A stretch of 64,000 nucleotides of DNA. Origin: Chryseobacterium camelliae. Its GTDB lineage: Bacteria > Bacteroidota > Bacteroidia > Flavobacteriales > Weeksellaceae. The stretch lies in NCBI RefSeq assembly GCF_002770595.1, contig NZ_CP022986.1, forward strand, positions 4,278,001 through 4,342,000, read 5' to 3'. Positions 1-64,000 of the stretch are shown in pieces. The notes beneath the pieces are model-generated. The model made no database searches. It was not told the origin of the DNA and saw nothing but the letters and a program-made list of their open reading frames with translations. The stretch's first letter is position 1. Each line of letters starts with the position of its first letter. The translations under genes were made by a program, and so were the position numbers.

Positions 1-9
1 GGTACACGA

Positions 10-40
10 TTTGAATTCACTGCAAAATCCATTACATTTG
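10..40 (+). promoter_or_regulatory. Bacteroidota-type promoter of ppc
   Basis: TTTG at 10-13 and TACATTTG at 33-40 are separated by 19 bases, an exact match to the Bacteroidota -33/-7 consensus (TTTG, about 19-21 bases, TAnnTTTG). The ATG of ppc lies only four bases past the -7 box, so the transcript would start at or next to the start codon. This suggests a leaderless or almost leaderless mRNA; that part is inference. Confidence 0.7.
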
Positions 41-44
41 TTAT

Positions 45-2579
45 ATGATACACGACCAGCGCGCAGAAAAATTCAGGCAGATCGTTGAAAATAAATACCA
101 GATCTATAACTCACTCTTCATGAGTTTGCCTTATGATAAAATGACCAATATCGGGATGCTATTGCCTTTCCTCAGCGAAGAAAGCAAGGCAGGCTATGAA
201 GCCGGAAAAACCCCCGAGGAAATTGTTGAAGAATTTTTTAAAAACCATACCGACCTGCAGACGGAAGAGCAGAAGCTTGAACTGCTGTTCAAGATCATTC
301 AGTACATCGAACGCCAGGTTGTGCTGTTCGACAGTATAGAAGATGCTGCGTTTCCGAATCTCCATTCGGAAAGCGACAGCGGTACCATAACACATTTGTA
401 TGAACGCTCCGTCCAGGACCATAAGCTGGATAAAGTGCGGGAAAAGCTGGAAGATTTCTCGGTAAAAATTGTTTTTACCGCGCATCCTACCCAGTTTTAT
501 CCAAGTTCGGTACAGCGGATCATCCAGGACCTGAGAAAAGCTATTGCATCAGACTCTGTCACCAACATCGATATGCTGTTGCAGCAACTCGGGAAAACCC
601 CGTTTGTGAATAAAGAAAAACCTACGCCTGTGGATGAGGCTATGAGCATTATTTCATACCTGAGATATGTGTATTACGATACCATCGGCGAACTATTTAC
701 CAAGATCCGGAAAATGTTCGGAAACGGTAATTTCCATTTGCCCGAAGACATTATCCAGCTGGGATTCTGGCCGGGCGGTGACCGGGACGGAAATCCTTTT
801 GTAACGGCTGAAGTAACAAAAACAGTAGCCTGCGAACTGCATTCTGCTATCCTGAAATCTTATTACAGCCATCTGAAGTACATCAGACGAAGGTTGAGCT
901 TCAGGGGAGTTTCTGAGGTTCTGCAGCAGCTGAACGATGAGCTGTATGCCGCTATTTTCAACGGCGGGGACATCAGTGCGGAAGATATCCTGAAAAGAGC
1001 AGCTGAGGCGGAAGATATCCTGATCAGCCAGCATAACGGTCTGTTTCTGGACCTGCTCATCAACTTCAGGGACCGGGTGAAGATTTTCGGGACGCATTTT
1101 GCCACCCTGGATGTCCGTCAGGACAGCAGAATCCATCAGAAAGTCATTGATGAAGTCTTTGCAAAGCTGCATGGTAACCAGGAAGCTGGTTTTGAAGAAA
1201 AATTCAGCCTGTTGATCCAGCAGTCCGGACAGGTGAATCCCGATGACTTTGAAGATATTGTTAAAGATACCTTGCTTACCGTGTCACAGGTTGAAGAAAT
1301 CCAGCAACTGAACGGGATGAGAGGCATGAACCGGTATATCATTTCCAATTCCGATGCCGTGAAAGATGTGATGAACGTCTATGCCTTTTTTAAGGTTTGC
1401 GGATACCGGGATGAAGATATCAAAATGGATATCGTTCCGCTTTTTGAAACGATGGAAGGCTTAGCCAATGCCGAAAAAGTAATGCGTGACCTGTATCATC
1501 ATCCTGTATACCAGAAGCATCTGGAAAGGAGAGGACGTCATCAGACCATCATGCTCGGATTTTCAGACGGGACAAAAGACGGCGGATATCTGAAGGCCAA
1601 CTGGGAAATCTACAAAGCAAAAGAAGTGCTGACGAAGCTTTCGGAAGAAAACGGAATCAAGGTCGTGTTCTTTGACGGAAGGGGAGGACCGCCGGCAAGA
1701 GGCGGCGGAAAAACCCATGATTTCTATGCTTCTCAGGGAAAAACCATTGCAAACCACAAGATTGAGCTGACCATACAGGGGCAGACCATTACCAGTATTT
1801 TCGGCAATAAGGAACAGGCTACCTTTAATTTTGAACAACTGCTGACCGCAGGGATCGAAAATGATGTGTTCAAAAATTCCAAAAAAGATCTTACGGATGA
1901 AGAGAGAGCACTGATCAGAGAACTCGCAGAAATCAGCTATCAGAAATATTCAGACCTGAAAGCGCATCCGATGTTTGTGCCTTACCTCCAGGAAATGAGT
2001 ACCCTGGAATATTATGGCAAAACCAATATCGGAAGCCGGCCTTCCAAGCGCGGGAACGGCAATGAACTTAAATTTGAGGACCTGCGCGCGATTCCTTTCG
2101 TAGGATCGTGGTCCCAGCTGAAGCAGAATGTTCCGGGGTTTTTCGGGTTCGGCTATGCCATGCAGCAGATGAAAGAGCAGGGAAGGTTTGAAGAGGTGAA
2201 GGAATTATACAAAGGCTCCGACTTTTTCAAAACATTAGTCCTGAACTCCATGATGAGCATGAACAAAACCTATTTCCCGCTGACCTATTACATCAGGAAT
2301 AACCCGAAATTCGGGGAGTTCTGGAATATCCTGTTCCATGAATACCGGCTTTCCAAAGATATTATGCTTGAGCTTACCGGTTTCCATATGCTCCAGCAGG
2401 AAGATACGTTGTCCAGAAAGTCGGTGAAAATCAGGGAGCGGATTGTTTTGCCGCTGTTAAGCATCCAGCAGTATGCACTGATGAAAATCCAGAAAGGAGA
2501 AGGCAATAAGGAGGCTTATGAAAAGCTGGTGACCAGGTCCCTGTTCGGGAATATCAATGCGAGCAGGAATTCGGCGTAA
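45..2579 (+). CDS. ppc: phosphoenolpyruvate carboxylase
   Basis: Cytosolic enzyme that adds bicarbonate to phosphoenolpyruvate to make oxaloacetate and so refill the citric acid cycle. The 844-residue product is a little shorter than typical bacterial enzymes (about 870-930). The N-terminal FTAHPTQ segment (residues about 147-153) carries the first catalytic histidine, and GFSDGTKDGGY and GRGGPPARGGG are the phosphoenolpyruvate-binding loops. In the usual FHGRGG motif the histidine is replaced by aspartate (FFDGRGG) while both arginines are kept; I believe this is a lineage variant, not decay. The ATG at 45 is favoured because it follows a consensus promoter directly. It stands alone and ends at a bidirectional hairpin terminator. 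Confidence 0.95.
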   Translation: MIHDQRAEKFRQIVENKYQIYNSLFMSLPYDKMTNIGMLLPFLSEESKAGYEAGKTPEEIVEEFFKNHTDLQTEEQKLELLFKIIQYIERQVVLFDSIEDAAFPNLHSESDSGTITHLYERSVQDHKLDKVREKLEDFSVKIVFTAHPTQFYPSSVQRIIQDLRKAIASDSVTNIDMLLQQLGKTPFVNKEKPTPVDEAMSIISYLRYVYYDTIGELFTKIRKMFGNGNFHLPEDIIQLGFWPGGDRDGNPFVTAEVTKTVACELHSAILKSYYSHLKYIRRRLSFRGVSEVLQQLNDELYAAIFNGGDISAEDILKRAAEAEDILISQHNGLFLDLLINFRDRVKIFGTHFATLDVRQDSRIHQKVIDEVFAKLHGNQEAGFEEKFSLLIQQSGQVNPDDFEDIVKDTLLTVSQVEEIQQLNGMRGMNRYIISNSDAVKDVMNVYAFFKVCGYRDEDIKMDIVPLFETMEGLANAEKVMRDLYHHPVYQKHLERRGRHQTIMLGFSDGTKDGGYLKANWEIYKAKEVLTKLSEENGIKVVFFDGRGGPPARGGGKTHDFYASQGKTIANHKIELTIQGQTITSIFGNKEQATFNFEQLLTAGIENDVFKNSKKDLTDEERALIRELAEISYQKYSDLKAHPMFVPYLQEMSTLEYYGKTNIGSRPSKRGNGNELKFEDLRAIPFVGSWSQLKQNVPGFFGFGYAMQQMKEQGRFEEVKELYKGSDFFKTLVLNSMMSMNKTYFPLTYYIRNNPKFGEFWNILFHEYRLSKDIMLELTGFHMLQQEDTLSRKSVKIRERIVLPLLSIQQYALMKIQKGEGNKEAYEKLVTRSLFGNINASRNSA

Positions 2580-2607
2580 CAAAACTTATTGATCAAGACA
2601 ATAAAAT

Positions 2608-2632
2608 AAAACCATCAAATTTTGGTGGTTTT
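2608..2632. terminator. bidirectional terminator between ppc and the accessory island
   Basis: An 11-bp stem (AAAACCATCAA with TTGGTGGTTTT, one G-T pair) with a T-rich tail on both strands. It can end ppc from the left and the small secreted-protein gene from the right. A closely similar hairpin occurs at 3982-4006 behind the paralogous gene, so gene and terminator appear to have been duplicated together. Confidence 0.75.
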
Positions 2633-2650
2633 ATTTTTAATGTTTTAAAA

Positions 2651-3052
2651 TCATCGATATACAATTATATCTTTCACTATTTTACTTCCATAAAATGTTT
2701 TTTCTTCATTGGTAAAATAGAAAGCATTTTTTTGTTCATAAAATTGTGTTTGGTCTCTTGGTATCGGATCTTGCCATTTTATCAATAAAGTCACTGTACG
2801 ACGAAAGCTTAGTTCTTTTTCAGCGAATTTAAACCTTGTGTCGGCTGATATTGTTTTTTTTCTCCCCATTGATGCTGCCCATGCCGTTTTTGGCTGTATT
2901 TGTGTCATTTCATTTAGAAGTTTTGAAAAAGGTTGACCGATATAATTTGCTTTATTGAATTCGAATTGTTTTAAATAATTCAAAGTATCTAATTGAGCAT
3001 TTATTTTGCTAATGCCAACTGTTAATATGAATAGAGTAATTATATTTTTCAT
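2651..3052 (-). CDS. small secreted hypothetical protein, paralogue A
   Basis: A 133-residue protein of unknown function with a clear signal peptide ending ...KINAQ. It is a close paralogue of the 136-residue product at 4023-4433: long stretches such as LDTLNYLKQFE, YIGQPFSKLLNEMTQIQPKTAW and YGSKIVKDII are the same or nearly so, with most differences in the middle. It is the last gene of a minus-strand run that begins with the lipoprotein at 5831. Its position behind a lipoprotein with an exchangeable tail makes an accessory or immunity-like role possible, but nothing in the sequence proves this. Confidence 0.8.
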   Translation of the reverse strand: MKNIITLFILTVGISKINAQLDTLNYLKQFEFNKANYIGQPFSKLLNEMTQIQPKTAWAASMGRKKTISADTRFKFAEKELSFRRTVTLLIKWQDPIPRDQTQFYEQKNAFYFTNEEKTFYGSKIVKDIIVYR

Positions 3053-3091
3053 AGTTATGCTATTAGAAAACCTCTATGTAGGAGGTTTGTA

Positions 3092-3700
3092 TTATTGCTT
3101 TATCATTGTGAACTCACCTAATGGTAAAGAAAAATTTGCCGGAGGACTTTCAGTTTCTACATTGTAAGTAACGGTATTAGGATTAGCAATTTTAACTTGT
3201 AATACTTGTTGTCCGTTTATAATTGTTCTTCTCATAAGAAAATCAGCATATCGGCTGGTTAATTTATCTGTAATGACTAACCTTATTCTTTTTTCATTTA
3301 TATTGCATTGTGGACATTTCCATAAACGGGAATTATTTCCCAAAATACTATTCCCAGCAATGCCATGTTTTAAAAACTGATCAGAATAAGATATATTCAA
3401 ATTAGAAAAGGTATTTACTTTCTCAGTTCCATTTAGAATATATTGATACTCACCGATAATCAAGTCTTCATAATGTGAACCTACTGGTTGCATTATCATC
3501 TTCTTTAACACTATTTTAAAAATATCATTTCCATTAGTATATAAATAAGTTCCTTCAAAAGAATTTAATATATTATCTAAATCCTTTCTATAGTAGCCGC
3601 TAGGTTTTTTGTAACCAGATTTTGTAATGTCTATTATAGCACTATGAGACTTTAGCTGAGTTGAAAATATTAAAATAAATAAAAACAATATATTTTTCAT
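3092..3700 (-). CDS. secreted DUF6705-like protein
   Basis: About 202 residues, reading from the ATG at 3700 (MKNILFLFILIF, signal peptide). An upstream in-frame extension exists but would put the signal sequence in the interior, so it is rejected. The order after the signal peptide (a short KDLDNILNSFEGTY segment, then beta-rich LYTNGNDIFKIVLKK and IGEYQYILNGTEK) resembles small secreted proteins of Chryseobacterium that I recall as DUF6705; this assignment is from memory. A CPQC pair is at about residue 125. Function is unknown. It lies between the orphan tail fragment and paralogue A, with AT-rich composition like both. Confidence 0.7.
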   Translation of the reverse strand: MKNILFLFILIFSTQLKSHSAIIDITKSGYKKPSGYYRKDLDNILNSFEGTYLYTNGNDIFKIVLKKMIMQPVGSHYEDLIIGEYQYILNGTEKVNTFSNLNISYSDQFLKHGIAGNSILGNNSRLWKCPQCNINEKRIRLVITDKLTSRYADFLMRRTIINGQQVLQVKIANPNTVTYNVETESPPANFSLPLGEFTMIKQ

Positions 3701-3731
3701 AAGTTTATTAATTACAATTAATTGTTTGTAC

Positions 3732-3974
3732 TTAAGCATTTGGTGTATTAGATGCAATTTGCAATTTACTAAATCCTGTGAGATCATTATTTGCCTTATA
3801 GAGTCCAACATTAGTTCCAAAATTCATTTGTAGAAAAACACTTTCATAATTCGGATTATCTTTTAGTGACTCCTCATCATATGCTAATTTTAATTGGTCA
3901 TCCATTCTTTTCTTTATTTCTTCATGGGTACACCCAATATTATCAGGGGTATTAAATACATCTTTATCAGGATA
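3732..3974 (-). pseudogene. orphan C-terminal module of a tail-bearing lipoprotein
   Basis: An 80-codon open frame with no start codon near its 5' end; an in-frame stop lies at 3975-3977 and the first ATG is about 25 codons in. It ends in NYESVFLQMNFGTNVGLYKA and DLTGFSKLQIAS, which resembles the C-terminal end I associate with Flavobacteriia proteins that carry a GxHTH...FSxxD domain, the same type as the lipoprotein at 4437. The simplest reading is a displaced 3' end of an alternative C-terminal module left behind by recombination. It starts just past the duplicated terminator hairpin, which marks one edge of the rearrangement. The open frame is seen; the origin is inference. Confidence 0.55.
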
Positions 3975-3981
3975 TTAAAAA

Positions 3982-4006
3982 TAAACCATCAAATTTTGAT
4001 GGTTTA
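3982..4006. terminator. hairpin terminator behind paralogue B
   Basis: A perfect 12-bp stem (TAAACCATCAAA with TTTGATGGTTTA, one-base spacer) flanked by A-rich and T-rich runs, so it can act in both directions. It lies just behind the stop codon of the minus-strand gene at 4023-4433 and is a near copy of the hairpin at 2608-2632. Confidence 0.7.
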
Positions 4007-4022
4007 TTTTATCGTTTTAAAA

Positions 4023-4433
4023 TTATCGATATATAATTATATCTTTCACAATTTTGCTTCCATAAAATGCTTTTTCTTCATTGGTGAAATAAAAAGCATT
4101 CTTTTGTTCATAAAATTTTGTTTGGTCTCTTGGTATCGGAGCTTGCCATTTTATTAATAAGGTAATAGCATTATGAAAACTTAAATCGATAGTTGTGAAT
4201 TTAAATCTTGTGTTTGCAGATATATTTTTTTTCCTTTCTGTTGAAATTGACCACGCTGTCTTAGGTTGTATTTGTGTCATTTCATTTAAAAGTTTTGAAA
4301 AAGGTTGACCGATATAATTTGATTTATTGAGTTCGAATTGTTTTAAATAATTCAAAGTATCTAATTGAGCATTTATTTTGCAAATGCCAACTGTTAATAT
4401 GAATAGAGTAATTATTTTTTTTAAATTTTTCAT
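4023..4433 (-). CDS. small secreted hypothetical protein, paralogue B
   Basis: A 136-residue secreted protein (signal peptide ending ...KINAQ), clearly a duplicate of the product at 2651-3052. It starts three bases after the stop codon of the lipoprotein gene at 4437, so the two must be co-transcribed. The central residues (about 65-90) are where the two copies differ most, while both ends are nearly the same. Its direct coupling to the lipoprotein's variable C-terminal half fits a partner or immunity protein for that module, but no domain is recognised and the role is not shown. Confidence 0.8.
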   Translation of the reverse strand: MKNLKKIITLFILTVGICKINAQLDTLNYLKQFELNKSNYIGQPFSKLLNEMTQIQPKTAWSISTERKKNISANTRFKFTTIDLSFHNAITLLIKWQAPIPRDQTKFYEQKNAFYFTNEEKAFYGSKIVKDIIIYR

Positions 4434-4436
4434 TTA

Positions 4437-5831
4437 TTATGGTTTTAGATTACAATCTGTTGTTTGGTTGTACACATATATTGGGATATAAATTCCCCCT
4501 ACATTTATATTTGTTATATTTTCATTTACAAATATAGACTTAAAATTTCCTGAAGAATCTTTTTGGCTTAAACTAGCTCCTACATCATATTTACTTAAAA
4601 TCAATGCCGTTGCATTAGCCATTGCATCGTCTTCTGAAAATCCTTGTCGTTGAAATTGTGTTAATGCGTTTTCAAAACTAACAAATATAGGAGAACTCTC
4701 TTTCCAATGTGATGTAGTCATGTCTAAGTTATTACCAGCAGAATGATTGGCAACAAAATCAGCATACTTTATAGGATCGGTAATAGTTAAAGCATATACA
4801 ATTCCTCCATTTGCAAAGACAAAAAATATATTAAAGCTTGGGTTTATAGTATTTGCACCTTGAAGAGAATAGATATCTCCTGCTGAAAAACAATTAAATA
4901 AATCAGTGGTATGTGTATGCGCTCCTCCTTCAATGGAAAGATTGGGATTATTGGCTTGTAATCCTACTTGATTTCCAGCAGTTGCCGTTTTAATAGGCGT
5001 TGTCTCATAATTTCCATTTGCATCTTTCCCAAATGAAAAAGATTTCTCATTAGTATCTGTACCTAAGGTGCTTGTGAGTTGTGTTTGTGCTAATGCTATT
5101 TTTGTATTATTTAAAAGTGCTTTGGCATTTGTATTATTATTTACTGCTTTTGCGCAAGGATCTTCCGGCTCCGGCTGCGGATCTTCGCCTCCTCCTCCGG
5201 GGTAGGGATAGCCCGGATCATTCCCGCCCCCTCCAAGGCATGTTCCGTCAGGAAGCACTTCACCGACACAGCTCTCCAGCTGCTGGCTCTTGCATTCTGT
5301 CACATGATGCGATTCCCAGTGCCCGGGACCATCAGGATCACTTTCATTATCCGGGTAAAACATTGAAATGGTCTTGGTTGTACAGACTAACTTTCCCGCT
5401 GTATTATCCACAAGAGTCGTCTCTGCCCTTTTGAGCCTGGAGGACATCAGGTTCTGAAAGAATTCCATATCATTCTGTACCTGGGTATAGGTAAAATAAA
5501 CCCTCTGTCCTTTCCTTGGCACATTCAGTACCGCTATAACTTTTCCTTGCTCAGCTACCGGAACCATCAGGAAACTTTCATCAAAGCGGTCCATGGTCAT
5601 CGCATAGTCCCACATCGGTTCACCGGCACCCTTTTTTATTTCTTCATGGTGTTCTGAGTAGACTTTCATGACATTTTTAATATACTTTTCATCTTCTTTC
5701 CAGAGGCTTTTGGAATGGTATTCCTTAGACGCCGGATCGGAAGCCGTATAGATCTCATCATGGACACAGGAAAGCAGTACAAGGCAGAAAGCCATCATAA
5801 AGGCCAGCCACGAAATTAATTTTCTCATCAT
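4437..5831 (-). CDS. lipoprotein with a variable C-terminal HxH...SxxD module
   Basis: A 464-residue outer-surface or periplasmic lipoprotein: signal peptide with lipobox LLSC (acylated Cys22). Residues about 23-200 form an N-terminal part followed by a Gly/Pro-rich linker (about 199-225) and a single cysteine at 226. The gene's base composition changes at that cysteine (near 5156): GC-richer and typical of the chromosome upstream, AT-rich like its downstream neighbours afterwards. The C-terminal half holds GGAHTHT...FSAGD with His305, His307, Ser316 and Asp319, similar to a JAMM/JAB metalloprotease pattern (H-x-H-x7-S-x2-D) but with eight residues in the spacer, and then a FVFANGGIVYALTITD strand pair. 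No function is known. The architecture resembles polymorphic toxin or effector tails, which is inference. Confidence 0.75.
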   Translation of the reverse strand: MMRKLISWLAFMMAFCLVLLSCVHDEIYTASDPASKEYHSKSLWKEDEKYIKNVMKVYSEHHEEIKKGAGEPMWDYAMTMDRFDESFLMVPVAEQGKVIAVLNVPRKGQRVYFTYTQVQNDMEFFQNLMSSRLKRAETTLVDNTAGKLVCTTKTISMFYPDNESDPDGPGHWESHHVTECKSQQLESCVGEVLPDGTCLGGGGNDPGYPYPGGGGEDPQPEPEDPCAKAVNNNTNAKALLNNTKIALAQTQLTSTLGTDTNEKSFSFGKDANGNYETTPIKTATAGNQVGLQANNPNLSIEGGAHTHTTDLFNCFSAGDIYSLQGANTINPSFNIFFVFANGGIVYALTITDPIKYADFVANHSAGNNLDMTTSHWKESSPIFVSFENALTQFQRQGFSEDDAMANATALILSKYDVGASLSQKDSSGNFKSIFVNENITNINVGGIYIPIYVYNQTTDCNLKP

Positions 5832-5852
5832 AAGTTTTGGTTTTTAGTGAGT

Positions 5853-5883
5853 TAAAGATAGATTATTTTCCTTACTCTACAAA
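5853..5883 (-). promoter_or_regulatory. promoter of the lipoprotein island
   Basis: Read on the minus strand: TTTG (plus-strand 5880-5883), 19 bases, then TATCTTTA (5853-5860). This differs from the Bacteroidota consensus only in the last base of the -7 box. It sits 22 bases in front of the lipoprotein ATG at 5831 and would drive the run of minus-strand genes down to 2651 unless transcription stops at the hairpin at 3982. Confidence 0.6.
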
Positions 5884-5947
5884 GGTGTGAAAAAAAATAA
5901 AATGTCAGTGCCCTATTTTTGATGCATCTTTATTTTTAGAAATAAAT

Positions 5948-5955
5948 TATATTTG
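5948..5955 (+). promoter_or_regulatory. -7 box of the XRE regulator gene
   Basis: TATATTTG matches TAnnTTTG exactly and lies 21 bases before the ATG at 5977. No good TTTG is found at the usual spacing upstream, so the promoter may be weak or need an activator. Confidence 0.4.
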
Positions 5956-5976
5956 CTTATTCAAACAGATAGAGCT

Positions 5977-6357
5977 ATGAATGCAACCATTGGAAGAAGA
6001 ATAAGAAAGTATAGAGAAGAAAAAGGATTTTCTCAGGAAGACCTTGCCGGGCAACTCCATATTTCCCGTTCAACGTATCAAAGAATAGAAAATGGTGAAA
6101 CAAATTCATGGGTTAATCATATTGAAAACATTTGTAATTCTCTGGATGTAAATATGGAGGATATTCTTAAGCCAGAAGAGGGCTATACACAAATAAATAA
6201 AGAAAATTCGGCTAATGAAAATTCAAGTAATAATATGATTCAAAATCAAACAAATAATTACAGTTCATCCGAAAAACTCATAGAACAGTATGAAGAGCGC
6301 ATCAAAGAACTGAAAGAACAAGTATCTTATTGGAAAAGCAAAGCAGAAGGTCAGTAG
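5977..6357 (+). CDS. XRE-family helix-turn-helix regulator
   Basis: A 126-residue DNA-binding protein. Residues about 1-60 form a Cro/C1-type helix-turn-helix (IGRRIRKYREEKGFSQEDLA, then HISRSTYQRIENGE), and the Asn/Ser-rich middle leads into a C-terminal coiled coil (EKLIEQYEERIKELKEQVSY) that probably makes a dimer. The ATG at 5977 is chosen because the upstream frame begins with TTG inside the predicted promoter. It is divergent from the lipoprotein island and shares a 145-bp spacer with it, so it is a plausible regulator of that island, although no operator could be picked out by eye. Confidence 0.8.
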   Translation: MNATIGRRIRKYREEKGFSQEDLAGQLHISRSTYQRIENGETNSWVNHIENICNSLDVNMEDILKPEEGYTQINKENSANENSSNNMIQNQTNNYSSSEKLIEQYEERIKELKEQVSYWKSKAEGQ

Positions 6358-6443
6358 CAAATGTCTGCTTTTACCGAAATCGATATAAACTCTTTTAGAC
6401 TGCAATGGTTTAAAGAGAAAAATAATTGCTTTAAAAAAACAAA

Positions 6444-6466
6444 AAACCTCTCAAATCGAGAGGTTT
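6444..6466. terminator. terminator between XRE gene and subtilase
   Basis: A perfect 9-bp stem (AAACCTCTC with GAGAGGTTT, loop AAATC) with long A-runs on its left. On the minus strand this gives a strong U-tract just after the subtilase stop codon at 6471. Confidence 0.85.
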
Positions 6467-6470
6467 CAAT

Positions 6471-8075
6471 TTATTCCTTTATGAATTTTTCATAGTAAAT
6501 TTTATCCTTCGTCTGGATTTTCAGGTAATACACACCTTTTGCAAAATCTCCGACCTGTATTGATTTCTGATGCTCCGCTTTTGTGATCAGCCTTCCTAAA
6601 TGATCATATACTTCAAGATGTATTACTTCGTTTTCCGATGCAACATTTAAAATATTTCGGGCCGGATTCGGAAAAACCGTAATACCATTTTTCCTGACCA
6701 ATTCAGAAGTATTCAGGGTCATATTATAAAACTTCCCGAAGTTTAAGATTCCATAACCCATCTGATCGGTATGCGCTGGGAACAGGGAGGCGGTCTGCCT
6801 CAGCCGGTTGCGCATGAGGTCCCTGTTCATGGTTGTGAAAGCCTGGATCAGGCAGGCAACACCACCGGCAGCAATAGGCGTGGCAATAGAAGTTCCGTTT
6901 ACGGTTATGGTTGAATTGTTGTCTACGGTTGCAGACGCGGTTCCCCTCGCACTGGCATCAGGCTTGATAACACCGGCGGAATTGGGCCCGTATGAAGAAA
7001 ACCCTGAAGAAGCCCCGGATGAATCAACGGAACCTATAGTAAATACCTGCGCATGATCTGCGGGTGTGGTAATATAATGCCAGCTCGACTGTCCTGAATT
7101 TCCGGCAGCAATCAGTACAAAAATACCTTTACTCACGGCAATACCTGCGGCTCTTGCGATGAAGGAAGTGTTCCCGTTCATATCCGCATACGTATAATTA
7201 TACTGTGGATCGTCAAAAGTGGAATAGCCTAAAGAAGTGGTGATCATGTCAACCCCTTTCCGGTCGGCTTCTTCTGCCGCTTCAATCCAGTACAGTTCCT
7301 CTTCCGGAATTTCTACGGTGGCATTTTCGCTTCGGTACAGGTAAAAATCCGCATCGGGAGCAGATCCGACAAAAGAATTTGTGATATAGCCTCCTATGGC
7401 ACCCAAAACTACGGAACCATGATTATTAAGCCCAGTATTGTAAATATCCGAGCCTTTAGTAACAAAGTCATATCCGCCTTTGATATGGTTATTGGCCCAT
7501 AATCTTGAAAAGGCAGATCCGGTATTCACATAGGGGAATCCTGTGTCAATAACGGCAATGGTAACTCCTGTCCCGGTATATCCTGCAAGATGTAACGGTT
7601 TCAGGTTAATTTGGTCAATCTGATCATTACCTGAACCATAATCAAATGTCGTCAGCAGTTTCTGCGTGATTGTTTCGGTTGTCCACTTATTGCTATCCGG
7701 GATTTTGGTAGTGCCGGAAGTATTTTTGGCAAAGCTTTCAACGGATTGTACGTAAGTCTGTGACTGCAAGAGCTGGATCTGTGCCGGCGTGGCATTGACC
7801 GCGACACCGTTCAGCCATTTGGAGTAATCCGTCACAGTGAACCCCAGGTTCTGGACGTTCTGGATGTAAGAAGGCTCAACCGGTGCATCCTGGTCATTCA
7901 GGGGAATTCCCAGTGCCGTACGCCTGTTAAGGGATTTCTGGCTGAGTTCGGAAAGCGGGTTGGCATAAAAGGCAGCTTTGTTCGGCTTTCCGGTAAAATA
8001 CACAAACACCAGCTGGCTTTGGGCAAAACTTACGGAGTAGGCTGCCATCAGCAAAAGAAGTACAGCTTTTTTCAT
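6471..8075 (-). CDS. secreted subtilisin-like serine protease with type IX sorting tail
   Basis: A 534-residue S8-family peptidase. Signal peptide (residues 1-19), an inhibitor-like pro-region (about 25-115), then the catalytic domain with Asp177 in AVIDTGF, His219 in NNHGS, Asn326 in AAGNSG as the oxyanion residue and Ser396 in GTSIATP. The last 70 or so residues (VFPNPARNILNV ... GVYYLKIQTKD) are a type A C-terminal signal for the type IX secretion system, so the enzyme should cross the outer membrane and be released or surface-anchored. All catalytic residues are present, so it should be active. It stands alone between a terminator and a divergent aminotransferase gene. Confidence 0.93.
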   Translation of the reverse strand: MKKAVLLLLMAAYSVSFAQSQLVFVYFTGKPNKAAFYANPLSELSQKSLNRRTALGIPLNDQDAPVEPSYIQNVQNLGFTVTDYSKWLNGVAVNATPAQIQLLQSQTYVQSVESFAKNTSGTTKIPDSNKWTTETITQKLLTTFDYGSGNDQIDQINLKPLHLAGYTGTGVTIAVIDTGFPYVNTGSAFSRLWANNHIKGGYDFVTKGSDIYNTGLNNHGSVVLGAIGGYITNSFVGSAPDADFYLYRSENATVEIPEEELYWIEAAEEADRKGVDMITTSLGYSTFDDPQYNYTYADMNGNTSFIARAAGIAVSKGIFVLIAAGNSGQSSWHYITTPADHAQVFTIGSVDSSGASSGFSSYGPNSAGVIKPDASARGTASATVDNNSTITVNGTSIATPIAAGGVACLIQAFTTMNRDLMRNRLRQTASLFPAHTDQMGYGILNFGKFYNMTLNTSELVRKNGITVFPNPARNILNVASENEVIHLEVYDHLGRLITKAEHQKSIQVGDFAKGVYYLKIQTKDKIYYEKFIKE

Positions 8076-8116
8076 ACGGTTCTTTTGGATAAAGATAAAA
8101 CAAAATCAATAAAATT

Positions 8117-8146
8117 TTTGACAGGATTTTAATTTCCTTATTTTTA
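8117..8146 (+). promoter_or_regulatory. promoter of the DegT aminotransferase gene
   Basis: TTTG (8117-8120), 18 bases, TATTTTTA (8139-8146); one base off the -7 consensus. The start codon is 16 bases downstream. Confidence 0.45.
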
Positions 8147-8161
8147 CACAAATATTATTTT

Positions 8162-9286
8162 ATGAAAAAGATTCAGATGGTCGACTTACAGAGTCAGTAT
8201 TACAAGATAAAAAATGATGTGGATAATGCGGTTTTAAATGTAATGGATTCAGCGGCTTTCATCAATGGCCCCGAGGTAAAGTCTTTCCAGAATGAATTGG
8301 AATCTTATCTTGATGTACAACACGTCATTCCCTGCGGCAACGGAACAGATGCCCTTCAGATTGCATTGATGGCACTGGACCTGAAAGAAGGGGATGAAGT
8401 GATCACAGCCGACTTTACGTTTGCTGCCACTGTTGAGGTGATACACCTGCTGAAACTTAAATCGGTACTGGTGGACGTGGACTATGATACTTTTACCATT
8501 TCAACCGAGCAGATCAGGAAAGCCATTACCCCGAAAACAAAAGCCATCATTCCTGTACACCTTTTCGGGCAGTGTGCGGATATGGAAGAAATAATGAAGA
8601 TTGCCAAAGAGCATAACCTGTATGTGATTGAGGATAATGCACAGGCAATCGGCGCAGAATATACTTTATCGGACGGTTCTGTGAAGAAATCCGGAACAAT
8701 GGGAACATTAGGGACCACTTCGTTTTTCCCGTCTAAAAACCTGGGCTGTTACGGAGACGGCGGAGCAATATTTACCAATGACGACGCACTCGCACACCGT
8801 ATACGCGGAATTGTGAACCATGGGATGTATGAGCGCTATTATCATGATGAAGTAGGGGTGAACTCCCGTCTGGACAGCGTTCAGGCTGCAATTTTAAGGA
8901 AAAAGCTTCCTCATCTGGACACCTATAACGAAGCAAGAAGAAAGGCCGCGGAATATTATGATGAAGCGTTCGCAGGTCATGACCAGATCCTGACGCCTAA
9001 AAGAGCTGAAAATTCCAGCCATGTATTCCATCAGTATACCTTAAGAATCCTGAACGGACAGCGTAATGAACTGCAGAAATTCCTGACTGAAAAAGATATT
9101 CCGGCAATGATCTACTATCCGGTAGCATTGAGGAAACAGAAAGCCTATTTCCAGGACAGCAATGATGCCGATTTTGAGAATACCGATAAACTTCTGGATC
9201 AGGTAATCTCTCTGCCCATGCATACGGAACTGGACGACGAACAGCTGAAGTATATTACAGATGCTGTACTGGAATTCATGAAGTAA
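8162..9286 (+). CDS. DegT/DnrJ/EryC1/StrS-family sugar aminotransferase
   Basis: A 374-residue PLP enzyme that typically transfers an amino group to a keto-sugar nucleotide in surface polysaccharide synthesis. Visible features are the GNGTDAL phosphate-binding loop near residue 60, IEDNAQAIGA near 156-165 and SFFPSKNLG with the PLP lysine at 192. The length is normal for the family. It is near galE and a cytidylyltransferase gene, which fits envelope sugar metabolism, but a 437-base gap separates it from galE so it is probably a separate transcription unit. The exact sugar cannot be told from sequence. Confidence 0.9.
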   Translation: MKKIQMVDLQSQYYKIKNDVDNAVLNVMDSAAFINGPEVKSFQNELESYLDVQHVIPCGNGTDALQIALMALDLKEGDEVITADFTFAATVEVIHLLKLKSVLVDVDYDTFTISTEQIRKAITPKTKAIIPVHLFGQCADMEEIMKIAKEHNLYVIEDNAQAIGAEYTLSDGSVKKSGTMGTLGTTSFFPSKNLGCYGDGGAIFTNDDALAHRIRGIVNHGMYERYYHDEVGVNSRLDSVQAAILRKKLPHLDTYNEARRKAAEYYDEAFAGHDQILTPKRAENSSHVFHQYTLRILNGQRNELQKFLTEKDIPAMIYYPVALRKQKAYFQDSNDADFENTDKLLDQVISLPMHTELDDEQLKYITDAVLEFMK

Positions 9287-9612
9287 AGGAAAAAAGATTT
9301 AACTAATAAGGTGTATGTGATCAGCGTAATGTTGACTGCGTTCACCTTTTTTGTTTATCGGCAGGATTATGTTTGAGAATGTCAGATTCAGGCACAAAAG
9401 TTAACTGCATTAGTAAATTGAATAACAGTAGCGGTGTCGGGTTCTTTACCATGTGCTTTCTGTAAATAAATAACTATACAATTTTTGATTGATAATATTT
9501 ATACTTGTGTGCTGATTAGTTAATAATTTTATACTACAGTTGGTTTTTGATTAAATAAATGCATGTTGAAAATATATAATTTTGAATAAGAATGGCATAC
9601 TTTTCGGAGTAT

Positions 9613-9620
9613 TATCTTTG
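9613..9620 (+). promoter_or_regulatory. -7 box upstream of galE
   Basis: TATCTTTG fits TAnnTTTG. The best TTTG upstream (9581-9584) is 28 bases away, too far for a normal -33 element. A transcript from here would have a leader of about 100 bases containing the small open frame at 9658-9720. Confidence 0.45.
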
Positions 9621-9657
9621 TATTATCATTATATATTTTTAATCAATGTAAAGTGCC

Positions 9658-9720
9658 ATGATGAAGTATGAAGATATCAATAAAATCGGAAAAAACACGC
9701 ATACTAAAAATATACTATAA
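9658..9720 (+). other. 20-codon open frame in the galE leader
   Basis: ATG ATG AAG TAT ... TAA, encoding MMKYEDINKIGKNTHTKNIL, ends three bases before the galE ATG. It could be a translated leader that couples ribosomes to galE, or the leftover N-terminus of a lost gene. No homology is recognised and the case rests on position only. Confidence 0.3.
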
Positions 9721-9723
9721 AAA

Positions 9724-10743
9724 ATGGCAATACTCGTAACAGGAGGATTGGGATACATCGGCTCCCATACCGTAGTGGAACTTTTACATAACGGTTTTGA
9801 AGTCGTTATCATAGATGATTTATCCAATTCCGAAAAATTTATACTACACAATATTGAAGAAATTACAGGGAAAAGACCTGTATTTTATCCTTTCGACCTG
9901 AAAAGAAAAGAACTCCTTTCACAGGTTTTTGATGCTCATACTATTGAAGGATGCATCAATTTTGCTGCATTCAAGGCCGTTGGAGAGAGTCAGGAAAAAC
10001 CGGTAGATTATTATGAGAATAATTTATTTTCCCTCATTAATATTTTGCAGGAATTTAAGAAAAGGAATATTTCCAACTTTATCTTCAGCTCTTCATGTAC
10101 CGTTTACGGACAGGCTGATGTAATGCCGATCAATGAAGATACACCGCTGAAGCTTCCGGAAAGTGTTTACGGGAAGACCAAGCAGATGGGAGAGGAGATA
10201 CTGGCAGATTTTGCCCGTGCGCACCGTAAAAAAATATCTCTGCTGCGGTACTTTAATCCAATCGGGGCCCATCCTTCAGCCCTTTTAGGAGAATTGCCTG
10301 TAGGTATACCGAATAACCTTGTACCTTATGTAACCCAAACAGCTGCCGGAATCCGGGAGAAGCTGAATATCTGGGGCAATGACTATGATACACAGGACGG
10401 AACTGCCGTGCGTGACTATATTTATGTAGTAGACCTTGCCAAAGCCCATGTTGCGGCATTAAAGAAATTAATGGAGCATGGTGACGAAGAAACTTTAATT
10501 GATATCTATAACCTTGGGACCGGTAAGGGCTCTACTGTACTGGAAGTTGTAGAGGCATTTGAAACCGCCAATAATGTTAAGGTACCATATCAGATCTGTG
10601 ACAGGCGTGAAGGCGATATTGCCAGAGCCTATGCCAATGCAGATAAGGCAGCGCAGGAACTGGGATGGAAATCGGAAACCACTCTTCAGGAAGCTCTGAG
10701 AACGGTATGGGAATGGCAGAAATACCTGGCTTCAAGAAACTGA
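9724..10743 (+). CDS. galE: UDP-glucose 4-epimerase
   Basis: A 339-residue short-chain dehydrogenase/reductase that interconverts UDP-glucose and UDP-galactose in the cytosol using tightly bound NAD. The N-terminal GGLGYIGSH loop binds NAD; Ser122-124 (FSSSCTVYG), Tyr149 and Lys153 (SVYGKTK) form the catalytic set. The C-terminal half has the usual YNLGTGKGSTVLEVV and CDRREGDIARAYAN segments. Length matches the family. It precedes a cytidylyltransferase gene by 100 bases in the same direction and together they probably supply sugar nucleotides for envelope glycans. Confidence 0.95.
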   Translation: MAILVTGGLGYIGSHTVVELLHNGFEVVIIDDLSNSEKFILHNIEEITGKRPVFYPFDLKRKELLSQVFDAHTIEGCINFAAFKAVGESQEKPVDYYENNLFSLINILQEFKKRNISNFIFSSSCTVYGQADVMPINEDTPLKLPESVYGKTKQMGEEILADFARAHRKKISLLRYFNPIGAHPSALLGELPVGIPNNLVPYVTQTAAGIREKLNIWGNDYDTQDGTAVRDYIYVVDLAKAHVAALKKLMEHGDEETLIDIYNLGTGKGSTVLEVVEAFETANNVKVPYQICDRREGDIARAYANADKAAQELGWKSETTLQEALRTVWEWQKYLASRN

Positions 10744-10843
10744 TATACAACAGATGAATTAAAATTGAATACAAGACACACTAAATATTTTTAACTGCCG
10801 GTTTTATGATATATAAAGCGATTCGGCACAAATTAACAAAATT

Positions 10844-11305
10844 ATGAAAACGCATAAAATAGGTATTACGTTCTCTTCATTCGATTTACTGCATGCAGGG
10901 CACATCAAAATGCTTGAAGAAGCAAAAACGGTTTGTGATTATCTTATTGTGGGATTACAGATCGATCCTTCCCATGACCGTCCGAACAAGAACAAGCCTA
11001 CACAGACCATTGTGGAAAGATACATCCAGTTAAAAGCGGTTAATGCTGTTGACGAGATCATTCCTTACTACACGGAAGAAGATCTTCTGGATATCCTGAA
11101 ATCGTTTGTGATTGATGTAAGGATCATTGGTGATGATTATATGGACAGGGATTTTACAGGCAAAAAATACTGTGAGGAAAAAGGGATCGAGATTTACTAT
11201 AATAAAAGAGACCACCGGTTTTCCTCCAGTGACCTGAGAAAAAGAATTTTTGAAGCTGAGAAAAATAAAGCCAGTCAGAAAGAAGTAGCTGAGGCTGTGA
11301 AATAA
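10844..11305 (+). CDS. TagD/RfaE-type nucleotidyltransferase
   Basis: A 153-residue cytidylyltransferase-like protein. It has the family's HxGH motif (LLHAGHIKML, near residue 18), an RYIQLKAVNAVDE segment and a C-terminal SSSDLRKR that corresponds to the ISSTxLR motif. Relatives join CTP to glycerol-3-phosphate or another small phosphate; the substrate here cannot be read off. It follows galE by 100 bases and ends at a strong terminator. Confidence 0.85.
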   Translation: MKTHKIGITFSSFDLLHAGHIKMLEEAKTVCDYLIVGLQIDPSHDRPNKNKPTQTIVERYIQLKAVNAVDEIIPYYTEEDLLDILKSFVIDVRIIGDDYMDRDFTGKKYCEEKGIEIYYNKRDHRFSSSDLRKRIFEAEKNKASQKEVAEAVK

Positions 11306-11307
11306 AA

Positions 11308-11335
11308 AATATCCCGAAATTATTTTCGGGATATT
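11308..11335. terminator. bidirectional terminator between convergent genes
   Basis: A perfect 12-bp stem (AATATCCCGAAA with TTTCGGGATATT, 4-base loop) followed by a T-run on the plus strand and preceded by an A-run, so it can end both the cytidylyltransferase and the TonB-type receptor transcripts. Confidence 0.9.
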
Positions 11336-11349
11336 TTTTTGTATTTGTC

Positions 11350-13863
11350 TTACATCGGTGCCTGCTGGTCGTCGCCCGCGGCGTTGGAGTTGATGTCCTT
11401 TTTTCGTTTCGGCTGGTCAATTTTTTCACCCTGCTTAAACCTGTAGGTAAAGGAAAGGGCAAACTGCCGTGGCTGCCACTGCATGTAAGAATCTCTGGTA
11501 AAATCTGCAGAGTAGGTCGTGGATCTCATTGCTCGGGTATTGAAGATATCCTGTATGTTAAAGCTGATAGTTCCATTTCCGTCCAAAACTGTTTTTGAGG
11601 CTCCGAAATTGATGGCGTACATATCTTTTCTATCCTGACTCTGCGTCTTTTGCCCGCCTCTATAGAATCCCTGAAGCTGGAAATTGAAAGTCTTGTCGAC
11701 TTTAAATGTCGAAGTCAGCCTCGCTCTGGTAGAGAATCCGCTTCCTTCAAAAGACATAGCTTTATCCATTACCGCTGCATCATAATAGGAACCGGTTGTC
11801 TTATACCCGAATAAATCCAGGTTACCCATCAGTCTCAGCCATTTGGTAGCATCCCAGTTGAAATTGAAATCTAGGCCATACCGGTCGTCAGTACCTAAAT
11901 TAACAGGTTTGGTATGGAAAACGGGAAGTTCATTTTCGTTTGTCCTGTATACCAGCATTTTCACATCATCCGTAGTGTGCCTGTAATATAAGGTAGGATT
12001 AATGGTGAAACTTTTCTTTGAAATGCTGTATCCGAACTCATAGGAATCCACATAAGAAGGATTAAGGTCTATATTTCCGTCAAAGATATTCTGGTTATCA
12101 CTATAGCTTGGATTTGGAATCAGGAAGAACGAACGGGGACGGTCAATTCTTCTGGAATAGTTGATCAGGAACTGATTGTCTTTTGCAATATCATAACTCA
12201 GGAAAACACTTGGGAAAAGGTTGTTGTAATTTTTGGTCTGTGTCTTTCCTAAGCCATTCAGATTCAGGTAGTCGATATCGATCTTAGAAATTTCATCCCT
12301 TAAACCCAGCTGATAGCCCAGCTTGCCTATCTTGCTCTTAAACTGGAGATAAAAGGCATTGAACATTTCCTTGTATAGGGCATTGTAAGAGTAGTTCCCT
12401 AAATAAGTGTGGATAGGACTGGCCGCTGTGCTTTCCAGTACCATATTTTTATAATCATTATTATTGACATCTAACCTGTAACCCGCTTCAAGTTTAGAAA
12501 CTTCGCCGATTGGTAATTCGTAGTCAGCCTTTCCTACAATACTTTTATTGACTGTTTTCTGGTTGATGTCATCCTCTAAAAGAGGAATATTATTGGACTG
12601 GTCATTCACATCCGTATCATTATAGGATCTGTTTCTTTGCAGGCTGAGGGATAAGGAAAGATTTTGTCCTTTGTCATCGAATTTATGATCCAGTCCGAAA
12701 TCACCCTGAAATGCAAGATTATTGTTGCTGCCTTTATTCAGTCTCTGCCTGAAGGCATCCGGGGCATTCAGGTATTGGTAAAAATAGTTGATCCTACCAT
12801 TATTTTCGCTGTCAAAAGACCTTACCGTTCCGGATGCGTTAACAGAGGTATGGTCTGTGATATCAAATGTGAGCCCCCCTGAAGCATTGTAGTTATTACT
12901 CTTGCTTTTGGTAATTGACTCCTGATCTGTATAGGTCTCATCCGTATTTTCTACCGGATTGTTAAACCAGCTGGTATTGCGGTTTGTATTTTTGGATTCT
13001 CTATATCCGCCTCCGCCGTTCAGGAACCAGGTGAATTTGCCTTTTCGCCAGCTGAGGTTGGTATTCATATTGGTTTGCGGAAGATAGCCCAGTGTTCCTG
13101 TAACGCTTCCGTTGAAGCCCATTTTTTTGTTTTTCTTCAGGATGATATTCAGGATACCTGCCGTTCCGCTGGCTTCAAATTTTGAAGAGGGATTGGTAAT
13201 TACTTCAATTCTTTCAATCTGGTCTGCAGGGATACTCTGCAGGGCATTGGCTCCGTCATCAATTCCCAAAAGGGCAGAAGGCTTACCGTTAATCAGAAAC
13301 CTCACATTGGAGCTTCCTCTCATGGATACGGTACCGTCCGTATCTACCGACACTGAAGGTACATTGGAAAGAACGTCCTGGAGATTTCCTCCTCTGCTCA
13401 CAATATCCTGCGACGGGTCATAGGTCCTTTTATCAAGTTCAACCTTATAAGGCTTTGTAGAAGGTGCTGTAATGACAACTCCCTGAATGTCCTGTGTTTT
13501 AAGATTGGTTGCACTGGCTTCAGGTTCAATGGAAAAAGCGCCGATATTACCTGCAGCTGTAATCTGTTTGTTGATCATATTTTTCTTATAATCAATAGCT
13601 TCTATGCTGATATCATAATTTCCAGGCGTAATCTCAAGTTTATACTGGCCTTTTTCATCAGTGAGTGTGGCATCACTCAATAATTTATTTGCCTTGTTGC
13701 TGAAGGTAACCGATGCATAGGGTACAGGCTGGTTGCTTTTGTCCACCACCGTCCCGGAAATACCTACTTTCTCCTGTCCGAACGCCAGCGCCGCTGCCGA
13801 AAGCACAAAAGTAAGCCCTAAGGTTTTTCTTGTAAAGATGTTAATGATTTCCGTCTGATTCAT
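11350..13863 (-). CDS. TonB-dependent-receptor-like outer membrane beta-barrel protein
   Basis: About 837 residues, reading from the ATG at 13863 (MNQTEIINIF...), which puts the signal peptide (ending ALAFGQ) at the N-terminus; an upstream ATG at 13929 would add 22 residues and is less likely. After the signal come a carboxypeptidase-regulatory-like beta-sandwich (GISGTVVDKSNQPVPYASV), a plug domain (GGNLQDVLSNVPSVSVDTDG; IERIEVITNPSSKFEASG) and a large C-terminal barrel ending in FALSFTYRFKQGE. It belongs to the outer-membrane beta-barrel-family receptors common in Flavobacteriia. No SusD partner is nearby, so the substrate is unknown and glycan import via a SusCD pair is unlikely. Confidence 0.9.
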   Translation of the reverse strand: MNQTEIINIFTRKTLGLTFVLSAAALAFGQEKVGISGTVVDKSNQPVPYASVTFSNKANKLLSDATLTDEKGQYKLEITPGNYDISIEAIDYKKNMINKQITAAGNIGAFSIEPEASATNLKTQDIQGVVITAPSTKPYKVELDKRTYDPSQDIVSRGGNLQDVLSNVPSVSVDTDGTVSMRGSSNVRFLINGKPSALLGIDDGANALQSIPADQIERIEVITNPSSKFEASGTAGILNIILKKNKKMGFNGSVTGTLGYLPQTNMNTNLSWRKGKFTWFLNGGGGYRESKNTNRNTSWFNNPVENTDETYTDQESITKSKSNNYNASGGLTFDITDHTSVNASGTVRSFDSENNGRINYFYQYLNAPDAFRQRLNKGSNNNLAFQGDFGLDHKFDDKGQNLSLSLSLQRNRSYNDTDVNDQSNNIPLLEDDINQKTVNKSIVGKADYELPIGEVSKLEAGYRLDVNNNDYKNMVLESTAASPIHTYLGNYSYNALYKEMFNAFYLQFKSKIGKLGYQLGLRDEISKIDIDYLNLNGLGKTQTKNYNNLFPSVFLSYDIAKDNQFLINYSRRIDRPRSFFLIPNPSYSDNQNIFDGNIDLNPSYVDSYEFGYSISKKSFTINPTLYYRHTTDDVKMLVYRTNENELPVFHTKPVNLGTDDRYGLDFNFNWDATKWLRLMGNLDLFGYKTTGSYYDAAVMDKAMSFEGSGFSTRARLTSTFKVDKTFNFQLQGFYRGGQKTQSQDRKDMYAINFGASKTVLDGNGTISFNIQDIFNTRAMRSTTYSADFTRDSYMQWQPRQFALSFTYRFKQGEKIDQPKRKKDINSNAAGDDQQAPM

Positions 13864-14032
13864 AAGGGTATTGTTTGTGTAAAATCGTGAAAAGTTCCTT
13901 CTCAATCTTAAGAAATTAATAATATTCAATTTTTCAAAAGATTAAGATAATTTTATTATTCTAAAGAGATATGTCGCTTTAAAACTTAAAATGTTAATTG
14001 CTGAATTGTTAAAATAAAGTTAAATTAAGCTA

Positions 14033-15058
14033 TTATTTGATATTCCTGGAATTCAGCCAGTCTTGATACGCTTTCGCGTTGACGGCGTGCTCTTCCGCAT
14101 TATCAGTAAATTTGTGGTAGCCGAACCTTGACGGATCTGCACACATGAATATATAGTTATTGTTTTCGGCGTTTAATACTGCATCTACAGAATTTTTATC
14201 CACGATACAGATCGGCCCCGGAGGAATGCCTTTATTTGCATACGTATTATAAGGTGATGGGGTAGACAGGTATTTATAGAATACCCTTTTGATGGGCTGC
14301 TTAAAATTCGTTTCTTTATTCACGGCGTAGATCACCGTAGGGTCAGACTGGAGCTTCATCCCTTTTCTGTACCGGTTAAGGTATAATCCGGCAATTCTTT
14401 TCATTTCATCAGGTTTTCCTCCGGATTCCTTATACACAATAGATGCCAGAGCATAAATCTGATCTCTGGTCAGGCCGGATTGCTGCTCTTTTGCCTTCCT
14501 TTCGCTATTCCAGAATTCATTGTACTGCTTTTCGAATTTGCTGAAAAAATCCTCGGGAGTAACCGTCCAGAAAAAATTATAGGTATCTATAAAAAAATAT
14601 TTTTTGAGGTCTTCCGCGTTGCTGTAGCCTTTTTTCAACGCAATTTTGTTCAGGTCATTTACAAACTGCAGAGAATCAGATTCGGTTTTTTTAGTTACCT
14701 TCCCCAACATCTGGTATACATCGCCGAAATCACCGATCCTGAAGCTGTTTTCAGCCTGGCTACCTGCCTTGATCATATTCACCAGTTCCGAGTTTCCCAT
14801 GCCTTTCCGAAAATGGTACCGTCCCGGTTTGAAATACTTTTCAAGATCTTTCTCCCTGGCTACTGTTTCGAAAGAAGCTTTATCATCCACGTATTGTGCT
14901 GCGGAATCCAGAATCCTGCTGAGATTTGCCTTATTTGAAATCAGTATATATCCGTCCTTTGCAATGTTGTTCTTGTAGTATTTCGCATAAAATCTGAAAC
15001 CAAAAAACCCACCTGCCACAATAACAATCAGGATGATAACGGGAATAGCTTTTTTCAT
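14033..15058 (-). CDS. mltG: endolytic murein transglycosylase MltG
   Basis: A 341-residue inner-membrane enzyme that cuts nascent peptidoglycan and helps end glycan strand synthesis. It has one N-terminal transmembrane segment (residues 5-22), a LysM-like region and the YceG domain; SIVYKESGG carries the catalytic Glu211 and DPTVIYAVNK and YNTYANKGIPPGPI are the other conserved blocks. It starts 24 bases after the dapF stop, so the two wall-related genes form an operon. Confidence 0.94.
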   Translation of the reverse strand: MKKAIPVIILIVIVAGGFFGFRFYAKYYKNNIAKDGYILISNKANLSRILDSAAQYVDDKASFETVAREKDLEKYFKPGRYHFRKGMGNSELVNMIKAGSQAENSFRIGDFGDVYQMLGKVTKKTESDSLQFVNDLNKIALKKGYSNAEDLKKYFFIDTYNFFWTVTPEDFFSKFEKQYNEFWNSERKAKEQQSGLTRDQIYALASIVYKESGGKPDEMKRIAGLYLNRYRKGMKLQSDPTVIYAVNKETNFKQPIKRVFYKYLSTPSPYNTYANKGIPPGPICIVDKNSVDAVLNAENNNYIFMCADPSRFGYHKFTDNAEEHAVNAKAYQDWLNSRNIK

Positions 15059-15082
15059 AAACGATAATATAAACGTATATAA

Positions 15083-15850
15083 TTAAATAAGGTCGATTTT
15101 TCCTTTGAAAACCTGTTTGGCAGGGCCTTCCAGCCAGATGTTCCGGAAAGAGCTTCCATTCTTTTCCGCATGTACGGCAAGATTTCCTCCCAGGGTCTTC
15201 ACTGGTACGGAAATTAGATTGTTTTTTTGCATGAAAGTTAAAGCTGCCGCTGTAACTCCGGTTCCGCAGCTGTATGTTTCATCCTCAACCCCTCGTTCAT
15301 AGGTCCTTACAAAAATTCCATCCTGCCCGTTTTTTTCCACAAAATTGACATTGATGCCTTTCTCCTTGTAGTTTTCAGAATTCCGGATGCTTTTTCCTTC
15401 GGCAAAAACATCATAACGGATCAGATCTTCCACATATTTTACATAGTGCGGTGAACCCGTATCCAGTACGGAGTCTTCTCCATCCATGGAAATCATTTCC
15501 ACATCGCTCATCTTAAGTTTAATAATGCCGTTATGGATTTCCGCTTCATGAGGTCCGTCTATCGCAATAAAGTTGCAGTTGCTTTCAAATATATCCAGGA
15601 AGAATGCAAAAGCTACGGAACACCGGGCACCGTTTCCGCAAAAGCTTTTGGAGCCGTCGGAATTATAATAATCCACTTCAAAATCATATCCTTCTGCGAT
15701 ATTGATTTTGATCAATCCGTCTGCACCGATGCCGAACCTCCGGTCACAAAGTTTTGCTATATCTGAAATTTCAAGATGATTCCATTCCCCGGAACGATTA
15801 TCGATCATCACAAAATCATTTCCTGTACCCTGATACTTATAAAATTCCAT
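15083..15850 (-). CDS. dapF: diaminopimelate epimerase
   Basis: A 255-residue cytosolic isomerase that turns LL- into meso-diaminopimelate, the peptidoglycan cross-linker and lysine precursor. The two catalytic cysteines are in SFCGNGARC (Cys71) and ETYSCGTGVTAAAL (Cys196). The ATG at 15850 is chosen; the frame could begin two codons earlier at a GTG. It is first in a dapF-mltG operon. Confidence 0.95.
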   Translation of the reverse strand: MEFYKYQGTGNDFVMIDNRSGEWNHLEISDIAKLCDRRFGIGADGLIKINIAEGYDFEVDYYNSDGSKSFCGNGARCSVAFAFFLDIFESNCNFIAIDGPHEAEIHNGIIKLKMSDVEMISMDGEDSVLDTGSPHYVKYVEDLIRYDVFAEGKSIRNSENYKEKGINVNFVEKNGQDGIFVRTYERGVEDETYSCGTGVTAAALTFMQKNNLISVPVKTLGGNLAVHAEKNGSSFRNIWLEGPAKQVFKGKIDLI

Positions 15851-15897
15851 ATCCACTGATGTAATAATGAAGCTGCAAAATTACTGCATTTAAAACA

Positions 15898-15925
15898 AAA
15901 ACGAACAGGGTGAGCTGTTCGTTTT
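15898..15925. terminator. terminator behind the Asn/Gly-rich lipoprotein gene
   Basis: An 11-bp stem (AAAACGAACAG with CTGTTCGTTTT, loop GGTGAG) flanked by A- and T-runs. It ends the minus-strand pnuC-lipoprotein transcript and isolates it from dapF. Confidence 0.85.
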
Positions 15926-15941
15926 CGCTTATTTAGAATAA

Positions 15942-16553
15942 TTATCTTCTGAATCCGCTTCCCTGGTTGGAAGAGCTGTTCTGCGGCGTATCCCTGAAAC
16001 CGCTTCCGGAGTTGGAATTCGTATTACCGGGATTCGTATTCCTGAACCCTCCGCTGTTGTCCTGTCTTGGAGGCGTCTGCTGAGGAGCCGTATTCCTGAA
16101 TCCGCTATTCTGGTTGGTAGAATTACCGGAATTCTGGTTCCTGAATCCTCCGCTGTTGTTTCTGCGGCTGTTATTCCCTTTATTATAGTTTCTGTTAATA
16201 TAGTTTCCATTGTTGAAACCGCTGCCGGTACCAGTGGACCCTCTGAAGCCATTAGGTCGTTGCGATGTTGCACCGTTTCCTCTTCTTTCTACATAGACTC
16301 TTCTCCTGTCATTTCCGTTGTTATAGAAATAGTATGGAATACCGTTGTCATAATAATAGTTGATGTCATTCCGGTAATAGTATCCGTCATTGCCCCAATA
16401 TCCGCCGCCACCGTAATAATTCTGGGGTGCATAATAATATCCGTCGTTATAGTAGGGATCTCCGTAAGAGTATCCGCTGTCTGAGTACATCGCGCAGGAT
16501 GTTAAGCTAGCTATAGTGAAAATACTGAATGCTATTTTTAATACACTTTTCAT
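15942..16553 (-). CDS. Asn/Gly/Tyr-rich low-complexity lipoprotein
   Basis: A 203-residue protein with a lipobox (SLTSC, Cys about 20) and then almost only low-complexity sequence: a Tyr/Gly/Asp-rich part (YYNDGYYYAPQNYYGGG) followed by repeats of a SGFRN/TxPGN type and a terminal GSGFRR. It should be anchored in a membrane with an unstructured outer part. Its ATG overlaps the pnuC stop codon (ATGA), so the two are translated together. No function is recognised. Another frame in the same place is open only because of the repetitive composition. Confidence 0.75.
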   Translation of the reverse strand: MKSVLKIAFSIFTIASLTSCAMYSDSGYSYGDPYYNDGYYYAPQNYYGGGGYWGNDGYYYRNDINYYYDNGIPYYFYNNGNDRRRVYVERRGNGATSQRPNGFRGSTGTGSGFNNGNYINRNYNKGNNSRRNNSGGFRNQNSGNSTNQNSGFRNTAPQQTPPRQDNSGGFRNTNPGNTNSNSGSGFRDTPQNSSSNQGSGFRR

Positions 16554-17227
16554 AATGGTACAACATTTTTTTCTTTAAAACTTTTTTTCCAGTTGACGTA
16601 TCCTGAGTACGCCATGATAGTAAATACCAAATATTGAACCGAAGTGATTCCCAGTCCTTTGAAAATCATCATAGGAATGCAGATCAGATCTCCGATGATC
16701 CAGAATATCCAGTTTTCGATCTTTCTTTTAGCCATCAGCCACATCCCTACCAGGAAGATCGACGTGGTAAAGACGTCCATCCAGTTCGCCCAGTCCAGAT
16801 GGTACAGGCCTAAACTGACTCCTTCCATCGAAAATTGATGGTTAATAAAAGGCTTATAATAATAGATCACCGTAACCAGGATCAGGCTGATAACAAATAA
16901 AAATCCTGCGGTAAACCATTCTTTTGCCGTGGCCCAGCTTACCTCTACATGGATATTGTCCTGTGAGCTTTTTGCCCATAATACCCAGCCGTAGATGCTC
17001 ATGGCCGTGTAATATACATTGATCATACAGTCTCCCAAAAGGCCGAATTGGAACAGCAGATAAACGTAAATCAGTGTAGATACGATACCGGTGGGATATA
17101 CCCAGATATTTTTTTTGATGGAAAAATAAACACTCAGGATTCCGAAAAAGGTTCCGGCAACTTCCAGAAGGATTTGCCCTGTGTGGTATCCCTCGTAGGG
17201 TTTTACGAATAGATCGTATAGATTCAT
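16550..17227 (-). CDS. pnuC: PnuC-family nicotinamide riboside (or related vitamin) transporter
   Basis: A 225-residue inner-membrane protein with about seven transmembrane helices and the PnuC-type pattern (GQILLEVAGTFFGILSVYFS near residue 17; WANWMDVFTTSIFLVGMWLM; WIIGDLICIPMMIFKG). PnuC proteins import nicotinamide riboside, and some relatives carry thiamine or riboflavin. No thiamine or riboflavin riboswitch could be seen upstream. It overlaps the following lipoprotein gene by four bases. Confidence 0.85.
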   Translation of the reverse strand: MNLYDLFVKPYEGYHTGQILLEVAGTFFGILSVYFSIKKNIWVYPTGIVSTLIYVYLLFQFGLLGDCMINVYYTAMSIYGWVLWAKSSQDNIHVEVSWATAKEWFTAGFLFVISLILVTVIYYYKPFINHQFSMEGVSLGLYHLDWANWMDVFTTSIFLVGMWLMAKRKIENWIFWIIGDLICIPMMIFKGLGITSVQYLVFTIMAYSGYVNWKKSFKEKNVVPL

Positions 17228-17389
17228 GCGCTCAAAAATAATGAAAAAAAGGCAGATCCGGAAATAGTTTGAATAGTATGGAACACAGTTATTTACTTCC
17301 TTGCATCTAAAAATAATATTTAAATTTTATCAATAAACGTTAAGGTTTCTAAAATTTTTATATTTTCGTAAATCTTTAAAAAATTGAAT

Positions 17390-18910
17390 ATGTCTAAAAT
17401 ATGGACCAAAAAACCCATGAGCGCTTTCGAAAACGATATGAAAAGCAGTCAGCTCAAAAGGGTACTCGGTAAATGGAGTCTTACAGCGATCGGGATCGGA
17501 GCGATTATCGGAGGAGGAATTTTTGTACTGACAGGTACAGGCGCGTATTACCATGCGGGACCTGCACTGGCGATTTCTTTCATCATTGCCGGGATTGCCT
17601 GTATTTTTGCAGCGCTGTGCTATTCTGAATTTGCCTCAATACTGCCGGTAGAAGGATCTGCTTATGCGTATGCTTACGGAACAGTAGGGGAAATCTTCGC
17701 CTGGATCATCGGGTGGGGGCTCATCCTGGAATATGCTATGGGATCTATGACGGTTGCGGTATCCTGGTCCGGATATTTCAATAAGATGCTAAAGATGTTC
17801 GGCCTCCACCTGCCCGAATACCTTACTTCAGACCCTGCAAGCTACAGCGGATCCGGATTTTCCATGAACCTTCCGGCATTCGTTATTGTACTTGTGGTAA
17901 TCGGCCTTTTGATCAAAGGGACTAAAGAAGCGGCTAAAGCCAATAACCTGATCGTGCTGATGAAAGTATCTGCTGTACTGTTCGTTATTATTGCCGGAGT
18001 ATTCTTCATCAATACAGCCAACTGGGATCCTTTTATTCCTGCACAGAGAATGGTGATGGAAGGAGATCAGATGAAAGAGGCTTATGGTGTTCAGGGAATC
18101 GTTTCCGGAGCAGCTGCCATATTCTTTGCCTACATTGGTTTTGATGCCGTATCTACACAGGCGGGGGAAGCCATCAATCCTAAAAAAGATGTTCCTTTTG
18201 CCATTATCGTATCACTTTTAGTGTGTACAGCCCTTTACATCCTGGTATCATTAGTGTTGACGGGAATGATGAATTACAGTAATTTCGATCCTCACGGTAA
18301 ATACCCTGATGCCATTAAGGCACCGGTAGCCTATGCATTTGAAATTGCAGGACAGGGCTGGGCCGGATACATTATTACCATTGCTGCAACAGTTGGGTTG
18401 ATTTCCGTATTAATGGTCATGATCATGGGGCAGTCCAGGATTTTCCTGGGAATGTCGAAAGACGGGTTGATCCCTAAAGTTTTCAGCGATGTACACCCGG
18501 TAAGAAAAACCCCGGCAAAAAGCCTGATGATGCTGGGGATTGTTATTGCTACCGTGGCTGCCTTCACGCCGATCAGCAAGCTGGCGGATATGACGAGTTT
18601 CGGTACCCTGTTTGCCTTCACAATGGTGTGTGTGGCTGTATGGATCCTCAGAAAGAAAGAGCCTCAGTTGCCGAGGAATTTCAGAGTTCCGGCATTGCCA
18701 GTGATCGCAACACTGGGAATCTGCATCAATGTGTACCTGATCTGGAACCTGAGCCATGAAGCGAAGCTCTTATCAATGGCATGGCTGTTCCTGGGAGTGA
18801 TCATCTATTTCACCTACAGTTTAAGAAACAGTAAGCTTCATAAAACCGGATACGGGGAAACGTTCAAAGCAGAGCAGGAACCGCTTCAGAAGACAGATTT
18901 AGATTTATAA
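17390..18910 (+). CDS. APC-superfamily amino acid permease
   Basis: About 506 residues with roughly twelve transmembrane helices. The first helix has the GIGAIIGGGIFVLTG signature of the cationic amino acid transporter subgroup; further blocks are YSEFASILPVEGSAYAYAY and YIGFDAVSTQAGEAINPKKD. The ATG at 17390 is preferred over a TTG two codons upstream. It ends at a terminator at 18921 and is transcribed alone. The exact amino acid is not predictable by eye. Confidence 0.92.
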   Translation: MSKIWTKKPMSAFENDMKSSQLKRVLGKWSLTAIGIGAIIGGGIFVLTGTGAYYHAGPALAISFIIAGIACIFAALCYSEFASILPVEGSAYAYAYGTVGEIFAWIIGWGLILEYAMGSMTVAVSWSGYFNKMLKMFGLHLPEYLTSDPASYSGSGFSMNLPAFVIVLVVIGLLIKGTKEAAKANNLIVLMKVSAVLFVIIAGVFFINTANWDPFIPAQRMVMEGDQMKEAYGVQGIVSGAAAIFFAYIGFDAVSTQAGEAINPKKDVPFAIIVSLLVCTALYILVSLVLTGMMNYSNFDPHGKYPDAIKAPVAYAFEIAGQGWAGYIITIAATVGLISVLMVMIMGQSRIFLGMSKDGLIPKVFSDVHPVRKTPAKSLMMLGIVIATVAAFTPISKLADMTSFGTLFAFTMVCVAVWILRKKEPQLPRNFRVPALPVIATLGICINVYLIWNLSHEAKLLSMAWLFLGVIIYFTYSLRNSKLHKTGYGETFKAEQEPLQKTDLDL

Positions 18911-18920
18911 ATATACTTTG

Positions 18921-18943
18921 AAATCCACGGCGAATGCTGTGGA
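18921..18943 (+). terminator. terminator of the permease gene
   Basis: An 11-bp stem with one G-T pair (AAATCCACGGC with GCTGTGGATTT... loop GAAT) followed by a T-run. It lies just after the permease stop and runs into the -7 box of the next gene (TATTTTTG at 18949-18956). Confidence 0.8.
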
Positions 18944-18948
18944 TTTTT

Positions 18949-18956
18949 TATTTTTG
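18949..18956 (+). promoter_or_regulatory. -7 box adjoining the ATG of the YCF48-like gene
   Basis: TATTTTTG fits TAnnTTTG exactly, six bases before the ATG at 18963. The -33 region lies inside the terminator hairpin and has no TTTG, so support is partial. If real, the mRNA would be leaderless. Confidence 0.4.
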
Positions 18957-18962
18957 GCCTCT

Positions 18963-19976
18963 ATGAAAAAGATTTTCACCATTATAGGTTCATTCTTGGG
19001 AATGACTGTGTTTTCACAACACGTAAAAAGTTTTGAAACCATTCTGAATGATCAGATAAGCATCCGTGCTTTAGAAATTTACGATCATAAAGTCTGGTAC
19101 AGCGGAACCGACTCCAGGTTTGGTTTTGTGGATTTAAAAGACCCAGTAAACCAGAAGCAGATCAGGCTGTCCGAAAAAAAACTGCAGTTCCGCACATTGG
19201 GCCAAGATAAGAATGCATTTTACGCCATCAATGTAGAAAGCCCTGCTGAGTTTTTTAAGATCAGTAAAAAAGATTTACAGCATGAAGTTGTTTTCAGGGA
19301 TACGGTAAAAACGGCATTTTATGATGCGTTGCATTTTGTGAATCATCGGCTCGCTTACACATTGAGTGATTCAGATAAGGACAACCGTTTAAAGCTGGCT
19401 GTTTTAAAAGCTGGAAAATGGGAAATGTTGAAGAATAACCCGGTTTTAAATGAGGGTGAAGCTGCTTTTGCGGCCAGCAATACCAATATTGCATCCACAA
19501 AAAAATACCTCTGGATTGCCACGGGAGGCAAGTCTTCCAGGATCATCAGAATGAACCTGAAAAATAATCAGCCTGAAATATTTGAGACACCTTTCATTCA
19601 GGGGACATCTTCCCAGGGTATGTATTCCATCGATTTTGCTGATGATACCTTCGGAATTGCTGTCGGAGGTGATTATACCATGCAGGATGCCAATATCAAT
19701 AACATCGCAACAACCCATGACGGAGGCAGAACCTGGCAGATTCAGGCATCCGGTAAAAATGCCGGGTATATGACCTGTGTGAGGATCAGGCCCGGTTCCG
19801 GGGGAAAAGAGATGATTGCGGTTGGTGACCGTCATATCAGCTATTCTTCAGATTACGGAAAGAGCTGGACGAAGATTTCTGATGAAAAGAATTTGTATGT
19901 CTGCCAGTGGACCGATGAGGATACCGTAGTGCTCGCCGGAAAAGACAGGGTAGCAGTTTTAGAGCTGACGTTTTAA
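18963..19976 (+). CDS. secreted YCF48/BNR-repeat-like protein
   Basis: About 337 residues from the ATG at 18963 (MKKIFTIIGSFLGMTVFSQ, signal peptide). The upstream in-frame extension runs through the terminator and has no ATG, so it is discarded. The rest looks like a beta-propeller with sialidase-type Asp-box repeats: THDGGRTWQIQASG and SSDYGKSWTKIS are clear, with weaker copies before. Similar proteins are often labelled oxidoreductase or photosystem II stability factor-like without experimental basis. Likely exported; role unknown. Confidence 0.8.
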   Translation: MKKIFTIIGSFLGMTVFSQHVKSFETILNDQISIRALEIYDHKVWYSGTDSRFGFVDLKDPVNQKQIRLSEKKLQFRTLGQDKNAFYAINVESPAEFFKISKKDLQHEVVFRDTVKTAFYDALHFVNHRLAYTLSDSDKDNRLKLAVLKAGKWEMLKNNPVLNEGEAAFAASNTNIASTKKYLWIATGGKSSRIIRMNLKNNQPEIFETPFIQGTSSQGMYSIDFADDTFGIAVGGDYTMQDANINNIATTHDGGRTWQIQASGKNAGYMTCVRIRPGSGGKEMIAVGDRHISYSSDYGKSWTKISDEKNLYVCQWTDEDTVVLAGKDRVAVLELTF

Positions 19977-20053
19977 AAACAGATTCAGCATGTATTCTTC
20001 ATGAGTATGATCGGTTTTTCGCCCGGAATATTTAAATTTAAATAAAAATACAC

Positions 20054-20965
20054 ATGAAAAATAAAGCATTTTTTATTTTAATAATCTTTCCGGTATTCGT
20101 ATACAGCCAGAAAATCAGGGTTTTTATTCTGGCCGGGCAATCCAATATGAATGGATTTGGTTATAATAAAGACCTTCCGGAAGATCTGAAGGCCTTTCAG
20201 GATGTGTACATCTTTCAGGGCAGCTCTGTTCCGGACGGGGATTCCGGCGGCGGAAGAGGAAAGTGGGACCTACTTAGGCCTGGTAATGGCACAGGTTTCA
20301 AGACGGACGGTAAAACCAATATGCTTTCAGACCGTTTCGGGCCGGAATTATCTTTTGCCAAAAAAATGAAAGAACTTTTTCCCGGCGAAAAAATTGCCCT
20401 GATTAAATACGCCCGTGAAGGAACATCTATAGACAGCCTGGCTGCGGCAGGCTTCGGATGCTGGGACGCTGATTTTAAAGGGAAAAACGGACTCAATCAG
20501 TATGACCATTTCCTGAAGACATTAAAAAATGCCTTGTCTGAAACCGATATTGATAAAAATGGACAGAAAGATGATCTTATTCCTTCCGGGATCGTCTGGA
20601 TGCAGGGTGAAGGTGATGCCAGTTATACCGAAGAAATCGCAGGCCGCTATTACATACACCTTAAAACGCTGATGAACCAAATGAGGGCCGCTTTATTAAC
20701 CGATGATCTTCCCGTAGTCATCGGAAAAATTTCAGATTCAGGAAAAAATGAAGCCGGAAAGGTATGGCCGATGGGCGAACTGGTGCAGTACGCACAGGAA
20801 AAATTTGCAGCAAAAGACGGGCATGCAGCCATCATCCGCACGACCAAGAAGTACAATTACGGAAATGATCCATGGCATTATGACAGTGCCGGATATATTG
20901 ACCTAGGAAAAAACTTTGCAGAAGAGCTCCACAGGCTTATGATCATTTTTGAACAGCACCGGTAA
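20054..20965 (+). CDS. secreted SGNH/sialate O-acetylesterase-like carbohydrate esterase
   Basis: A 303-residue exported esterase (signal peptide ending VYSQ). The first block FILAGQSNMNGFG holds the likely nucleophile Ser30, VWMQGEGDASYTE is the central GEGD block, and NDPWHYDSAGY carries the Asp/His pair at the end. This is the arrangement of the sialate O-acetylesterase family that removes acetyl groups from sugars. It has no type IX tail, so it probably stays in the periplasm or at a membrane. Confidence 0.85.
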   Translation: MKNKAFFILIIFPVFVYSQKIRVFILAGQSNMNGFGYNKDLPEDLKAFQDVYIFQGSSVPDGDSGGGRGKWDLLRPGNGTGFKTDGKTNMLSDRFGPELSFAKKMKELFPGEKIALIKYAREGTSIDSLAAAGFGCWDADFKGKNGLNQYDHFLKTLKNALSETDIDKNGQKDDLIPSGIVWMQGEGDASYTEEIAGRYYIHLKTLMNQMRAALLTDDLPVVIGKISDSGKNEAGKVWPMGELVQYAQEKFAAKDGHAAIIRTTKKYNYGNDPWHYDSAGYIDLGKNFAEELHRLMIIFEQHR

Positions 20966-20990
20966 AGACCTTGCAGGAGAACTTAATCTT

Positions 20991-21025
20991 AAAAGCCTTT
21001 TAGAGTTCGGACTCTGAAGGCTTTT
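20991..21025 (+). terminator. terminator of the esterase gene
   Basis: Stem AAAAGCCTT with AAGGCTTTT plus an inner AGAGT/ACTCT pair and a small bulge, followed by a T-run. Confidence 0.8.
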
Positions 21026-21182
21026 TACTGAGTATCATAGAATGATTCATAACAGCCAATCATGATATTTTACTTTTTCGATGAAGTCTCCGGCATTTCA
21101 CTATTCAAAATTCATCAGTAATGGTTAATTTTGCACAATGGATTCCGAATGCATTCAAACGGGATTTAAATTTTAACTGACA

Positions 21183-22541
21183 ATGAATTCTTTAATAGAT
21201 AAATATAATATTCCCGGGCCCCGTTACACGTCTTATCCAACGGTTCCGTATTGGGATGAAAGCAGTTTCTCGCCTCAGAAATGGGAAGAAACGGTAATCA
21301 GGTCATTCCGGGAAAGCAATGCGGAAGAAGGTATATCCATTTATATCCACCTGCCTTTCTGTGAAGCTTTATGTACTTTCTGTGCCTGCCACAAAAGAAT
21401 CACCAAGCAGCACAGCGTAGAAGTTCCGTATCTGGAAAGCGTTCTGAAAGAGTGGAAACTGTACCTGAACCTTTTTGATGAAAAACCGAAGCTGAAAGAG
21501 CTGCACCTGGGAGGCGGAACACCGACGTTCTTTTCACCTAAAAATCTAAAAACATTGCTGGAAGGCATCTTTGCCGGCGTGGATATAGCAGACCATCCTG
21601 AATTCTCCTTTGAGGGGCATCCCAATAATACAACAAGAGATCATCTTCAGACCTTATACGATTTAGGCTTCAGAAGAGTAAGCTTCGGGGTACAGGATTA
21701 TGACCTTAAAGTACAGAAAGCCATCAACAGAATCCAGCCTTTTGAAAACGTACAGCAGGTAACCGAATGGGCGCGGGAAATCGGGTATACAGGAATCAGC
21801 CATGACCTGGTTTTCGGATTGCCGCACCAGCATTGGGACGCGATGGAATATACCATCCGAAAAACCATGGAGCTAAAGCCGGACCGGCTGGCTTTTTACT
21901 CTTATGCGCATGTTCCATGGGTGAAGGGTGTCGGGCAAAGAGGCTTTGACGAAAACGACCTTCCAAGCGGAGAAGAAAAACGCAGGTTGTATGAAGACGG
22001 TAAAAGATTGCTGCAGGAACTGGGATACATAGAAGTAGGAATGGACCACTTTGCCCTTGAGCATGATGATCTGTACCAGTCGCTTATCCATAAAAATCTC
22101 CATCGGAACTTTATGGGATATACCTCCAGCAAAACCCAGTTAATGGTAGGTTTGGGCATGTCTGCTATTTCAGATTCATGGTATGCTTTTGCCCAGAATG
22201 TAAAAACCGTTGAAGAGTACCAGGCTCTCGTAGAGCAGGGAAAAATCCCTGTGGTTAAAGGTCATATCCTGAATGAGGAAGACTTGATTGTAAGGAGGCA
22301 TATCCTGAACCTCATGTGCCAGCTGGAGACGTCATGGGACCTTCAGAATGCTTTTCCTGAACTGAGCAATGCACTGGATATGCTGAAAGAAATGGAAAAA
22401 GATGAACTGGTGGAACTTCATGACCATCAGATAAAAATTACTGAAAAAGGAAGGGCATTCACCAGAAATGTTGCCATGGTTTTTGACCTCAGGATGATGA
22501 GGAATAAGCCTGAAACAAGGATTTTCTCCATGACCATCTGA
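21183..22541 (+). CDS. hemN: oxygen-independent coproporphyrinogen III oxidase
   Basis: A 452-residue radical-SAM enzyme that converts coproporphyrinogen III to protoporphyrinogen IX in haem synthesis without oxygen. HLPFCEALCTFCAC carries Cys60, Cys64 and Cys67 that bind the [4Fe-4S] cluster, with the extra Cys69 typical of true HemN; LGGGTPTFF is the SAM-binding glycine motif and the N-terminal YTSYPT block is present. Length matches HemN rather than the shorter HemW. It is a single gene. Confidence 0.94.
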   Translation: MNSLIDKYNIPGPRYTSYPTVPYWDESSFSPQKWEETVIRSFRESNAEEGISIYIHLPFCEALCTFCACHKRITKQHSVEVPYLESVLKEWKLYLNLFDEKPKLKELHLGGGTPTFFSPKNLKTLLEGIFAGVDIADHPEFSFEGHPNNTTRDHLQTLYDLGFRRVSFGVQDYDLKVQKAINRIQPFENVQQVTEWAREIGYTGISHDLVFGLPHQHWDAMEYTIRKTMELKPDRLAFYSYAHVPWVKGVGQRGFDENDLPSGEEKRRLYEDGKRLLQELGYIEVGMDHFALEHDDLYQSLIHKNLHRNFMGYTSSKTQLMVGLGMSAISDSWYAFAQNVKTVEEYQALVEQGKIPVVKGHILNEEDLIVRRHILNLMCQLETSWDLQNAFPELSNALDMLKEMEKDELVELHDHQIKITEKGRAFTRNVAMVFDLRMMRNKPETRIFSMTI

Positions 22542-22664
22542 TGTGCCTGCATTTAGCTTACTAAAAAATAGTGCTTTCTAGCGGGAAAATTCCGCACCGG
22601 CTACCGGATTAATGGTCAAGAAATTGACAGAGGAATTTTCGGTTATTTTAAGTCTATCTGAATA

Positions 22665-22692
22665 AAATCCCGGCCGTATACGGCCGGGATTT
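22665..22692. terminator. GC-rich palindromic terminator between hemN and sugar dehydrogenase genes
   Basis: A perfect 28-base palindrome (AAATCCCGGCCGTA and its complement) lying between two convergent genes. It lacks a long T-run on the plus strand but is the only strong hairpin there. Confidence 0.65.
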
Positions 22693-22717
22693 GCATGAAA
22701 GTATTAAAAATAAAAAG

Positions 22718-24088
22718 TTATTTAATGATGATTTTCTGGCTGTATGACCTGAGATCTCCGGATTTGACATTGATAAAATAGGTGCCTGCCGGGATTCCGG
22801 TGATGTTAACGCTGTAATCACTTTCCACCTTGGCAGAATCCAGTACTTTTCTTCCTTCAATAGTGGTAATGTCAGCCGTCATATCGGTACCGTAAAACCC
22901 GTCAATAAAAATCCTCTCGGAAGCCGGGATAGGATATATCCTCACGGGTGCGGCGAAGCCTCCGTTATCCTGAGTAGCGAGGGTTCCTGTGGTAATCCGG
23001 TAGATTTTCCCGTTGTTTACAGCTGCTACAAAGAGCTCATTCTGATTATTGATCCCGAATGTTGAAAAATTATTTCCACTGAAAGCCGGCGTCCAGGTGA
23101 TCGTATTATCAGCATTCAGCATACCGATCTGGGTAGAGCAGTAATCGGCAAAAAAGTATTTTCCGCTCAGGGCAGGATAGGCAGATCCGCGGTATACATA
23201 TCCTCCGGTAATCGAACATCTGTTTCCGGAATGGTCGTACACTGCCACCGGGAACGTCATGGTTGAAGCAGCCGCACAGCCTGAGGTATTGTACGCATTA
23301 TTTCCTTCATAGCATCTCCAGCCGTAATTAACGCCTGCCTGTGTTACCGGAATCCTGTTGATTTCCTCAATCTGGCCTTGTCCCACATCAGCAATCATCG
23401 CATTTCCTGTTGCCGGATCAAAAGAAAATTTCCAGGCATTTCTGAGTCCGTATGCCCAGACTTCATCAGCACCGTCCACACCCACGAAAGGATTGGTCGG
23501 CGGTATGGCATACGGAGCGGTACTGGTATTCACATCGATCCTCAACATCTTTCCAAGCAGAGAATTCTTGTTCTGGGCATTGTTGTTAGGGTCTCCGCCG
23601 CTGCCGCCGTCACCGGTAACGATCCATAAATAACCGTCTGAACCGAAGTGGATGCTGCCACCGTTATGGTTGTCAAATGGTTTAGGGATGTTAAGCAGTA
23701 TTTTTTCAGTTGAAGGATCAGCCACATTAGGATCGGTAGCACTTACCGTATATCTGGATACAGTGAGGTTGCCGGCAGTGTCGTTATAATAGACGAAAAA
23801 GTATCCGTTCGTAGCATACTGCGGATGGAATGCCAGTCCTAAAAGACCGCGCTCACCGCCAAAAGTGACTTTTGAACTGATGTTTAAAAAATTGGCAGCA
23901 TTAACAGCTCCGCTGGGCTGTACGATTTTAATGATTCCGTTCTGCTGTACCACAAAAAGCCGGCTGTCATTCGCATGCGTGATCTCTACAGGACTCGTCA
24001 GCCCCGTAGCAAACTCCTGCAGACTGATGGTCTGCGCATTAAAAATTAGAGAACAAAAGACGCTCCCTGCAAAAAGTAGTTTTTTCAT
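22718..24088 (-). CDS. secreted PQQ-dependent sugar dehydrogenase with type IX sorting tail
   Basis: A 456-residue exported beta-propeller protein of the glucose/sorbosone dehydrogenase family, which oxidises sugars with PQQ as cofactor. After the signal peptide (about 1-18) come GERGLLGLAFHPQY, HNGGSIHFGSDGYLWIVTGDGG and EINRIPVTQAGVNYGWRCYEG, the usual propeller blocks with the histidine and the metal-binding loop. The end (APVRIYPIPASERIFIDG ... GTYFINVKSGD) is a type A type IX secretion tail. It is a lone gene. PQQ synthesis genes are not in this window, so the cofactor source is unknown. Confidence 0.88.
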   Translation of the reverse strand: MKKLLFAGSVFCSLIFNAQTISLQEFATGLTSPVEITHANDSRLFVVQQNGIIKIVQPSGAVNAANFLNISSKVTFGGERGLLGLAFHPQYATNGYFFVYYNDTAGNLTVSRYTVSATDPNVADPSTEKILLNIPKPFDNHNGGSIHFGSDGYLWIVTGDGGSGGDPNNNAQNKNSLLGKMLRIDVNTSTAPYAIPPTNPFVGVDGADEVWAYGLRNAWKFSFDPATGNAMIADVGQGQIEEINRIPVTQAGVNYGWRCYEGNNAYNTSGCAAASTMTFPVAVYDHSGNRCSITGGYVYRGSAYPALSGKYFFADYCSTQIGMLNADNTITWTPAFSGNNFSTFGINNQNELFVAAVNNGKIYRITTGTLATQDNGGFAAPVRIYPIPASERIFIDGFYGTDMTADITTIEGRKVLDSAKVESDYSVNITGIPAGTYFINVKSGDLRSYSQKIIIK

Positions 24089-24268
24089 AATATTTTGATA
24101 GTTAATGGTTTGAAATTATGTATGAAAAATCTGTACCAAGTAAAATTGAAAAATCGTTGAAAATACAGCCGAATATTTAATAAATATCTAATATGGGTGA
24201 AAAGACCGATATATCTGGAAATAAACCATTTCTGCTGTTAAAAATTCATAAACTATCAAGAAAATCAT

Positions 24269-24276
24269 TATATTTG
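24269..24276 (+). promoter_or_regulatory. -7 box of secDF
   Basis: TATATTTG, an exact TAnnTTTG, about 30 bases before the secDF ATG. No clear TTTG lies at the usual distance upstream. Confidence 0.45.
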
Positions 24277-24306
24277 CCGACTTAATTTAACGTAGTTTAT
24301 AACAAA

Positions 24307-27216
24307 ATGCAAGGAAAAGGACTTATTACAATTGTTGCTATTGTACTGGGGCTAATTTGCTTAAATGAGCTGTTACCCACCTGGTACGTGAGCAAAATTG
24401 AAAAGCAGGCAGCTGCTGTCGCAGGAGACAATCCGGAAAAGTATCAGAAAGAGATTGCAAGGCTTTCTAAGGATACACTGAACTTGGGGTTTACCAAACT
24501 TTATTACACGAAAGCTAGGGACAAGGAAATGAAACTCGGTCTTGACCTTAAGGGAGGGATCAACGTCCTTTTGGAGATCAACCAGAGAGACTTGGTGAAT
24601 GATTTAACCAATTATTCTACCAATCCTGTTCTTATCGAAGCTTTGAACAAGACAGATGAAGTACAGAAAAATTCCACTAAATCGTATATCGATAACTTTT
24701 TTGATCAGTTCGATGCGATTAACAAAGCTAAAGGAACCAACCTGAAACTGGCTGATCCTGAGCTTTTCGGGAATACGAATCTTTCCGAGATCAAGTACAA
24801 CACCACAGATGAGCAGGTGAAAAGCATCATCAAAAGAAGAATCGACCTTTCCGTAGGAACCGCTTTTGAGGTAATCAGGACAAGGATCGACAAGATGGGT
24901 GCCGTACAGCCTAACGTTCAGAGGGTTCCGGGTACTGCCAGGATTTCTGTGGAAATGCCGGGGATGAAGGACATCGATAAAGTAAAGAAAATGCTCCAGA
25001 CTTCAGCAAAACTTCAGTTCTGGGAAGTACAGCAGGTTCCGGAAGTAGCACCTTATTTTCAGACTCTGGGGACCATGGTAGCTGCTAAAGCAGATTCAAT
25101 GGGAGTTGCGAAGAATACCAACTTTATGAATCTTCTGCACATCGATAAGCTGAGAACCAATGGTGTAGCTAATGTTAAATTGTCTGATACTGCTGTAGTG
25201 AATAAAATCCTGAACAGCAAAGTAGCCCAGTCTCTACGTCCGGCCAATATTAAATATACCCAATTCATGTGGGGATACAAGCCTGAAGCTAACGATTCCG
25301 AAAGCCTTGTTTTGTATGCCATCAGAAGCAATATCAATCAAAAAGCTCCGGTAGACGGTGCTGTTGAAAGCGCCAACATCAGTTATGACGAACTGGGAAG
25401 GGTAGTGGTAGACATGCAGATGGATTCCAAAGGAGCCAAAGAATGGAAAACCCTTACCGAGAAAAATGTTGGGAAGCCGGTTGCCGTAACCCTGGATAAC
25501 AGAGTGTATACTGCTCCGAACGTAGTCAGTGCCATTCCGAACGGTAGGACCCAGATTTCCGGGAACTTCTCGCAGGAGGAAGCCAAAGAACTGGTAGATG
25601 TTCTTGGTGCCGGTAAACTTCCGGCAGGAGCTAAAGTAGTTCAGGCGACTCAGGTAGGTCCGTCATTGGGTCAGGAGTCGATTGATGCAGGGATGCTGTC
25701 TTTTGCCATCGCATTCTTAATCATCATTGCCTATATTATTTTCTATTATGGCGGGGCCGGAGTGTATGCGGTGATTGCTATGATCATCAACCTGTTCTAT
25801 ATCTTCGGAATTATGGATTCCGTGGATGCCACCCTTACTCTTCCTGGTATTGCAGGGATTGTACTGACGATGGCCATGGCGGTGGATACGAACGTAATTA
25901 TTTATGAAAGAACCAAAGAAGAGCTTTTCGCCGGAAAAAGCATTCTTGAAGCTTATAAAGACGGTTTCAAACACGCGTTAAGTGCTATTGTTGACGGTCA
26001 CTTAACGACATTATTAACGGCCGGTGTTCTTTTCCTTTTCGGAACCGGACCTATCAAAGGATTTGCCCTTACATTGGGAATCGGTATCTTAATGACGTTC
26101 TTTACTTCGGTATTAATTTCCCGAGTAATGATCTTCTCAAGGCTGAACAAAGGAAAGCACCTTTCCGTATGGACCGCTCCTACGAAAAATATGTTCAGGA
26201 ATACCTGGATCGATTTTATCGGAAAAAGAAAATATGCATATATCGTTTCTGCGATTTTAACAGTGGTAAGTATCGCTTCTATTGCGATCCACGGATTTAA
26301 ATACGGGATCGACTTTACAGGAGGTAGGAATTATGTAGTAAGATTTGACAAACCGGTGAACGCTGAAGATATCGAAGGTAACCTGGTCAAAATATTCCAG
26401 ACGGAAGATGGGAAAAACTCTTCTGTGGAAGCCAAGACTTTCGGAAATGATAAGCAGCTTAAAATTTCTACCGATTACCTGATCGGGGATGAATCTTTAA
26501 AAGCAGACCAGACCGTAGAACAGAAGTTGTTCACAGGGCTGAAGTCAAGCTTACCGGCTAATATGACACTGGCTGATTTCAAATCTGCAGATAAAGACCA
26601 CGCAGGAATCATTTCTTCCGAGAAAGTAGGTCCTACTGTAGCAGATGACATTCAGAAACACGGTATTTTAGCGGTTGTAGCAGCCTTAGCAGGGATCTTT
26701 ATCTACATCCTTGTACGATTCAGAAAATGGCAGTTCTCCCTGGGTGCCGTTGCAGCATTGTTCCACGATGCGGTGATCATCCTGGGTGCTTACTCACTGC
26801 TTCATAAGTTTATGCCGTTCAACATGGAGATCAATCAGGATTTCGTTGCGGCCATCCTTACGGTATTAGGATATTCCATCAATGATACGGTAATCATCTT
26901 TGACCGTATCCGTGAATACCTGAAAGAGAAAAAATCCCTGACGTTGGCAGGATTGTTTGACGATTCCATCTCCAGCACGCTGGGAAGAACCTTCAACACT
27001 TCCTTCACAACGATCCTTGTTATCCTGGCCATCTTTATCTTCGGTGGTGATAACCTGAGAGGATTTATGTTTGCCATGCTGATCGGTATCGCGTTCGGTA
27101 CCTACTCATCCATCTTCATCGCTTCGGCTATTGCCTACGATTTCCTGAAAACAGGAAAAGAAGAAGATGTACACGGTAAATCAACATCCAGTAAAGAAGT
27201 CCTTGCTTCAAAATAA
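24307..27216 (+). CDS. secDF: fused protein translocase subunit SecDF
   Basis: A 969-residue inner-membrane protein that uses the proton gradient to help pull exported proteins through SecYEG. SecD and SecF are fused, as is usual in Bacteroidota: the SecD part (residues 1 to about 620) has DLKGGINVLLEI, the P1 domain and six transmembrane helices with AMAVDTNVIIYERTKEE; the SecF part begins near 630 with GFKYGIDFTGGRNYVVRFD and has GYSINDTVIIFDRIRE. Both halves keep the motifs and length looks full. It ends at a strong terminator. Confidence 0.96.
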   Translation: MQGKGLITIVAIVLGLICLNELLPTWYVSKIEKQAAAVAGDNPEKYQKEIARLSKDTLNLGFTKLYYTKARDKEMKLGLDLKGGINVLLEINQRDLVNDLTNYSTNPVLIEALNKTDEVQKNSTKSYIDNFFDQFDAINKAKGTNLKLADPELFGNTNLSEIKYNTTDEQVKSIIKRRIDLSVGTAFEVIRTRIDKMGAVQPNVQRVPGTARISVEMPGMKDIDKVKKMLQTSAKLQFWEVQQVPEVAPYFQTLGTMVAAKADSMGVAKNTNFMNLLHIDKLRTNGVANVKLSDTAVVNKILNSKVAQSLRPANIKYTQFMWGYKPEANDSESLVLYAIRSNINQKAPVDGAVESANISYDELGRVVVDMQMDSKGAKEWKTLTEKNVGKPVAVTLDNRVYTAPNVVSAIPNGRTQISGNFSQEEAKELVDVLGAGKLPAGAKVVQATQVGPSLGQESIDAGMLSFAIAFLIIIAYIIFYYGGAGVYAVIAMIINLFYIFGIMDSVDATLTLPGIAGIVLTMAMAVDTNVIIYERTKEELFAGKSILEAYKDGFKHALSAIVDGHLTTLLTAGVLFLFGTGPIKGFALTLGIGILMTFFTSVLISRVMIFSRLNKGKHLSVWTAPTKNMFRNTWIDFIGKRKYAYIVSAILTVVSIASIAIHGFKYGIDFTGGRNYVVRFDKPVNAEDIEGNLVKIFQTEDGKNSSVEAKTFGNDKQLKISTDYLIGDESLKADQTVEQKLFTGLKSSLPANMTLADFKSADKDHAGIISSEKVGPTVADDIQKHGILAVVAALAGIFIYILVRFRKWQFSLGAVAALFHDAVIILGAYSLLHKFMPFNMEINQDFVAAILTVLGYSINDTVIIFDRIREYLKEKKSLTLAGLFDDSISSTLGRTFNTSFTTILVILAIFIFGGDNLRGFMFAMLIGIAFGTYSSIFIASAIAYDFLKTGKEEDVHGKSTSSKEVLASK

Positions 27217-27238
27217 GAACTACACTAAATAAGATAAG

Positions 27239-27264
27239 ACAGACTGCCTGAAAAGGTGGTCTGT
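27239..27264 (+). terminator. terminator of secDF
   Basis: Stem ACAGACTGCC with GGTGGTCTGT (two G-T pairs, loop TGAAAA) followed by eight T. The heptamer repeat array starts directly after the T-run. Confidence 0.85.
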
Positions 27265-27270
27265 TTTTTT

Positions 27271-27346
27271 TAGATTATAGATTATAGATTATAGATTATA
27301 GATTATAGATTATAGATTATAGATTATAGATTATAGATTATAGATT
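27271..27346. repeat. 7-bp tandem repeat array (TAGATTA, about 10.9 copies)
   Basis: The unit TAGATTA is repeated without error over 76 bases between the secDF terminator and the next gene. The perfect copies point to recent slippage; copy number should vary between strains. Shorter degenerate pieces of the same motif appear near 62900 and 63230. Confidence 0.95.
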
Positions 27347-27458
27347 GGTTGATAAGCAACAATTTCAATTCTTGCCTATAATAGCTGAAACGACCGCTTA
27401 CAAAACTCATCACTGATAACTTCTAACTCATAACTCATCCCTATATCTCCAAATTTAT

Positions 27459-27466
27459 TATTTTTG
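27459..27466 (+). promoter_or_regulatory. -7 box adjoining the MFS gene
   Basis: TATTTTTG fits TAnnTTTG, seven bases before the ATG at 27474, again close enough for a leaderless transcript. No TTTG at normal spacing upstream. Confidence 0.4.
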
Positions 27467-27473
27467 CATCATT

Positions 27474-28694
27474 ATGGATAACACAAAGAAGAAAGCAGCC
27501 ATCGGCTTCATATTTATTACCTTACTGATTGACATAACCGGCTGGGGAATCATCATCCCCGTTGTTCCCAAACTGATCGAAGAACTGATTCATGCTGATA
27601 TCAGCGAAGCTGCAAAATATGGTGGCTGGCTTGGATTTGCCTATGCATTCACCCAGTTTATATTTTCTCCTCTGGTAGGAAATCTCAGTGACAAATACGG
27701 AAGAAGGCCCATTATTCTGATTTCGCTGTTCGGATTTGCTGTAGACTATATTTTCCTGGCACTGGCCCCTACCATCTGGTGGCTGTTCCTGGGAAGGGTT
27801 ATCGCCGGAATCACGGGGGCGAGTGTCACAACGGCCAGTGCCTATATTGCGGATATATCTACGGATGAAGACCGGGCTAAAAATTTCGGGCTGATAGGTG
27901 CCGCTTTCGGGCTTGGTTTTATCATAGGCCCGGTCCTGGGTGGCGTTCTGGGGCATTATGGTGCCAGAGTACCTTTCTACGCGGCGGCAGGATTATGCCT
28001 GCTTAATTTCCTGTATGGGTATTTCATCCTTCCGGAAAGTCTTGATAAGGATAAAAGGAGGGAATTCAGCTGGAAAAGGGCCAATCCTGTAGGCTCATTT
28101 AAATTTTTAGGGAAGCACCCTGAAATTTCTGGGCTGATTGCGGCACTCATCCTGATCTATATCGCCGGCCATGCTGTACAGAGCAACTGGAGTTTCTTTA
28201 CCATGTATAAATTCAACTGGACCGAAAGGATGGTCGGGATTTCACTCGGTGTCGTAGGGTTATTGGTCGGACTGGTACAGGGAGGGCTGATCCGCTGGAC
28301 TACTCCGAAACTGGGAGAACAGAAAAGCATCTATTACGGACTTACCCTGTATGCCATAGGAATGCTATTATTCGCCTTTGCTTCCCAGGGTTGGATGATG
28401 TTCGTATTTCTGATCCCGTATTGCCTGGGCGGGATATGTGGTCCTGCACTTCAATCGGTGATTACGAAAAGTGTCCCTTCCAATGAGCAGGGTGAATTGC
28501 AGGGGGCACTGACCAGCCTGATGAGTGCCACATCCATTATCGGACCGCCGATGATGACAAATCTTTTCTACTATTTCACGCATGATGATGCACCCTTTGA
28601 GTTTTCAGGAGCACCATTCTTCCTGGCTTTTATTCTGATGGCAGTAAGTGTCGTGATGACATATTATGCTTTTAATAAAGAAAAGAAAATCTGA
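27474..28694 (+). CDS. TetA-like MFS transporter
   Basis: A 406-residue inner-membrane permease with twelve predicted helices, of the drug:H+ antiporter (TCR/Tet) branch. Motif A is clear after helix 2 ([14 protein letters not shown]) and [15 protein letters not shown] in helix 5 is motif C, the antiporter signature. The first helix has [20 protein letters not shown]. Homology to tetracycline pumps does not mean it gives resistance; it is an ordinary chromosomal gene and has no TetR-type regulator beside it. Confidence 0.88.
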
Positions 28695-28821
28695 TCTGTT
28701 AAATTCAATTTCTTACTTATTGAGAGTCATTGAATATGAGGGTGATGCGAACCAGTCTTAAAATTTCTTTAAAATATAAGATTAATTAAATTATATGTAT
28801 AATCTTTCGTAATTTTACTTC

Positions 28822-29157
28822 ATGGAACTAAGTTTTGGAGAAATGGCACTGATTGCCATTGCAATCGTAGTCTTATTCGGGCCGGACAAGCTCCCGCAAA
28901 TCGCGCGTGACCTTGGGGCTGGGGTAAGAAAAATGCGTGGTGCCGTGGAAGATATCAAAACCGAAATCATGAAAGAGACAGATAATCCCGTATCTGAAAT
29001 CAAACGTGAGATCGAAAAGGTAAAAGATGCCGCAAAAGAGTACAATCCTATGCAGGAACTGCAGAAAAATGCAGTACATGAAACGCCTGCTGTCACTGAA
29101 CCTGAAAAGCCCAAACCTTCAGAAGACGAAACGTATGAAGGTCCTGTAAGCAGATAG
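28822..29157 (+). CDS. twin-arginine translocase subunit TatA/TatB
   Basis: A 111-residue membrane protein that builds the pore for folded twin-arginine substrates. One N-terminal transmembrane helix (residues 5-20) is followed by the FGPDKLPQIARDLGAGVRKMRG amphipathic helix, then a Lys/Glu-rich tail. The FGP is typical for both TatA and TatB and the sequence alone does not separate them. No tatC lies next to it. It heads a short run with PAP2 and TPR genes (gaps 4 bases and overlap). Confidence 0.85.
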   Translation: MELSFGEMALIAIAIVVLFGPDKLPQIARDLGAGVRKMRGAVEDIKTEIMKETDNPVSEIKREIEKVKDAAKEYNPMQELQKNAVHETPAVTEPEKPKPSEDETYEGPVSR

Positions 29158-29161
29158 CCTC

Positions 29162-29728
29162 ATGGAAGAGCTTATCCAGGAAGACAAAAAAGTCTTTTTA
29201 TTTCTCAATAATCTGGGAGATTCATCATTTGACCAGTTCTGGATGATGATTTCCGGCACGTGGATCTGGGTCCCGTTATACATTATATTCCTTTATTTCC
29301 TGTACAAAAATTACAAGCTGAGATCACTGGTGTTCATTCTTGTTTTTGTAGCCATAGGTACTGTGGTATCGGACCAGCTTGCAGGAGTTTTCAAATATGG
29401 TGTGGCAAGGTTAAGGCCCTGCCATGATCCCACTCTGGAACATCATATGAGAATCGTGAAATGCGGCGGGCAGTACGGTTTCTATTCCGCCCATGCCTCT
29501 AATACGTTTTTTTTGGCTACTTATTTAAGTATTCTCTTGAAAAAGAAGCTTAAATGGTTTCCTTATGCTATATTTGTATGGGCAGCGGCAGTTGCTTACA
29601 GCCGGATTTATTTAGGCGTGCATTTCCCGATAGATATTTTGGTGGGGGCGTTTGTTGGACTTTTATTGGGGGGTGTATTTGCTGCACTGGCCGGAAAAGT
29701 AATCCACAAACAAACAATAACCGAATGA
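29162..29728 (+). CDS. PAP2-family membrane phosphatase
   Basis: A 188-residue membrane enzyme of the phosphatidic acid phosphatase 2 type. All three catalytic motifs are seen: KYGVARLRP, SAHASNTF (a PSGH variant with Ala for Gly) and SRIYLGVHFPID. Relatives act on lipid phosphates such as undecaprenyl pyrophosphate. It starts four bases after the tatA stop and overlaps the next gene by four bases (ATGA). Confidence 0.9.
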   Translation: MEELIQEDKKVFLFLNNLGDSSFDQFWMMISGTWIWVPLYIIFLYFLYKNYKLRSLVFILVFVAIGTVVSDQLAGVFKYGVARLRPCHDPTLEHHMRIVKCGGQYGFYSAHASNTFFLATYLSILLKKKLKWFPYAIFVWAAAVAYSRIYLGVHFPIDILVGAFVGLLLGGVFAALAGKVIHKQTITE

Positions 29729-30543
29729 AAAAACATCTATTATCTCTAGCCCTGGTATCTGTATCCTGGTACAGCTATGCCCAGGATGCCAAGAAAGCAG
29801 AAGAATGCTTCAAAAAGGCAGATTATCAGTGTGCTGAACAACAGTATTCACAGCTGGCAGAGAAAGAACACATCCAGAAATTCCAGTCGGAGTATTACAA
29901 TAACCTCGGAACGGCGCAGAGAAGGCTCGGTAAAACCACCCAGGCTTTTAAATCCTATGAATATGCGCTGAAAGCCAATCCTGTGTCTGCACCGGTGTAT
30001 GCTAATTTAGCATCATTACACAGCCAGAAAGGAAGCAAAGAGAAGGCATTGCAATATATCGGGCAGGGACTGAAAGTAGATCCGGAAAATGCCGACATGT
30101 ACCTTACCCGGTCTAAAATTTATGACAGCCAGGGAAAGAAAGATCTGGCCATGAAAGACCTCAATCAGGTTTTGAGCTTTGCCCCGGATAATATCTATGC
30201 CAGGACCGGACTGGCCAATCTGAAAAAGAATAACGGTGATCTTGAGGGTGCGCTGAAAGATTACAACCAGTTGATCTCTGAAAAACCGGAATCGCTGCTG
30301 TATAACGGAAGAGCGGATATCTATCTTAAGATGAAAAAGTCTAAAGAGGCATTGACAGATATTAATAAGGCTATCGCGATAGATCCTAAATTTGCACAGT
30401 CTTATGTGACCAAAGCCATGATTCTGTTCGATAATGCTAAAACTAAAGAAGCCTGTAACACACTGGATAAAGCCGTTAGCCTTGGTTATGAAAAAGCAGT
30501 CCTTGCTGACTATTATGCTAAATGCGCTGTGAAATCCAAATAA
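29725..30543 (+). CDS. secreted TPR-repeat protein
   Basis: About 272 residues. The ATG at 29725 gives a signal peptide (MKKHLLSLALVSVSWYSYAQ) and overlaps the PAP2 stop; an upstream extension in this frame only reads through PAP2 sequence. The mature part is a string of tetratricopeptide repeats (for example YYNNLGTAQRRLGKTTQAFKSYEYALKANP is spread over residues 47-76, and similar units follow to residue 260), so it should bind partner proteins in the periplasm or at a membrane. Partner unknown. Confidence 0.85.
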   Translation: MKKHLLSLALVSVSWYSYAQDAKKAEECFKKADYQCAEQQYSQLAEKEHIQKFQSEYYNNLGTAQRRLGKTTQAFKSYEYALKANPVSAPVYANLASLHSQKGSKEKALQYIGQGLKVDPENADMYLTRSKIYDSQGKKDLAMKDLNQVLSFAPDNIYARTGLANLKKNNGDLEGALKDYNQLISEKPESLLYNGRADIYLKMKKSKEALTDINKAIAIDPKFAQSYVTKAMILFDNAKTKEACNTLDKAVSLGYEKAVLADYYAKCAVKSK

Positions 30544-30581
30544 GAAAGTACAGTCTATTTCGAAGCTTTCAAAACATACAT

Positions 30582-30613
30582 AAAGGCTGTCTCACTATTG
30601 TAAGGCAGCCTTT
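30582..30613. terminator. terminator between TPR gene and rlmH
   Basis: Stem AAAGGCTGTC with GGCAGCCTTT (one mismatch) followed by T-run on the plus strand, between convergent genes. Confidence 0.75.
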
Positions 30614-30648
30614 TAATATCATTAATACATTTTACACTATATCTTACC

Positions 30649-31122
30649 TCAGTCATTGTGATACGGCTTCCCCTGTAAAATCTGGTCCGCCCTGTAGATC
30701 TGTTCAACAATAAACAGTCGGATCATCTGATGGGTAAAAGTCATTTTGGACAGGGAAATTTTTTCGTTGGCTCTGGTATAAATATCCTCAGAAAAGCCGT
30801 AAGCGCCGCCGATCAGGATATGGATTTTCTTTACGGAAGACCCCATCCATGAATCTATTTTCTGCGCCCACTCCCTGCTGGTATATTGTTTGCCTTTTTC
30901 GTCCAGGAGAATGATGAGGTCATTTTTATCCGTATGGGAAAGAAAAAGCCTGGCTTCTTCCTTTTTCAGGAGGTCCGGAGAAAGGTTTCGGGCATTTTTC
31001 ACATCCGGTATTTCAATGATGTCAAAATTCCAGTGTTTCGGCAGGCGTTTGAGATAATAGCTGATGAGCGAGGTGATCTCTTTGTCGTCTGTTTTGCCGA
31101 TGCAAAGTAAATTAATCTGCAT
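30649..31122 (-). CDS. rlmH: 23S rRNA (pseudouridine1915-N3)-methyltransferase
   Basis: A 157-residue SPOUT methyltransferase that methylates pseudouridine 1915 in helix 69 of 23S rRNA. LDEKGKQYTSREWAQ and IGGAYGFSEDI are the conserved blocks, the latter from the knot that binds SAM, and the C-terminal LFIVEQIYRADQILQGKPYH is the usual ending. Length fits. It is divergent from yihY with only 31 bases between start codons. Confidence 0.94.
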   Translation of the reverse strand: MQINLLCIGKTDDKEITSLISYYLKRLPKHWNFDIIEIPDVKNARNLSPDLLKKEEARLFLSHTDKNDLIILLDEKGKQYTSREWAQKIDSWMGSSVKKIHILIGGAYGFSEDIYTRANEKISLSKMTFTHQMIRLFIVEQIYRADQILQGKPYHND

Positions 31123-31126
31123 TTCT

Positions 31127-31149
31127 TATATTTGCTAAGCACAAATATA
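31127..31149. promoter_or_regulatory. overlapping divergent -7 boxes of rlmH and yihY
   Basis: TATATTTG at 31127-31134 points right toward yihY and its exact inverted copy CAAATATA at 31142-31149 is TATATTTG for the minus strand toward rlmH; 7 bases lie between. Each box falls in the region the other promoter would melt or transcribe. -33 elements are not convincing on either side. Confidence 0.45.
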
Positions 31150-31153
31150 CTTT

Positions 31154-32104
31154 ATGGGTATAAAACTTCCTAAATTTATCTTGAAAATTCAAGACTTTTT
31201 CGACAGCATTCATATCCCGCTTCTGGGAATATCTCTCCTGGAGATGTTCCGCATTTACTTTAAGGGGGTTTTCAAAGATAAGATCGGACGTAAGGCGGCA
31301 GCGATCTCCTGGAGTTTTACCATCAGTCTTTTTCCCATGATCCTGTTCCTGTTATCGGTACTGCCTTATATGCCGCATTATGATAAGCTTCAGTTTTATA
31401 TTTTTGAGGTTTTACTGCATAACATCATACCTACCAATATGGAAGGGGATGTAAAAGGATATATTGAAGACAGCATCATTCCCAATATGAAAGGGCTCAG
31501 CAACCTGACCATTATCCTGGCTCTGGTCTTTGCGACGAACGGTACATTTTCCCTCATCAACGGATTCAACGAAAATTCAGAAGAGAAGCTCCCGGATGTA
31601 AAAGAATTCATCCTTTCATTTTTTATCACAATTGGCTTTATTACCATCATATTCTTAGCGATCTTCGGAATCTATTATTCTGAAGTAGTACTGAAATTAT
31701 TTACGCCTTCGTATGACATTTCCTGGCTCGTAAAGAACCTTTCCAAAATCATCGGGTTTGTTTCCTTTCCTCTGTTCTACTTTATTCTCCTGGCTATGTT
31801 TTACTGGCTTGGAACAGTGAAAATTTCCCGTTTCAGACAGGCTGTTCCAGGCGCGATCCTGACAACAGTTTTATTTGTCCTCACTACATACCTGTTCGCC
31901 CTGTATGTTAAAAATATTGCCCGTTACAACGTATTGTATGGATCCATTGGCAGTATGATCCTTTTAATGATCTGGATTAACGTAAATGTTTACCTGCTGC
32001 TGTTCGGGAATGAGCTTAACCTGGCTATCAGGAAGCTCAGGACAGAGAAAATTTTATCAGACCAGCTTAAGGAAGAAGAGACCATAGCCCGGGAAGACAA
32101 ATAG
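31154..32104 (+). CDS. YihY/BrkB-family membrane protein
   Basis: A 316-residue inner-membrane protein with about six transmembrane helices (AAAISWSFTISLFPMILFL; FFITIGFITIIFLAIFGIYY; GSIGSMILLMIWINVNVYLLLFGNELN). The RKAAAISW segment and the final GNELN are typical of the family. It was once labelled ribonuclease BN by mistake; the function remains unclear and transport of small molecules has been suggested. Confidence 0.88.
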   Translation: MGIKLPKFILKIQDFFDSIHIPLLGISLLEMFRIYFKGVFKDKIGRKAAAISWSFTISLFPMILFLLSVLPYMPHYDKLQFYIFEVLLHNIIPTNMEGDVKGYIEDSIIPNMKGLSNLTIILALVFATNGTFSLINGFNENSEEKLPDVKEFILSFFITIGFITIIFLAIFGIYYSEVVLKLFTPSYDISWLVKNLSKIIGFVSFPLFYFILLAMFYWLGTVKISRFRQAVPGAILTTVLFVLTTYLFALYVKNIARYNVLYGSIGSMILLMIWINVNVYLLLFGNELNLAIRKLRTEKILSDQLKEEETIAREDK

Positions 32105-32152
32105 TTATTTCAAAGTAATCTGATGATCATCTTCAATGATATGGATGAAAGA

Positions 32153-33331
32153 TTATTGGATTTCCTGCTGGGATTTTTTGTCTGAACTGGTCTTCAATAT
32201 CAGGAAACCTAAAGATCCGGCAAGCACTGATGCAATCAGGATCGCAAACTTGGCGTCATTCTGAATCTCAATATCGTTTTTAAAGGATAAAAGGGCAATA
32301 AAAATAGACATTGTGAAACCGATTCCGGCCAGAAGACCTGTTCCTGCCATTTGAAGCCATGAACTGTTCTGGGGCAAAGCACTTAGCTTTAAGCGGATCG
32401 CCAGAAATGAAAACAGGTTGATACCTATCAGTTTTCCCAGCACCAGTCCTGCAATAATCCCGATTCCAAGGCTGCTGGTGAGGCTGGATGCCATGCCGCT
32501 GCTGAAGGTAATATTGGTGTTGGCCAGTGCAAAGATTGGCATGATCAGGAAATTTACCGGTTTATGGAGCTGGTGTTCCAGCTTTTCAAGCGGGGAAATG
32601 ATGGTATGTGAGGTATTGGTAGGAACGGAAAATGCCAGCACCACGCCTGCAATCGTTGCATGGATCCCGGAATGATGGAGGAAATACCATAAAGCAAGCC
32701 CGGGAATGATATAGAAAAAGATTTTTTTTACCTTCAGGAAATTGAGTATAAACAAGAGCAAGGCTACCCCTGCGGATAACAGCAGGTAGGTCCAGTGGAT
32801 CTGTTCCGTGTAAAAAACAGCAATCACCAGGATCGCTCCCAAGTCATCCACAATAGCCAGTGCAGCCAGGAAAATTTTGATGGACGGCGGAACCTTAGTC
32901 CCGAGAAGCGATACGATAGCCAATGAAAAGGCAATATCGGTAGCCATTGGGATGCCCCAGCCGTTGCTGTATTGCGTTCCTGTATTTAGCAGGCTGTAAA
33001 TTACTGCAGGAATAATCATTCCTCCCAAAGCTGCAAAAATAGGCAGGGAGGCATTTTTAAAAGACGAAAGTTCCCCTTCTATGATTTCCCGTTTGATCTC
33101 AAGGCCTACCAGCAGGAAAAATACGGCCATCAGACCGTCATTAATCCAGGTACTGACAGAATAGTTCAGGTGCAAAAAATCTGTTCCCGCCCGAAGATCA
33201 AGAAATGCCTGGAAACTATCTTTCAGAGAGGTATTGGCAATACCCAGTGAAATGATGACGCAGAGAATCAGCAGGATCCCGGAAGAACGGCTGTTATTAA
33301 AAAAATTAGTAAAATAAGTCGATAATTGCAT
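32153..33331 (-). CDS. nhaA: Na+/H+ antiporter NhaA
   Basis: A 392-residue inner-membrane antiporter for sodium and pH balance. The paired aspartates that bind sodium are in AIVDDLGAILVIAVFY, DGLMAVFFLLVGLEIKREI is the N-terminal signature and ATDIAFSLA lies between them. Length is normal. It starts two bases after the rsh stop codon, so it is co-transcribed with the stringent response gene. Confidence 0.95.
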   Translation of the reverse strand: MQLSTYFTNFFNNSRSSGILLILCVIISLGIANTSLKDSFQAFLDLRAGTDFLHLNYSVSTWINDGLMAVFFLLVGLEIKREIIEGELSSFKNASLPIFAALGGMIIPAVIYSLLNTGTQYSNGWGIPMATDIAFSLAIVSLLGTKVPPSIKIFLAALAIVDDLGAILVIAVFYTEQIHWTYLLLSAGVALLLFILNFLKVKKIFFYIIPGLALWYFLHHSGIHATIAGVVLAFSVPTNTSHTIISPLEKLEHQLHKPVNFLIMPIFALANTNITFSSGMASSLTSSLGIGIIAGLVLGKLIGINLFSFLAIRLKLSALPQNSSWLQMAGTGLLAGIGFTMSIFIALLSFKNDIEIQNDAKFAILIASVLAGSLGFLILKTSSDKKSQQEIQ

Positions 33332-33333
33332 GA

Positions 33334-35544
33334 TTATGATTGAAGTCTTCTTACCCTTGAAACGCCGTTGATATCTTTCAGCTTTTTAAAGGTTTGTTCC
33401 AGCTGGCTTTTGTTTTTTACTTCCAGGTTAATGCTTCCGGTAAAGACTCCGTCATTGGATTCAATAGACATGCTCTTCATATCCATTCCCATGGAACCGC
33501 TGATTACCGTAGTAATGTCATTGATCATTCCCATACGGTCCAATCCTTCAATTTCGATTTTAACCCTGTTTTTAAAGCTTTCCTCATTCACCCATTTAGC
33601 GGGGATGACACGGTAATCATATTGTGCACGGAGATTGATGGCATTAGGGCAGTTGTCGCTGTGCACCTTAATCCCTTCGGAAATGGTAATGAAGCCGAAG
33701 ATTTTATCACCCGGGATGACTGTACAGCATTTGGCATACGTATAATTCAGCTTTTCTTCATCCTTCCCGAAAACAATCATATCGAGGTTCTGCTGTTTAG
33801 GCTCTTCGATATGCTGTGCCTTAGCCGGTGATTTCCTGAACCTTGAAAGCAGGTTGTTAAATACATTCTTGCTTTCAATATACTTTCGCAGGCTGCTGGC
33901 ATCCAGTTCGTTGCTCTGGAATTTTAAAAACAGCTCCTGAGACGTTTTCAGGTTGAAGAATTTCTGCAGTTTATTGACCTCTTCATCATTAAAGTTGATC
34001 TTGGCATGGCGGAGTTTTCGTTGCAGGATCTCTTTTCCGTCATCGACCAACTGGTTTTTCTGGGAATTTAAGTAGCTTTTGATTTTGGACTTCGCTTTTG
34101 AAGTCACTACAAATTCCAGCCAGTCGGATTTTGGCTTCTGGTTCTGCGAAGAAAGGATTTCCACCTGGTCTCCGTTCTGCAATTTATAGGAAATAGGAAC
34201 CAGTTTGCCGTTGATTTTGGCACCCAGGCATTTCATGCCCAGGTCTGAATGCACGGAAAAGGCAAAATCCAGCGCAGTGGCATTCGTAGGAAGGATCTTG
34301 ATTTCCCCTTTTGGAGTAAAGACAAAGACCTCTTTGGAGTACAGGTTAAGTTTGATATTATCCAGAAGCTCAGAGGTCGTCAGGTTCTGCTGCTGTTCAA
34401 GCACTTCCCGGATCTCCGTGACCCATTTCTCAAAATTACGGTCTTCCGAACTTTGCTTATAGCCTTCTTTATATTTGTAATGGGCGGCAACGCCTTTTTC
34501 AGCAATTTCGTCCATCCTCTCGGAACGGATCTGTACTTCGATCCATTTTTTATCAGGGCCAAGTACCGTCAGATGCAGACTTTCATATCCGGTAGAGCGC
34601 GGCTGGGTAATCCAGTCCCGCATTCTGGAGGGGTTGCTGTGGTACACATCCGTTACGATAGAATAAATTTTCCATGCCAGGAACTTCTCATTTTTGGCAT
34701 CTGACTTATAGATGATCCGTATTGCATAGTTATCGAATACTTCTTCAAAGGAAACCCCTTGCTTAAGCATCTTCCTGTAAATCGACGATATTGCTTTGGC
34801 ACGGCCTTTTATCGTAAAATTCAGCCCTTCCTCCTTCAGTTTTTCCGAAACTTCTTTCTTGAATTCCTCAATATACCGTTCACGGTTTTCCTTCGCCAGT
34901 TCCAGCTTGGAAGTAATTTCGTTATAAACTTCGGGATTATTGTATTTCAGGGAAAGATCCTCAAGTTCGGATTTGATGTTATAGAGACCGAGGCGGTGGG
35001 CCAGGGGTGCATAAATGTATACCGTTTCAGAAGCAATTTTCTTCTGCTTATCCGGAGCCATGCTTTGGAGCGTCCGCATATTATGCAGCCTGTCTGCAAT
35101 TTTGATCAGGATTACCCGGAAATCTTCGGACAGCGTAAGAAGCAGCTTCCTGTAATTTTCAGACTGCACCGAAATATTCTGATGGTTCATGATGGAGATC
35201 TTGGTAAGACCGTTGACGATATCCGCAATCTTTGCCCCGAAAATCTTTTTCAGGTCATCATATGTATAATCCGAGTCTTCAATAACATCATGCAACAGAG
35301 CACATGCAATAGAGGTGGCTCCTAATCCGATTTCGGTTGCTACGATCTTGGCAACAGCAATGGGATGATAGATGTAAGGTTCGCCAGTTTTTCTTCTCTG
35401 ATCTTTGTGGGCATCCAGTGCAATATCAAATGCCTTCCGGATAAGTTTGTTATTTTCCTCATCCAAAGTCCGGTATGTATTCGATATCAGATCTTTATAT
35501 CTGGCAAGAATTTCTTTATTTTCCTGTTCTAAGTCGTAACTCAT
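33334..35544 (-). CDS. bifunctional (p)ppGpp synthetase/hydrolase (Rsh/SpoT)
   Basis: About 736 residues from the ATG at 35544 (an in-frame TTG lies three codons upstream). Domain order: HD hydrolase with RRKTGEPYIYHP and ALLHDVIEDSDY (residues about 45-100), synthetase with YIYAPLAHRLGLY and RAKAISSIYRKM and ARSTGYESLH-like PRSTGYESLH (about 180-340), a TGS domain (VFTPKGEIKILP, about 405), a helical/CC region with YAKCCTVIPGD and a C-terminal ACT domain. Both catalytic parts keep their motifs, so it should both make and destroy the alarmone. Operon with nhaA. Confidence 0.94.
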   Translation of the reverse strand: MSYDLEQENKEILARYKDLISNTYRTLDEENNKLIRKAFDIALDAHKDQRRKTGEPYIYHPIAVAKIVATEIGLGATSIACALLHDVIEDSDYTYDDLKKIFGAKIADIVNGLTKISIMNHQNISVQSENYRKLLLTLSEDFRVILIKIADRLHNMRTLQSMAPDKQKKIASETVYIYAPLAHRLGLYNIKSELEDLSLKYNNPEVYNEITSKLELAKENRERYIEEFKKEVSEKLKEEGLNFTIKGRAKAISSIYRKMLKQGVSFEEVFDNYAIRIIYKSDAKNEKFLAWKIYSIVTDVYHSNPSRMRDWITQPRSTGYESLHLTVLGPDKKWIEVQIRSERMDEIAEKGVAAHYKYKEGYKQSSEDRNFEKWVTEIREVLEQQQNLTTSELLDNIKLNLYSKEVFVFTPKGEIKILPTNATALDFAFSVHSDLGMKCLGAKINGKLVPISYKLQNGDQVEILSSQNQKPKSDWLEFVVTSKAKSKIKSYLNSQKNQLVDDGKEILQRKLRHAKINFNDEEVNKLQKFFNLKTSQELFLKFQSNELDASSLRKYIESKNVFNNLLSRFRKSPAKAQHIEEPKQQNLDMIVFGKDEEKLNYTYAKCCTVIPGDKIFGFITISEGIKVHSDNCPNAINLRAQYDYRVIPAKWVNEESFKNRVKIEIEGLDRMGMINDITTVISGSMGMDMKSMSIESNDGVFTGSINLEVKNKSQLEQTFKKLKDINGVSRVRRLQS

Positions 35545-35651
35545 CGGTATCAAAGCCTATATTCTAACGAAAATACGAAATTTTCCAGACTTTTCAAACA
35601 ACAAAATCCCCAAGATCACTTACGGATTACAGGATGAGTCAAACAATAATT

Positions 35652-36017
35652 TTAAAATTTCACTTCAGAATCCATTCCGTGGCTGGTTCCTTTGATCTTA
35701 ATATCAGGACTGTTATGGATCTCAGCTTTATTCCTGGCATCAATATATCCCTTAATGGTATGGTAATGAGCCTGTTCTATATTCATGTTTTCGAAAGTAT
35801 AGGTCTTGATCGCTTCATTACGGCTGAAAATGTATTTGGCATTTTCGGCCTGCTCCAGGTCCTGTACTGCAACACTGGCCATATATTGCGACTGCATATG
35901 CTGGTCGTCAAGGTAAACGATATAATCTGAACTTCCGAATCCTGAATCTTCAAGGTCTGACTCAAGTTTTTTGTAATCGCTGTTGGGTGCAAATAACCCG
36001 GCTACTATATTAGACAT
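35652..36017 (-). CDS. small cytosolic hypothetical protein
   Basis: A 121-residue protein without signal peptide or membrane segment, read from the ATG at 36017 (the frame could start one codon earlier at GTG). The N-terminal half (MSNIVAGLFAPNSDYKKLES; DSGFGSSDYIVYL) looks like an alpha/beta fold and recalls the YflT-type general stress domain, where two short helix-strand units bind one another, but I cannot confirm it. It stands alone with a 336-base spacer upstream. Confidence 0.65.
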   Translation of the reverse strand: MSNIVAGLFAPNSDYKKLESDLEDSGFGSSDYIVYLDDQHMQSQYMASVAVQDLEQAENAKYIFSRNEAIKTYTFENMNIEQAHYHTIKGYIDARNKAEIHNSPDIKIKGTSHGMDSEVKF

Positions 36018-36331
36018 CACTAAAGATTTAATAATTTCTACTTAAAGGTACAAAATTATTCATTTTATTTTTGTGTATTTTCAATAATTAACGGTATTAA
36101 TTGTAATTTCTATGTAATATAACGGTGATGTTTGATGGAATCTATTAAACTATAGTTTAATGATTGTGGATTTAATTTCAAAATTTGTCTTTTGCTACAT
36201 CTGTTCTGATACCTGACGAAACGTTACACCCAAAACATACCGGGAATCTATTCCTCATGATACTATTTCATCATATTAAAAAGTACATTGTGCGGCCATG
36301 CGGCAAGTAGTTCCTGAAAACTATTCTAATA
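36018..36331. other. spacer between the hypothetical gene and acs
   Basis: About 310 AT-rich bases with no supported gene, RNA or strong repeat. It must hold the promoter of the minus-strand gene at 36017; TACCTTTA (minus strand, near 36040-36047) is a partial -7 match. The right end is the acs terminator. Confidence 0.5.
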
Positions 36332-36355
36332 AAAAACGGGCCTGAGCCCGTTTTT
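36332..36355 (-). terminator. terminator of the acs transcript
   Basis: A perfect 10-bp stem (AAAAACGGGC with GCCCGTTTTT, loop CTGA). On the minus strand the A-run on the left gives the U-tract just after the acs stop codon. Confidence 0.9.
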
Positions 36356-36356
36356 A

Positions 36357-38267
<1,911 letters not shown>

Positions 38268-38311
38268 ATCCCGTTTGTTTTTTTGAATGTTTGTTATGTA
38301 TATATAATTTA

Positions 38312-40201
38312 TTATCTGTTTCTGTATAACTGAATTTTTTCCTGGATTTCCTCAATGATTTTTTCATCATCGATGGTGGATGGAACCTGGAAGCCCTTTC
38401 CATCAAGCAATGTACGGATCAGTTTCCTCAGGATTTTCCCGGAGCGCGTTTTAGGGAGCCTTTTAACGGTCATTACATTTTTAAGGCAGGCCACTGCTCC
38501 GATTTTTTCCCGGACCATCTGCACAATATTTTTTTCCAAAGCTTCCTCCGTAACCATGGAACCGTTTTTCACCACAACGGCAGCAAAAGGAATCTGCCCT
38601 TTCAGTTCATCATCAATGCCTACGACAGCACATTCAGCAACCTCGGGATGGGATGAGACTATTTCCTCCATTTCCGAGGTAGACAGCCGGTGCCCCGCCA
38701 CATTGATCACATCGTCCACTCTTCCGGTAATGAAGATATAGCCGTCTTCATCCCTGATCGCTCCATCCCCGGAGAAATAATAACCTTTATATTGAGACAG
38801 ATAGCTGTTGATAAAGCGTTCATGGTCATTCCAGATCCCGAGCAATGCGCCCGGCGGAAGGGGGAGTCTGATGACGAGGTACCCTTCATGATGGGCATCC
38901 AGTTCATATCCGTTTTCATCAAATATTTTGATGTCGTATCCCGGGATGGGTTTTCCGGCAGAAGCTCTTTTGATCGTGTATTGGTCATCAGAAGTCATCA
39001 GCCCAAGCATAGGCCAGCCGGATTCTGTCTGCCACCAGTGGTCAATGGCAGGAACTCCGATATGTTTTTCAAACCAGTCCAGAGTTGCCACATCGCAACG
39101 CTCACCGGCCAGGAACTGTTTCCTGAAATGGCTCAGATCATATTTTTTTACCAGCTCGCCATCCGGATCTTCTTTTTTAATGGCACGGATCGCCGTAGGT
39201 GCAGTAAACATGACGGAAACTCTGTAGTCCGAAATAATACTCCAGAAAGTGCCTGCATCAGGCGTCATGACAGGTTTTCCTTCAAAAACAACCGTGGTAT
39301 TGCGGTTGATCAGAGGACCGTAGACAGAAAAGCTGTGTCCAACCGCCCATCCGAAATCCGAAGCAGCCCAATAAATTTCTCCCGGTTCAGCCCCATAGAT
39401 ATATTTCATGGAAAGCTTCAGGGCTGTCGCATAGCCGCCGGTATCGCGGACAATGCCTTTCGGTTTTCCGGTCGTTCCTGAAGTGTACAGCAGATAGAGC
39501 GGGTGAGTGGATTCCACCGCAATACAGCCTGCCGGCTCCGACTGCCAGACGAGTTCTTCGTAATCCATGATTCCATCAAACATTTCATGGGTATTATCGG
39601 TAAGTTTCCTGTTATATACAATAATATGTTCCACTTTATCCTGTGCCAGTTCAATGGCTTTTTCCACCAACGGTAAGTAAGGGATCCTTCTGAAGATTTC
39701 GATACCTGCGGTGGCGGTAATAAGTGCTTTGGGCTTACAGTCGTCAATCCGTACGACCAGTTCATGAGGTGCAAAGCCTCCGAAAACCACATTATGGATC
39801 ACGCCAATCCGCGCACAGGCCAGCATCGCAAAAAGCGTCTGCGGAATCATGGGCATGTAGATAACTACGGTATCACCTTTCTGTAAACCAAGAGAAATGA
39901 GGCCGCCGGCTAATTTTGAAATTTCTTCTTTAGCCTGGCTGAACGTGTATGTTTTCTTCTGGCCGGTCACCGGGGAATCATAGATAACGGCCACCTGATC
40001 GCCAAAACCATCTTCGATGTGCTGATCAATACAGAGGTGGCATATATTCAGTTCACCATCAGCAAACCACTGCGGATATCCGTTGTCGTCTTCAGACAGA
40101 ATCTTTTCCGGAAATTTCGTCCATCGGATCTGCCCGGCCTGCTCCTTCCAGAATTCCTCTTTGTGTTCTATGCTTTCTTTAAACAAATCTTCCATATCCA
40201 T
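38312..40201 (-). CDS. propionyl-CoA synthetase-like acyl-CoA synthetase
   Basis: A 629-residue AMP-forming acyl-CoA ligase close to the PrpE/ACSS3 group: YTSGTTGKPKGIVRDTGGYA is the AMP-binding loop with the RDTGG found in PrpE, followed by WAASDFGWAVGHSFSVYGPL and DHWWQTESGWP, and KTRSGKILRKLIR is the C-terminal catalytic lysine block. It probably activates propionate or similar short acids beside the acetate enzyme encoded next. The start could be the ATG at 40201 or two codons in. It lies 103 bases after the receiver gene. Confidence 0.88.
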   Translation of the reverse strand: MDMEDLFKESIEHKEEFWKEQAGQIRWTKFPEKILSEDDNGYPQWFADGELNICHLCIDQHIEDGFGDQVAVIYDSPVTGQKKTYTFSQAKEEISKLAGGLISLGLQKGDTVVIYMPMIPQTLFAMLACARIGVIHNVVFGGFAPHELVVRIDDCKPKALITATAGIEIFRRIPYLPLVEKAIELAQDKVEHIIVYNRKLTDNTHEMFDGIMDYEELVWQSEPAGCIAVESTHPLYLLYTSGTTGKPKGIVRDTGGYATALKLSMKYIYGAEPGEIYWAASDFGWAVGHSFSVYGPLINRNTTVVFEGKPVMTPDAGTFWSIISDYRVSVMFTAPTAIRAIKKEDPDGELVKKYDLSHFRKQFLAGERCDVATLDWFEKHIGVPAIDHWWQTESGWPMLGLMTSDDQYTIKRASAGKPIPGYDIKIFDENGYELDAHHEGYLVIRLPLPPGALLGIWNDHERFINSYLSQYKGYYFSGDGAIRDEDGYIFITGRVDDVINVAGHRLSTSEMEEIVSSHPEVAECAVVGIDDELKGQIPFAAVVVKNGSMVTEEALEKNIVQMVREKIGAVACLKNVMTVKRLPKTRSGKILRKLIRTLLDGKGFQVPSTIDDEKIIEEIQEKIQLYRNR

Positions 40202-40304
40202 ATTGATTTTGTGTTTCAGGTGTCTTTCGGTATGATTAATTTTCAGATGACCCGCAAACGAAATAGTAAAATTTCATTTCCAAATATCTATCTTTCATTA
40301 CTCA

Positions 40305-40670
40305 TCATCTATTATTCATTTCCTCAATCCGCTGCATAAGCCGCTTAATCGAGTACGGTTTTGTCACATAGGCATCAGCGCCCATTTCAAGGCCTTTTTC
40401 GATATCTTTAGGATTGTTCTTCGCACTTAGGAAAATCACGTTTGTATCTTTCAGGCGTTCATCGTGGCGTATCATTTCCAGGGTACTGTATCCATCCAGG
40501 TTTGGCATCATAATATCAAGGAGGATGACGTCAGGAACCATGGTTTTAAGGAAATCCAGGACTTCCGTACCGTCCCGGGCGATATAGACATCATAACCGT
40601 TCTTTTTAAAACTGTATTCCAGTGACATTAATATTTTGTGTTCATCATCTGCAATAATGATCTTTTTCAT
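40305..40670 (-). CDS. stand-alone response regulator receiver
   Basis: A 121-residue CheY-like protein: acidic pair Asp8/Asp9, phosphoacceptor Asp52 (LLDIMMP), and Lys104 (VTKPYS). There is no output domain, so it cannot bind DNA itself. Its ATG overlaps the kinase stop codon (ATGA), so the two are partners. In the Crb system of gammaproteobacteria a similar kinase pairs with a regulator that has a DNA-binding tail and controls acs; here the output must go through another protein. Confidence 0.9.
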   Translation of the reverse strand: MKKIIIADDEHKILMSLEYSFKKNGYDVYIARDGTEVLDFLKTMVPDVILLDIMMPNLDGYSTLEMIRHDERLKDTNVIFLSAKNNPKDIEKGLEMGADAYVTKPYSIKRLMQRIEEMNNR

Positions 40671-43369
40671 AGGGCTTTCTTATCGTTCAACTTCATGTTT
40701 TTGTGTCGGTGCGGGAGGTGTATGATGAATGTCACACCCAGCCCGCTGTTCTCTGCCCTGATCGTTCCGCCATGGTTCTGGATGATCTTCCGGCAGATGG
40801 CCAGTCCGAGGCCGCTTCCGGCCTGTTTTAAAATATTCTGGTTTTTAGACTGATAAAATTTGTCGAAAATCAGTTCCAGATCTTCTTCCGGAATATGTTT
40901 TCCTGTATTGAACACGCTTATCATCAGCTCCTGTTCACGGATGAAAAACTTGGTCTGTATGGTACCTTGTTCACCGGTAAACTTTAAAGCATTGCCCAAA
41001 ATATTCTGAAACAGCTGGATCAGCCTGGCTTCATCATATTCAAAGATAAAATGATTTAAGAGATTGACCTCACTGATATGGATATTTTTCTGCTGGATAA
41101 GGTGCAGTAGGGGATTTAATGCTTTCTTGTATGTTTCGAGGATGTTATTTTTCCTCACATTCAGGGCAATTTCCCCATGTTCCAGTTTATCGAGGTACAG
41201 GATATCATTGATGATTTCGTTGAGCCGGTCAGATTCCGTAATGATGTTGTTTAAAAATTCCTTTTTGATGTCAGGCGGGATGTCATCATCATCGGCCAGG
41301 ATTTCGCCGGCAGAACGGATGGCTGTGATCGGCGTTCTCAATTCATGGGCAACGGAATCCAGGAAATCGTCTTTCTGCCGGTCTTTAACGATCAGGTTTT
41401 CATTGGCATTTTGAAGGTCATCGGACAGTTTCTTCAGCTCCTGTGATTGTTCTGTCAGTTTTTTGTTTAAAATAATATTCTCCTTGGATTCTTCCAGGAT
41501 ATTCAGTACTTCTTTGAGAGAAATTTTGTCTTCCTTGGTCACGCCTTCAATAAGGATTTTGGCTGACGCTGTCCCGATTCTTCCTGCCAAAAGGTTTTCT
41601 GAAAATTTAATAAACCTGGAATCAGCCGTTTCTGCTTCCGAATCGATATTGTACTTCAGGTTAAAGATGCGCATGGCCTGTTCGGTTTTCTTCTGGCCTA
41701 AAAAACGGACGAGAATATTCCGGATATCCGATACATAGGCTGTTCCACGCCAGATAAATGCATTCTCATGATTCTGGATGTATTGATCAATGTCTACATA
41801 CAGTTCTGCGAAATTGCGTTCCCGGTAATTGCCTTTCATGCTTACGGATATCATGGCAAAAAGTCCGGCATTTAACAGCAAGGACCAGAAAAAAACCTCC
41901 GGAATCCTTCCGAGATAAGGGATGTCGAAAAAGCTGAAAGCATCATACATACTTCTCAAAACACCTTTGAATTCCTGATTGTAAGAAAAATAATATTGGG
42001 GAATGATCAGTCCGAAATAGCAGATGACCAATCCGGCCACCAGTCCGGTAAGTACGCCTCTGTAGCTTCCGCGCCTCCAGAAAATAGCGCCGAAATAGCC
42101 GGGTGCCAATTGGGCAATGATCACAAATGAAATCAGCCCGACGGAATCCAGTGAGGTTTTGAGAATAAAATATTTATAAAAGGCAAAAGCCATGATCACA
42201 AGTCCGAAGATGCTGAATTTCCTGATGCGGGTGATGATCCGGGTATTATTCGCCTCATTTTCTGCCTTGAACTTTCCCAACAGCCCGTACGGAATAATCA
42301 TATTGTTGGAAAGCATAATGGATAGTGTGATAGATGAAATAATGATCATGGAAATACTGGAGCTTAATCCGCCCAGGAATACTAAGACTGTGACCACTGT
42401 ATTGTTAAAATACTGCGGGATAAGGATGGAATAAAACTCAGGATTGACATTCTGCCCGTTAAAGATCAGTCTTCCTCCCCAGGCAATCGGGAAGATAAAA
42501 AGCGTAAATACCAGCAGGTACAGCGGGAAAAACCAGAGTGCGGTTTTGATATGTTTTTCCTGCCTGTTTTCAATGATCGCCGTGTGGAACTGCCTTGGCA
42601 AAATACAGATGGCTGTACCGGAGATCATGCACAGTACCATCCAGTTCAGGGCACCTTCAACTCCGTTAAGGGTATTTTTAGCTTTAAAATCACTGAATCG
42701 GCTGGCTTTCTCATAAATATCTGAAAACCCGTCAAACACAAAATAGATGACGAACAGCCCGAGGATGATGATGAAAAATAATTTCAGAAAGCTCTCCAGG
42801 GCAATAGCTGATATGATTCCCAGGCGCTTTTCTGAAGCATCTACATACCGCGTTCCGTAATATGAAGAAAATACGGCGATCAGCACAACTACAAAAGTGG
42901 CGCTGTCCGTGAGTATATTTTTTGATACAGGGGTTTCGGTTACCAGATGAAACGTTTCGGAAATGGCTTTGATCTGCAATCCTATATAAGGAATGATCGC
43001 AAAAAGGCATACCATTGTGATAATGGCGCTTAAGCTTCTGCTGTTGCCATACCGGAGGGAAATGAAATCAGCCAGGCTGCTGATCTTGTTGATTCTGGAA
43101 ATCCTGACGATCCGCGTGTTGATATAAATCCATGCCGGAATAACAATAACAGGCCCGATGTATATGGTCAGATAGCTGAGTCCGCTGGTCGCCGCAACGC
43201 CAATGCTTCCGTAATAAGTCCAGGCGGTACAGTATACCGCGAGGGAAAGCGCATAAATGTACGGATTATTGATCCAGAGCTTACTTTTCTTCTTTTCTGC
43301 CAGGTAGGCTACCAAGAACAGAAGCGCCAGATACACCAATACGACGGAGATCAGTGCGAAACTACTCAT
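40667..43369 (-). CDS. symporter-fused sensor histidine kinase (SSF-STAC-HisKA-HATPase)
   Basis: A 900-residue membrane protein. Residues 1 to about 490 form a sodium:solute symporter with some 13 helices; about 560-620 resembles the STAC linker (SENLLAGRIGTASAKILIEG); a coiled coil (residues 630-665) leads to the H box SVAHELRTP with His675 and then an ATPase domain with N, G1 and G2 boxes (LGNALKF; GSGLGLAICRKI). Such CbrA/CrbS-like sensors probably read flux of a small organic acid or amino acid through the symporter part. It lies directly upstream of its receiver and of two acyl-CoA synthetase genes, which points to acetate or propionate as the signal. Confidence 0.92.
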   Translation of the reverse strand: MSSFALISVVLVYLALLFLVAYLAEKKKSKLWINNPYIYALSLAVYCTAWTYYGSIGVAATSGLSYLTIYIGPVIVIPAWIYINTRIVRISRINKISSLADFISLRYGNSRSLSAIITMVCLFAIIPYIGLQIKAISETFHLVTETPVSKNILTDSATFVVVLIAVFSSYYGTRYVDASEKRLGIISAIALESFLKLFFIIILGLFVIYFVFDGFSDIYEKASRFSDFKAKNTLNGVEGALNWMVLCMISGTAICILPRQFHTAIIENRQEKHIKTALWFFPLYLLVFTLFIFPIAWGGRLIFNGQNVNPEFYSILIPQYFNNTVVTVLVFLGGLSSSISMIIISSITLSIMLSNNMIIPYGLLGKFKAENEANNTRIITRIRKFSIFGLVIMAFAFYKYFILKTSLDSVGLISFVIIAQLAPGYFGAIFWRRGSYRGVLTGLVAGLVICYFGLIIPQYYFSYNQEFKGVLRSMYDAFSFFDIPYLGRIPEVFFWSLLLNAGLFAMISVSMKGNYRERNFAELYVDIDQYIQNHENAFIWRGTAYVSDIRNILVRFLGQKKTEQAMRIFNLKYNIDSEAETADSRFIKFSENLLAGRIGTASAKILIEGVTKEDKISLKEVLNILEESKENIILNKKLTEQSQELKKLSDDLQNANENLIVKDRQKDDFLDSVAHELRTPITAIRSAGEILADDDDIPPDIKKEFLNNIITESDRLNEIINDILYLDKLEHGEIALNVRKNNILETYKKALNPLLHLIQQKNIHISEVNLLNHFIFEYDEARLIQLFQNILGNALKFTGEQGTIQTKFFIREQELMISVFNTGKHIPEEDLELIFDKFYQSKNQNILKQAGSGLGLAICRKIIQNHGGTIRAENSGLGVTFIIHLPHRHKNMKLNDKKAL

Positions 43370-43553
43370 ATTTTTTCACGATTACAAAAGCCGTGATAAT
43401 GGAAACCATCCATACGGCAAAAAAATACACCAGCAGCATAGGGTAGCCCAGGACTTCCTGCTCACTGTTGAAAAGTAAAGAGACAGGAATGCTGAAAGCG
43501 ACCATCAGTCCGATGCTCAGTAAAATCAGTTTCTGTTCATGTCTCTTTTTCAT
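43362..43553 (-). CDS. small two-helix membrane protein
   Basis: A 63-residue protein with two transmembrane segments (LLSIGLMVAFSIPVSLLF; MLLVYFFAVWMVSIITAFVIV). Its end overlaps the start of the symporter-kinase gene by eight bases, so translation is coupled. Size and place recall the tiny subunits that accompany some sodium:solute symporters, hence a possible partner of the sensor. No named family is recognised with confidence. Confidence 0.75.
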   Translation of the reverse strand: MKKRHEQKLILLSIGLMVAFSIPVSLLFNSEQEVLGYPMLLVYFFAVWMVSIITAFVIVKKYE

Positions 43554-43558
43554 AGGGG

Positions 43559-43638
43559 ATTATTGATTATTGATGAATGATGATTGATAATCGTGAGCTA
43601 TTTTTAACCCATCAATGATCAATCATCATTAATCATTT
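43559..43638. repeat. inverted pair of degenerate ATTGATGAT words
   Basis: Left arm (43559-43591) is built from TGATTATTGATGAATGATGA-type words and the right arm (43610-43638) from the complementary ATCAATGATCAATCATCA words, so the spacer can fold into a long AT-rich hairpin. It separates the two small membrane protein genes of the operon. Confidence 0.65.
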
Positions 43639-43644
43639 ATAAAT

Positions 43645-43872
43645 TTACTCCTTTTCGTCAGAATACTCTCCGGTCAGGGCATAGTATCCGAAAATTGCCA
43701 TTCCGCCCGATATAATCGGCATCAGTACGAAAAGGATGATGATCCCGAAAACCAAGTCTTCCTGCTTTCCTGAACTGATCTTAGGAATGCCTAACACGGT
43801 AATGCCGAAATATCCGACCACCAGCGCAATGCCGATCCATACTAAACCTAATATTTTTTTGATTCCGTTCAT
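43645..43872 (-). CDS. small membrane protein, DUF6814-like
   Basis: A 75-residue protein with two transmembrane segments (ILGLVWIGIALVVGYFGITV; GIIILFVLMPIISGGMAIFG) and a charged tail (SDEKE). It lies between the MHS transporter and the symporter-kinase genes, 43 bases from the former. I recall such proteins as DUF6814 in relatives with this same neighbourhood; that label is from memory and no function is known. Confidence 0.7.
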   Translation of the reverse strand: MNGIKKILGLVWIGIALVVGYFGITVLGIPKISSGKQEDLVFGIIILFVLMPIISGGMAIFGYYALTGEYSDEKE

Positions 43873-43915
43873 TGTAATACATTTAAAATTAATAAAAATT
43901 TGATTGAAATCACGG

Positions 43916-45496
43916 CTATTCGTGAATATTGTTGTTTTTATTTTTCAGGTAAAAGACGCCTATCACCAGGCAGACCGTCGCAACACCCATCGGATACCAG
44001 AGACCTTCAAGGTACCAGCTGGAATGTCCCGCTTCTTTTCCTGTCGTTACCAGATATGTTGCCACAGCAGGAAGCAGTCCGCCGAATACGCCGTTTCCGA
44101 TGTGGTATGGCAAAGACATGGAAGTATAGCGGATCCTTACCGGGAACATCTCAACCAGGAAAGCTGCAATCGGTCCATAGACCATCGTTACAAAGATCAC
44201 CTGGATGAATACCAGGAAGATCAGGTACCATTTCGTATCAGGGTTCAGCCTTACCGACTGGGTGACTTTAGGTTCCTCAGCTTTGCCGTCTTTCATGACA
44301 GGTCCGGCCGGAGACCAATGGGAAATGCTGTCTTTTTTAATCAGGGTGCCGTCAGTGTACAGGGTTTCCTTGTGAAAAGTAATCAGGCTGTCAGTGGTGA
44401 TCTTGTCATGTACCTTTACCGTCCTGCTTTCCGTAATACCGTTGCTCTCTACCGTTTTATTTTCAACATTTACACTTTTGTACATGGCATCGTAGATCGG
44501 GCGGTAAGCTAAAATGGCAACCAGCATTCCGGTCATCATCACGGCCTTTCTGCCGATTTTATCCGAAAGCCATCCGAAGAATACAAAAAACGGGGTTCCC
44601 ATCAGCAAAGCAATGGCCATCAGGGAATCCACCTGTGCAGATTCTACGTTCATTACTTTCTGGAGGAAGCTCATCGCATAGAATTGGCCGGTATACCAGA
44701 TTACCCCTTGTCCCATGGCTGCTCCGAACAGGGCCAGCAGGACAAATTTGAAATTGAATTTATTACCGAAACTCTCTTTTAACGGGTTCTTGGAGGTTTT
44801 TCCTTCGCTTTTAGCCTTTGCAAAAAGTGGGGATTCCTTCATGTTCTTCCTGATGATATAGGAAACGCCCACCATCAGGATAGAAATCCAGAACGGAATC
44901 CTCCAGCCCCAGCCGTCGAACTCTTCCGCAGAAAGCGTGGTTTTAGTGATCAGAATCACAATGAGGGAAATGAAAAGCCCTGCGGTAGCGGTGGTCTGGA
45001 TCCAAGATGTCCAGTAACCGCGCCGGTGAGGCTGTGCATATTCCGCCACATAGGTAGCGGCACCGCCGTATTCGCCTCCCAAGGCCAGTCCCTGGAGCAA
45101 TCTCAGGATCAGGACCAGGACAGGAGCCAGAAAGCCGATAGTTTCATAACTCGGGATGCATCCGATGAGAAAGGTAGAGAATCCCATGATCAGTAAGGTT
45201 ACCAAAAAGGTATACTTTCTTCCGATAAGGTCGCCCAGACGTCCGAAAAATAAGGCTCCAAACGGCCGTACCACAAATCCGGCTGCAAAAGTGGCCAGGG
45301 TGGATAAAAATGCGGCGGTAGGGTTGTCTGACGGGAAGAATTTGGTAGCCAGAACCACAGCCAGGCTCCCGAAGATATAAAAGTCATACCATTCGATCAG
45401 TGTGCCGAGTGACGAGGCGGTGATAACGCTCCAGATGGTGCGGTTCTTCTGCTTCTCGGTCATATTTTCGTAGCTTTCATAGTGCTTTTCGCTCAT
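43916..45496 (-). CDS. MHS-family MFS transporter with a soluble insert
   Basis: A 526-residue inner-membrane permease of the metabolite:H+ symporter group (ProP, KgtP, shikimate and related carriers). It has the family start SSLGTLIEWYDFYIFGS, motif A GRLGDLIGRKYTF and LLQGLALGGEYGGAATYVAE, and a second SDKIGRKAVMM loop. About 80 hydrophilic residues (roughly 340-420, rich in Thr, Lys and Ser) are inserted between two C-terminal helices; usual members have only a short loop there. Together with the porin next door and the acyl-CoA synthetases it suggests uptake of a small carboxylate. Confidence 0.9.
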   Translation of the reverse strand: MSEKHYESYENMTEKQKNRTIWSVITASSLGTLIEWYDFYIFGSLAVVLATKFFPSDNPTAAFLSTLATFAAGFVVRPFGALFFGRLGDLIGRKYTFLVTLLIMGFSTFLIGCIPSYETIGFLAPVLVLILRLLQGLALGGEYGGAATYVAEYAQPHRRGYWTSWIQTTATAGLFISLIVILITKTTLSAEEFDGWGWRIPFWISILMVGVSYIIRKNMKESPLFAKAKSEGKTSKNPLKESFGNKFNFKFVLLALFGAAMGQGVIWYTGQFYAMSFLQKVMNVESAQVDSLMAIALLMGTPFFVFFGWLSDKIGRKAVMMTGMLVAILAYRPIYDAMYKSVNVENKTVESNGITESRTVKVHDKITTDSLITFHKETLYTDGTLIKKDSISHWSPAGPVMKDGKAEEPKVTQSVRLNPDTKWYLIFLVFIQVIFVTMVYGPIAAFLVEMFPVRIRYTSMSLPYHIGNGVFGGLLPAVATYLVTTGKEAGHSSWYLEGLWYPMGVATVCLVIGVFYLKNKNNNIHE

Positions 45497-45544
45497 AGTG
45501 CTTGATTTTGTTTAGTTAATAAATAATAGGATGATCCTGCAATA

Positions 45545-46924
45545 TTATAGGTAGATCTGAAACTGGACAATAAATTCCCCTTTGGAAGTAGGGTTTTCCG
45601 TTGGGCTGGTATACACCGGCCGTGTTGAATACTGTGTGGTGATTTTCGCGTGGTGTCCGTCGATGAACCAGTTGGCTCCGACATCAAACTGAGAAGAAGA
45701 TTTGGTAAAAGCTTCAAAATTCTTGTGGGTAAATGCTGCGAAAGGCTGAATCCTGATTTTAGGTTTTTCTGCCTGGCTCGGTAACAGCAAACCAGCCTGT
45801 GCGTAGATAATATTTCCTGTCCCGATCGTCGGCTGAAGGTTTCCGGGGCCCGCTATGGCCCGGTTCCCTACAAAATTAGGATCGGAAGACGCAATATTCA
45901 TGGTTCCTAGATTCCGGATGTAATTCGGTCCGAACTGATAATTGTAGTATCCGGCATAAGCGGAAACTGCCATTTTGTTCTTGGCATTCCCTAATGGGAT
46001 ATCGGCAAAGGCGTCTACTGCCACAAGGGTGATGTCGTGCTTTTCAATATTGGAATTTACAGAAGTCCGGGTTCCGTCCGCCTGATGATAGAATCCGGCA
46101 CCCAGATTAAACACTTTTTTAGTTCCGAGATAAGACCCGACTTTAAACGGCAGTGTGTTGGATTCTTCATCCAGGAACTGGTACTCTACATAACCCGCTT
46201 TTGAAAAACTTGGGTTGCCATTGTTATCAACGGCAACCGCTCTGGCAGGATCTGTTGCATTGGCCGGAGCAAGGTCTGTTGCAAAAGGTTTATTCAGGCT
46301 GAAGCGGTATTCCAGTTTTCCGTATTTTCCTTTGGCGAAAAAACCTAACTGCCTGGCGAACTGGTCCGAGCTGTCAATCAACGGCCAGCTGAAAACCGGT
46401 GAGTCCAGGGTTAGGAAATTAAGCGTAGATGCCATGGTCATCCGGGAAAGTCCCATGTAATAATGCAGTCCTGCTCCTAAAGATAAACTGAATTTCTCTG
46501 CTTCTCCAGGCATGACAACGGCATATTCATTCCAGGCATCATGAAAAAACAGCTGGGTCTTTTTCCCGTTTCCGTTTCCACCGGTTCCTGTGGTTCCCGG
46601 TGCTCCACCATTAATAAAGGTTTGGTTATTGATCCCGAAATGCAGGAGAATCATGTATCTTTTTGAAATCTGTGCGTACGCGAGCGCCCTCAATCTGCGG
46701 TTTCCTACATTCCAGGAATTGTCCGTAGGTTCGCCGCCAACCATGCTTCCGGGATTCATTTCGGTATTTCTCAGCCAGAACTGGTCCCATAAAATAAACC
46801 GGACGTATTTATCTCCCTGCTGATTCAGGTTGAGTTTCAGTCCGCTGCCATAATCAGGAGAACCTTGTGCATATAGGGAACTGCTGATTACAGCCAATCC
46901 TATGCAAATGAGTATTTTCTTCAT
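45545..46924 (-). CDS. outer membrane porin
   Basis: A 459-residue beta-barrel protein with signal peptide (ending SLYAQ) and a C-terminal strand ending in a hydrophobic residue (FIVQFQIYL). The pattern (KLNLNQQGDKYVRFILWDQFWLR at the start; FDVGANWFIDGHHAKITTQY near the end) resembles phosphate-selective porin O/P-type barrels of Bacteroidota. It sits 48 bases before the MHS transporter gene and is probably the outer-membrane gate for the same substrate. Confidence 0.85.
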   Translation of the reverse strand: MKKILICIGLAVISSSLYAQGSPDYGSGLKLNLNQQGDKYVRFILWDQFWLRNTEMNPGSMVGGEPTDNSWNVGNRRLRALAYAQISKRYMILLHFGINNQTFINGGAPGTTGTGGNGNGKKTQLFFHDAWNEYAVVMPGEAEKFSLSLGAGLHYYMGLSRMTMASTLNFLTLDSPVFSWPLIDSSDQFARQLGFFAKGKYGKLEYRFSLNKPFATDLAPANATDPARAVAVDNNGNPSFSKAGYVEYQFLDEESNTLPFKVGSYLGTKKVFNLGAGFYHQADGTRTSVNSNIEKHDITLVAVDAFADIPLGNAKNKMAVSAYAGYYNYQFGPNYIRNLGTMNIASSDPNFVGNRAIAGPGNLQPTIGTGNIIYAQAGLLLPSQAEKPKIRIQPFAAFTHKNFEAFTKSSSQFDVGANWFIDGHHAKITTQYSTRPVYTSPTENPTSKGEFIVQFQIYL

Positions 46925-47027
46925 AAATTACTATTATTTGGCATTGTTTTTTGTGAAAGCCAAATTGTAATTAATAATTTAGTTACGAAAATTCAGTATA
47001 TATTAATGGTAAGAGTATAGGTGGATC

Positions 47028-47207
47028 ATGAGTAATGAGTAATGGGTAATATGTTATGAGTAATGATGAATTTTATATTTTAAACTTTATATAGTAGTAC
47101 AGGCAGCAAACAATTATTGTAATTATAACTGTAACAATATTAATCATCAATCATCAATTATTATTTATTACTCATTACCCATTACTCATAGCCCATTGCT
47201 CATTTTT
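47028..47207. repeat. inverted pair of degenerate ATGAGTAATG words
   Basis: The left arm (about 47028-47070) reads ATGAGTAATGAGTAATGGGT and variants; the right arm (about 47139-47207) holds the complement, ATTACTCATTACCCATTACT and similar. About 70 unrelated AT-rich bases lie between. The right arm reaches the stop codon of the zinc-ribbon gene. It fills most of the 275-base spacer behind the porin promoter region. Confidence 0.65.
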
Positions 47208-47616
47208 TAAATCTTTCCCACTTGATCAGCATATACTTATCAGCAAACTGCGTAATGATCAGTCCCGCATTGTGAAGGTTTTCTTCTTTGGAAATGTATT
47301 CTGTGAGCTCATTCTGTTTCAGGATTTTATAGACCGGATGGAATTCGGAATGAGGCGGCCTGGTGATATTGTATTTCCTGATCCAGGCACTGATCGTGAC
47401 ATGGGAAACCCCGAGGATGCGTTCTATTTCCCGGTAACTTAGGCCTTCCAGGTACAGTTGCAGTGCTTTGGTTACGTAGTAATCGTCAATCTGTTTTCCA
47501 AGCTTTCTGACCGTAAAATAATACCTGCAATTTTTGCAGTGGAACCGTTGTTTATCGTTGATAATACCGCTTTTTACGGTATTGCTGCTTTCACATTTCG
47601 GGCATTTATTTTCCAT
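47200..47616 (-). CDS. InsA/IS1-like zinc-ribbon and helix-turn-helix protein
   Basis: A 138-residue DNA-binding protein: a zinc ribbon with Cys5, Cys8, Cys27 and Cys30, then a helix-turn-helix (SYREIERILGVSHVTISAWI, residues about 60-79), and a C-terminal tail of about 55 residues with no transposase catalytic domain. The first 85 residues look like the InsA part of IS1-type elements. There is no InsB-like frame or terminal inverted repeat around it, so it is probably a domesticated regulator. It lies on the same strand as the carboxylate block and upstream of it. Confidence 0.75.
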   Translation of the reverse strand: MENKCPKCESSNTVKSGIINDKQRFHCKNCRYYFTVRKLGKQIDDYYVTKALQLYLEGLSYREIERILGVSHVTISAWIRKYNITRPPHSEFHPVYKILKQNELTEYISKEENLHNAGLIITQFADKYMLIKWERFKK

Positions 47617-47723
47617 AGCCTATACCTTTTTAGCAAATATATAATAATCTAGCAATATATTAATTTAGTGTAAAGATAAATTAACTTTTTAATAATATTT
47701 TAAGCTAAAAATTATCTTTATAA

Positions 47724-47756
47724 TTTGTTTTTTAAAGTAATTATATATTAAATTTG
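47724..47756 (+). promoter_or_regulatory. promoter of the arginine operon
   Basis: TTTG at 47724-47727 and TAAATTTG at 47749-47756 are 21 bases apart, an exact match to both consensus boxes within the accepted spacing. The first gene starts 22 bases downstream. Confidence 0.7.
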
Positions 47757-47777
47757 TCGGAAAATTCAGATAAATAA

Positions 47778-48374
47778 ATGGAAATAGAAATTTCCTCATG
47801 CAAGCATCTGGTGTATGTGTATGAAATACAGCAGGAAATGTATGATTCTGCGCAGCGGAGAGGGACAGGAATTGCTAAACGTTCCCTGGAATATTTGAGC
47901 AAGAAGATTTCGGAAGGCAATGCCGTGGTCGCTACCCGGAATGGGAAGTGGGCAGGATTCTGTTATATAGAAACCTGGTCCCACGGACAGTTTGTTGCCA
48001 ATTCCGGCCTGATTGTCTCTCCTGAGTTCAGGAACGGCGGTGTGGCGACCTTAATCAAGAGAAGGGTATTCAAGCTGTCCCGCGAAAAATATCCTGATGC
48101 AAAAATATTCGGGCTTACTACAGGGCTTGCCGTGATGAAGATCAACAGTGAGCTGGGCTATAAGCCGGTCATCTACTCTGAGCTGACCCAGGATGAAGAC
48201 TTCTGGAATGGTTGCAAAAGCTGTGTGAACTATGATATTTTAATGAAAAAGGAGCGTAAAAACTGCCTGTGTACAGCCATGTTGTTTGTTCCGGAAATAT
48301 ATACAAAGAAAGCTGCTGAAAAAATTCAGCCCAAAAACGAATATAATGAAGAAAAAAGTCGTCTTAGCATTTAG
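47778..48374 (+). CDS. GNAT-family N-acyltransferase at the head of the arg operon
   Basis: A 198-residue acyltransferase with the GNAT fold; VSPEFRNGGVATLIKRRVF (residues about 75-93) is the acyl-CoA-binding motif A. First in an operon otherwise devoted to arginine, it is the best candidate for the enzyme that acylates glutamate in step one, a role taken by ArgA elsewhere. Whether it uses acetyl- or succinyl-CoA is not shown; the ArgF' residue discussed below favours succinyl. Its 3' end overlaps the argG start by 29 bases. Confidence 0.8.
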   Translation: MEIEISSCKHLVYVYEIQQEMYDSAQRRGTGIAKRSLEYLSKKISEGNAVVATRNGKWAGFCYIETWSHGQFVANSGLIVSPEFRNGGVATLIKRRVFKLSREKYPDAKIFGLTTGLAVMKINSELGYKPVIYSELTQDEDFWNGCKSCVNYDILMKKERKNCLCTAMLFVPEIYTKKAAEKIQPKNEYNEEKSRLSI

Positions 48375-49542
48375 CGGAGGGTTAGATACCTCGTATTGCG
48401 CCAAATATCTCAGCGAAACTCTGGGGTATGATGTGTATGCCGTTACCGTGAATACCGGAGGTTTTTCCAGAGAAGAGGAAAAGGAACTGGAACAGAAAGC
48501 CCTTAATTTAGGGGTAAGGCAGTACAGGTGCATTGATGCTCAGGAGGATTACTATCATTCATGCGTAAAATACCTGATTTTCGGAAATGTTCTGAAAAAT
48601 AATACCTATCCGCTTTCCGTAAGTGCAGAACGGACCATCCAGGCACAGAAAATTGCGGAATATGCCATTGAAACCGGAGCTGATGCCATCGCTCACGGAA
48701 GCACTGGCGCCGGCAATGATCAGGTCCGCTTCGATCTGATCTTTCAGGTGATGTGTCCCGATGTGGAAATCATTACGCCGATCCGTGATATGGCCTTGTC
48801 CCGGGAAGAGGAAATTGAATTTTTGAAAGGACATGGTTATGAGACGGAATTTGCAAAAGCGCAGTACTCTGTCAACAAAGGGCTTTGGGGGACTTCTGTA
48901 GGCGGTAAGGAAACACTGACTTCCAGGAATTATCTTCCGGAAGAGGCTTTTCCTTCGCAAATTATCCGGACAGAACCTTCGGAAATGGACATTGAGTTTA
49001 AGAACGGAGAGATTACAGCGGTTAACGGGCAGGACTTCGAACATCCCGTATATGCGATCCAGGCCATCGAAAAACTGGCTTCGGCATATGGCATCGGAAG
49101 GGATATTCATGTAGGGGATACCATTGTCGGGATCAAAGGAAGGGTAGGCTTTGAAGCGGCTGCGGCTGCGGTTATTATTAAAGCACATCATTTATTGGAA
49201 AAGCATACGCTTTCCAAATACCAGCAGATGATGAAATCGCAATTGTCCGACTGGTATGGGAACTGGCTCCATGAGGCTCTTTTCCTGGATCCCGTGATGC
49301 GGAACATAGAATGTTTCCTGAAGGATTCCCAGAAAACAGTCAGCGGAAAAGTATTTGTAACGCTTTATCCATACCGCTTCATCCTGAACGGAATAGAGTC
49401 TGACCATGACCTGATGTCTGATCAGTTCGGAAGTTACGGAGAAGCTAACAGGGCGTGGACGGGCGATGATGTAAAAGGGTATACCAAAATACTCAGCAAT
49501 TCGCTGAACATCTATCATCAGATCAATAAGACGAATCACTGA
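48346..49542 (+). CDS. argG: argininosuccinate synthase
   Basis: A 398-residue ATP-dependent enzyme joining citrulline and aspartate. The start at 48346 (MKKKVVLAFSGGLDTSYC) is chosen because the SGGLDTS pyrophosphate loop begins at residue 10, as in the family; the upstream frame only overlaps the acyltransferase gene. AHGSTGAGNDQVRFD is the second conserved block. It overlaps the previous gene by 29 bases, so translation may be coupled. Confidence 0.96.
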   Translation: MKKKVVLAFSGGLDTSYCAKYLSETLGYDVYAVTVNTGGFSREEEKELEQKALNLGVRQYRCIDAQEDYYHSCVKYLIFGNVLKNNTYPLSVSAERTIQAQKIAEYAIETGADAIAHGSTGAGNDQVRFDLIFQVMCPDVEIITPIRDMALSREEEIEFLKGHGYETEFAKAQYSVNKGLWGTSVGGKETLTSRNYLPEEAFPSQIIRTEPSEMDIEFKNGEITAVNGQDFEHPVYAIQAIEKLASAYGIGRDIHVGDTIVGIKGRVGFEAAAAAVIIKAHHLLEKHTLSKYQQMMKSQLSDWYGNWLHEALFLDPVMRNIECFLKDSQKTVSGKVFVTLYPYRFILNGIESDHDLMSDQFGSYGEANRAWTGDDVKGYTKILSNSLNIYHQINKTNH

Positions 49543-49621
49543 TCAAAACATAGATGATGTTAAAAATTAAGTTTAAAAATACAGAATCAGATTCTGTATA
49601 TAAAATAGTCATTTTAAATAC

Positions 49622-50584
49622 ATGAAAACAGCAGGAATTATAGGTGCTAACGGCTATACGGGCAGTGAGCTGATCCGCCTTCTGGCTTTTCATCCGCAGG
49701 TGTCATTGCGTTTTTTATACAGCCGTTCCCATCCCGGAACCAGAATATCCGACTTTTACCCGGATCTTATTGAAGTTTGTGATATGGAGCTGACGGATAA
49801 GCCTGAGGAGGTGGATATCCTTTTTCTGTGCCTTCCGCATAAGGAAAGCAGGAACTGGCTCAGTCAGAACCCGGTGGGAGATGAAGTGCTGATTATAGAT
49901 TTGGGGAATGACTTCCGCCTCGATGCGAAATTCGGGGACAGAAATTTCATCTACGGATTACCGGAAATCAACAGAAAACATCTTGCAGGGGTTAAAAGCA
50001 TTGCCAATCCGGGGTGTTTTGCCACGGCGATCCAGCTCGCGCTGCTGCCACTGGCTGCAAAAGGATTGTTAAAAGAAGTATATACCACAGGAATTACCGG
50101 TTCTACAGGTGCAGGCCAGTCTTTACAGTCAACAACGCATTTTACCTGGAGGAATGATAATATTTCTGCTTACAAAACACTGACCCATCAGCATGTGGAT
50201 GAAATCGTACAGCAGCTGGACACAATTAATGACCAGAATGTACAGCTGAATTTCGTTCCGTGGAGGGGAGATTTTACCAGAGGCATTTTTACCAGTTCTA
50301 CCGTAAAAACGGAAGTAGAACGTCCCTATATCGAGCAGTTGTTTAAGGAGTTTTATGAAGGGGAACCTTTTGTGAAGGTGAGCGAAAAAGCAATTGATCT
50401 CAAGCAGGTTGTCAATACCAATCGCTGTGTGGTTCATATGGAAATGAGTGGAAATGTTTTGGTGGTCCACTCAGCGATTGACAATCTGCTGAAAGGCGCT
50501 TCGGGACAGGCGGTGCAGAATATGAACATTGCCATGGGCTGGGAAGAACACCTGGGACTGAACCTGAAAGCAGCAGTATTTTAG
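49622..50584 (+). CDS. argC: N-acyl-gamma-glutamyl-phosphate reductase
   Basis: A 320-residue NADPH-dependent reductase for the third step of arginine synthesis. GANGYTGSELIRLL is the nucleotide-binding loop and SIANPGCFATAIQ carries the catalytic Cys132; VPWRGDFTRGIF and the histidine block near 190 are also seen. It is somewhat shorter than ArgC of proteobacteria but complete. Confidence 0.95.
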   Translation: MKTAGIIGANGYTGSELIRLLAFHPQVSLRFLYSRSHPGTRISDFYPDLIEVCDMELTDKPEEVDILFLCLPHKESRNWLSQNPVGDEVLIIDLGNDFRLDAKFGDRNFIYGLPEINRKHLAGVKSIANPGCFATAIQLALLPLAAKGLLKEVYTTGITGSTGAGQSLQSTTHFTWRNDNISAYKTLTHQHVDEIVQQLDTINDQNVQLNFVPWRGDFTRGIFTSSTVKTEVERPYIEQLFKEFYEGEPFVKVSEKAIDLKQVVNTNRCVVHMEMSGNVLVVHSAIDNLLKGASGQAVQNMNIAMGWEEHLGLNLKAAVF

Positions 50585-50672
50585 GTGAATGTTCAATACC
50601 AAGGTGAATGGTCAGTAAGTCAATAGTGAATTGTATCATTCATCAATTATCAATCATCATTTATAACGAGAC

Positions 50673-51842
50673 ATGAATTTATTCAACGTATATCCATTAT
50701 TCAACATCAATCCTGTAAAAGCCCTGGGATCATTCCTCTGGGATGATCAAGGACAACAGTACCTTGATTTTTACGGAGGGCATGCTGTGATCTCCATCGG
50801 GCATAACCATCCGTATTATCAGAATGCACTAAAAGAACAATTGGGTAAAATTTCCTTTTACTCCAATTCGGTACAGAACGGACTCCAGAATGAACTGGCT
50901 GAAAAACTGGGCCGGATATCAGGTTATGGGGACTACGGCCTCTTTCTCTGCAATTCCGGTGCGGAAGCCAATGAAAATGCACTAAAGCTTGCTTCATTTC
51001 ACAATGGCAAAAGCAAAGTCCTGTATTTTTCAGGCTCTTTTCATGGAAGGACTTCAGCGGCGGTTTCCGTTACGGATAATCCTAAAATTGTTGCCCCGGT
51101 TAACTATGACGAAAGGTTTATCAGGTCTGAATGGAATAATATCGGGCAACTTGAAGAGATTTTTGAAAAAGAAGGCACTGAAATTTCATCCGTGATCATT
51201 GAAGGAATTCAGGGGGTAGGCGGAGTGATGATTCCTGATACCGCATTTTTAACCCGGATCAAAGAATTATGTGAACAAAATGATGCCGTATTGATTCTGG
51301 ATGAAGTACAGTCGGGCTATGGAAGGAGCGGGCATTTCTTCGCCCATCAGGAATACGGGATTCAGCCGGATCTGATCACAACAGCAAAAGGAATGGGCAA
51401 CGGTTTCCCGATCGGCGGTGTTCTGATCCACCCGAAATTCCGGGCTACCAATGGATTGCTGGGGACTACTTTCGGAGGAAACCACCTGGCCTGTGCGGCT
51501 GCCATTGCCGTCCTGGATGTGATGGAAGATGAAAGCCTGATGGAAAACGCACGCATTATGGGTAATTATATCGAAGAGGAAATCAGCATGTTACCGCATA
51601 TCCGTTCCATCAGGCGCAAAGGTCTTATGATCGGAATTGAACTCGACAGGGATTGCGCGGAAGTGAGGAGCAGGCTTTTGTATGACCATCATATTTTCAC
51701 AGGAAACTCCAATGATAAGGCAGTCTTAAGGATCCTTCCGGCACTCAATATCAAAAAGGAAGAAACGGATTTGTTTATCGGTGCTTTAAAAACCGTTTTG
51801 GAAGGTTTAGCCACAGAAGCCACAAAAGCATTGACGCATTAA
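50673..51842 (+). CDS. argD: N-acylornithine aminotransferase
   Basis: A 389-residue class III PLP aminotransferase. Blocks are NSGAEANENALKLA (phosphate binding), LILDEVQSGYGRSG and TTAKGMGNGFPIGG with the PLP lysine at 239. The operon context sets the role as N-acetyl/succinylornithine aminotransferase. An AT-rich 88-base spacer with repeat-like words lies between it and argC. Confidence 0.94.
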   Translation: MNLFNVYPLFNINPVKALGSFLWDDQGQQYLDFYGGHAVISIGHNHPYYQNALKEQLGKISFYSNSVQNGLQNELAEKLGRISGYGDYGLFLCNSGAEANENALKLASFHNGKSKVLYFSGSFHGRTSAAVSVTDNPKIVAPVNYDERFIRSEWNNIGQLEEIFEKEGTEISSVIIEGIQGVGGVMIPDTAFLTRIKELCEQNDAVLILDEVQSGYGRSGHFFAHQEYGIQPDLITTAKGMGNGFPIGGVLIHPKFRATNGLLGTTFGGNHLACAAAIAVLDVMEDESLMENARIMGNYIEEEISMLPHIRSIRRKGLMIGIELDRDCAEVRSRLLYDHHIFTGNSNDKAVLRILPALNIKKEETDLFIGALKTVLEGLATEATKALTH

Positions 51843-51997
51843 GAACCGTTTTAAATATCAGATTAAGAGTATGCCGTGCGGCCATCTGTATTATTTGTGG
51901 AAATAACTGAACCATAAAGTTACTACAGATTTAAGGCCTCACGAGGGCCTGTATTTAAATTAAAAACTGATAGCCAAAGCTCATAAAACCTATTACA

Positions 51998-52957
51998 ATG
52001 AAAAAATTCACGGCTGTAAGTGATGTTGACAACTTACAGGAAATTATACAAAAAGCGTTACAGATCAAAGAAAATCCCCTTTCGGAAACAGAAAAGGGAA
52101 AAGGCAAAACCATCGGGCTGGTATTTCTGAATTCCAGTTTAAGGACCCGCCTCAGCAGCCAGATTGCAGCGCAGAACCTGGGCCTGAATGTGCTGACTCT
52201 GAATGCCGCGCAGGAAGCCTGGAACCTGGAGTTTGCCGATGGAGCTGTTATGAACGGAGATACGGTGGAACACATCAAAGATGCCATTGAAGTACTGAAC
52301 CAGTACTGCGATATCATTGCCGTACGTTGTTTTGCCGGAATGAAAAGCAAGGAAGATGATGTTCATGAAAGTATTTTAAGCCAGTTTGAAAAACATGCTA
52401 AAGTTCCGGTCATTTCCCTGGAATCTGCCACAAGACATCCTTTACAGAGCCTGGCAGACTGCATCACGATTACAGAAAATTGGACAGAGAACCGAAAGCC
52501 GAAAGTCGTCCTTACCTGGGCGCCGCATATCAAACCTATTGCTCAGGCGGTCGGAAATTCATTTGCAGAATGGATGCAGGAAATGGATGTGGATTTTGTC
52601 ATCGCCAATCCGCAGGGCTATGATCTGGATAAGAATTTTACCAAAGACGTGAAAGTAATCAACAATCAGGAAGAAGCATTGAAAGATGCGGATTTTGTCT
52701 ATGTGAAAAACTGGTCGTCATTTGATGATTATGCAGCCATGCCTGAAGTAAAGGAGAACTGGATGCTGACCAATCAAAAGCTATCCGTTACCCATAATGC
52801 GAAGGTGATGCACTGCCTTCCGGTCCGCCGGAATGTGGAATTGAGCGATGAGGTGATGGACGGAGAGAATTCCATCATTTACCAGCAGGCCAAAAACCGG
52901 ATATTTTCAGCACAGGCTGTGTTTTCCGAAATTTTGGAAGGACTGGATTCCAAGTAG
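51998..52957 (+). CDS. argF': N-succinylornithine carbamoyltransferase
   Basis: A 319-residue transcarbamylase that makes N-acylcitrulline from N-acylornithine and carbamoyl phosphate. LNSSLRTRLSSQ is the carbamoyl phosphate loop and MHCLPVRRNVELSD is the C-terminal catalytic block. It clearly belongs to the N-acylornithine group (ATRHPLQSLAD; LTWAPHIKP) rather than to ordinary ArgF. Residue 90 in NGDTVEH is Val; this aligns with Pro90 of the Bacteroides fragilis succinyl enzyme and Glu92 of the Xanthomonas acetyl enzyme, and changing that Glu to Val is reported to switch the latter to succinylornithine. So succinylornithine is the likely substrate. Confidence 0.88.
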   Translation: MKKFTAVSDVDNLQEIIQKALQIKENPLSETEKGKGKTIGLVFLNSSLRTRLSSQIAAQNLGLNVLTLNAAQEAWNLEFADGAVMNGDTVEHIKDAIEVLNQYCDIIAVRCFAGMKSKEDDVHESILSQFEKHAKVPVISLESATRHPLQSLADCITITENWTENRKPKVVLTWAPHIKPIAQAVGNSFAEWMQEMDVDFVIANPQGYDLDKNFTKDVKVINNQEEALKDADFVYVKNWSSFDDYAAMPEVKENWMLTNQKLSVTHNAKVMHCLPVRRNVELSDEVMDGENSIIYQQAKNRIFSAQAVFSEILEGLDSK

Positions 52958-52988
52958 CATCTTTATAGATGACTTGAACTGAAGTGAT

Positions 52989-53017
52989 CCTTGTCAAGGT
53001 TCTGAACCTTGACAAGG
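52989..53017. repeat. REP-like palindrome between argF' and argB
   Basis: Two perfect 14-base inverted arms, CCTTGTCAAGGTTC and GAACCTTGACAAGG, with one base between. There is no T-run, so it is unlikely to be a terminator inside the operon; it looks like a repetitive extragenic palindrome. Confidence 0.75.
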
Positions 53018-53045
53018 GTAGTAAGAGATATATAAAGCATCAATA

Positions 53046-53840
53046 ATGAAAGAAAAATTATACATTATCAAAATAGGCGGCGCGCTCATTGACGATGAAG
53101 AGCTGCTGGAACAATTCCTTGAGCAGTTTTCCGGAATCGAGGAAAAAAAAATCCTGGTTCACGGAGGCGGAAAGCTGGCCAATACATTAGCGGAAAAGCT
53201 GGGTATAGAACAGAAAATGGTCAATGGCAGGAGGATTACCGATAAAGATACGCTGGATATTGTTGCTATGGTGTATGCAGGAAGCATCAATAAAAATATT
53301 GTCGCGAAGCTTCAGCAAAAAAAATGCAAGGCAATAGGTTTTTCAGGGGCGGATGCAAATCTGATTAAAGCCAAAAAAAGAGCGCACGCAGAAATTGATT
53401 ACGGATTTGTGGGCGATATTACCGAAAAAAGCGTCAACAGGAAAATAATCTCAAAATTGCTTAAGCTTGAGCTGGTTCCGGTATTTTCGGCTATCACCCA
53501 TGATAAAAAAGGCCATCTTTTCAATACCAATGCGGATACTATTGCCTCAGTGCTTGCCCAGGCCTTGTCCGTGAAATATGATGTGGAGCTGTTGTACTGC
53601 TTTGATAAGGAGGGCGTTTTGGAAGATGTCAATAATCCTGAGTCCGTTATAAAGAATATATCTGAAGAGGAATTTTCCGCACTTAAAAATGAAGGGAAGC
53701 TGCATAAAGGAATTCTGCCTAAGCTGGAAAATGCCCTTGGAGCAGTGAAGAATAATGTGACGAAAGTATTCCTGATTAAAGAAACCGAACTTAAAAACCA
53801 TATAGAAACCCATCATGCAGGAACTGAAATCTGTTTATAG
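53046..53840 (+). CDS. argB: N-acylglutamate kinase
   Basis: A 264-residue amino acid kinase for the second step of arginine synthesis. IIKIGGALIDD binds ATP phosphates, VHGGGKLANTLAEKLG binds the acylglutamate, and FNTNADTIASVLAQAL and CFDKEGVLEDV lie in the C-terminal lobe. Its end overlaps the argE start by 26 bases. Confidence 0.94.
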   Translation: MKEKLYIIKIGGALIDDEELLEQFLEQFSGIEEKKILVHGGGKLANTLAEKLGIEQKMVNGRRITDKDTLDIVAMVYAGSINKNIVAKLQQKKCKAIGFSGADANLIKAKKRAHAEIDYGFVGDITEKSVNRKIISKLLKLELVPVFSAITHDKKGHLFNTNADTIASVLAQALSVKYDVELLYCFDKEGVLEDVNNPESVIKNISEEEFSALKNEGKLHKGILPKLENALGAVKNNVTKVFLIKETELKNHIETHHAGTEICL

Positions 53841-54939
53841 TAAAGAAGAATTGCTGAATAACGCTGTTGAATTATTGAAAAAACTGATCGAGATCCCATC
53901 CTTCAGTAAAGATGAATTCAACACCTCTGTAGAGATTGAAGGTTTTTTTGCAAGGCACCATATCCCCACCAAACGTTTTAAAAACAATATCTGGGCCGTC
54001 AACAAAAATTTTGATGTTTTCAAACCCTCTATACTGCTGAATACCCATCATGATACGGTAAAGCCTAACAAGGCGTATACGATGGATCCTTTTGTACCGG
54101 TAGAGAAAGACGGTAAACTGTTCGGGCTCGGAAGCAATGATGCCGGAGCTTCCCTGGTTTCTATGGCGCAGGTTTTCCTGCATTTTTATGAGCAGGAAAA
54201 CCTTGCATACAATCTGGTCATTGCCCTTACCGCTGAAGAAGAGATTTCAGGTTTTGACGGAATAGAAGCGCTGTATCCGCAACTCCCGAATGTTGAGCTG
54301 GCCATTGTAGGAGAGCCAACACAGATGAACCTTGCGATTGCTGAAAAAGGACTCCTGGTGATTGACGGTGAAATGAAAGGAACGGCTTCTCACGCTGCGC
54401 ATCCCAATCCGGATAACTCAATCGTAAAATGCATGAAAGATCTTCAGCAGATCCTGGATTTCAGGTTTCCGAAGGTGTCTGAATATCTGGGAGAAGTGAA
54501 AATCACCCTGTCCGGAATTCATGCCGGGGTGCAGCACAATGTGGTTCCGGAATCCTGTTCGTTTACGCTTGATGTAAGGGTGACGGACGAATATTCCAAC
54601 CGGGAAGCATTCGAGATCATCCAGTCACGGATGGAATCGGCTTTAACGGCCCGGTCTTTCAGGCTTAATTCGTCAAAGATCTCCATGGACCATCCTTTTG
54701 TGCAGGCAGGACTGGAAATCGGGAGGACTACTTATGGTTCGCCTACATCATCCGACCAGGCGATCATTCCCTGTACCTCGGTGAAGCTAGGGCCCGGAGA
54801 CAGCACCCGATCCCATACTGCGGATGAATTTGTTTTCATCGATGAAATTGCAGAAGGGATCGATATTTACATCAGGATTTTGGAAAAGGTTTTGTACAGC
54901 ACAGAGCAAAAACTACCAGAGCCGCAAACCGGTATCTGA
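53815..54939 (+). CDS. argE: M20-family N-acylornithine/N-acylcitrulline deacylase
   Basis: A 374-residue zinc amidohydrolase. LLNTHHDTVKP and FGLGSNDAGASL give the first metal ligands, ALTAEEEISGFDG the catalytic glutamate pair and a C-terminal His in RSHTADEFV the last ligand. In pathways that carbamoylate N-acylornithine the natural substrate is N-acylcitrulline, freeing citrulline for ArgG. The overlap of 26 bases with argB suggests coupled translation. Confidence 0.9.
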   Translation: MQELKSVYSKEELLNNAVELLKKLIEIPSFSKDEFNTSVEIEGFFARHHIPTKRFKNNIWAVNKNFDVFKPSILLNTHHDTVKPNKAYTMDPFVPVEKDGKLFGLGSNDAGASLVSMAQVFLHFYEQENLAYNLVIALTAEEEISGFDGIEALYPQLPNVELAIVGEPTQMNLAIAEKGLLVIDGEMKGTASHAAHPNPDNSIVKCMKDLQQILDFRFPKVSEYLGEVKITLSGIHAGVQHNVVPESCSFTLDVRVTDEYSNREAFEIIQSRMESALTARSFRLNSSKISMDHPFVQAGLEIGRTTYGSPTSSDQAIIPCTSVKLGPGDSTRSHTADEFVFIDEIAEGIDIYIRILEKVLYSTEQKLPEPQTGI

Positions 54940-54970
54940 GTTCCGGAATCAACCCCTAAATTAAAAGAAT

Positions 54971-56275
54971 ATGAAAAAAATATGGCAGAAAGACGATGCG
55001 GCCACCAATAAGCTCGTCAGTACATTTACAGTAGGCAAAGACCTTGAATTTGATGAGCGGCTGGCTAAATATGATGTTAAAGGTTCTATGGCCCACTGCA
55101 CCATGCTGGCTGAAGTCGGCATCATTTCTCAGGAAGAATCCCAGCAGATGCTTGCCGTGCTGGAAGAGGTTTTACGGGATATCGAATCCGGTACATTTGA
55201 GATAGATCCCCGTGCAGAAGACATCCACTCTCAGATTGAATCTGTTTTGATTGAAAGATTAGGTGATACAGGAAAAAAAATCCATACGGCAAGATCACGG
55301 AATGACCAGGTTTTGCTGGATATAAAGCTCTATGTACTGGATGAAATCCGCGAGATTGCGGCGTTGACCGATGAGTTTTTTCAGTTGCTGATTAGGCTGG
55401 CGGAACAGCATAAAAATGTGTTGCTACCGGGGTATACCCACCTGCAGATCGCGATGCCTTCCTCTTTCGGGCTTTGGTTCGGGGCGTATGCTGAGGCTCT
55501 GCTGGATGATGCTGAACTGCTGTTTTCGGTAAAAAATATCATCAGCAAAAATCCTTTGGGATCCGCAGCAGGGTACGGTTCCTCATTCCCGATTGACCGG
55601 GAGAGTACAACCTATCATCTGGGGTTTCAGTCCATGAATTATAATTCTGTCTACGCTCAGATGACCCGAGGTAAAACTGAGAAATTACTGGCTATGGCTA
55701 TGGCTGCAATAGCAGGGACGCTGGGGAAATTTGCCTACGACGTATGTTTATATTTAAGCCAGAATTTTGATTTCATCAGTTTTCCGAAAGAGTTCACCAC
55801 CGGAAGCAGTATTATGCCGCATAAGAAAAACCCGGACATCTTTGAACTTGTCCGCGCACGGTGCAACAGGATCCAGTCCCTCCCGAATGAGTTCATCCTG
55901 CTGACGAATAACCTACCTTCAGGATACCATCGAGATATGCAGCTGACCAAAGAGATCCTTTTCCCGGCCATTGACTCCTTGAAAGAATGTCTGGAAATCC
56001 TCAATTATACATTGCCGAATATCCAGGTGAAAGACGGGATCCTGGAGGATGAAAAGTACAAATACCTGTTCAGTGTGGAAAAGATCAATGAAGAGGTGAA
56101 GAACGGAAGTTCGTTCCGGGATGCCTATGTTAAGGTCGGACAGGAAATTGAAAATAATGCATTTGATTTTGAGGCACGGGAACTGCACCATACCCATCAG
56201 GGAAGCATAGGGAACCTGTGCCTGGATAAAATTGAATACCAGTTTAATAAAGTGAAGAATAAATTGCTGGGATGA
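54971..56275 (+). CDS. argH: argininosuccinate lyase
   Basis: A 434-residue enzyme of the fumarase/aspartase superfamily that splits argininosuccinate to arginine and fumarate. DIHSQIESVLIERLG and TARSRNDQVLLDIKLY are near the N-terminus, and TGSSIMPHKKNPDIFELVRA is the superfamily signature. It is last in the operon; no strong terminator was found in the 98 bases before the convergent lrp gene. Confidence 0.95.
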   Translation: MKKIWQKDDAATNKLVSTFTVGKDLEFDERLAKYDVKGSMAHCTMLAEVGIISQEESQQMLAVLEEVLRDIESGTFEIDPRAEDIHSQIESVLIERLGDTGKKIHTARSRNDQVLLDIKLYVLDEIREIAALTDEFFQLLIRLAEQHKNVLLPGYTHLQIAMPSSFGLWFGAYAEALLDDAELLFSVKNIISKNPLGSAAGYGSSFPIDRESTTYHLGFQSMNYNSVYAQMTRGKTEKLLAMAMAAIAGTLGKFAYDVCLYLSQNFDFISFPKEFTTGSSIMPHKKNPDIFELVRARCNRIQSLPNEFILLTNNLPSGYHRDMQLTKEILFPAIDSLKECLEILNYTLPNIQVKDGILEDEKYKYLFSVEKINEEVKNGSSFRDAYVKVGQEIENNAFDFEARELHHTHQGSIGNLCLDKIEYQFNKVKNKLLG

Positions 56276-56373
56276 TGATCAGGAATTGTATCATATAATA
56301 GGTTATTAATCCAAATGAAGCCCTACATGGTTTTTCAGCAGCATGTAACCCCTATATGCACTGGATTGTACAA

Positions 56374-56835
56374 TTATTCCAGGTCAATCTTAAATCGCGT
56401 CGATTTTTTCACCTCGTGCAATACGATAGAGCTGTGGTACTGACCTATATTCGGGATGTTGGAAATAACGTTTACGGCAAAGTCATTATAGGAATTAATG
56501 TCTTTGGCAATAATCTTCAGCATATAATCATATTCACCGGAAAGACTGATGATTTCCTGTACCTCGTCGTATTTGCCGATGTTTTTTTCAAAGGTTTCCA
56601 GGACTTTCTTCGACTGCTCTTTCAGGCGGACATTACAGTAGACAACGATATTCAGTCCCAGTTTTTCGCGGTTCAGGAGCCCGACATATTTTTCTATGAT
56701 GCCCTGTTTTTCAAGCTGCTTGATGCGCTCGTAGGTAGGGGTGAAAGTAAGGCCTATTTTTTCCGAAATCTCTTTAACAGATAGGGTAGAATCATTCTGG
56801 ATGATACTAAGAATCATTTTGTCTTTTAAGTCCAT
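56374..56835 (-). CDS. Lrp/AsnC-family transcriptional regulator
   Basis: A 153-residue amino-acid-sensing regulator: N-terminal winged helix (KEISEKIGLTFTPTYERIKQ, residues about 21-40) and a C-terminal RAM/ligand domain (EVQEIISLSGEYDYMLKI). It lies tail-to-tail with argH and is divergent from the pyr leader, so it could control arginine or pyrimidine genes, but no binding site could be picked out. Its -7 box TACTTTTG is on the minus strand at 56862-56869. Confidence 0.88.
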   Translation of the reverse strand: MDLKDKMILSIIQNDSTLSVKEISEKIGLTFTPTYERIKQLEKQGIIEKYVGLLNREKLGLNIVVYCNVRLKEQSKKVLETFEKNIGKYDEVQEIISLSGEYDYMLKIIAKDINSYNDFAVNVISNIPNIGQYHSSIVLHEVKKSTRFKIDLE

Positions 56836-56923
56836 AAATTAAGAATAACAAGGGGTGGCAACAAAAGTATTAAGAAAAAATGAAATAAAATTGATAAATT
56901 TCTTTAAATTATTGTCATATGAT

Positions 56924-56954
56924 TTTGCAGTTTTCGCTCTTTGTTGTATCTTTG
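56924..56954 (+). promoter_or_regulatory. promoter of the pyrB-carAB operon
   Basis: TTTG (56924-56927), exactly 19 bases, TATCTTTG (56947-56954): a perfect match to both Bacteroidota boxes. The ATG of the leader peptide follows six bases later, so the leader mRNA would start at or next to its start codon. Confidence 0.8.
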
Positions 56955-56960
56955 CACCTA

Positions 56961-57032
56961 ATGAATAACACAGTATTTATATCATTAGAATTACCGGGCG
57001 AAGACGCCCTTTACGATATTTATTTATTTTAA
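56961..57032 (+). CDS. pyr operon leader peptide
   Basis: A 23-codon open frame, [23 protein letters not shown], ending one base before the attenuator stem. The message has a small hairpin (GGGCG with CGCCC, 56996-57009) and then a U-rich end (GATATTTATTTATTTTAA) where RNA polymerase should pause when UTP is scarce. This is the same layout as the pyrBI leader of Escherichia coli, where a ribosome following closely stops the terminator from forming. There is no room for a Shine-Dalgarno site before the ATG, so translation would be leaderless. Coding status is inferred from position, not homology. Confidence 0.55.
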
Positions 57033-57060
57033 GCGAAGATATTTTCTTCGCTTTTTTTTT
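57033..57060 (+). terminator. attenuator terminator upstream of pyrB
   Basis: A perfect 7-bp stem GCGAAGA/TCTTCGC (57033-57039 with 57045-57051) followed by nine T, between the promoter and pyrB. A full terminator here makes sense only if it is conditional. A second copy of GCGAAGA is at 56998-57004 inside the leader hairpin and could pair with TCTTCGC instead, giving an antiterminator. Confidence 0.85.
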
Positions 57061-57078
57061 GTAAAAAAATTAGAAATT

Positions 57079-57969
57079 ATGTTTACGATTACAGAACTAA
57101 GTACAGAGAGGATCAACCGTATAGTGAAAGAAGCATTGGCATTTGCAGAAGGGAAGACTGCCAGAATTGAAGGCGAGGTTTTCTGTTCCAACCTATTCTT
57201 TGAAGACAGCACCAGGACCAAGACCAGCTTTGATATTGCCGAAAGGAAATTAGGCTTGCAGGTGGTTCCGTTTGATGCTTCCAACAGTTCGGTAAACAAA
57301 GGAGAAAGCTTATACGATACGGTAAAAACGCTTGAAAGCCTTGGGGTCAACCTGGTTGTGATCAGAGATAAAAAAGACCGGTACTTTGATGAGCTGAAAA
57401 ACATCAGGATTCCTGTAATCAACGGAGGAGACGGAACCGGGAACCACCCGTCGCAGTGTATGCTTGACCTGATGACCATTTACCAGGAATTCGGGAAGTT
57501 CGAAGGCCTTAAAGTAGGCATCGTAGGCGATGTAAAACACAGCAGGGTAGCCAATTCCAATGCAGAAGCCCTGAGAAGGCTGGGTGCAAAAGTTTACTTT
57601 TCAGGTCCTGAGCAATGGTTCGATGAAGGAGCACTGATCAACGGAACCTATCTAAGCGTTGATGAAATGATCCATGAAGTGGATGTGCTGATGCTGCTGA
57701 GGATACAGCACGAAAGGCACGATGCTAAAATGAGTTTCTCCGCTGCCGAATACCACAGAAAATACGGATTGACGAAAGAAAGAGAGAAAACAATGAAGAA
57801 GGAAGCGATCATCATGCATCCGGCACCGATCAACAGGGGAGTGGAAATTGATTCCGACCTGGTGGAATGCGAACGCTCAAGAGTCTTCAGGCAAATGCAG
57901 AACGGCGTCTTCGCAAGAATGGCGATTTTAAAAGAGGCACTGGAGAAAGAGGGACATACATTTAAATAA
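57079..57969 (+). CDS. pyrB: aspartate carbamoyltransferase catalytic chain
   Basis: A 296-residue enzyme for the first committed step of pyrimidine synthesis. [20 protein letters not shown] is the carbamoyl phosphate loop, [20 protein letters not shown] the aspartate-side block and [13 protein letters not shown] the C-terminal one. No pyrI regulatory chain is next to it, so control probably rests on the upstream attenuator. It heads pyrB-carA-carB; PyrB uses the carbamoyl phosphate that CarAB makes. Confidence 0.95.
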
Positions 57970-57970
57970 C

Positions 57971-58051
57971 TGTAAAATGTATGATGTACAATGTATATAG
58001 ATGTCAAAACGATTAAAATACATTCTACATCTTACAACCGACATAGTACAA
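57971..58051. repeat. inverted pair of degenerate TGTAnnATGTA words between pyrB and carA
   Basis: Left arm (57971-58005) contains TGTAAAATGTATGATGTACA; the right arm (58015-58051) has the complementary TACATTCTACATCTTACA. They can fold into an imperfect AT-rich hairpin within the operon spacer. No T-run follows the right arm closely, so a terminator role is doubtful. Confidence 0.6.
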
Positions 58052-58082
58052 GATAAAAAATAATAAGAGATAAAAGTTTACA

Positions 58083-59156
58083 ATGAAGAAAAAATTAATA
58101 CTGGAGTCCGGTGAAGTGTTTCATGGAAAAGGTTTCGGAGCAGAGTTGGAAACGGCAGGAGAAGTGGTTTTCAATACCGGAATGACAGGGTATCAGGAAC
58201 TTATTTCCGACCCTTCCTACTGCGGACAGATCGTCTGCATGACGTATCCGCTTATCGGTAATTATGGTATTAACCGTGACGATTATGAGAGTATTGAGCC
58301 GGCTATCAAAGGGCTGATCGTAAAAGAACTCTGCGATTTCCCATCCAATTTCCGTACTCAGATTACACTGGATGAACTGTTTAAAAAGAAGAACCTTTCC
58401 GGAATTTCCGGCATCGACACCAGAAGGCTGACAAGAGTACTCCGTAACCACGGAGTGGTAAAAGGTAAGATCGTGAATGCCGATGCAGATGAACATGCAG
58501 TCGTTTCAGAACTGGCATCAACCACATTCCCTACCAACCAGGTGGAAATGGTGTCTACCAAAACGTCTTACGCCAATCCGGGAAGAGGTTTAAAAGTGGT
58601 ATTGGTGGATTTCGGTTCCAAATTGGGGATCATCCGCGAACTCTCCCAGAGAAATTGCGACATCACCGTGGTCTCCCAGGATGTGACGGCAGAAGAAATC
58701 TTATTGATGGATCCGGATGGAGTCATGTTGTCCAACGGTCCCGGCGATCCTGAAGACAACCAGCATGCCCTGGAAATGATCCGCGGACTTTTAGGTAAAG
58801 TTCCGATCTTCGGAATCTGCTTAGGTCACCAGCTGATCGGTTTGGCCTGCGGTGCAAAAACATTCAAGCTGAAATTCGGACACAGAGGAGGAAACCATCC
58901 TGTTTTGGATTTGGAGAAAAACAAAGTGGCGATCACTTCCCAGAACCACGGATATGCGGTAGATCAGGAAAGTTTAACAGGAACAGATTTAATTGAAACA
59001 CACATCGCGCTGAACGACAGAACCAACGAAGGATTAAAACACAAAATCCACCCTTGCTTCTCCGTACAGTACCACCCGGAAGCAAGCCCGGGCCCGGAGG
59101 ATGCGAATTATCTGTTTGATGATTTTATTCAGATGATGGAGGATTTTAAGAAGTAA
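58083..59156 (+). CDS. carA: carbamoyl-phosphate synthase small subunit
   Basis: A 357-residue glutaminase subunit that feeds ammonia to CarB. The N-terminal half has FNTGMTGYQELISDPSY and GIDTRRLTRVLR; the C-terminal half is a class I glutamine amidotransferase with the nucleophile Cys246 in GICLGHQ and the His/Glu pair in SVQYHPEASPGP. Full length. It is separated from carB by an inserted gene. Confidence 0.96.
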   Translation: MKKKLILESGEVFHGKGFGAELETAGEVVFNTGMTGYQELISDPSYCGQIVCMTYPLIGNYGINRDDYESIEPAIKGLIVKELCDFPSNFRTQITLDELFKKKNLSGISGIDTRRLTRVLRNHGVVKGKIVNADADEHAVVSELASTTFPTNQVEMVSTKTSYANPGRGLKVVLVDFGSKLGIIRELSQRNCDITVVSQDVTAEEILLMDPDGVMLSNGPGDPEDNQHALEMIRGLLGKVPIFGICLGHQLIGLACGAKTFKLKFGHRGGNHPVLDLEKNKVAITSQNHGYAVDQESLTGTDLIETHIALNDRTNEGLKHKIHPCFSVQYHPEASPGPEDANYLFDDFIQMMEDFKK

Positions 59157-59159
59157 GCA

Positions 59160-59199
59160 AAGAACCAAGAAGCTAGACACAAGAATCAAGATTAACAGA
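59160..59199. repeat. left arm of the IVS-type cassette
   Basis: Built from CAAGA/ACCAAGA words (AAGAACCAAGAAGCTAGACA, then CAAGAATCAAGATT). It is imperfectly complementary to the block at 59559-59600 on the other side of the four-helix-bundle gene, sharing AAGAACCA and CAAGATT words in the opposite orientation. Confidence 0.65.
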
Positions 59200-59205
59200 T
59201 TACAG

Positions 59206-59556
59206 ATGCATCATTTTGAAAAATTATTGTTTTGGCAGAAATCTATGGTATTAGCGAAAAATATTTATTTAGCCTGCCAAAGAATTCATAATGATGAAAA
59301 ATTTGGATTGATTTCTCAAATTAAAAGGTCTGTTGTATCTATTCCATCGAATATTGCTGAAGGTTCAGGCAGAAATAGTGATAAAGAATTTAATCATTTT
59401 CTGGCAATTGCTTTAGGATCTGCATTTGAATTGCAGACACAGTTGATACTGACTAAAGAGTTAAATCTTTTACCTGAAGACGAAGTCAATGCTTTATTAG
59501 GTGATGTTGCTGAAGTTCAACGAATGATTTATTCATTTAAAAATAATTTAAAATAA
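59206..59556 (+). CDS. four-helix-bundle protein (23S rRNA intervening-sequence type)
   Basis: A 116-residue all-helical protein of the S23/IVS family (LISQIKRSVVSIPSNIAEGS, residues about 38-57, is its signature). Relatives are encoded in intervening sequences inside 23S rRNA genes and in isolated copies across Bacteroidota genomes, and a related fold (Avd) works with diversity-generating retroelements; their cellular job is not settled. Here it splits carA from carB, has clearly more AT-rich codons than either neighbour, and is bordered by inverted word repeats. No reverse transcriptase or transposase is near. It looks like a recent mobile insertion that keeps the operon in one direction. 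Confidence 0.88.
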   Translation: MHHFEKLLFWQKSMVLAKNIYLACQRIHNDEKFGLISQIKRSVVSIPSNIAEGSGRNSDKEFNHFLAIALGSAFELQTQLILTKELNLLPEDEVNALLGDVAEVQRMIYSFKNNLK

Positions 59557-59558
59557 AA

Positions 59559-59600
59559 AGTCTAAGATCTTGGCTCCTGGTTCTTGAATCTTGACTCTCT
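59559..59600. repeat. right arm of the IVS-type cassette
   Basis: Reads AGTCTAAGATCTTGGCTCCT then GGTTCTTGAATCTTGACTCT; its complement resembles the left arm at 59160-59199 (AAGAACCA, CAAGATT). Begins three bases after the stop codon of the cassette gene and ends 13 bases before the carB ATG. Confidence 0.65.
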
Positions 59601-59613
59601 AATAAAAATAAAA

Positions 59614-62600
59614 ATGGCAAAACGTACAGATATAAAAACAATTTTAGTAATCGGTTCCGGGCCTATCATCATTGGTCAGGCGGCAGAATTTGATTATGCG
59701 GGAACACAGGCTTGTCTGTCTCTGAGAGAAGAAGGCTACAAGGTAATTTTGATCAACTCCAATCCTGCAACCATCATGACGGATGTGGAAATCGCAGATA
59801 AAGTGTATATCGAGCCGATTTCCCTGCAATTTGTAAGTCACATCATCAGAAAAGAGCGTCCGGATGCACTTTTACCAACTCTTGGCGGACAGACCGGACT
59901 GAATATGGCGGTAGAGCTGGAGAAATCAGGAATCCTTGAAGAGTGTAAAGTGGAGGTTTTGGGAACAAAGCTTTCGGCTATCAACAGGGCGGAAGACAGG
60001 GACCTGTTCCGTGAACTGATGAGAGAGCTGAATGAACCTGTTCCTGAATCGGATATTGTAAATACTGTAGAGGGGGCCTTAAGTTTTGCAGAAGAAATAG
60101 GGTATCCTGTAATTGTCCGTCCAGCATTCACGATGGGTGGAACAGGAGGTGGAATAGCTTCTAATGAAACGGAACTGAAAGAAATTGCGGAACTAGGATT
60201 AAAATACAGTCCTGTAACGCAGTGTCTTATTGAACGGTCCATCGCAGGCTTCAAGGAAATTGAATACGAGGTGATGCGTGATGCCAACGACAATGCGATT
60301 GTGGTGTGTAACATGGAAAACATTGACCCGGTGGGCGTGCATACCGGAGATTCCATCGTGGTTGCGCCTTCCCAGACACTTTCCGACAGGGAATACCAAT
60401 TGCTGAGAAATGCTTCCCTGAAAATCATCAGGGCACTGGGAATTGAAGGAGGATGTAACGTGCAGCTGGCTTTAGACCCGCATTCATTCGACTATTACAT
60501 CATCGAGGTAAACCCAAGGGTTTCCCGTTCATCCGCTTTGGCATCAAAAGCAACCGGTTACCCGATCGCAAAGATTGCTGCGAAAATCGCGGTAGGACTT
60601 ACCCTTGACGAAATTATGAACCCGGTAACCGGGAAGACATACGCCTGCTTTGAACCGGCTCTGGACTATGTGGTAACAAAATTCCCAAGGTTCCCGTTCG
60701 ATAAATTTGAAACGGCAGACAGGAGATTATCTACCCAGATGAAAGCAACCGGTGAAGTAATGGCTATCGGAAGAAACTTCGAGGAATCTCTACAGAAAGC
60801 CATTCGTTCCCTGGAAACCGGCATCAGGCATTTAGGGCTGAAAACCAAACAGACCTTGGCATTGACGGCGGAAGAAATCGAAAGAAGGATCAGGGTGTGC
60901 GATGATGAAAGGTTATTCATCATCGGTGATGCTTTACGAAAAGGATACGACTGGGAACAGATCGTGGAATGGAGCAAAATCGATAAGTTCTTCATCTGGA
61001 AGTTGAAAAAGCTGGTCGATTTCGAACAAACGATTGTCAACAACAAATTTGACAAAGAAACATTAATTGAAGCTAAGAAACTAGGCTTTGCGGATCTAAA
61101 TATTGCCCACCTTTGGGAGATTACCCAAAGAGAAGTATTCAATTTCAGAAAAGAAAACGGAATCATGCCGGTGTATAAGATGGTAGATACCTGCGCCGCT
61201 GAATTTGAATCTGAAACTCCATATTTCTATGGAACGTACGAAGAAGAAAACGAAAGCGTGGTTTCAGACAAAGAGAAAATCATCGTACTGGGTTCCGGAC
61301 CGATCAGGATCGGGCAGGGAGTTGAGTTTGATTATGCGACGGTTCACTCAGTTTGGGCGATCAAAGAAATGGGCTACGAAGCGATCATCATCAACAACAA
61401 CCCGGAAACGGTTTCCACCGACTTTTCGATTTCGGATAAACTGTATTTCGAGCCGCTGACAGAAGAAGATGTCATGAACATTATCGAGCTGGAAAAACCG
61501 AAAGGGGTTGTGGTACAGTTCGGGGGCCAGACCGCGATCAACCTGGCTGATAAATTAGCTTCACATGGTGTTCAGATTTTAGGGACTACCCTGGAAGACC
61601 TGGACAGAGCAGAAAACAGGGATAAGTTTGAAAAAGCGCTTCAGGAAATGCAGATTCCTCAGCCGCTCGGGAAAACATCCGTTTCTAAAGAAGAAGCGAT
61701 CAAAATTGCCAATGAAATCGGATATCCGGTATTGGTTCGCCCGAGTTATGTACTGGGAGGCCGTGCCATGGAAATCGTGTACACGGAAACAGAACTCGCC
61801 CATTACATGGAAAACGCAGTGGAGGCTAGTCCTAAACATCCGGTACTGGTTGACAAATATATGGTTGGAAAAGAAGTAGAGGTAGATGCCATCTGCGACG
61901 GTGAAACGGTAGTGATTCCGGGAATCATGGAGCACATCGAGAGAGCAGGGGTGCACTCCGGAGATTCTATCGCAGTATATCCTCCGCAGAATATTTCGCA
62001 GGGGGAAATTGATACGCTGGTAGATTACACCAAAAGACTGGCTAAAGGACTTAATGTAGTAGGACTTATGAATATCCAGTATGTCCTGTTTGAAGGGAAT
62101 GTCTATGTCATCGAAGTTAACCCTCGTTCATCCAGAACCGTTCCTTTCTTATCTAAAATCACGGAGGTTCCGATGGCTAACCTGGCTACCAAAGCCATTC
62201 TGGGCCAGAAATTGAAAGATCTCGGCTACGAAAGCGGCCTGGTTCCGAAAAAAGAAGGCGTTTTCGTAAAAGTTCCGGTATTCTCTTTCTCAAAACTGAC
62301 GAAGGTGGATATCTCTTTAGGCCCTGAAATGAAATCGACCGGAGAAGTAATGGGTAAAGATACCACGCTGGAGAAAGCCCTTTACAAAGGACTGGTAGCA
62401 GCAGGAAGAAAAGTGCCGATGCACGGCTCCATCCTGTTCACGGTAGCGGATAAGCATAAGCAGGAAGCTGCTGATCTGGCGGCCAGGTTCCATGAAGTAG
62501 GTTTCAGGATCTGGGCAACGGAAGGGACTGCCAGATTCTTTGAAGAAAAAGGGATTCCTTGCAAAATAGGATATAAAATAGGAGAAGAAGATGTGAATCT

Positions 62601-62796
62601 GATTGACCTGATCCAGAAAGGAAAAGTACAGTATGTAGTCAATACCATGACCAAAGGGAAACGGGCTGAAAGAGACGGATTCCAGATCAGAAGGATGAGC
62701 GTTGAAAACGGCGTTCCTTGTCTGACCTCCATGGACACGGTAGAAGCCATCCTGAAAGTGATTGAAAGCATGAGCTTCAAGATGGAAACCATGTAA
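59614..62796 (+). CDS. carB: carbamoyl-phosphate synthase large subunit
   Basis: A 1060-residue enzyme making carbamoyl phosphate from bicarbonate, ammonia and two ATP. The start at 59614 ([20 protein letters not shown]) is the conserved one; a frame ten codons upstream would read the repeat arm. Two ATP-grasp halves are clear (residues about 1-400 and 540-930, with [14 protein letters not shown] and [15 protein letters not shown]), then an MGS-like allosteric domain (about 935-1060, [20 protein letters not shown]) which in relatives senses UMP and ornithine. It supplies both PyrB and ArgF'. Confidence 0.96.
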
Positions 62797-62818
62797 ATAC
62801 TATCCTGAATATAATACT

Positions 62819-62847
62819 AAAGCACTGTCAATTTGACGGTGCTTTTT
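62819..62847 (+). terminator. terminator of the pyrB-carAB operon
   Basis: Inverted repeat AAAGCACTGTCAA with TTGACGGTGCTTT (one G-T pair) followed by five T, just after carB. Confidence 0.8.
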
Positions 62848-63010
62848 GTTTGAAATAAGGCGTGGTGTAAATTATAGATGAGATAAATGATAGACGGATA
62901 GATTATAGATGATAGACGTTGAAGGTTGAATTTTAGATTATAGATTTTAAATTTTGGATTTTGGATTTTGGATCTTGCGAAATATTGATTAACCAACTAT
63001 CAAATCGACC
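62848..63010. other. AT-rich word-repeat spacer
   Basis: No gene. It is made of degenerate GATTATAGATGATAGA and TTTTGGATTTTGGATCTTG words related to the array at 27271-27346 and to the ends of the IVS-type cassette (ATCTTG). The last 45 bases resemble those before the second repeat copy, so they belong to the long repeat. Confidence 0.6.
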
Positions 63011-63221
63011 TAGGAAAGAAAGGTGTTAAGAAAATGAAGGCTGTGAACGTTAAGAAAATTCTTCTGTCCGAAGCGCGGCACAAGAACTTCAGAGACAGTG
63101 CTCTTGGTTAATCCGCGCAAGTTTAGAATTTTTAGTGAACAGTCTTTATTTTTAGCCTTTCTTTCCAGTCTTGATCTTTTGTTTCTTTTGTATCAAGACA
63201 AAAGAAAAGAAAATGAGCTAT
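63011..63221. repeat. long palindromic repeat, copy 1
   Basis: About 210 bases. Outer arms GGAAAGAAAGG (63013-63023) and CCTTTCTTTCC (63156-63166) are perfect inverted repeats; inside are AAAATTCT/AGAATTTT and GCGCGG/CCGCGC pairs, so the whole unit can fold on itself. After the right arm is a second hairpin region (TCTTGATCTTTTG ... ACAAAAG). Nearly the same sequence recurs at 63335-63545. No open reading frame of note is inside. Confidence 0.85.
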
Positions 63222-63334
63222 TAGATTTTAGATGAGAGATGATAGACAGAGAGATGATAGACAAGGACTTTGACTTTTAGATTTTAGATTATGAATCTTG
63301 GCAGATGATGATTAACAGACTTTAAACTACGACC

Positions 63335-63545
63335 TAGGAAAGAAAGGCGTTAAAAAAATAAAGGCTGTGAACGTTAAGAAAATTCTTCTGTCCGAAGCGC
63401 GGGCGCAAAAATTTCAAAGACAGTGCCCATAGCTGATCCGCGCAAGTTTAGAATTTTTAGAGCACAGCATTTATTTTTAGCCTTTCTTTCCAGTCTTGAT
63501 CTTTTGTTTCTTTTGTATCAAGACAAAAGAAAAAGAAATAAGCTA
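63335..63545. repeat. long palindromic repeat, copy 2
   Basis: Direct second copy of the element at 63011-63221, with outer arms at 63337-63347 and 63481-63491. The arms, the GTCCGAAGCGCGG/ATCCGCGC parts and the tail (AGTCTTGATCTTTTGTTTCT) are kept, while the centre (about 63400-63435) and the flanks differ. The 114 bases between the copies are ATTTTAGAT/ATGATAGAC word repeats. Confidence 0.85.
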
Positions 63546-63662
63546 GAAATTTTAGATTTTAGATTTTGAATTATGGATTTTGAATCTTGAAATGTAAAAT
63601 TACTGCTGTAACAGCAGCCATATTCTTTTTTGAATTCGTATTTTTAAACAAAAATTTATCAC

Positions 63663-64000
63663 GTGAAGAAGTTATTATTTGCAGTTTGTGTATCAGCGTC
63701 AGCATTAAGTTTTGCCCAGGATTATTCGGTGCCGGCGGCAAGCCCGCGACAGAAGGTGGAGCAGCAGTTTTCCATGTCCAAGATTACGGTGGATTACGGA
63801 AGGCCGGGTGTAAAAGGAAGAAAGATCTTCGGAGAACTGGTGCCTTACGGGCAGGTTTGGAGGGCGGGAGCCAACTCATCTACGAAAATTACGTTCGGGC
63901 AGTCGGTGAATTTTGGTGGTAAAATCGTTCAGGCAGGAACGTACGGATTATTCATTGTTCCTACTGAAAAAGAATGGAAAGTGATCCTTAACAAAGACTT
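63663..64000 (+). CDS. DUF2911-family exported protein (3' end outside window)
   Basis: Partial: at least 112 residues, cut by the window edge. The frame opens with GTG at 63663, giving MKKLLFAVCVSASALSFAQ, a standard signal peptide; no ATG gives as good a start. The mature part (SPRQKVEQQFSMSKITVDYG, RPGVKGRKIFGELVPYGQVW, RAGANSSTKITFG, GTYGLFIVPTEKEW) is typical of DUF2911 proteins, which are secreted and of unknown role. It follows the repeat region. Confidence 0.85.
   Translation, partial: MKKLLFAVCVSASALSFAQDYSVPAASPRQKVEQQFSMSKITVDYGRPGVKGRKIFGELVPYGQVWRAGANSSTKITFGQSVNFGGKIVQAGTYGLFIVPTEKEWKVILNKD

What the first reader, a model, noticed from the sequence alone, without database searches (positions are those of the whole stretch)
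2608..5883. Lipoprotein island that looks like a tail-exchange cassette
One operon holds a lipoprotein with a constant-looking N-terminal part and a C-terminal module with HTH...FSAGD, a small secreted partner three bases downstream, a broken tail of another module, an unrelated secreted gene and a second copy of the small partner with its own terminator. Composition changes sharply at a Pro-rich linker and a single Cys. This is the layout of polymorphic effector systems (head, exchangeable tip, immunity gene, displaced tips), but on a Bacteroidota surface lipoprotein and with a JAMM-like motif instead of a known toxin.
Basis: partly seen in the sequence, partly recalled or inferred. Interest (0 to 1): 0.72.

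Follow-up and report, generated by a model that had tools for sequence, protein, structure and literature searches.

The report
Surface lipoprotein with swappable protease-toxin tips
A Chryseobacterium surface protein carries an exchangeable JAMM-protease tip that travels together with its own exported protector gene, and the window preserves a scar of one tip replacing another, so this looks like a contact weapon with interchangeable warheads that could decide which neighbouring bacteria survive.

Summary
The finding holds, and the evidence goes beyond it. The window's genome (Chryseobacterium) has eight loci with the same kind of tip; six share the 225-residue lipoprotein head (95-96% identical to residue 226 in the four other intact or single-stop copies). 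All homology to the head stops at the Cys226 codon. The rest is a JAMM/JAB domain in which almost only the metal and catalytic residues (E262, H305, H307, D319) and a Cys pair are constant. All 41 full-length heads found carry such a tip, and all 41 differ.

A secreted 130-205 aa gene follows each tip closely and varies with the tip, not the head (Mantel 0.62 against 0.06). The window's tip+partner sits in C. oryctis on another head (head 41%, tip 82%, partner 78%). A related MAG keeps the older state at this locus: an intact tip B, whose last third survives in the window as the 'broken tail'. The 'unrelated secreted gene' (DUF6705) is tip B's partner.

Best reading: a polymorphic toxin-immunity system. 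JAB toxins with a lipoprotein immunity protein were predicted in 2012 on RHS heads. New here are the surface-lipoprotein heads, the single hypervariable fold, a role for DUF6705 and a caught exchange. Toxicity, substrate and delivery are not shown.

The parts
4437..5831 (-). 464-aa lipoprotein: constant head + exchangeable JAMM tip
   Evidence: homology of all own-genome copies ends at the Cys226 codon
5766..5831 (-). signal peptide and lipobox (LLSC, Cys22), followed by V-H-D-E, which resembles the C-X-K-(D/E)2-X lipoprotein export signal
   Evidence: sequence; 47 of 59 heads have at least 2 acidic residues at +2..+5; LES defined in PMC5080379
5157..5765 (-). head (residues 23-225), ending in a Gly/Pro-rich linker (about residues 200-225)
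   Evidence: 93.5-96% nt identity among the five aligned copies in the genome; GC 0.477
4440..5156 (-). tip A (residues 226-464): JAMM/JAB domain bounded by Cys226 and Cys460; Glu262, His305, His307, Asp319 are the JAMM positions
   Evidence: invariant columns of A1/A3; AF2 pTM 0.70; PDB matches nearly all JAMM/MPN, Z up to 8.2
4023..4433 (-). immA, 136-aa secreted partner of tip A (class B), start 3 bases after the tip stop
   Evidence: co-transferred with tip A in C. oryctis (84.9% DNA identity over 5159-4025)
3978..4010 (.). terminator-like hairpin behind immA (palindrome, could serve either strand)
3732..3964 (-). remnant of tip B (3' third of a displaced tip module)
   Evidence: 95% DNA identity to the intact tip B of L061 starting at 3964
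3092..3700 (-). immB, DUF6705 partner of displaced tip B (class A)
   Evidence: Pfam PF20448 3.1e-33; 67% identical to the partner of the same tip in L010
2651..3052 (-). immA', second copy of the class-B partner (83% protein identity)
   Evidence: present at the same place in L061, which lacks tip A
2603..2637 (.). terminator-like hairpin behind immA' (palindrome, could serve either strand)
5977..6357 (+). divergent XRE-type HTH regulator with an EKLIEQYEERIKEL tail
   Evidence: Pfam HTH_3 6e-13; relatives upstream of the head at many other cassette loci

Best explanation
A polymorphic toxin-immunity cassette on a surface lipoprotein. The head is exported by Sec, lipidated at Cys22 and probably flipped to the cell surface (CVHDE resembles a lipoprotein export signal). 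A flexible Gly/Pro linker presents a JAMM metallohydrolase tip closed by Cys226 and Cys460 (disulfide inferred). The tip attacks neighbouring non-kin cells. The small secreted protein encoded right behind it binds and blocks that particular tip in the producer and its kin. New tip+immunity pairs enter by recombination between the linker/Cys226 codon and the end of the immunity gene, cutting the old tip loose and leaving its remnant and its immunity gene downstream as protection. Shown here: modular exchange, tip-partner linkage, displacement at this locus, JAMM motif and fold, exported partners. Inferred: toxicity, inhibition by the partner, surface location, delivery. Because nearly every partner has an export signal and the tip carries an invariant Cys pair, the likeliest target is an envelope (periplasmic or surface) protein cut by the JAMM site, rather than cytoplasmic DNA.
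For: Own genome: head 80-100% identical per block, tips 0-31%, sharp break at Cys226. 41 of 41 full-length heads carry a JAMM-motif tip, all 41 tips distinct. Only C1, E37, H80, H82, D94 and C235 of the tip are (nearly) invariant in 38 tips. AF2 model and PDB comparison give JAMM/MPN proteins almost throughout the list. 84 of 87 tips have a partner gene, nearly all at -47 to +25 bp. Tip-partner Mantel 0.62 against head-partner 0.06; partner class changes once on the tip tree. Swaps across species: window/C. oryctis head 41%, tip 82%, partner 78%; L011/L060 54/92/98; L066/L082 36/86/97. Displacement: L061 keeps intact tip B, immB and immA' beside the same neighbour gene, and 95% identity starts at window 3964. 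Headless tips with partners in L047 and L049, partner arrays of 2-5 genes including ones closest to partners of quite different tips. All 13 DUF6705 genes of the genome lie at tip loci. DUF6705 and tip co-occur in 15 of 395 sampled Bacteroidota genomes (tip 18, DUF6705 17; Fisher 2e-22).
Against: No toxicity, binding or delivery was tested. The tip model is moderate (pLDDT 68) and Z of 7-8 is middling on its own. Four of 38 tips have Ala for the JAMM serine. Classical polymorphic toxins change to unrelated folds, here the fold never changes. Two genomes (G540, G284) have DUF6705 and no tip match. Two of the six close-head cassettes in the genome have interrupted heads. Tips were partly gathered by the HxH..D motif and cut at a Cys, so the constancy of H, H, D and of the first Cys is partly by construction; E37 and C235 are not.
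Confidence: 0.77

Rival explanations
1. The tip is a cytoplasm-directed JAB nuclease, as proposed for Tox-JAB domains in 2012: same polymorphic system, but the toxin enters the target cytoplasm and cuts DNA.
For: Zhang et al. argue that toxin JABs resemble RadC and lack the ubiquitin tunnel (PMC3482391). RadC (2qlc) and DNA deaminases are among the structure matches.
Against: The partners have N-terminal export signals, often with a lipobox-like Cys, so immunity would act outside the cytoplasm; the Cys pair bounding the tip suits an oxidising compartment.
Confidence: 0.12
2. Non-toxic surface variation: a surface lipoprotein whose tip diversifies to escape phages or predators, with a co-evolving secreted partner needed for folding or assembly.
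For: Surface lipoprotein, within-genome repertoire, hypervariable module; a chaperone-like partner would also co-vary.
Against: A chaperone does not explain conserved catalytic residues, partner arrays that exceed the tips, or retention of the partner of a displaced tip.
Confidence: 0.08
3. A surface protease with an ordinary job (processing surface proteins), and the small protein is its substrate or pro-inhibitor.
For: JAMM site conserved; partner adjacent, exported, co-varying.
Against: The modular swap of tip+partner between heads and species, 41 different tips on 41 heads, and displaced-tip remnants are not expected of a housekeeping enzyme.
Confidence: 0.03

Closest known systems
Tox-JAB-1 / Imm65 and Tox-JAB-2 (DUF4329) polymorphic toxins (Zhang et al. 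2012, PMC3482391)
   Same: C-terminal JAB domain as predicted toxin (E, HxH, S, D); Tox-JAB-1 is confined to Bacteroidetes and followed by a lipoprotein immunity protein.
   Different: There the head is RHS repeats. Here it is a 200-residue lipoprotein head; the NxxxE signature of Tox-JAB-1 is not conserved, DUF4329 matches only 3 of 38 tips weakly, and the partners are DUF6705-like or an unnamed class.
SitA/SitI lipoprotein toxins of Myxococcus (PMC5562445, PMC8546572)
   Same: Lipoprotein toxins with constant N-terminal escort domain and polymorphic C-terminus, several per genome, each with an immunity gene.
   Different: SitA tips are nucleases acting in the cytoplasm and are delivered by outer-membrane exchange. 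Here a single metallohydrolase fold with exported immunity; delivery unknown.
APD1/APD2 effectors of Amoebophilus and Microscilla-N toxins (PMC3482391)
   Same: Bacteroidetes proteins with a conserved N-terminal domain (APD: after a lipobox) and variable C-termini.
   Different: APD proteins carry unrelated effector domains aimed at a eukaryotic host and are described as deployed in parallel rather than by tip displacement.
TANFOR polymorphic toxins of Bacteroidetes (PMC7073777)
   Same: Bacteroidetes-specific head, variable toxin tips, downstream immunity gene.
   Different: Different, large head linked to type IX secretion; nucleases and other unrelated tips; no JAB or lipoprotein mentioned in that paper.

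Membership tests
Polymorphic toxin systems | conserved N-terminal trafficking part with variable C-terminal module | tested here: met
Polymorphic toxin systems | adjacent downstream gene specific to the C-terminal module | tested here: met
Polymorphic toxin systems | displaced tips and headless tip cassettes next to the full gene | tested here: met
   window 3732-3964 against L061; headless tips in L047, L049
Polymorphic toxin systems | C-terminal module is toxic and neutralised by the partner | not testable with these tools
   needs expression and competition assays
JAMM/JAB metallohydrolases | Glu, HxH, Ser-x-x-Asp constellation | tested here: met
   E, H, H, D in 38/38; Ser in 34/38, Ala in 4
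JAMM/JAB metallohydrolases | JAMM/MPN fold | tested here: met
   AF2 pTM 0.70; JAMM/MPN proteins fill most of the list, Z up to 8.2, rmsd 3-4.6; model of moderate confidence
Tox-JAB-1 | NxxxE signature before HxH | tested here: not met
   Asn at E-4 in 7 of 38 tips
Tox-JAB-1 | RHS-repeat head | tested here: not met
   short, mostly lipoprotein heads without RHS repeats in the sequences seen
Tox-JAB-2 (DUF4329) | match to PF14220 | tested here: inconclusive
   3 of 38 tips, best E 3e-4, window tip none
Imm65 | membership of the partner in Imm65 | tested here: inconclusive
   Pfam scan gave DUF6705 for 24 of 33 partners and no Imm65; I did not verify that Imm65 is in the library
SitA | nuclease tip with a cytoplasmic target | tested here: not met
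   JAMM tips and exported partners
SitA | delivery by TraA/B outer-membrane exchange | not tested
   TraA/B not searched for

The most novel reading that the evidence does not exclude
A self-standing class of Bacteroidota weapons. Each cell displays a repertoire of surface lipoproteins whose tips are all one JAMM protease fold, diversified everywhere except the catalytic site, that cut different envelope targets of neighbours on contact. Two families of exported immunity proteins (DUF6705 and a second, unnamed one) form strain-specific protection sets, and whole tip-immunity pairs are traded between heads, loci and species.
Probability: 0.4. Interest if true: 0.8.

Novelty: new variant of a known kind. 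Interest (0 to 1): 0.64.

Why it matters
It gives a predicted function to a Pfam family of unknown function (DUF6705: immunity proteins against JAMM-tipped lipoproteins), links surface lipoproteins of Chryseobacterium, Flavobacteriales and other Bacteroidota to interbacterial conflict, and offers a case where a donor-like arrangement (C. oryctis), the pre-exchange state (related MAG) and the post-exchange scar (window) can be compared base by base. Exported immunity plus JAMM tips suggests that toxin JAB domains are envelope proteases, against the nuclease proposal of 2012, and this can be tested directly.

Tried and rejected
Profile search of solved structures by sequence found nothing, so fold comparison was needed. 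Anti-phage defence models: no match for the six proteins scanned. Plasmid and phage collections: no match for the cassette or the tip. A degenerate-pattern search with the tip alignment was impossible because no stretch is conserved enough; heads were used instead. The DUF6705 model is a beta barrel with only weak resemblance to avidin/lipocalin-like barrels (Z at most 6.8), not pressed further. Type VI delivery was considered because the genome has a Bacteroidota TssC, but the lipobox and LES-like head argue for surface display and nothing ties the cassettes to it.
Full report
Observation. The window lies at 4278001-4342000 of a single-contig 4.38 Mb genome. Nearest named records with the same head are all Chryseobacterium. 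On the minus strand the finding consists of a 464-aa lipoprotein (4437-5831), a 136-aa secreted protein three bases behind it (4023-4433), an open remnant (3732-3964), a DUF6705 gene (3092-3700; the mechanical ORF starts further upstream) and a 133-aa copy of the small protein (2651-3052), ending at the phosphoenolpyruvate-carboxylase-like gene 45-2579 (recognised by eye, not tested). Each small-protein copy is followed by a terminator-like hairpin. GC falls from 0.477 in the head to 0.322 in the tip and 0.25-0.29 in the small genes.

Head and tip are separate modules. The genome holds eight tip loci. Six, including the window, share the head (95-96% protein identity over residues 1-226 in the four other intact or single-stop copies; the sixth is an interrupted copy found in two pieces); one has a 43% head and one a different head. 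In alignment with the window protein, blocks before residue 225 are about 80-100% identical and blocks after it 0-31%. DNA identity falls from about 0.9-1.0 to background at the Cys226 codon; every match ends between 5147 and 5163.

The tip is a JAMM/JAB domain. In 38 tips from the genomes, at 14-29% identity to the window tip (85% for the C. oryctis one), the only invariant columns are Cys1, Glu37, His80, His82 and Asp94, with Cys235 at 90% or more, i.e. Cys226, Glu262, His305, His307, Asp319 and Cys460 of the window protein. The JAMM serine is Ser in 34 and Ala in 4. A second set of tips, fetched through another collection (partly the same species), adds Tyr121 and makes Cys235 invariant. 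An AlphaFold2 model of the window tip (21 sequences, pTM 0.70, pLDDT 68) matches JAMM/MPN proteins nearly throughout the list: AMSH/Sst2, Rpn11, PfJAMM1, BRCC36, a bacterial BubCD and RadC, Z 6.8-8.2 (Foldseek). The Z values alone would be middling; the coincidence with the invariant residues makes the assignment firm. Caveat: tips were collected through heads plus an HxH..D motif and cut at the preceding Cys, so constancy of H, H, D and the first Cys is partly by construction; however all 41 full-length head proteins found by head similarity alone carried the motif.

The partner belongs to the tip. Of 87 unique tips, 84 have a secreted protein gene behind them, nearly all at -47 to +25 bp by mechanical start. 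Pairwise similarity of tip and partner correlates (Mantel 0.62, p 0.0005), of head and partner does not (0.06, p 0.27); head and tip correlate weakly (0.28). Partners fall into two classes: A (73, DUF6705-like; 24 of 33 scanned partners match PF20448 at E<=1) and B (10, including the window's immA). On a tip tree the class changes once (shuffled mean 9.6; 0 of 500 as low). All 13 DUF6705 genes in the genome sit at tip loci. Across 395 sampled Bacteroidota genomes 18 have tips, 17 have DUF6705 and 15 both (Fisher 2e-22; 10 of the 15 outside the window's genus). Outside the genus the tips ride on unrelated, mostly lipoprotein-like heads, again commonly ending in a Gly/Pro-rich linker and Cys, and again followed by a secreted gene.

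An exchange caught in the act. L061, from an uncultured Chryseobacterium MAG, is the same chromosomal spot: head end, intact tip B, immB, immA' and the end of the same neighbour gene. Window 3964 to 2500 is 95% identical to it, starting inside tip B. In the window the first part of tip B (roughly 133 of 218 residues) is replaced by tip A and immA. The same tip A+immA pair is found in C. oryctis with 84.9% DNA identity from window 5159 to 4025, that is from the Cys226 codon to the immA stop, behind a head of 41% identity. So the exchanged unit is tip plus partner, the old immunity gene is retained, and immA' exists in the relative that lacks tip A (it may have aided recombination; inference).

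Other polymorphic-toxin traits. Headless tips with their own partner occur in L047 and L049; broken tips in L053, L058, L081 and L085. Partner arrays of 2-5 genes include members closer to the partners of other tips than to the local one (for example L013 second gene 66% to the L096 partner against 37% to its own; L062 third gene 69% against 28%). A divergent XRE regulator with a conserved tail stands upstream of many of the heads examined.

Location. The head has a lipobox and, in 47 of 59 cases, at least two acidic residues at +2 to +5 (C-V-H-D-E here). The Capnocytophaga surface signal is C-X-K-(D/E)2-X, needing a positive or polar residue before two acidic ones (PMC5080379). Surface display is therefore likely but inferred. 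Partners have N-terminal signal sequences, many with a Cys in lipobox-like context (65 of 84 by a loose pattern).

Mechanism. Shown: modularity, linkage, displacement, JAMM site and fold, exported partners (by sequence). Inferred: the tip is a toxin, the partner its inhibitor, delivery is by contact between surfaces, the target lies in the envelope. The last point differs from Zhang et al., who suggested a nuclease for toxin JABs (PMC3482391); exported immunity and the Cys pair speak for the envelope.

Known and new. JAB toxins with immunity partners, including a Bacteroidetes clade with lipoprotein immunity (Tox-JAB-1/Imm65), were predicted in 2012 on RHS heads. Lipoprotein heads with polymorphic tips are known from Myxococcus SitA (PMC5562445, PMC8546572) and Amoebophilus APD proteins. 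No paper in the library mentions DUF6705, and literature searches found no JAMM-tipped lipoprotein system (open-access papers only). The combination is a new variant of a known kind.

Noticed in passing
L013 8593-9885 and L014 9440-10812 (same genome): Two of the six cassettes sharing the window's head have interrupted heads (a stop codon in one, a frame break in the other) while their tips and partner arrays are open.
   Followed up: partly
window 5977-6357 and upstream of heads in L010, L013, L062, L065, L066, L067, L071-L074 and others: A divergent XRE-family regulator with a conserved C-terminal EKLIEQYEERIKEL tail accompanies many cassettes; its role is unknown.
   Followed up: partly
L010 162-5337: A 1407-aa protein with a LysM-like start, PAAR-like (DUF4280-looking) region and lysozyme-like end plus a following lipoprotein, possibly a T6SS effector pair, stands next to one cassette; the genome has a Bacteroidota TssC. 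Recognised by eye only.
   Followed up: no
L015 581-3242: Genes resembling a CD-NTase, a SLATT-domain protein and a further effector, a possible CBASS-like defence locus, lie beside the cassette with the divergent head. Recognised by eye only.
   Followed up: no
L015 8274-10986 and L016 6368-12799: At least six near-identical copies of a 181-aa secreted protein (TTATTTVNITLNDVISIDAGSTAIG...) are scattered near two cassettes.
   Followed up: no
L085 5364-7313: Serial fragments of tip modules after two intact cassettes, an apparent graveyard of displaced tips.
   Followed up: no
L127 (G544): A tip whose partner (187 aa, secreted) belongs to neither partner class; a possible third immunity family.
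   Followed up: no

Follow-up and report, generated by a model that had tools for sequence, protein, structure and literature searches.

Layout of the pyrB leader

In the window, by which we mean the whole 64-kb stretch of Chryseobacterium DNA that was analysed, the aspartate carbamoyltransferase gene pyrB is preceded by a promoter box, a short open frame, a small hairpin, a U-rich stretch and an intrinsic terminator. This order had been recognised in the original prediction, and all of its parts were found in their places and are conserved across the family. One adjustment concerns the terminator, which was thought to begin one base after the frame; its stem actually begins inside the stop codon, at 57031. 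The features of the locus are as follows.

56374-56835, - strand: AsnC/Lrp-type regulator gene, divergent from pyrB
56924-56927, + strand: TTTG at the -33 position, a weak feature, seen 18-19 nt before the box in only 5 of 24 genera
56947-56954, + strand: -7 box TATCTTTG, fitting the Bacteroidota sigma-A consensus TAnnTTTG, at the same place in 48 of 48 leaders
56959-56961, + strand: predicted transcription start, from the box-to-start spacing, 0-2 nt before the leader ATG
56961-57032, + strand: leader peptide frame of 23 codons with a putative leaderless start, ATG at 56961 and TAA at 57030-57032, kept in 47 of 48 leaders
56996-57009, + strand: mid-frame hairpin GGGCG-AAGA-CGCCC, probably a pause hairpin, with a hairpin at this place in 23 of 25 genera
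57010-57029, + strand: U-rich tract, the proposed UTP-sensitive pause region (U 0.48 in the last 24 nt)
57031-57060, + strand: intrinsic terminator AAGCGAAGA-TATTT-TCTTCGCTT and U run, with the stem at 57031-57053, nine U's at 57052-57060 and the 5' arm overlapping the stop codon
57079-57969, + strand: pyrB, aspartate carbamoyltransferase, ATG at 57079
58083-59156, + strand: carA, a probable downstream operon gene
59614-62796, + strand: carB, a probable downstream operon gene

The promoter had been described as TTTG-N19-TATCTTTG. This spacing is confirmed in the window, and the box, which is the sole TAnnTTTG box on the + strand within 55200-59743, is kept in every leader; the TTTG at -33, however, recurs in few genera. 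The TAnnTTTG box occupies positions -12 to -5 in Flavobacterium psychrophilum (PMC9723704) and is 4-5 nt away from the transcription start in F. johnsoniae (PMC6847099). These published spacings would place the start of the pyrB leader transcript at 56959-56961, with the AUG 0-2 nt from the 5' end. The leader ATG stands six bases past the box in the window, as had been noted, and 5-7 nt 3' of it in all 48 leaders, and we infer that the AUG is translated leaderless, without a Shine-Dalgarno site. Leaderless mRNAs are a minority in Bacteroidota (5.5% of mRNAs in F. psychrophilum, PMC9723704; 5' UTRs shorter than 10 nt account for ~3.7% in B. thetaiotaomicron, PMC7366714), so a predicted leaderless start that is kept in 25 genera is notable. 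UTP-dependent start-site choice or slippage at the promoter was also considered and set aside, as the start region has no conserved T run.

The folded leader RNA is more stable than 200 of 200 dinucleotide shuffles (z -3.8). Both strands of the 64-kb window were scanned for a box with an ATG at 5-7 nt and a frame open to a strong terminator; the pyrB leader was the single match, and 30 shuffled windows gave none. No second copy of the element was found in the same Chryseobacterium genome. An inverted repeat, TAATGAATAA...TTATaTCATTA, surrounds the leader ATG at 56959-56988 and is invariant within Chryseobacterium.

Downstream, carA follows pyrB in 80 of 80 named loci (L031-L110) and no TAnnTTTG box occurs on the + strand between pyrB and carB, so that carAB are probably under the same control. 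Between carA and carB the window carries a 23S rRNA intervening-sequence gene (four-helix bundle, PF05635; 59206-59556). A relative is found at this place in 24 of the 68 Chryseobacterium loci in which carB was reached and is undetected in the other 44, often with a gap of about 160 nt, which indicates that the gene comes and goes. On the other side, the AsnC/Lrp-type gene is flanked by the pyrB leader and an argininosuccinate lyase-like gene.

Conservation in Chryseobacterium and across the family

Every one of the 79 named Chryseobacterium loci that reach far enough upstream carries the element. Among 94 matched Chryseobacterium sequences the frame is kept (L096 has an in-frame insertion of 3 nt) and the last two leader codons vary; the stop lies mostly at the terminator, and inside or beyond it in L049 and L071. 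A covariance model built from Chryseobacterium recovered the element in 124 of 200 genomes and 14 of 33 genera of the family searched (f1), which was taken as Weeksellaceae. Of 20 match regions that were fetched, 19 sit immediately 5' of pyrB; the exception is a weak second match in one genome (G257, L168), where no pyrB was found and which was taken as chance. Genera missed by this first model also carry the element 5' of pyrB when their upstream regions are read. All 48 leaders examined, from 25 genera, lie upstream of pyrB; their anatomy is a TAnnTTTG box, an ATG 5-7 nt on, a frame usually of 22-26 codons, a small G+C hairpin, a U-rich tail and a terminator.

The leader peptides mostly differ in sequence between genera, many being unrelated across the 25, and the anatomy stays the same. 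In 47 of 48 leaders no stop interrupts the ATG frame until at most 12 nt before the terminator arm; frame 2 is open in 15 of 48 and frame 1 in 2 of 48, the latter being a biased control because ATGA contains a stop in frame 1. Counted by genus, the open frame occurs in 24 of 25 against 7.3 expected from dinucleotide shuffles (P about 1e-12, which overstates significance because genera were treated as independent). Lack of conservation of the frame or the terminator in close relatives had been named in the original prediction as a refutation, and the outcome favours the prediction. In L204, from one genus, the stop lies 17 nt before the terminator. Some frames stop at the terminator and others pass through it, as pyrL of Escherichia coli does, which suggests that the property being kept is the ability of a ribosome to reach the terminator. 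The distance from the ATG to the terminator arm is narrow (67-84 nt).

Likewise, 23 of 25 genera have a hairpin that ends 16-27 nt 5' of the terminator arm, whereas shuffles would give 5.2 (P about 1e-14, again overstated by treating genera as independent); by the criterion used, g16 and g13 show no clear hairpin. Its stems are unrelated between genera, for example GGGCG/CGCCC, GAAGGGC/GTCCTTC, TCGGA/TCCGA and CAACTCA/TGAGTTG. Structure is thus kept and sequence is not, as one would sooner expect of a pause hairpin than of a binding site. The U content averages 0.48 over genera in the last 24 nt of the frame and 0.30 in the remainder, and the tract before the terminator is A-rich as well. In the terminator stem, substitutions in other genera preserve pairing (e.g., ACGAAGTC/GGCTTCGT and GCGAGGA/TCCTCGC).

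Could this arrangement be no more than an ordinary terminator of an upstream transcript combined with a chance frame? The intergenic region of the window is AT-rich, which would favour such an origin, but frame, hairpin and spacing are conserved far above shuffles, and since the upstream AsnC/Lrp gene is divergent there is no obvious upstream transcript to terminate. We consider this explanation hardly credible, and conclude that a family-wide leader-peptide attenuator of pyrB is real. One part of the original prediction did not hold: the copy of GCGAAGA at 56998-57004, put forward as an antiterminator, occurs in 3 of 49 distinct Chryseobacterium leaders, those of the window and of its two closest relatives. 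It is no feature of other genera, nor do leaders in general carry a long copy of the terminator arm.

Variants of the arrangement were also seen. Genome G161 has two pyrB genes, L160 and L223, with about 73% and 62% identity to the query; both are preceded by a leader of their own. In genus g17 (L211-L213, L231 and L232) pyrB is about 52% identical; longer frames, apparently started by TTG, pass through a AACATCTTA-type terminator. There is no clear box with ATG in this genus and the terminator differs, and the arrangement is possibly a diverged form of the same attenuator. At L230 no terminator was seen upstream of pyrB.

Proposed mode of action

We propose ribosome-mediated transcription attenuation in response to UTP, on the pattern of the E. 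coli pyrBI leader, and give this reading a probability of about 0.75. The polymerase would start 0-2 nt before the AUG, and ribosomes would load on the 5' end of the RNA without a Shine-Dalgarno site. With ample UTP, the polymerase would run fast through the U-rich tract and leave the ribosome lagging; the terminator would then fold and end transcription ahead of pyrB. With little UTP, the polymerase would pause within this tract, probably because of the hairpin immediately 5' of it. The first ribosome would then draw level, stand on the last codons or the stop and cover the 5' arm of the terminator (57031-57039), giving read-through into pyrB and probably into carA-carB as well. The element therefore most likely raises pyrB transcription at low UTP. 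In E. coli, termination is suppressed when a stop codon lies a few nt ahead of the terminator and not when the distance exceeds about 27 nt, and coupling within the first 100 bp requires pause sites, pyrBI being an example (PMC4824070). For Bacteroidota, no study demonstrating transcription-translation coupling was found.

The likeness to the pyrBI (pyrL) leader of E. coli and Salmonella is one of anatomy. Both have a leader frame between promoter and pyrB, conserved here 5' of a pyrimidine gene; a small hairpin (GCGTC..GACGC in E. coli pyrL), here a candidate pause hairpin; a pyrimidine-rich or, here, U-rich tract before the terminator; and an intrinsic terminator reached by the frame, which in 47 of our 48 leaders would let a ribosome come to its 5' arm. 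The downstream gene is aspartate carbamoyltransferase in both. E. coli pyrL, however, has a Shine-Dalgarno site and 44 codons and passes through its terminator, whereas the frames described here are predicted to be leaderless, are usually of 22-26 codons and usually stop at the terminator. The terminator arm begins 67-84 nt after the AUG here and 88 nt after it in E. coli pyrL, and the leader sequences show no likeness.

The UTP-sensitive attenuator of E. coli pyrE/rph also depends on ribosomes, as the nearness of the ribosome to the polymerase decides termination there. Ribosome closeness would decide in the pyrB leader too, with a dedicated 23-codon leader in place of the full gene rph. An alternative is that the leader is a translation-coupled terminator responding to how fast transcription and translation run relative to each other in general, or to ATP as well as UTP, and not to pyrimidines specifically. 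Identical anatomy would react to anything that slows the polymerase relative to the ribosome, and the tail is both A- and U-rich. We regard this as unlikely: the element is confined to pyrB, its U content is raised and PyrR is missing in a complementary pattern (see below), all of which point to pyrimidine control.

Short translated leaders with terminators are also typical of amino-acid operons such as trp and his, and leader-peptide attenuation has been suggested for operons of this kind in F. psychrophilum (PMC9723704). If the pyrB leader belonged to this type, a ribosome would stall at certain leader codons when charged tRNA is scarce, and Phe, Tyr and Ile are indeed common in the last nine codons (23, 20 and 20 of 25 genera, respectively). 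These residues nevertheless follow from U-rich codons. No single residue recurs in every genus, a run of Asp or Arg codons that would suit the pathway is lacking, and the last codons vary even within one genus (LF, CY, YY, LY, L-stop). The pyrB leader also has no conserved alternative hairpin or antiterminator pairing with the terminator, in contrast to the amino-acid attenuators, and we judge amino-acid control very improbable.

Binding of a protein or small ligand to the leader RNA, in the manner of PyrR or a riboswitch, could set the terminator. In Bacillus, PyrR controls pyr genes via a terminator before the coding sequence, a trait that our locus shares. Nucleotide conservation within Chryseobacterium is very high, including third codon positions and the inverted repeat at 56959-56988, which speaks for such binding. 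Across genera, however, hairpin loop and stem vary freely and there is no fixed RNA binding loop, and a translated frame, which such a mechanism would make unnecessary, is conserved instead. The leader has no match to a known Rfam cis-regulatory family at gathering score, and PyrR is absent from the family. The 5' hairpin around the ATG has compensated pairing in a few relatives (e.g., L153) but is no more stable than shuffles over genera (mean z -0.09), and it was rejected as a general part of the element. Direct RNA binding is accordingly an explanation to which we give very little credence.

Distribution relative to PyrR and origin of the leader

With a second covariance model, 59 of 348 order genomes proved to carry the element, every one of them in Weeksellaceae; a class-wide search with it (R2) matched only two Chryseobacterium, the model having little power outside the family. 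PyrR shows the complementary pattern. It exceeds the cut-off in none of 110 Weeksellaceae genomes and in 119 of 198 genomes of the order (about 170 outside the family), and none of the matches listed is in Weeksellaceae. In other families of the order, PyrR adjoins pyrB in the loci whose coordinates were compared. The window's own genome has no PyrR, its seven PRTases reading as other enzymes. For seven genera of the family (g8, g10, g19, g21, g28, g29 and g31) the sampled genomes gave neither a clear pyrB match nor the element, and these may be without de novo pyrimidine synthesis or may have a divergent gene.

The family's PyrB shows about 42% identity to the PyrB proteins of other families of the order and 31% to that of E. 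coli. It scores far higher against PDB chains 3r7d and 2at2, which we take to be B. subtilis-type PyrB chains, than against E. coli chains, and a gene replacement is possible. As this PyrB is unlike that of E. coli, the leader is best seen as a variant that evolved independently and has a predicted leaderless start. The distant PyrB, together with detection of the element in this family only, suggests convergence with the E. coli leader.

We lean towards the view that one Bacteroidota family independently evolved a UTP-sensing leader-peptide attenuator, which replaced PyrR and relies on leaderless translation beginning at the nascent 5' end. If so, transcription and translation would be tightly coupled in these bacteria, the pyrBI strategy would have been invented a second, independent time in another phylum, and there would be an explanation of how pyrimidine synthesis may be regulated in an entire family that lacks PyrR. 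One short reporter could address both polymerase-ribosome coupling in Bacteroidota and whether a leaderless AUG is fast enough for kinetic control. No paper on a pyr leader in Weeksellaceae or related flavobacteria was found in the open-access literature searched, which leaves uncontradicted the original statement that no pyr attenuator of this type had been described in Bacteroidota. What is new is the predicted leaderless start, the frame that usually ends at the terminator and the occurrence where PyrR is absent.

Upstream of the other pyrimidine locus inspected in this genome (L113), no comparable leader was seen by eye. There, pyrE and pyrF are apparently fused, with orotate phosphoribosyltransferase and OMP decarboxylase read from the sequence as one 459-aa frame (L113 1324-2703, about 1972708-1974087 of the same genome).
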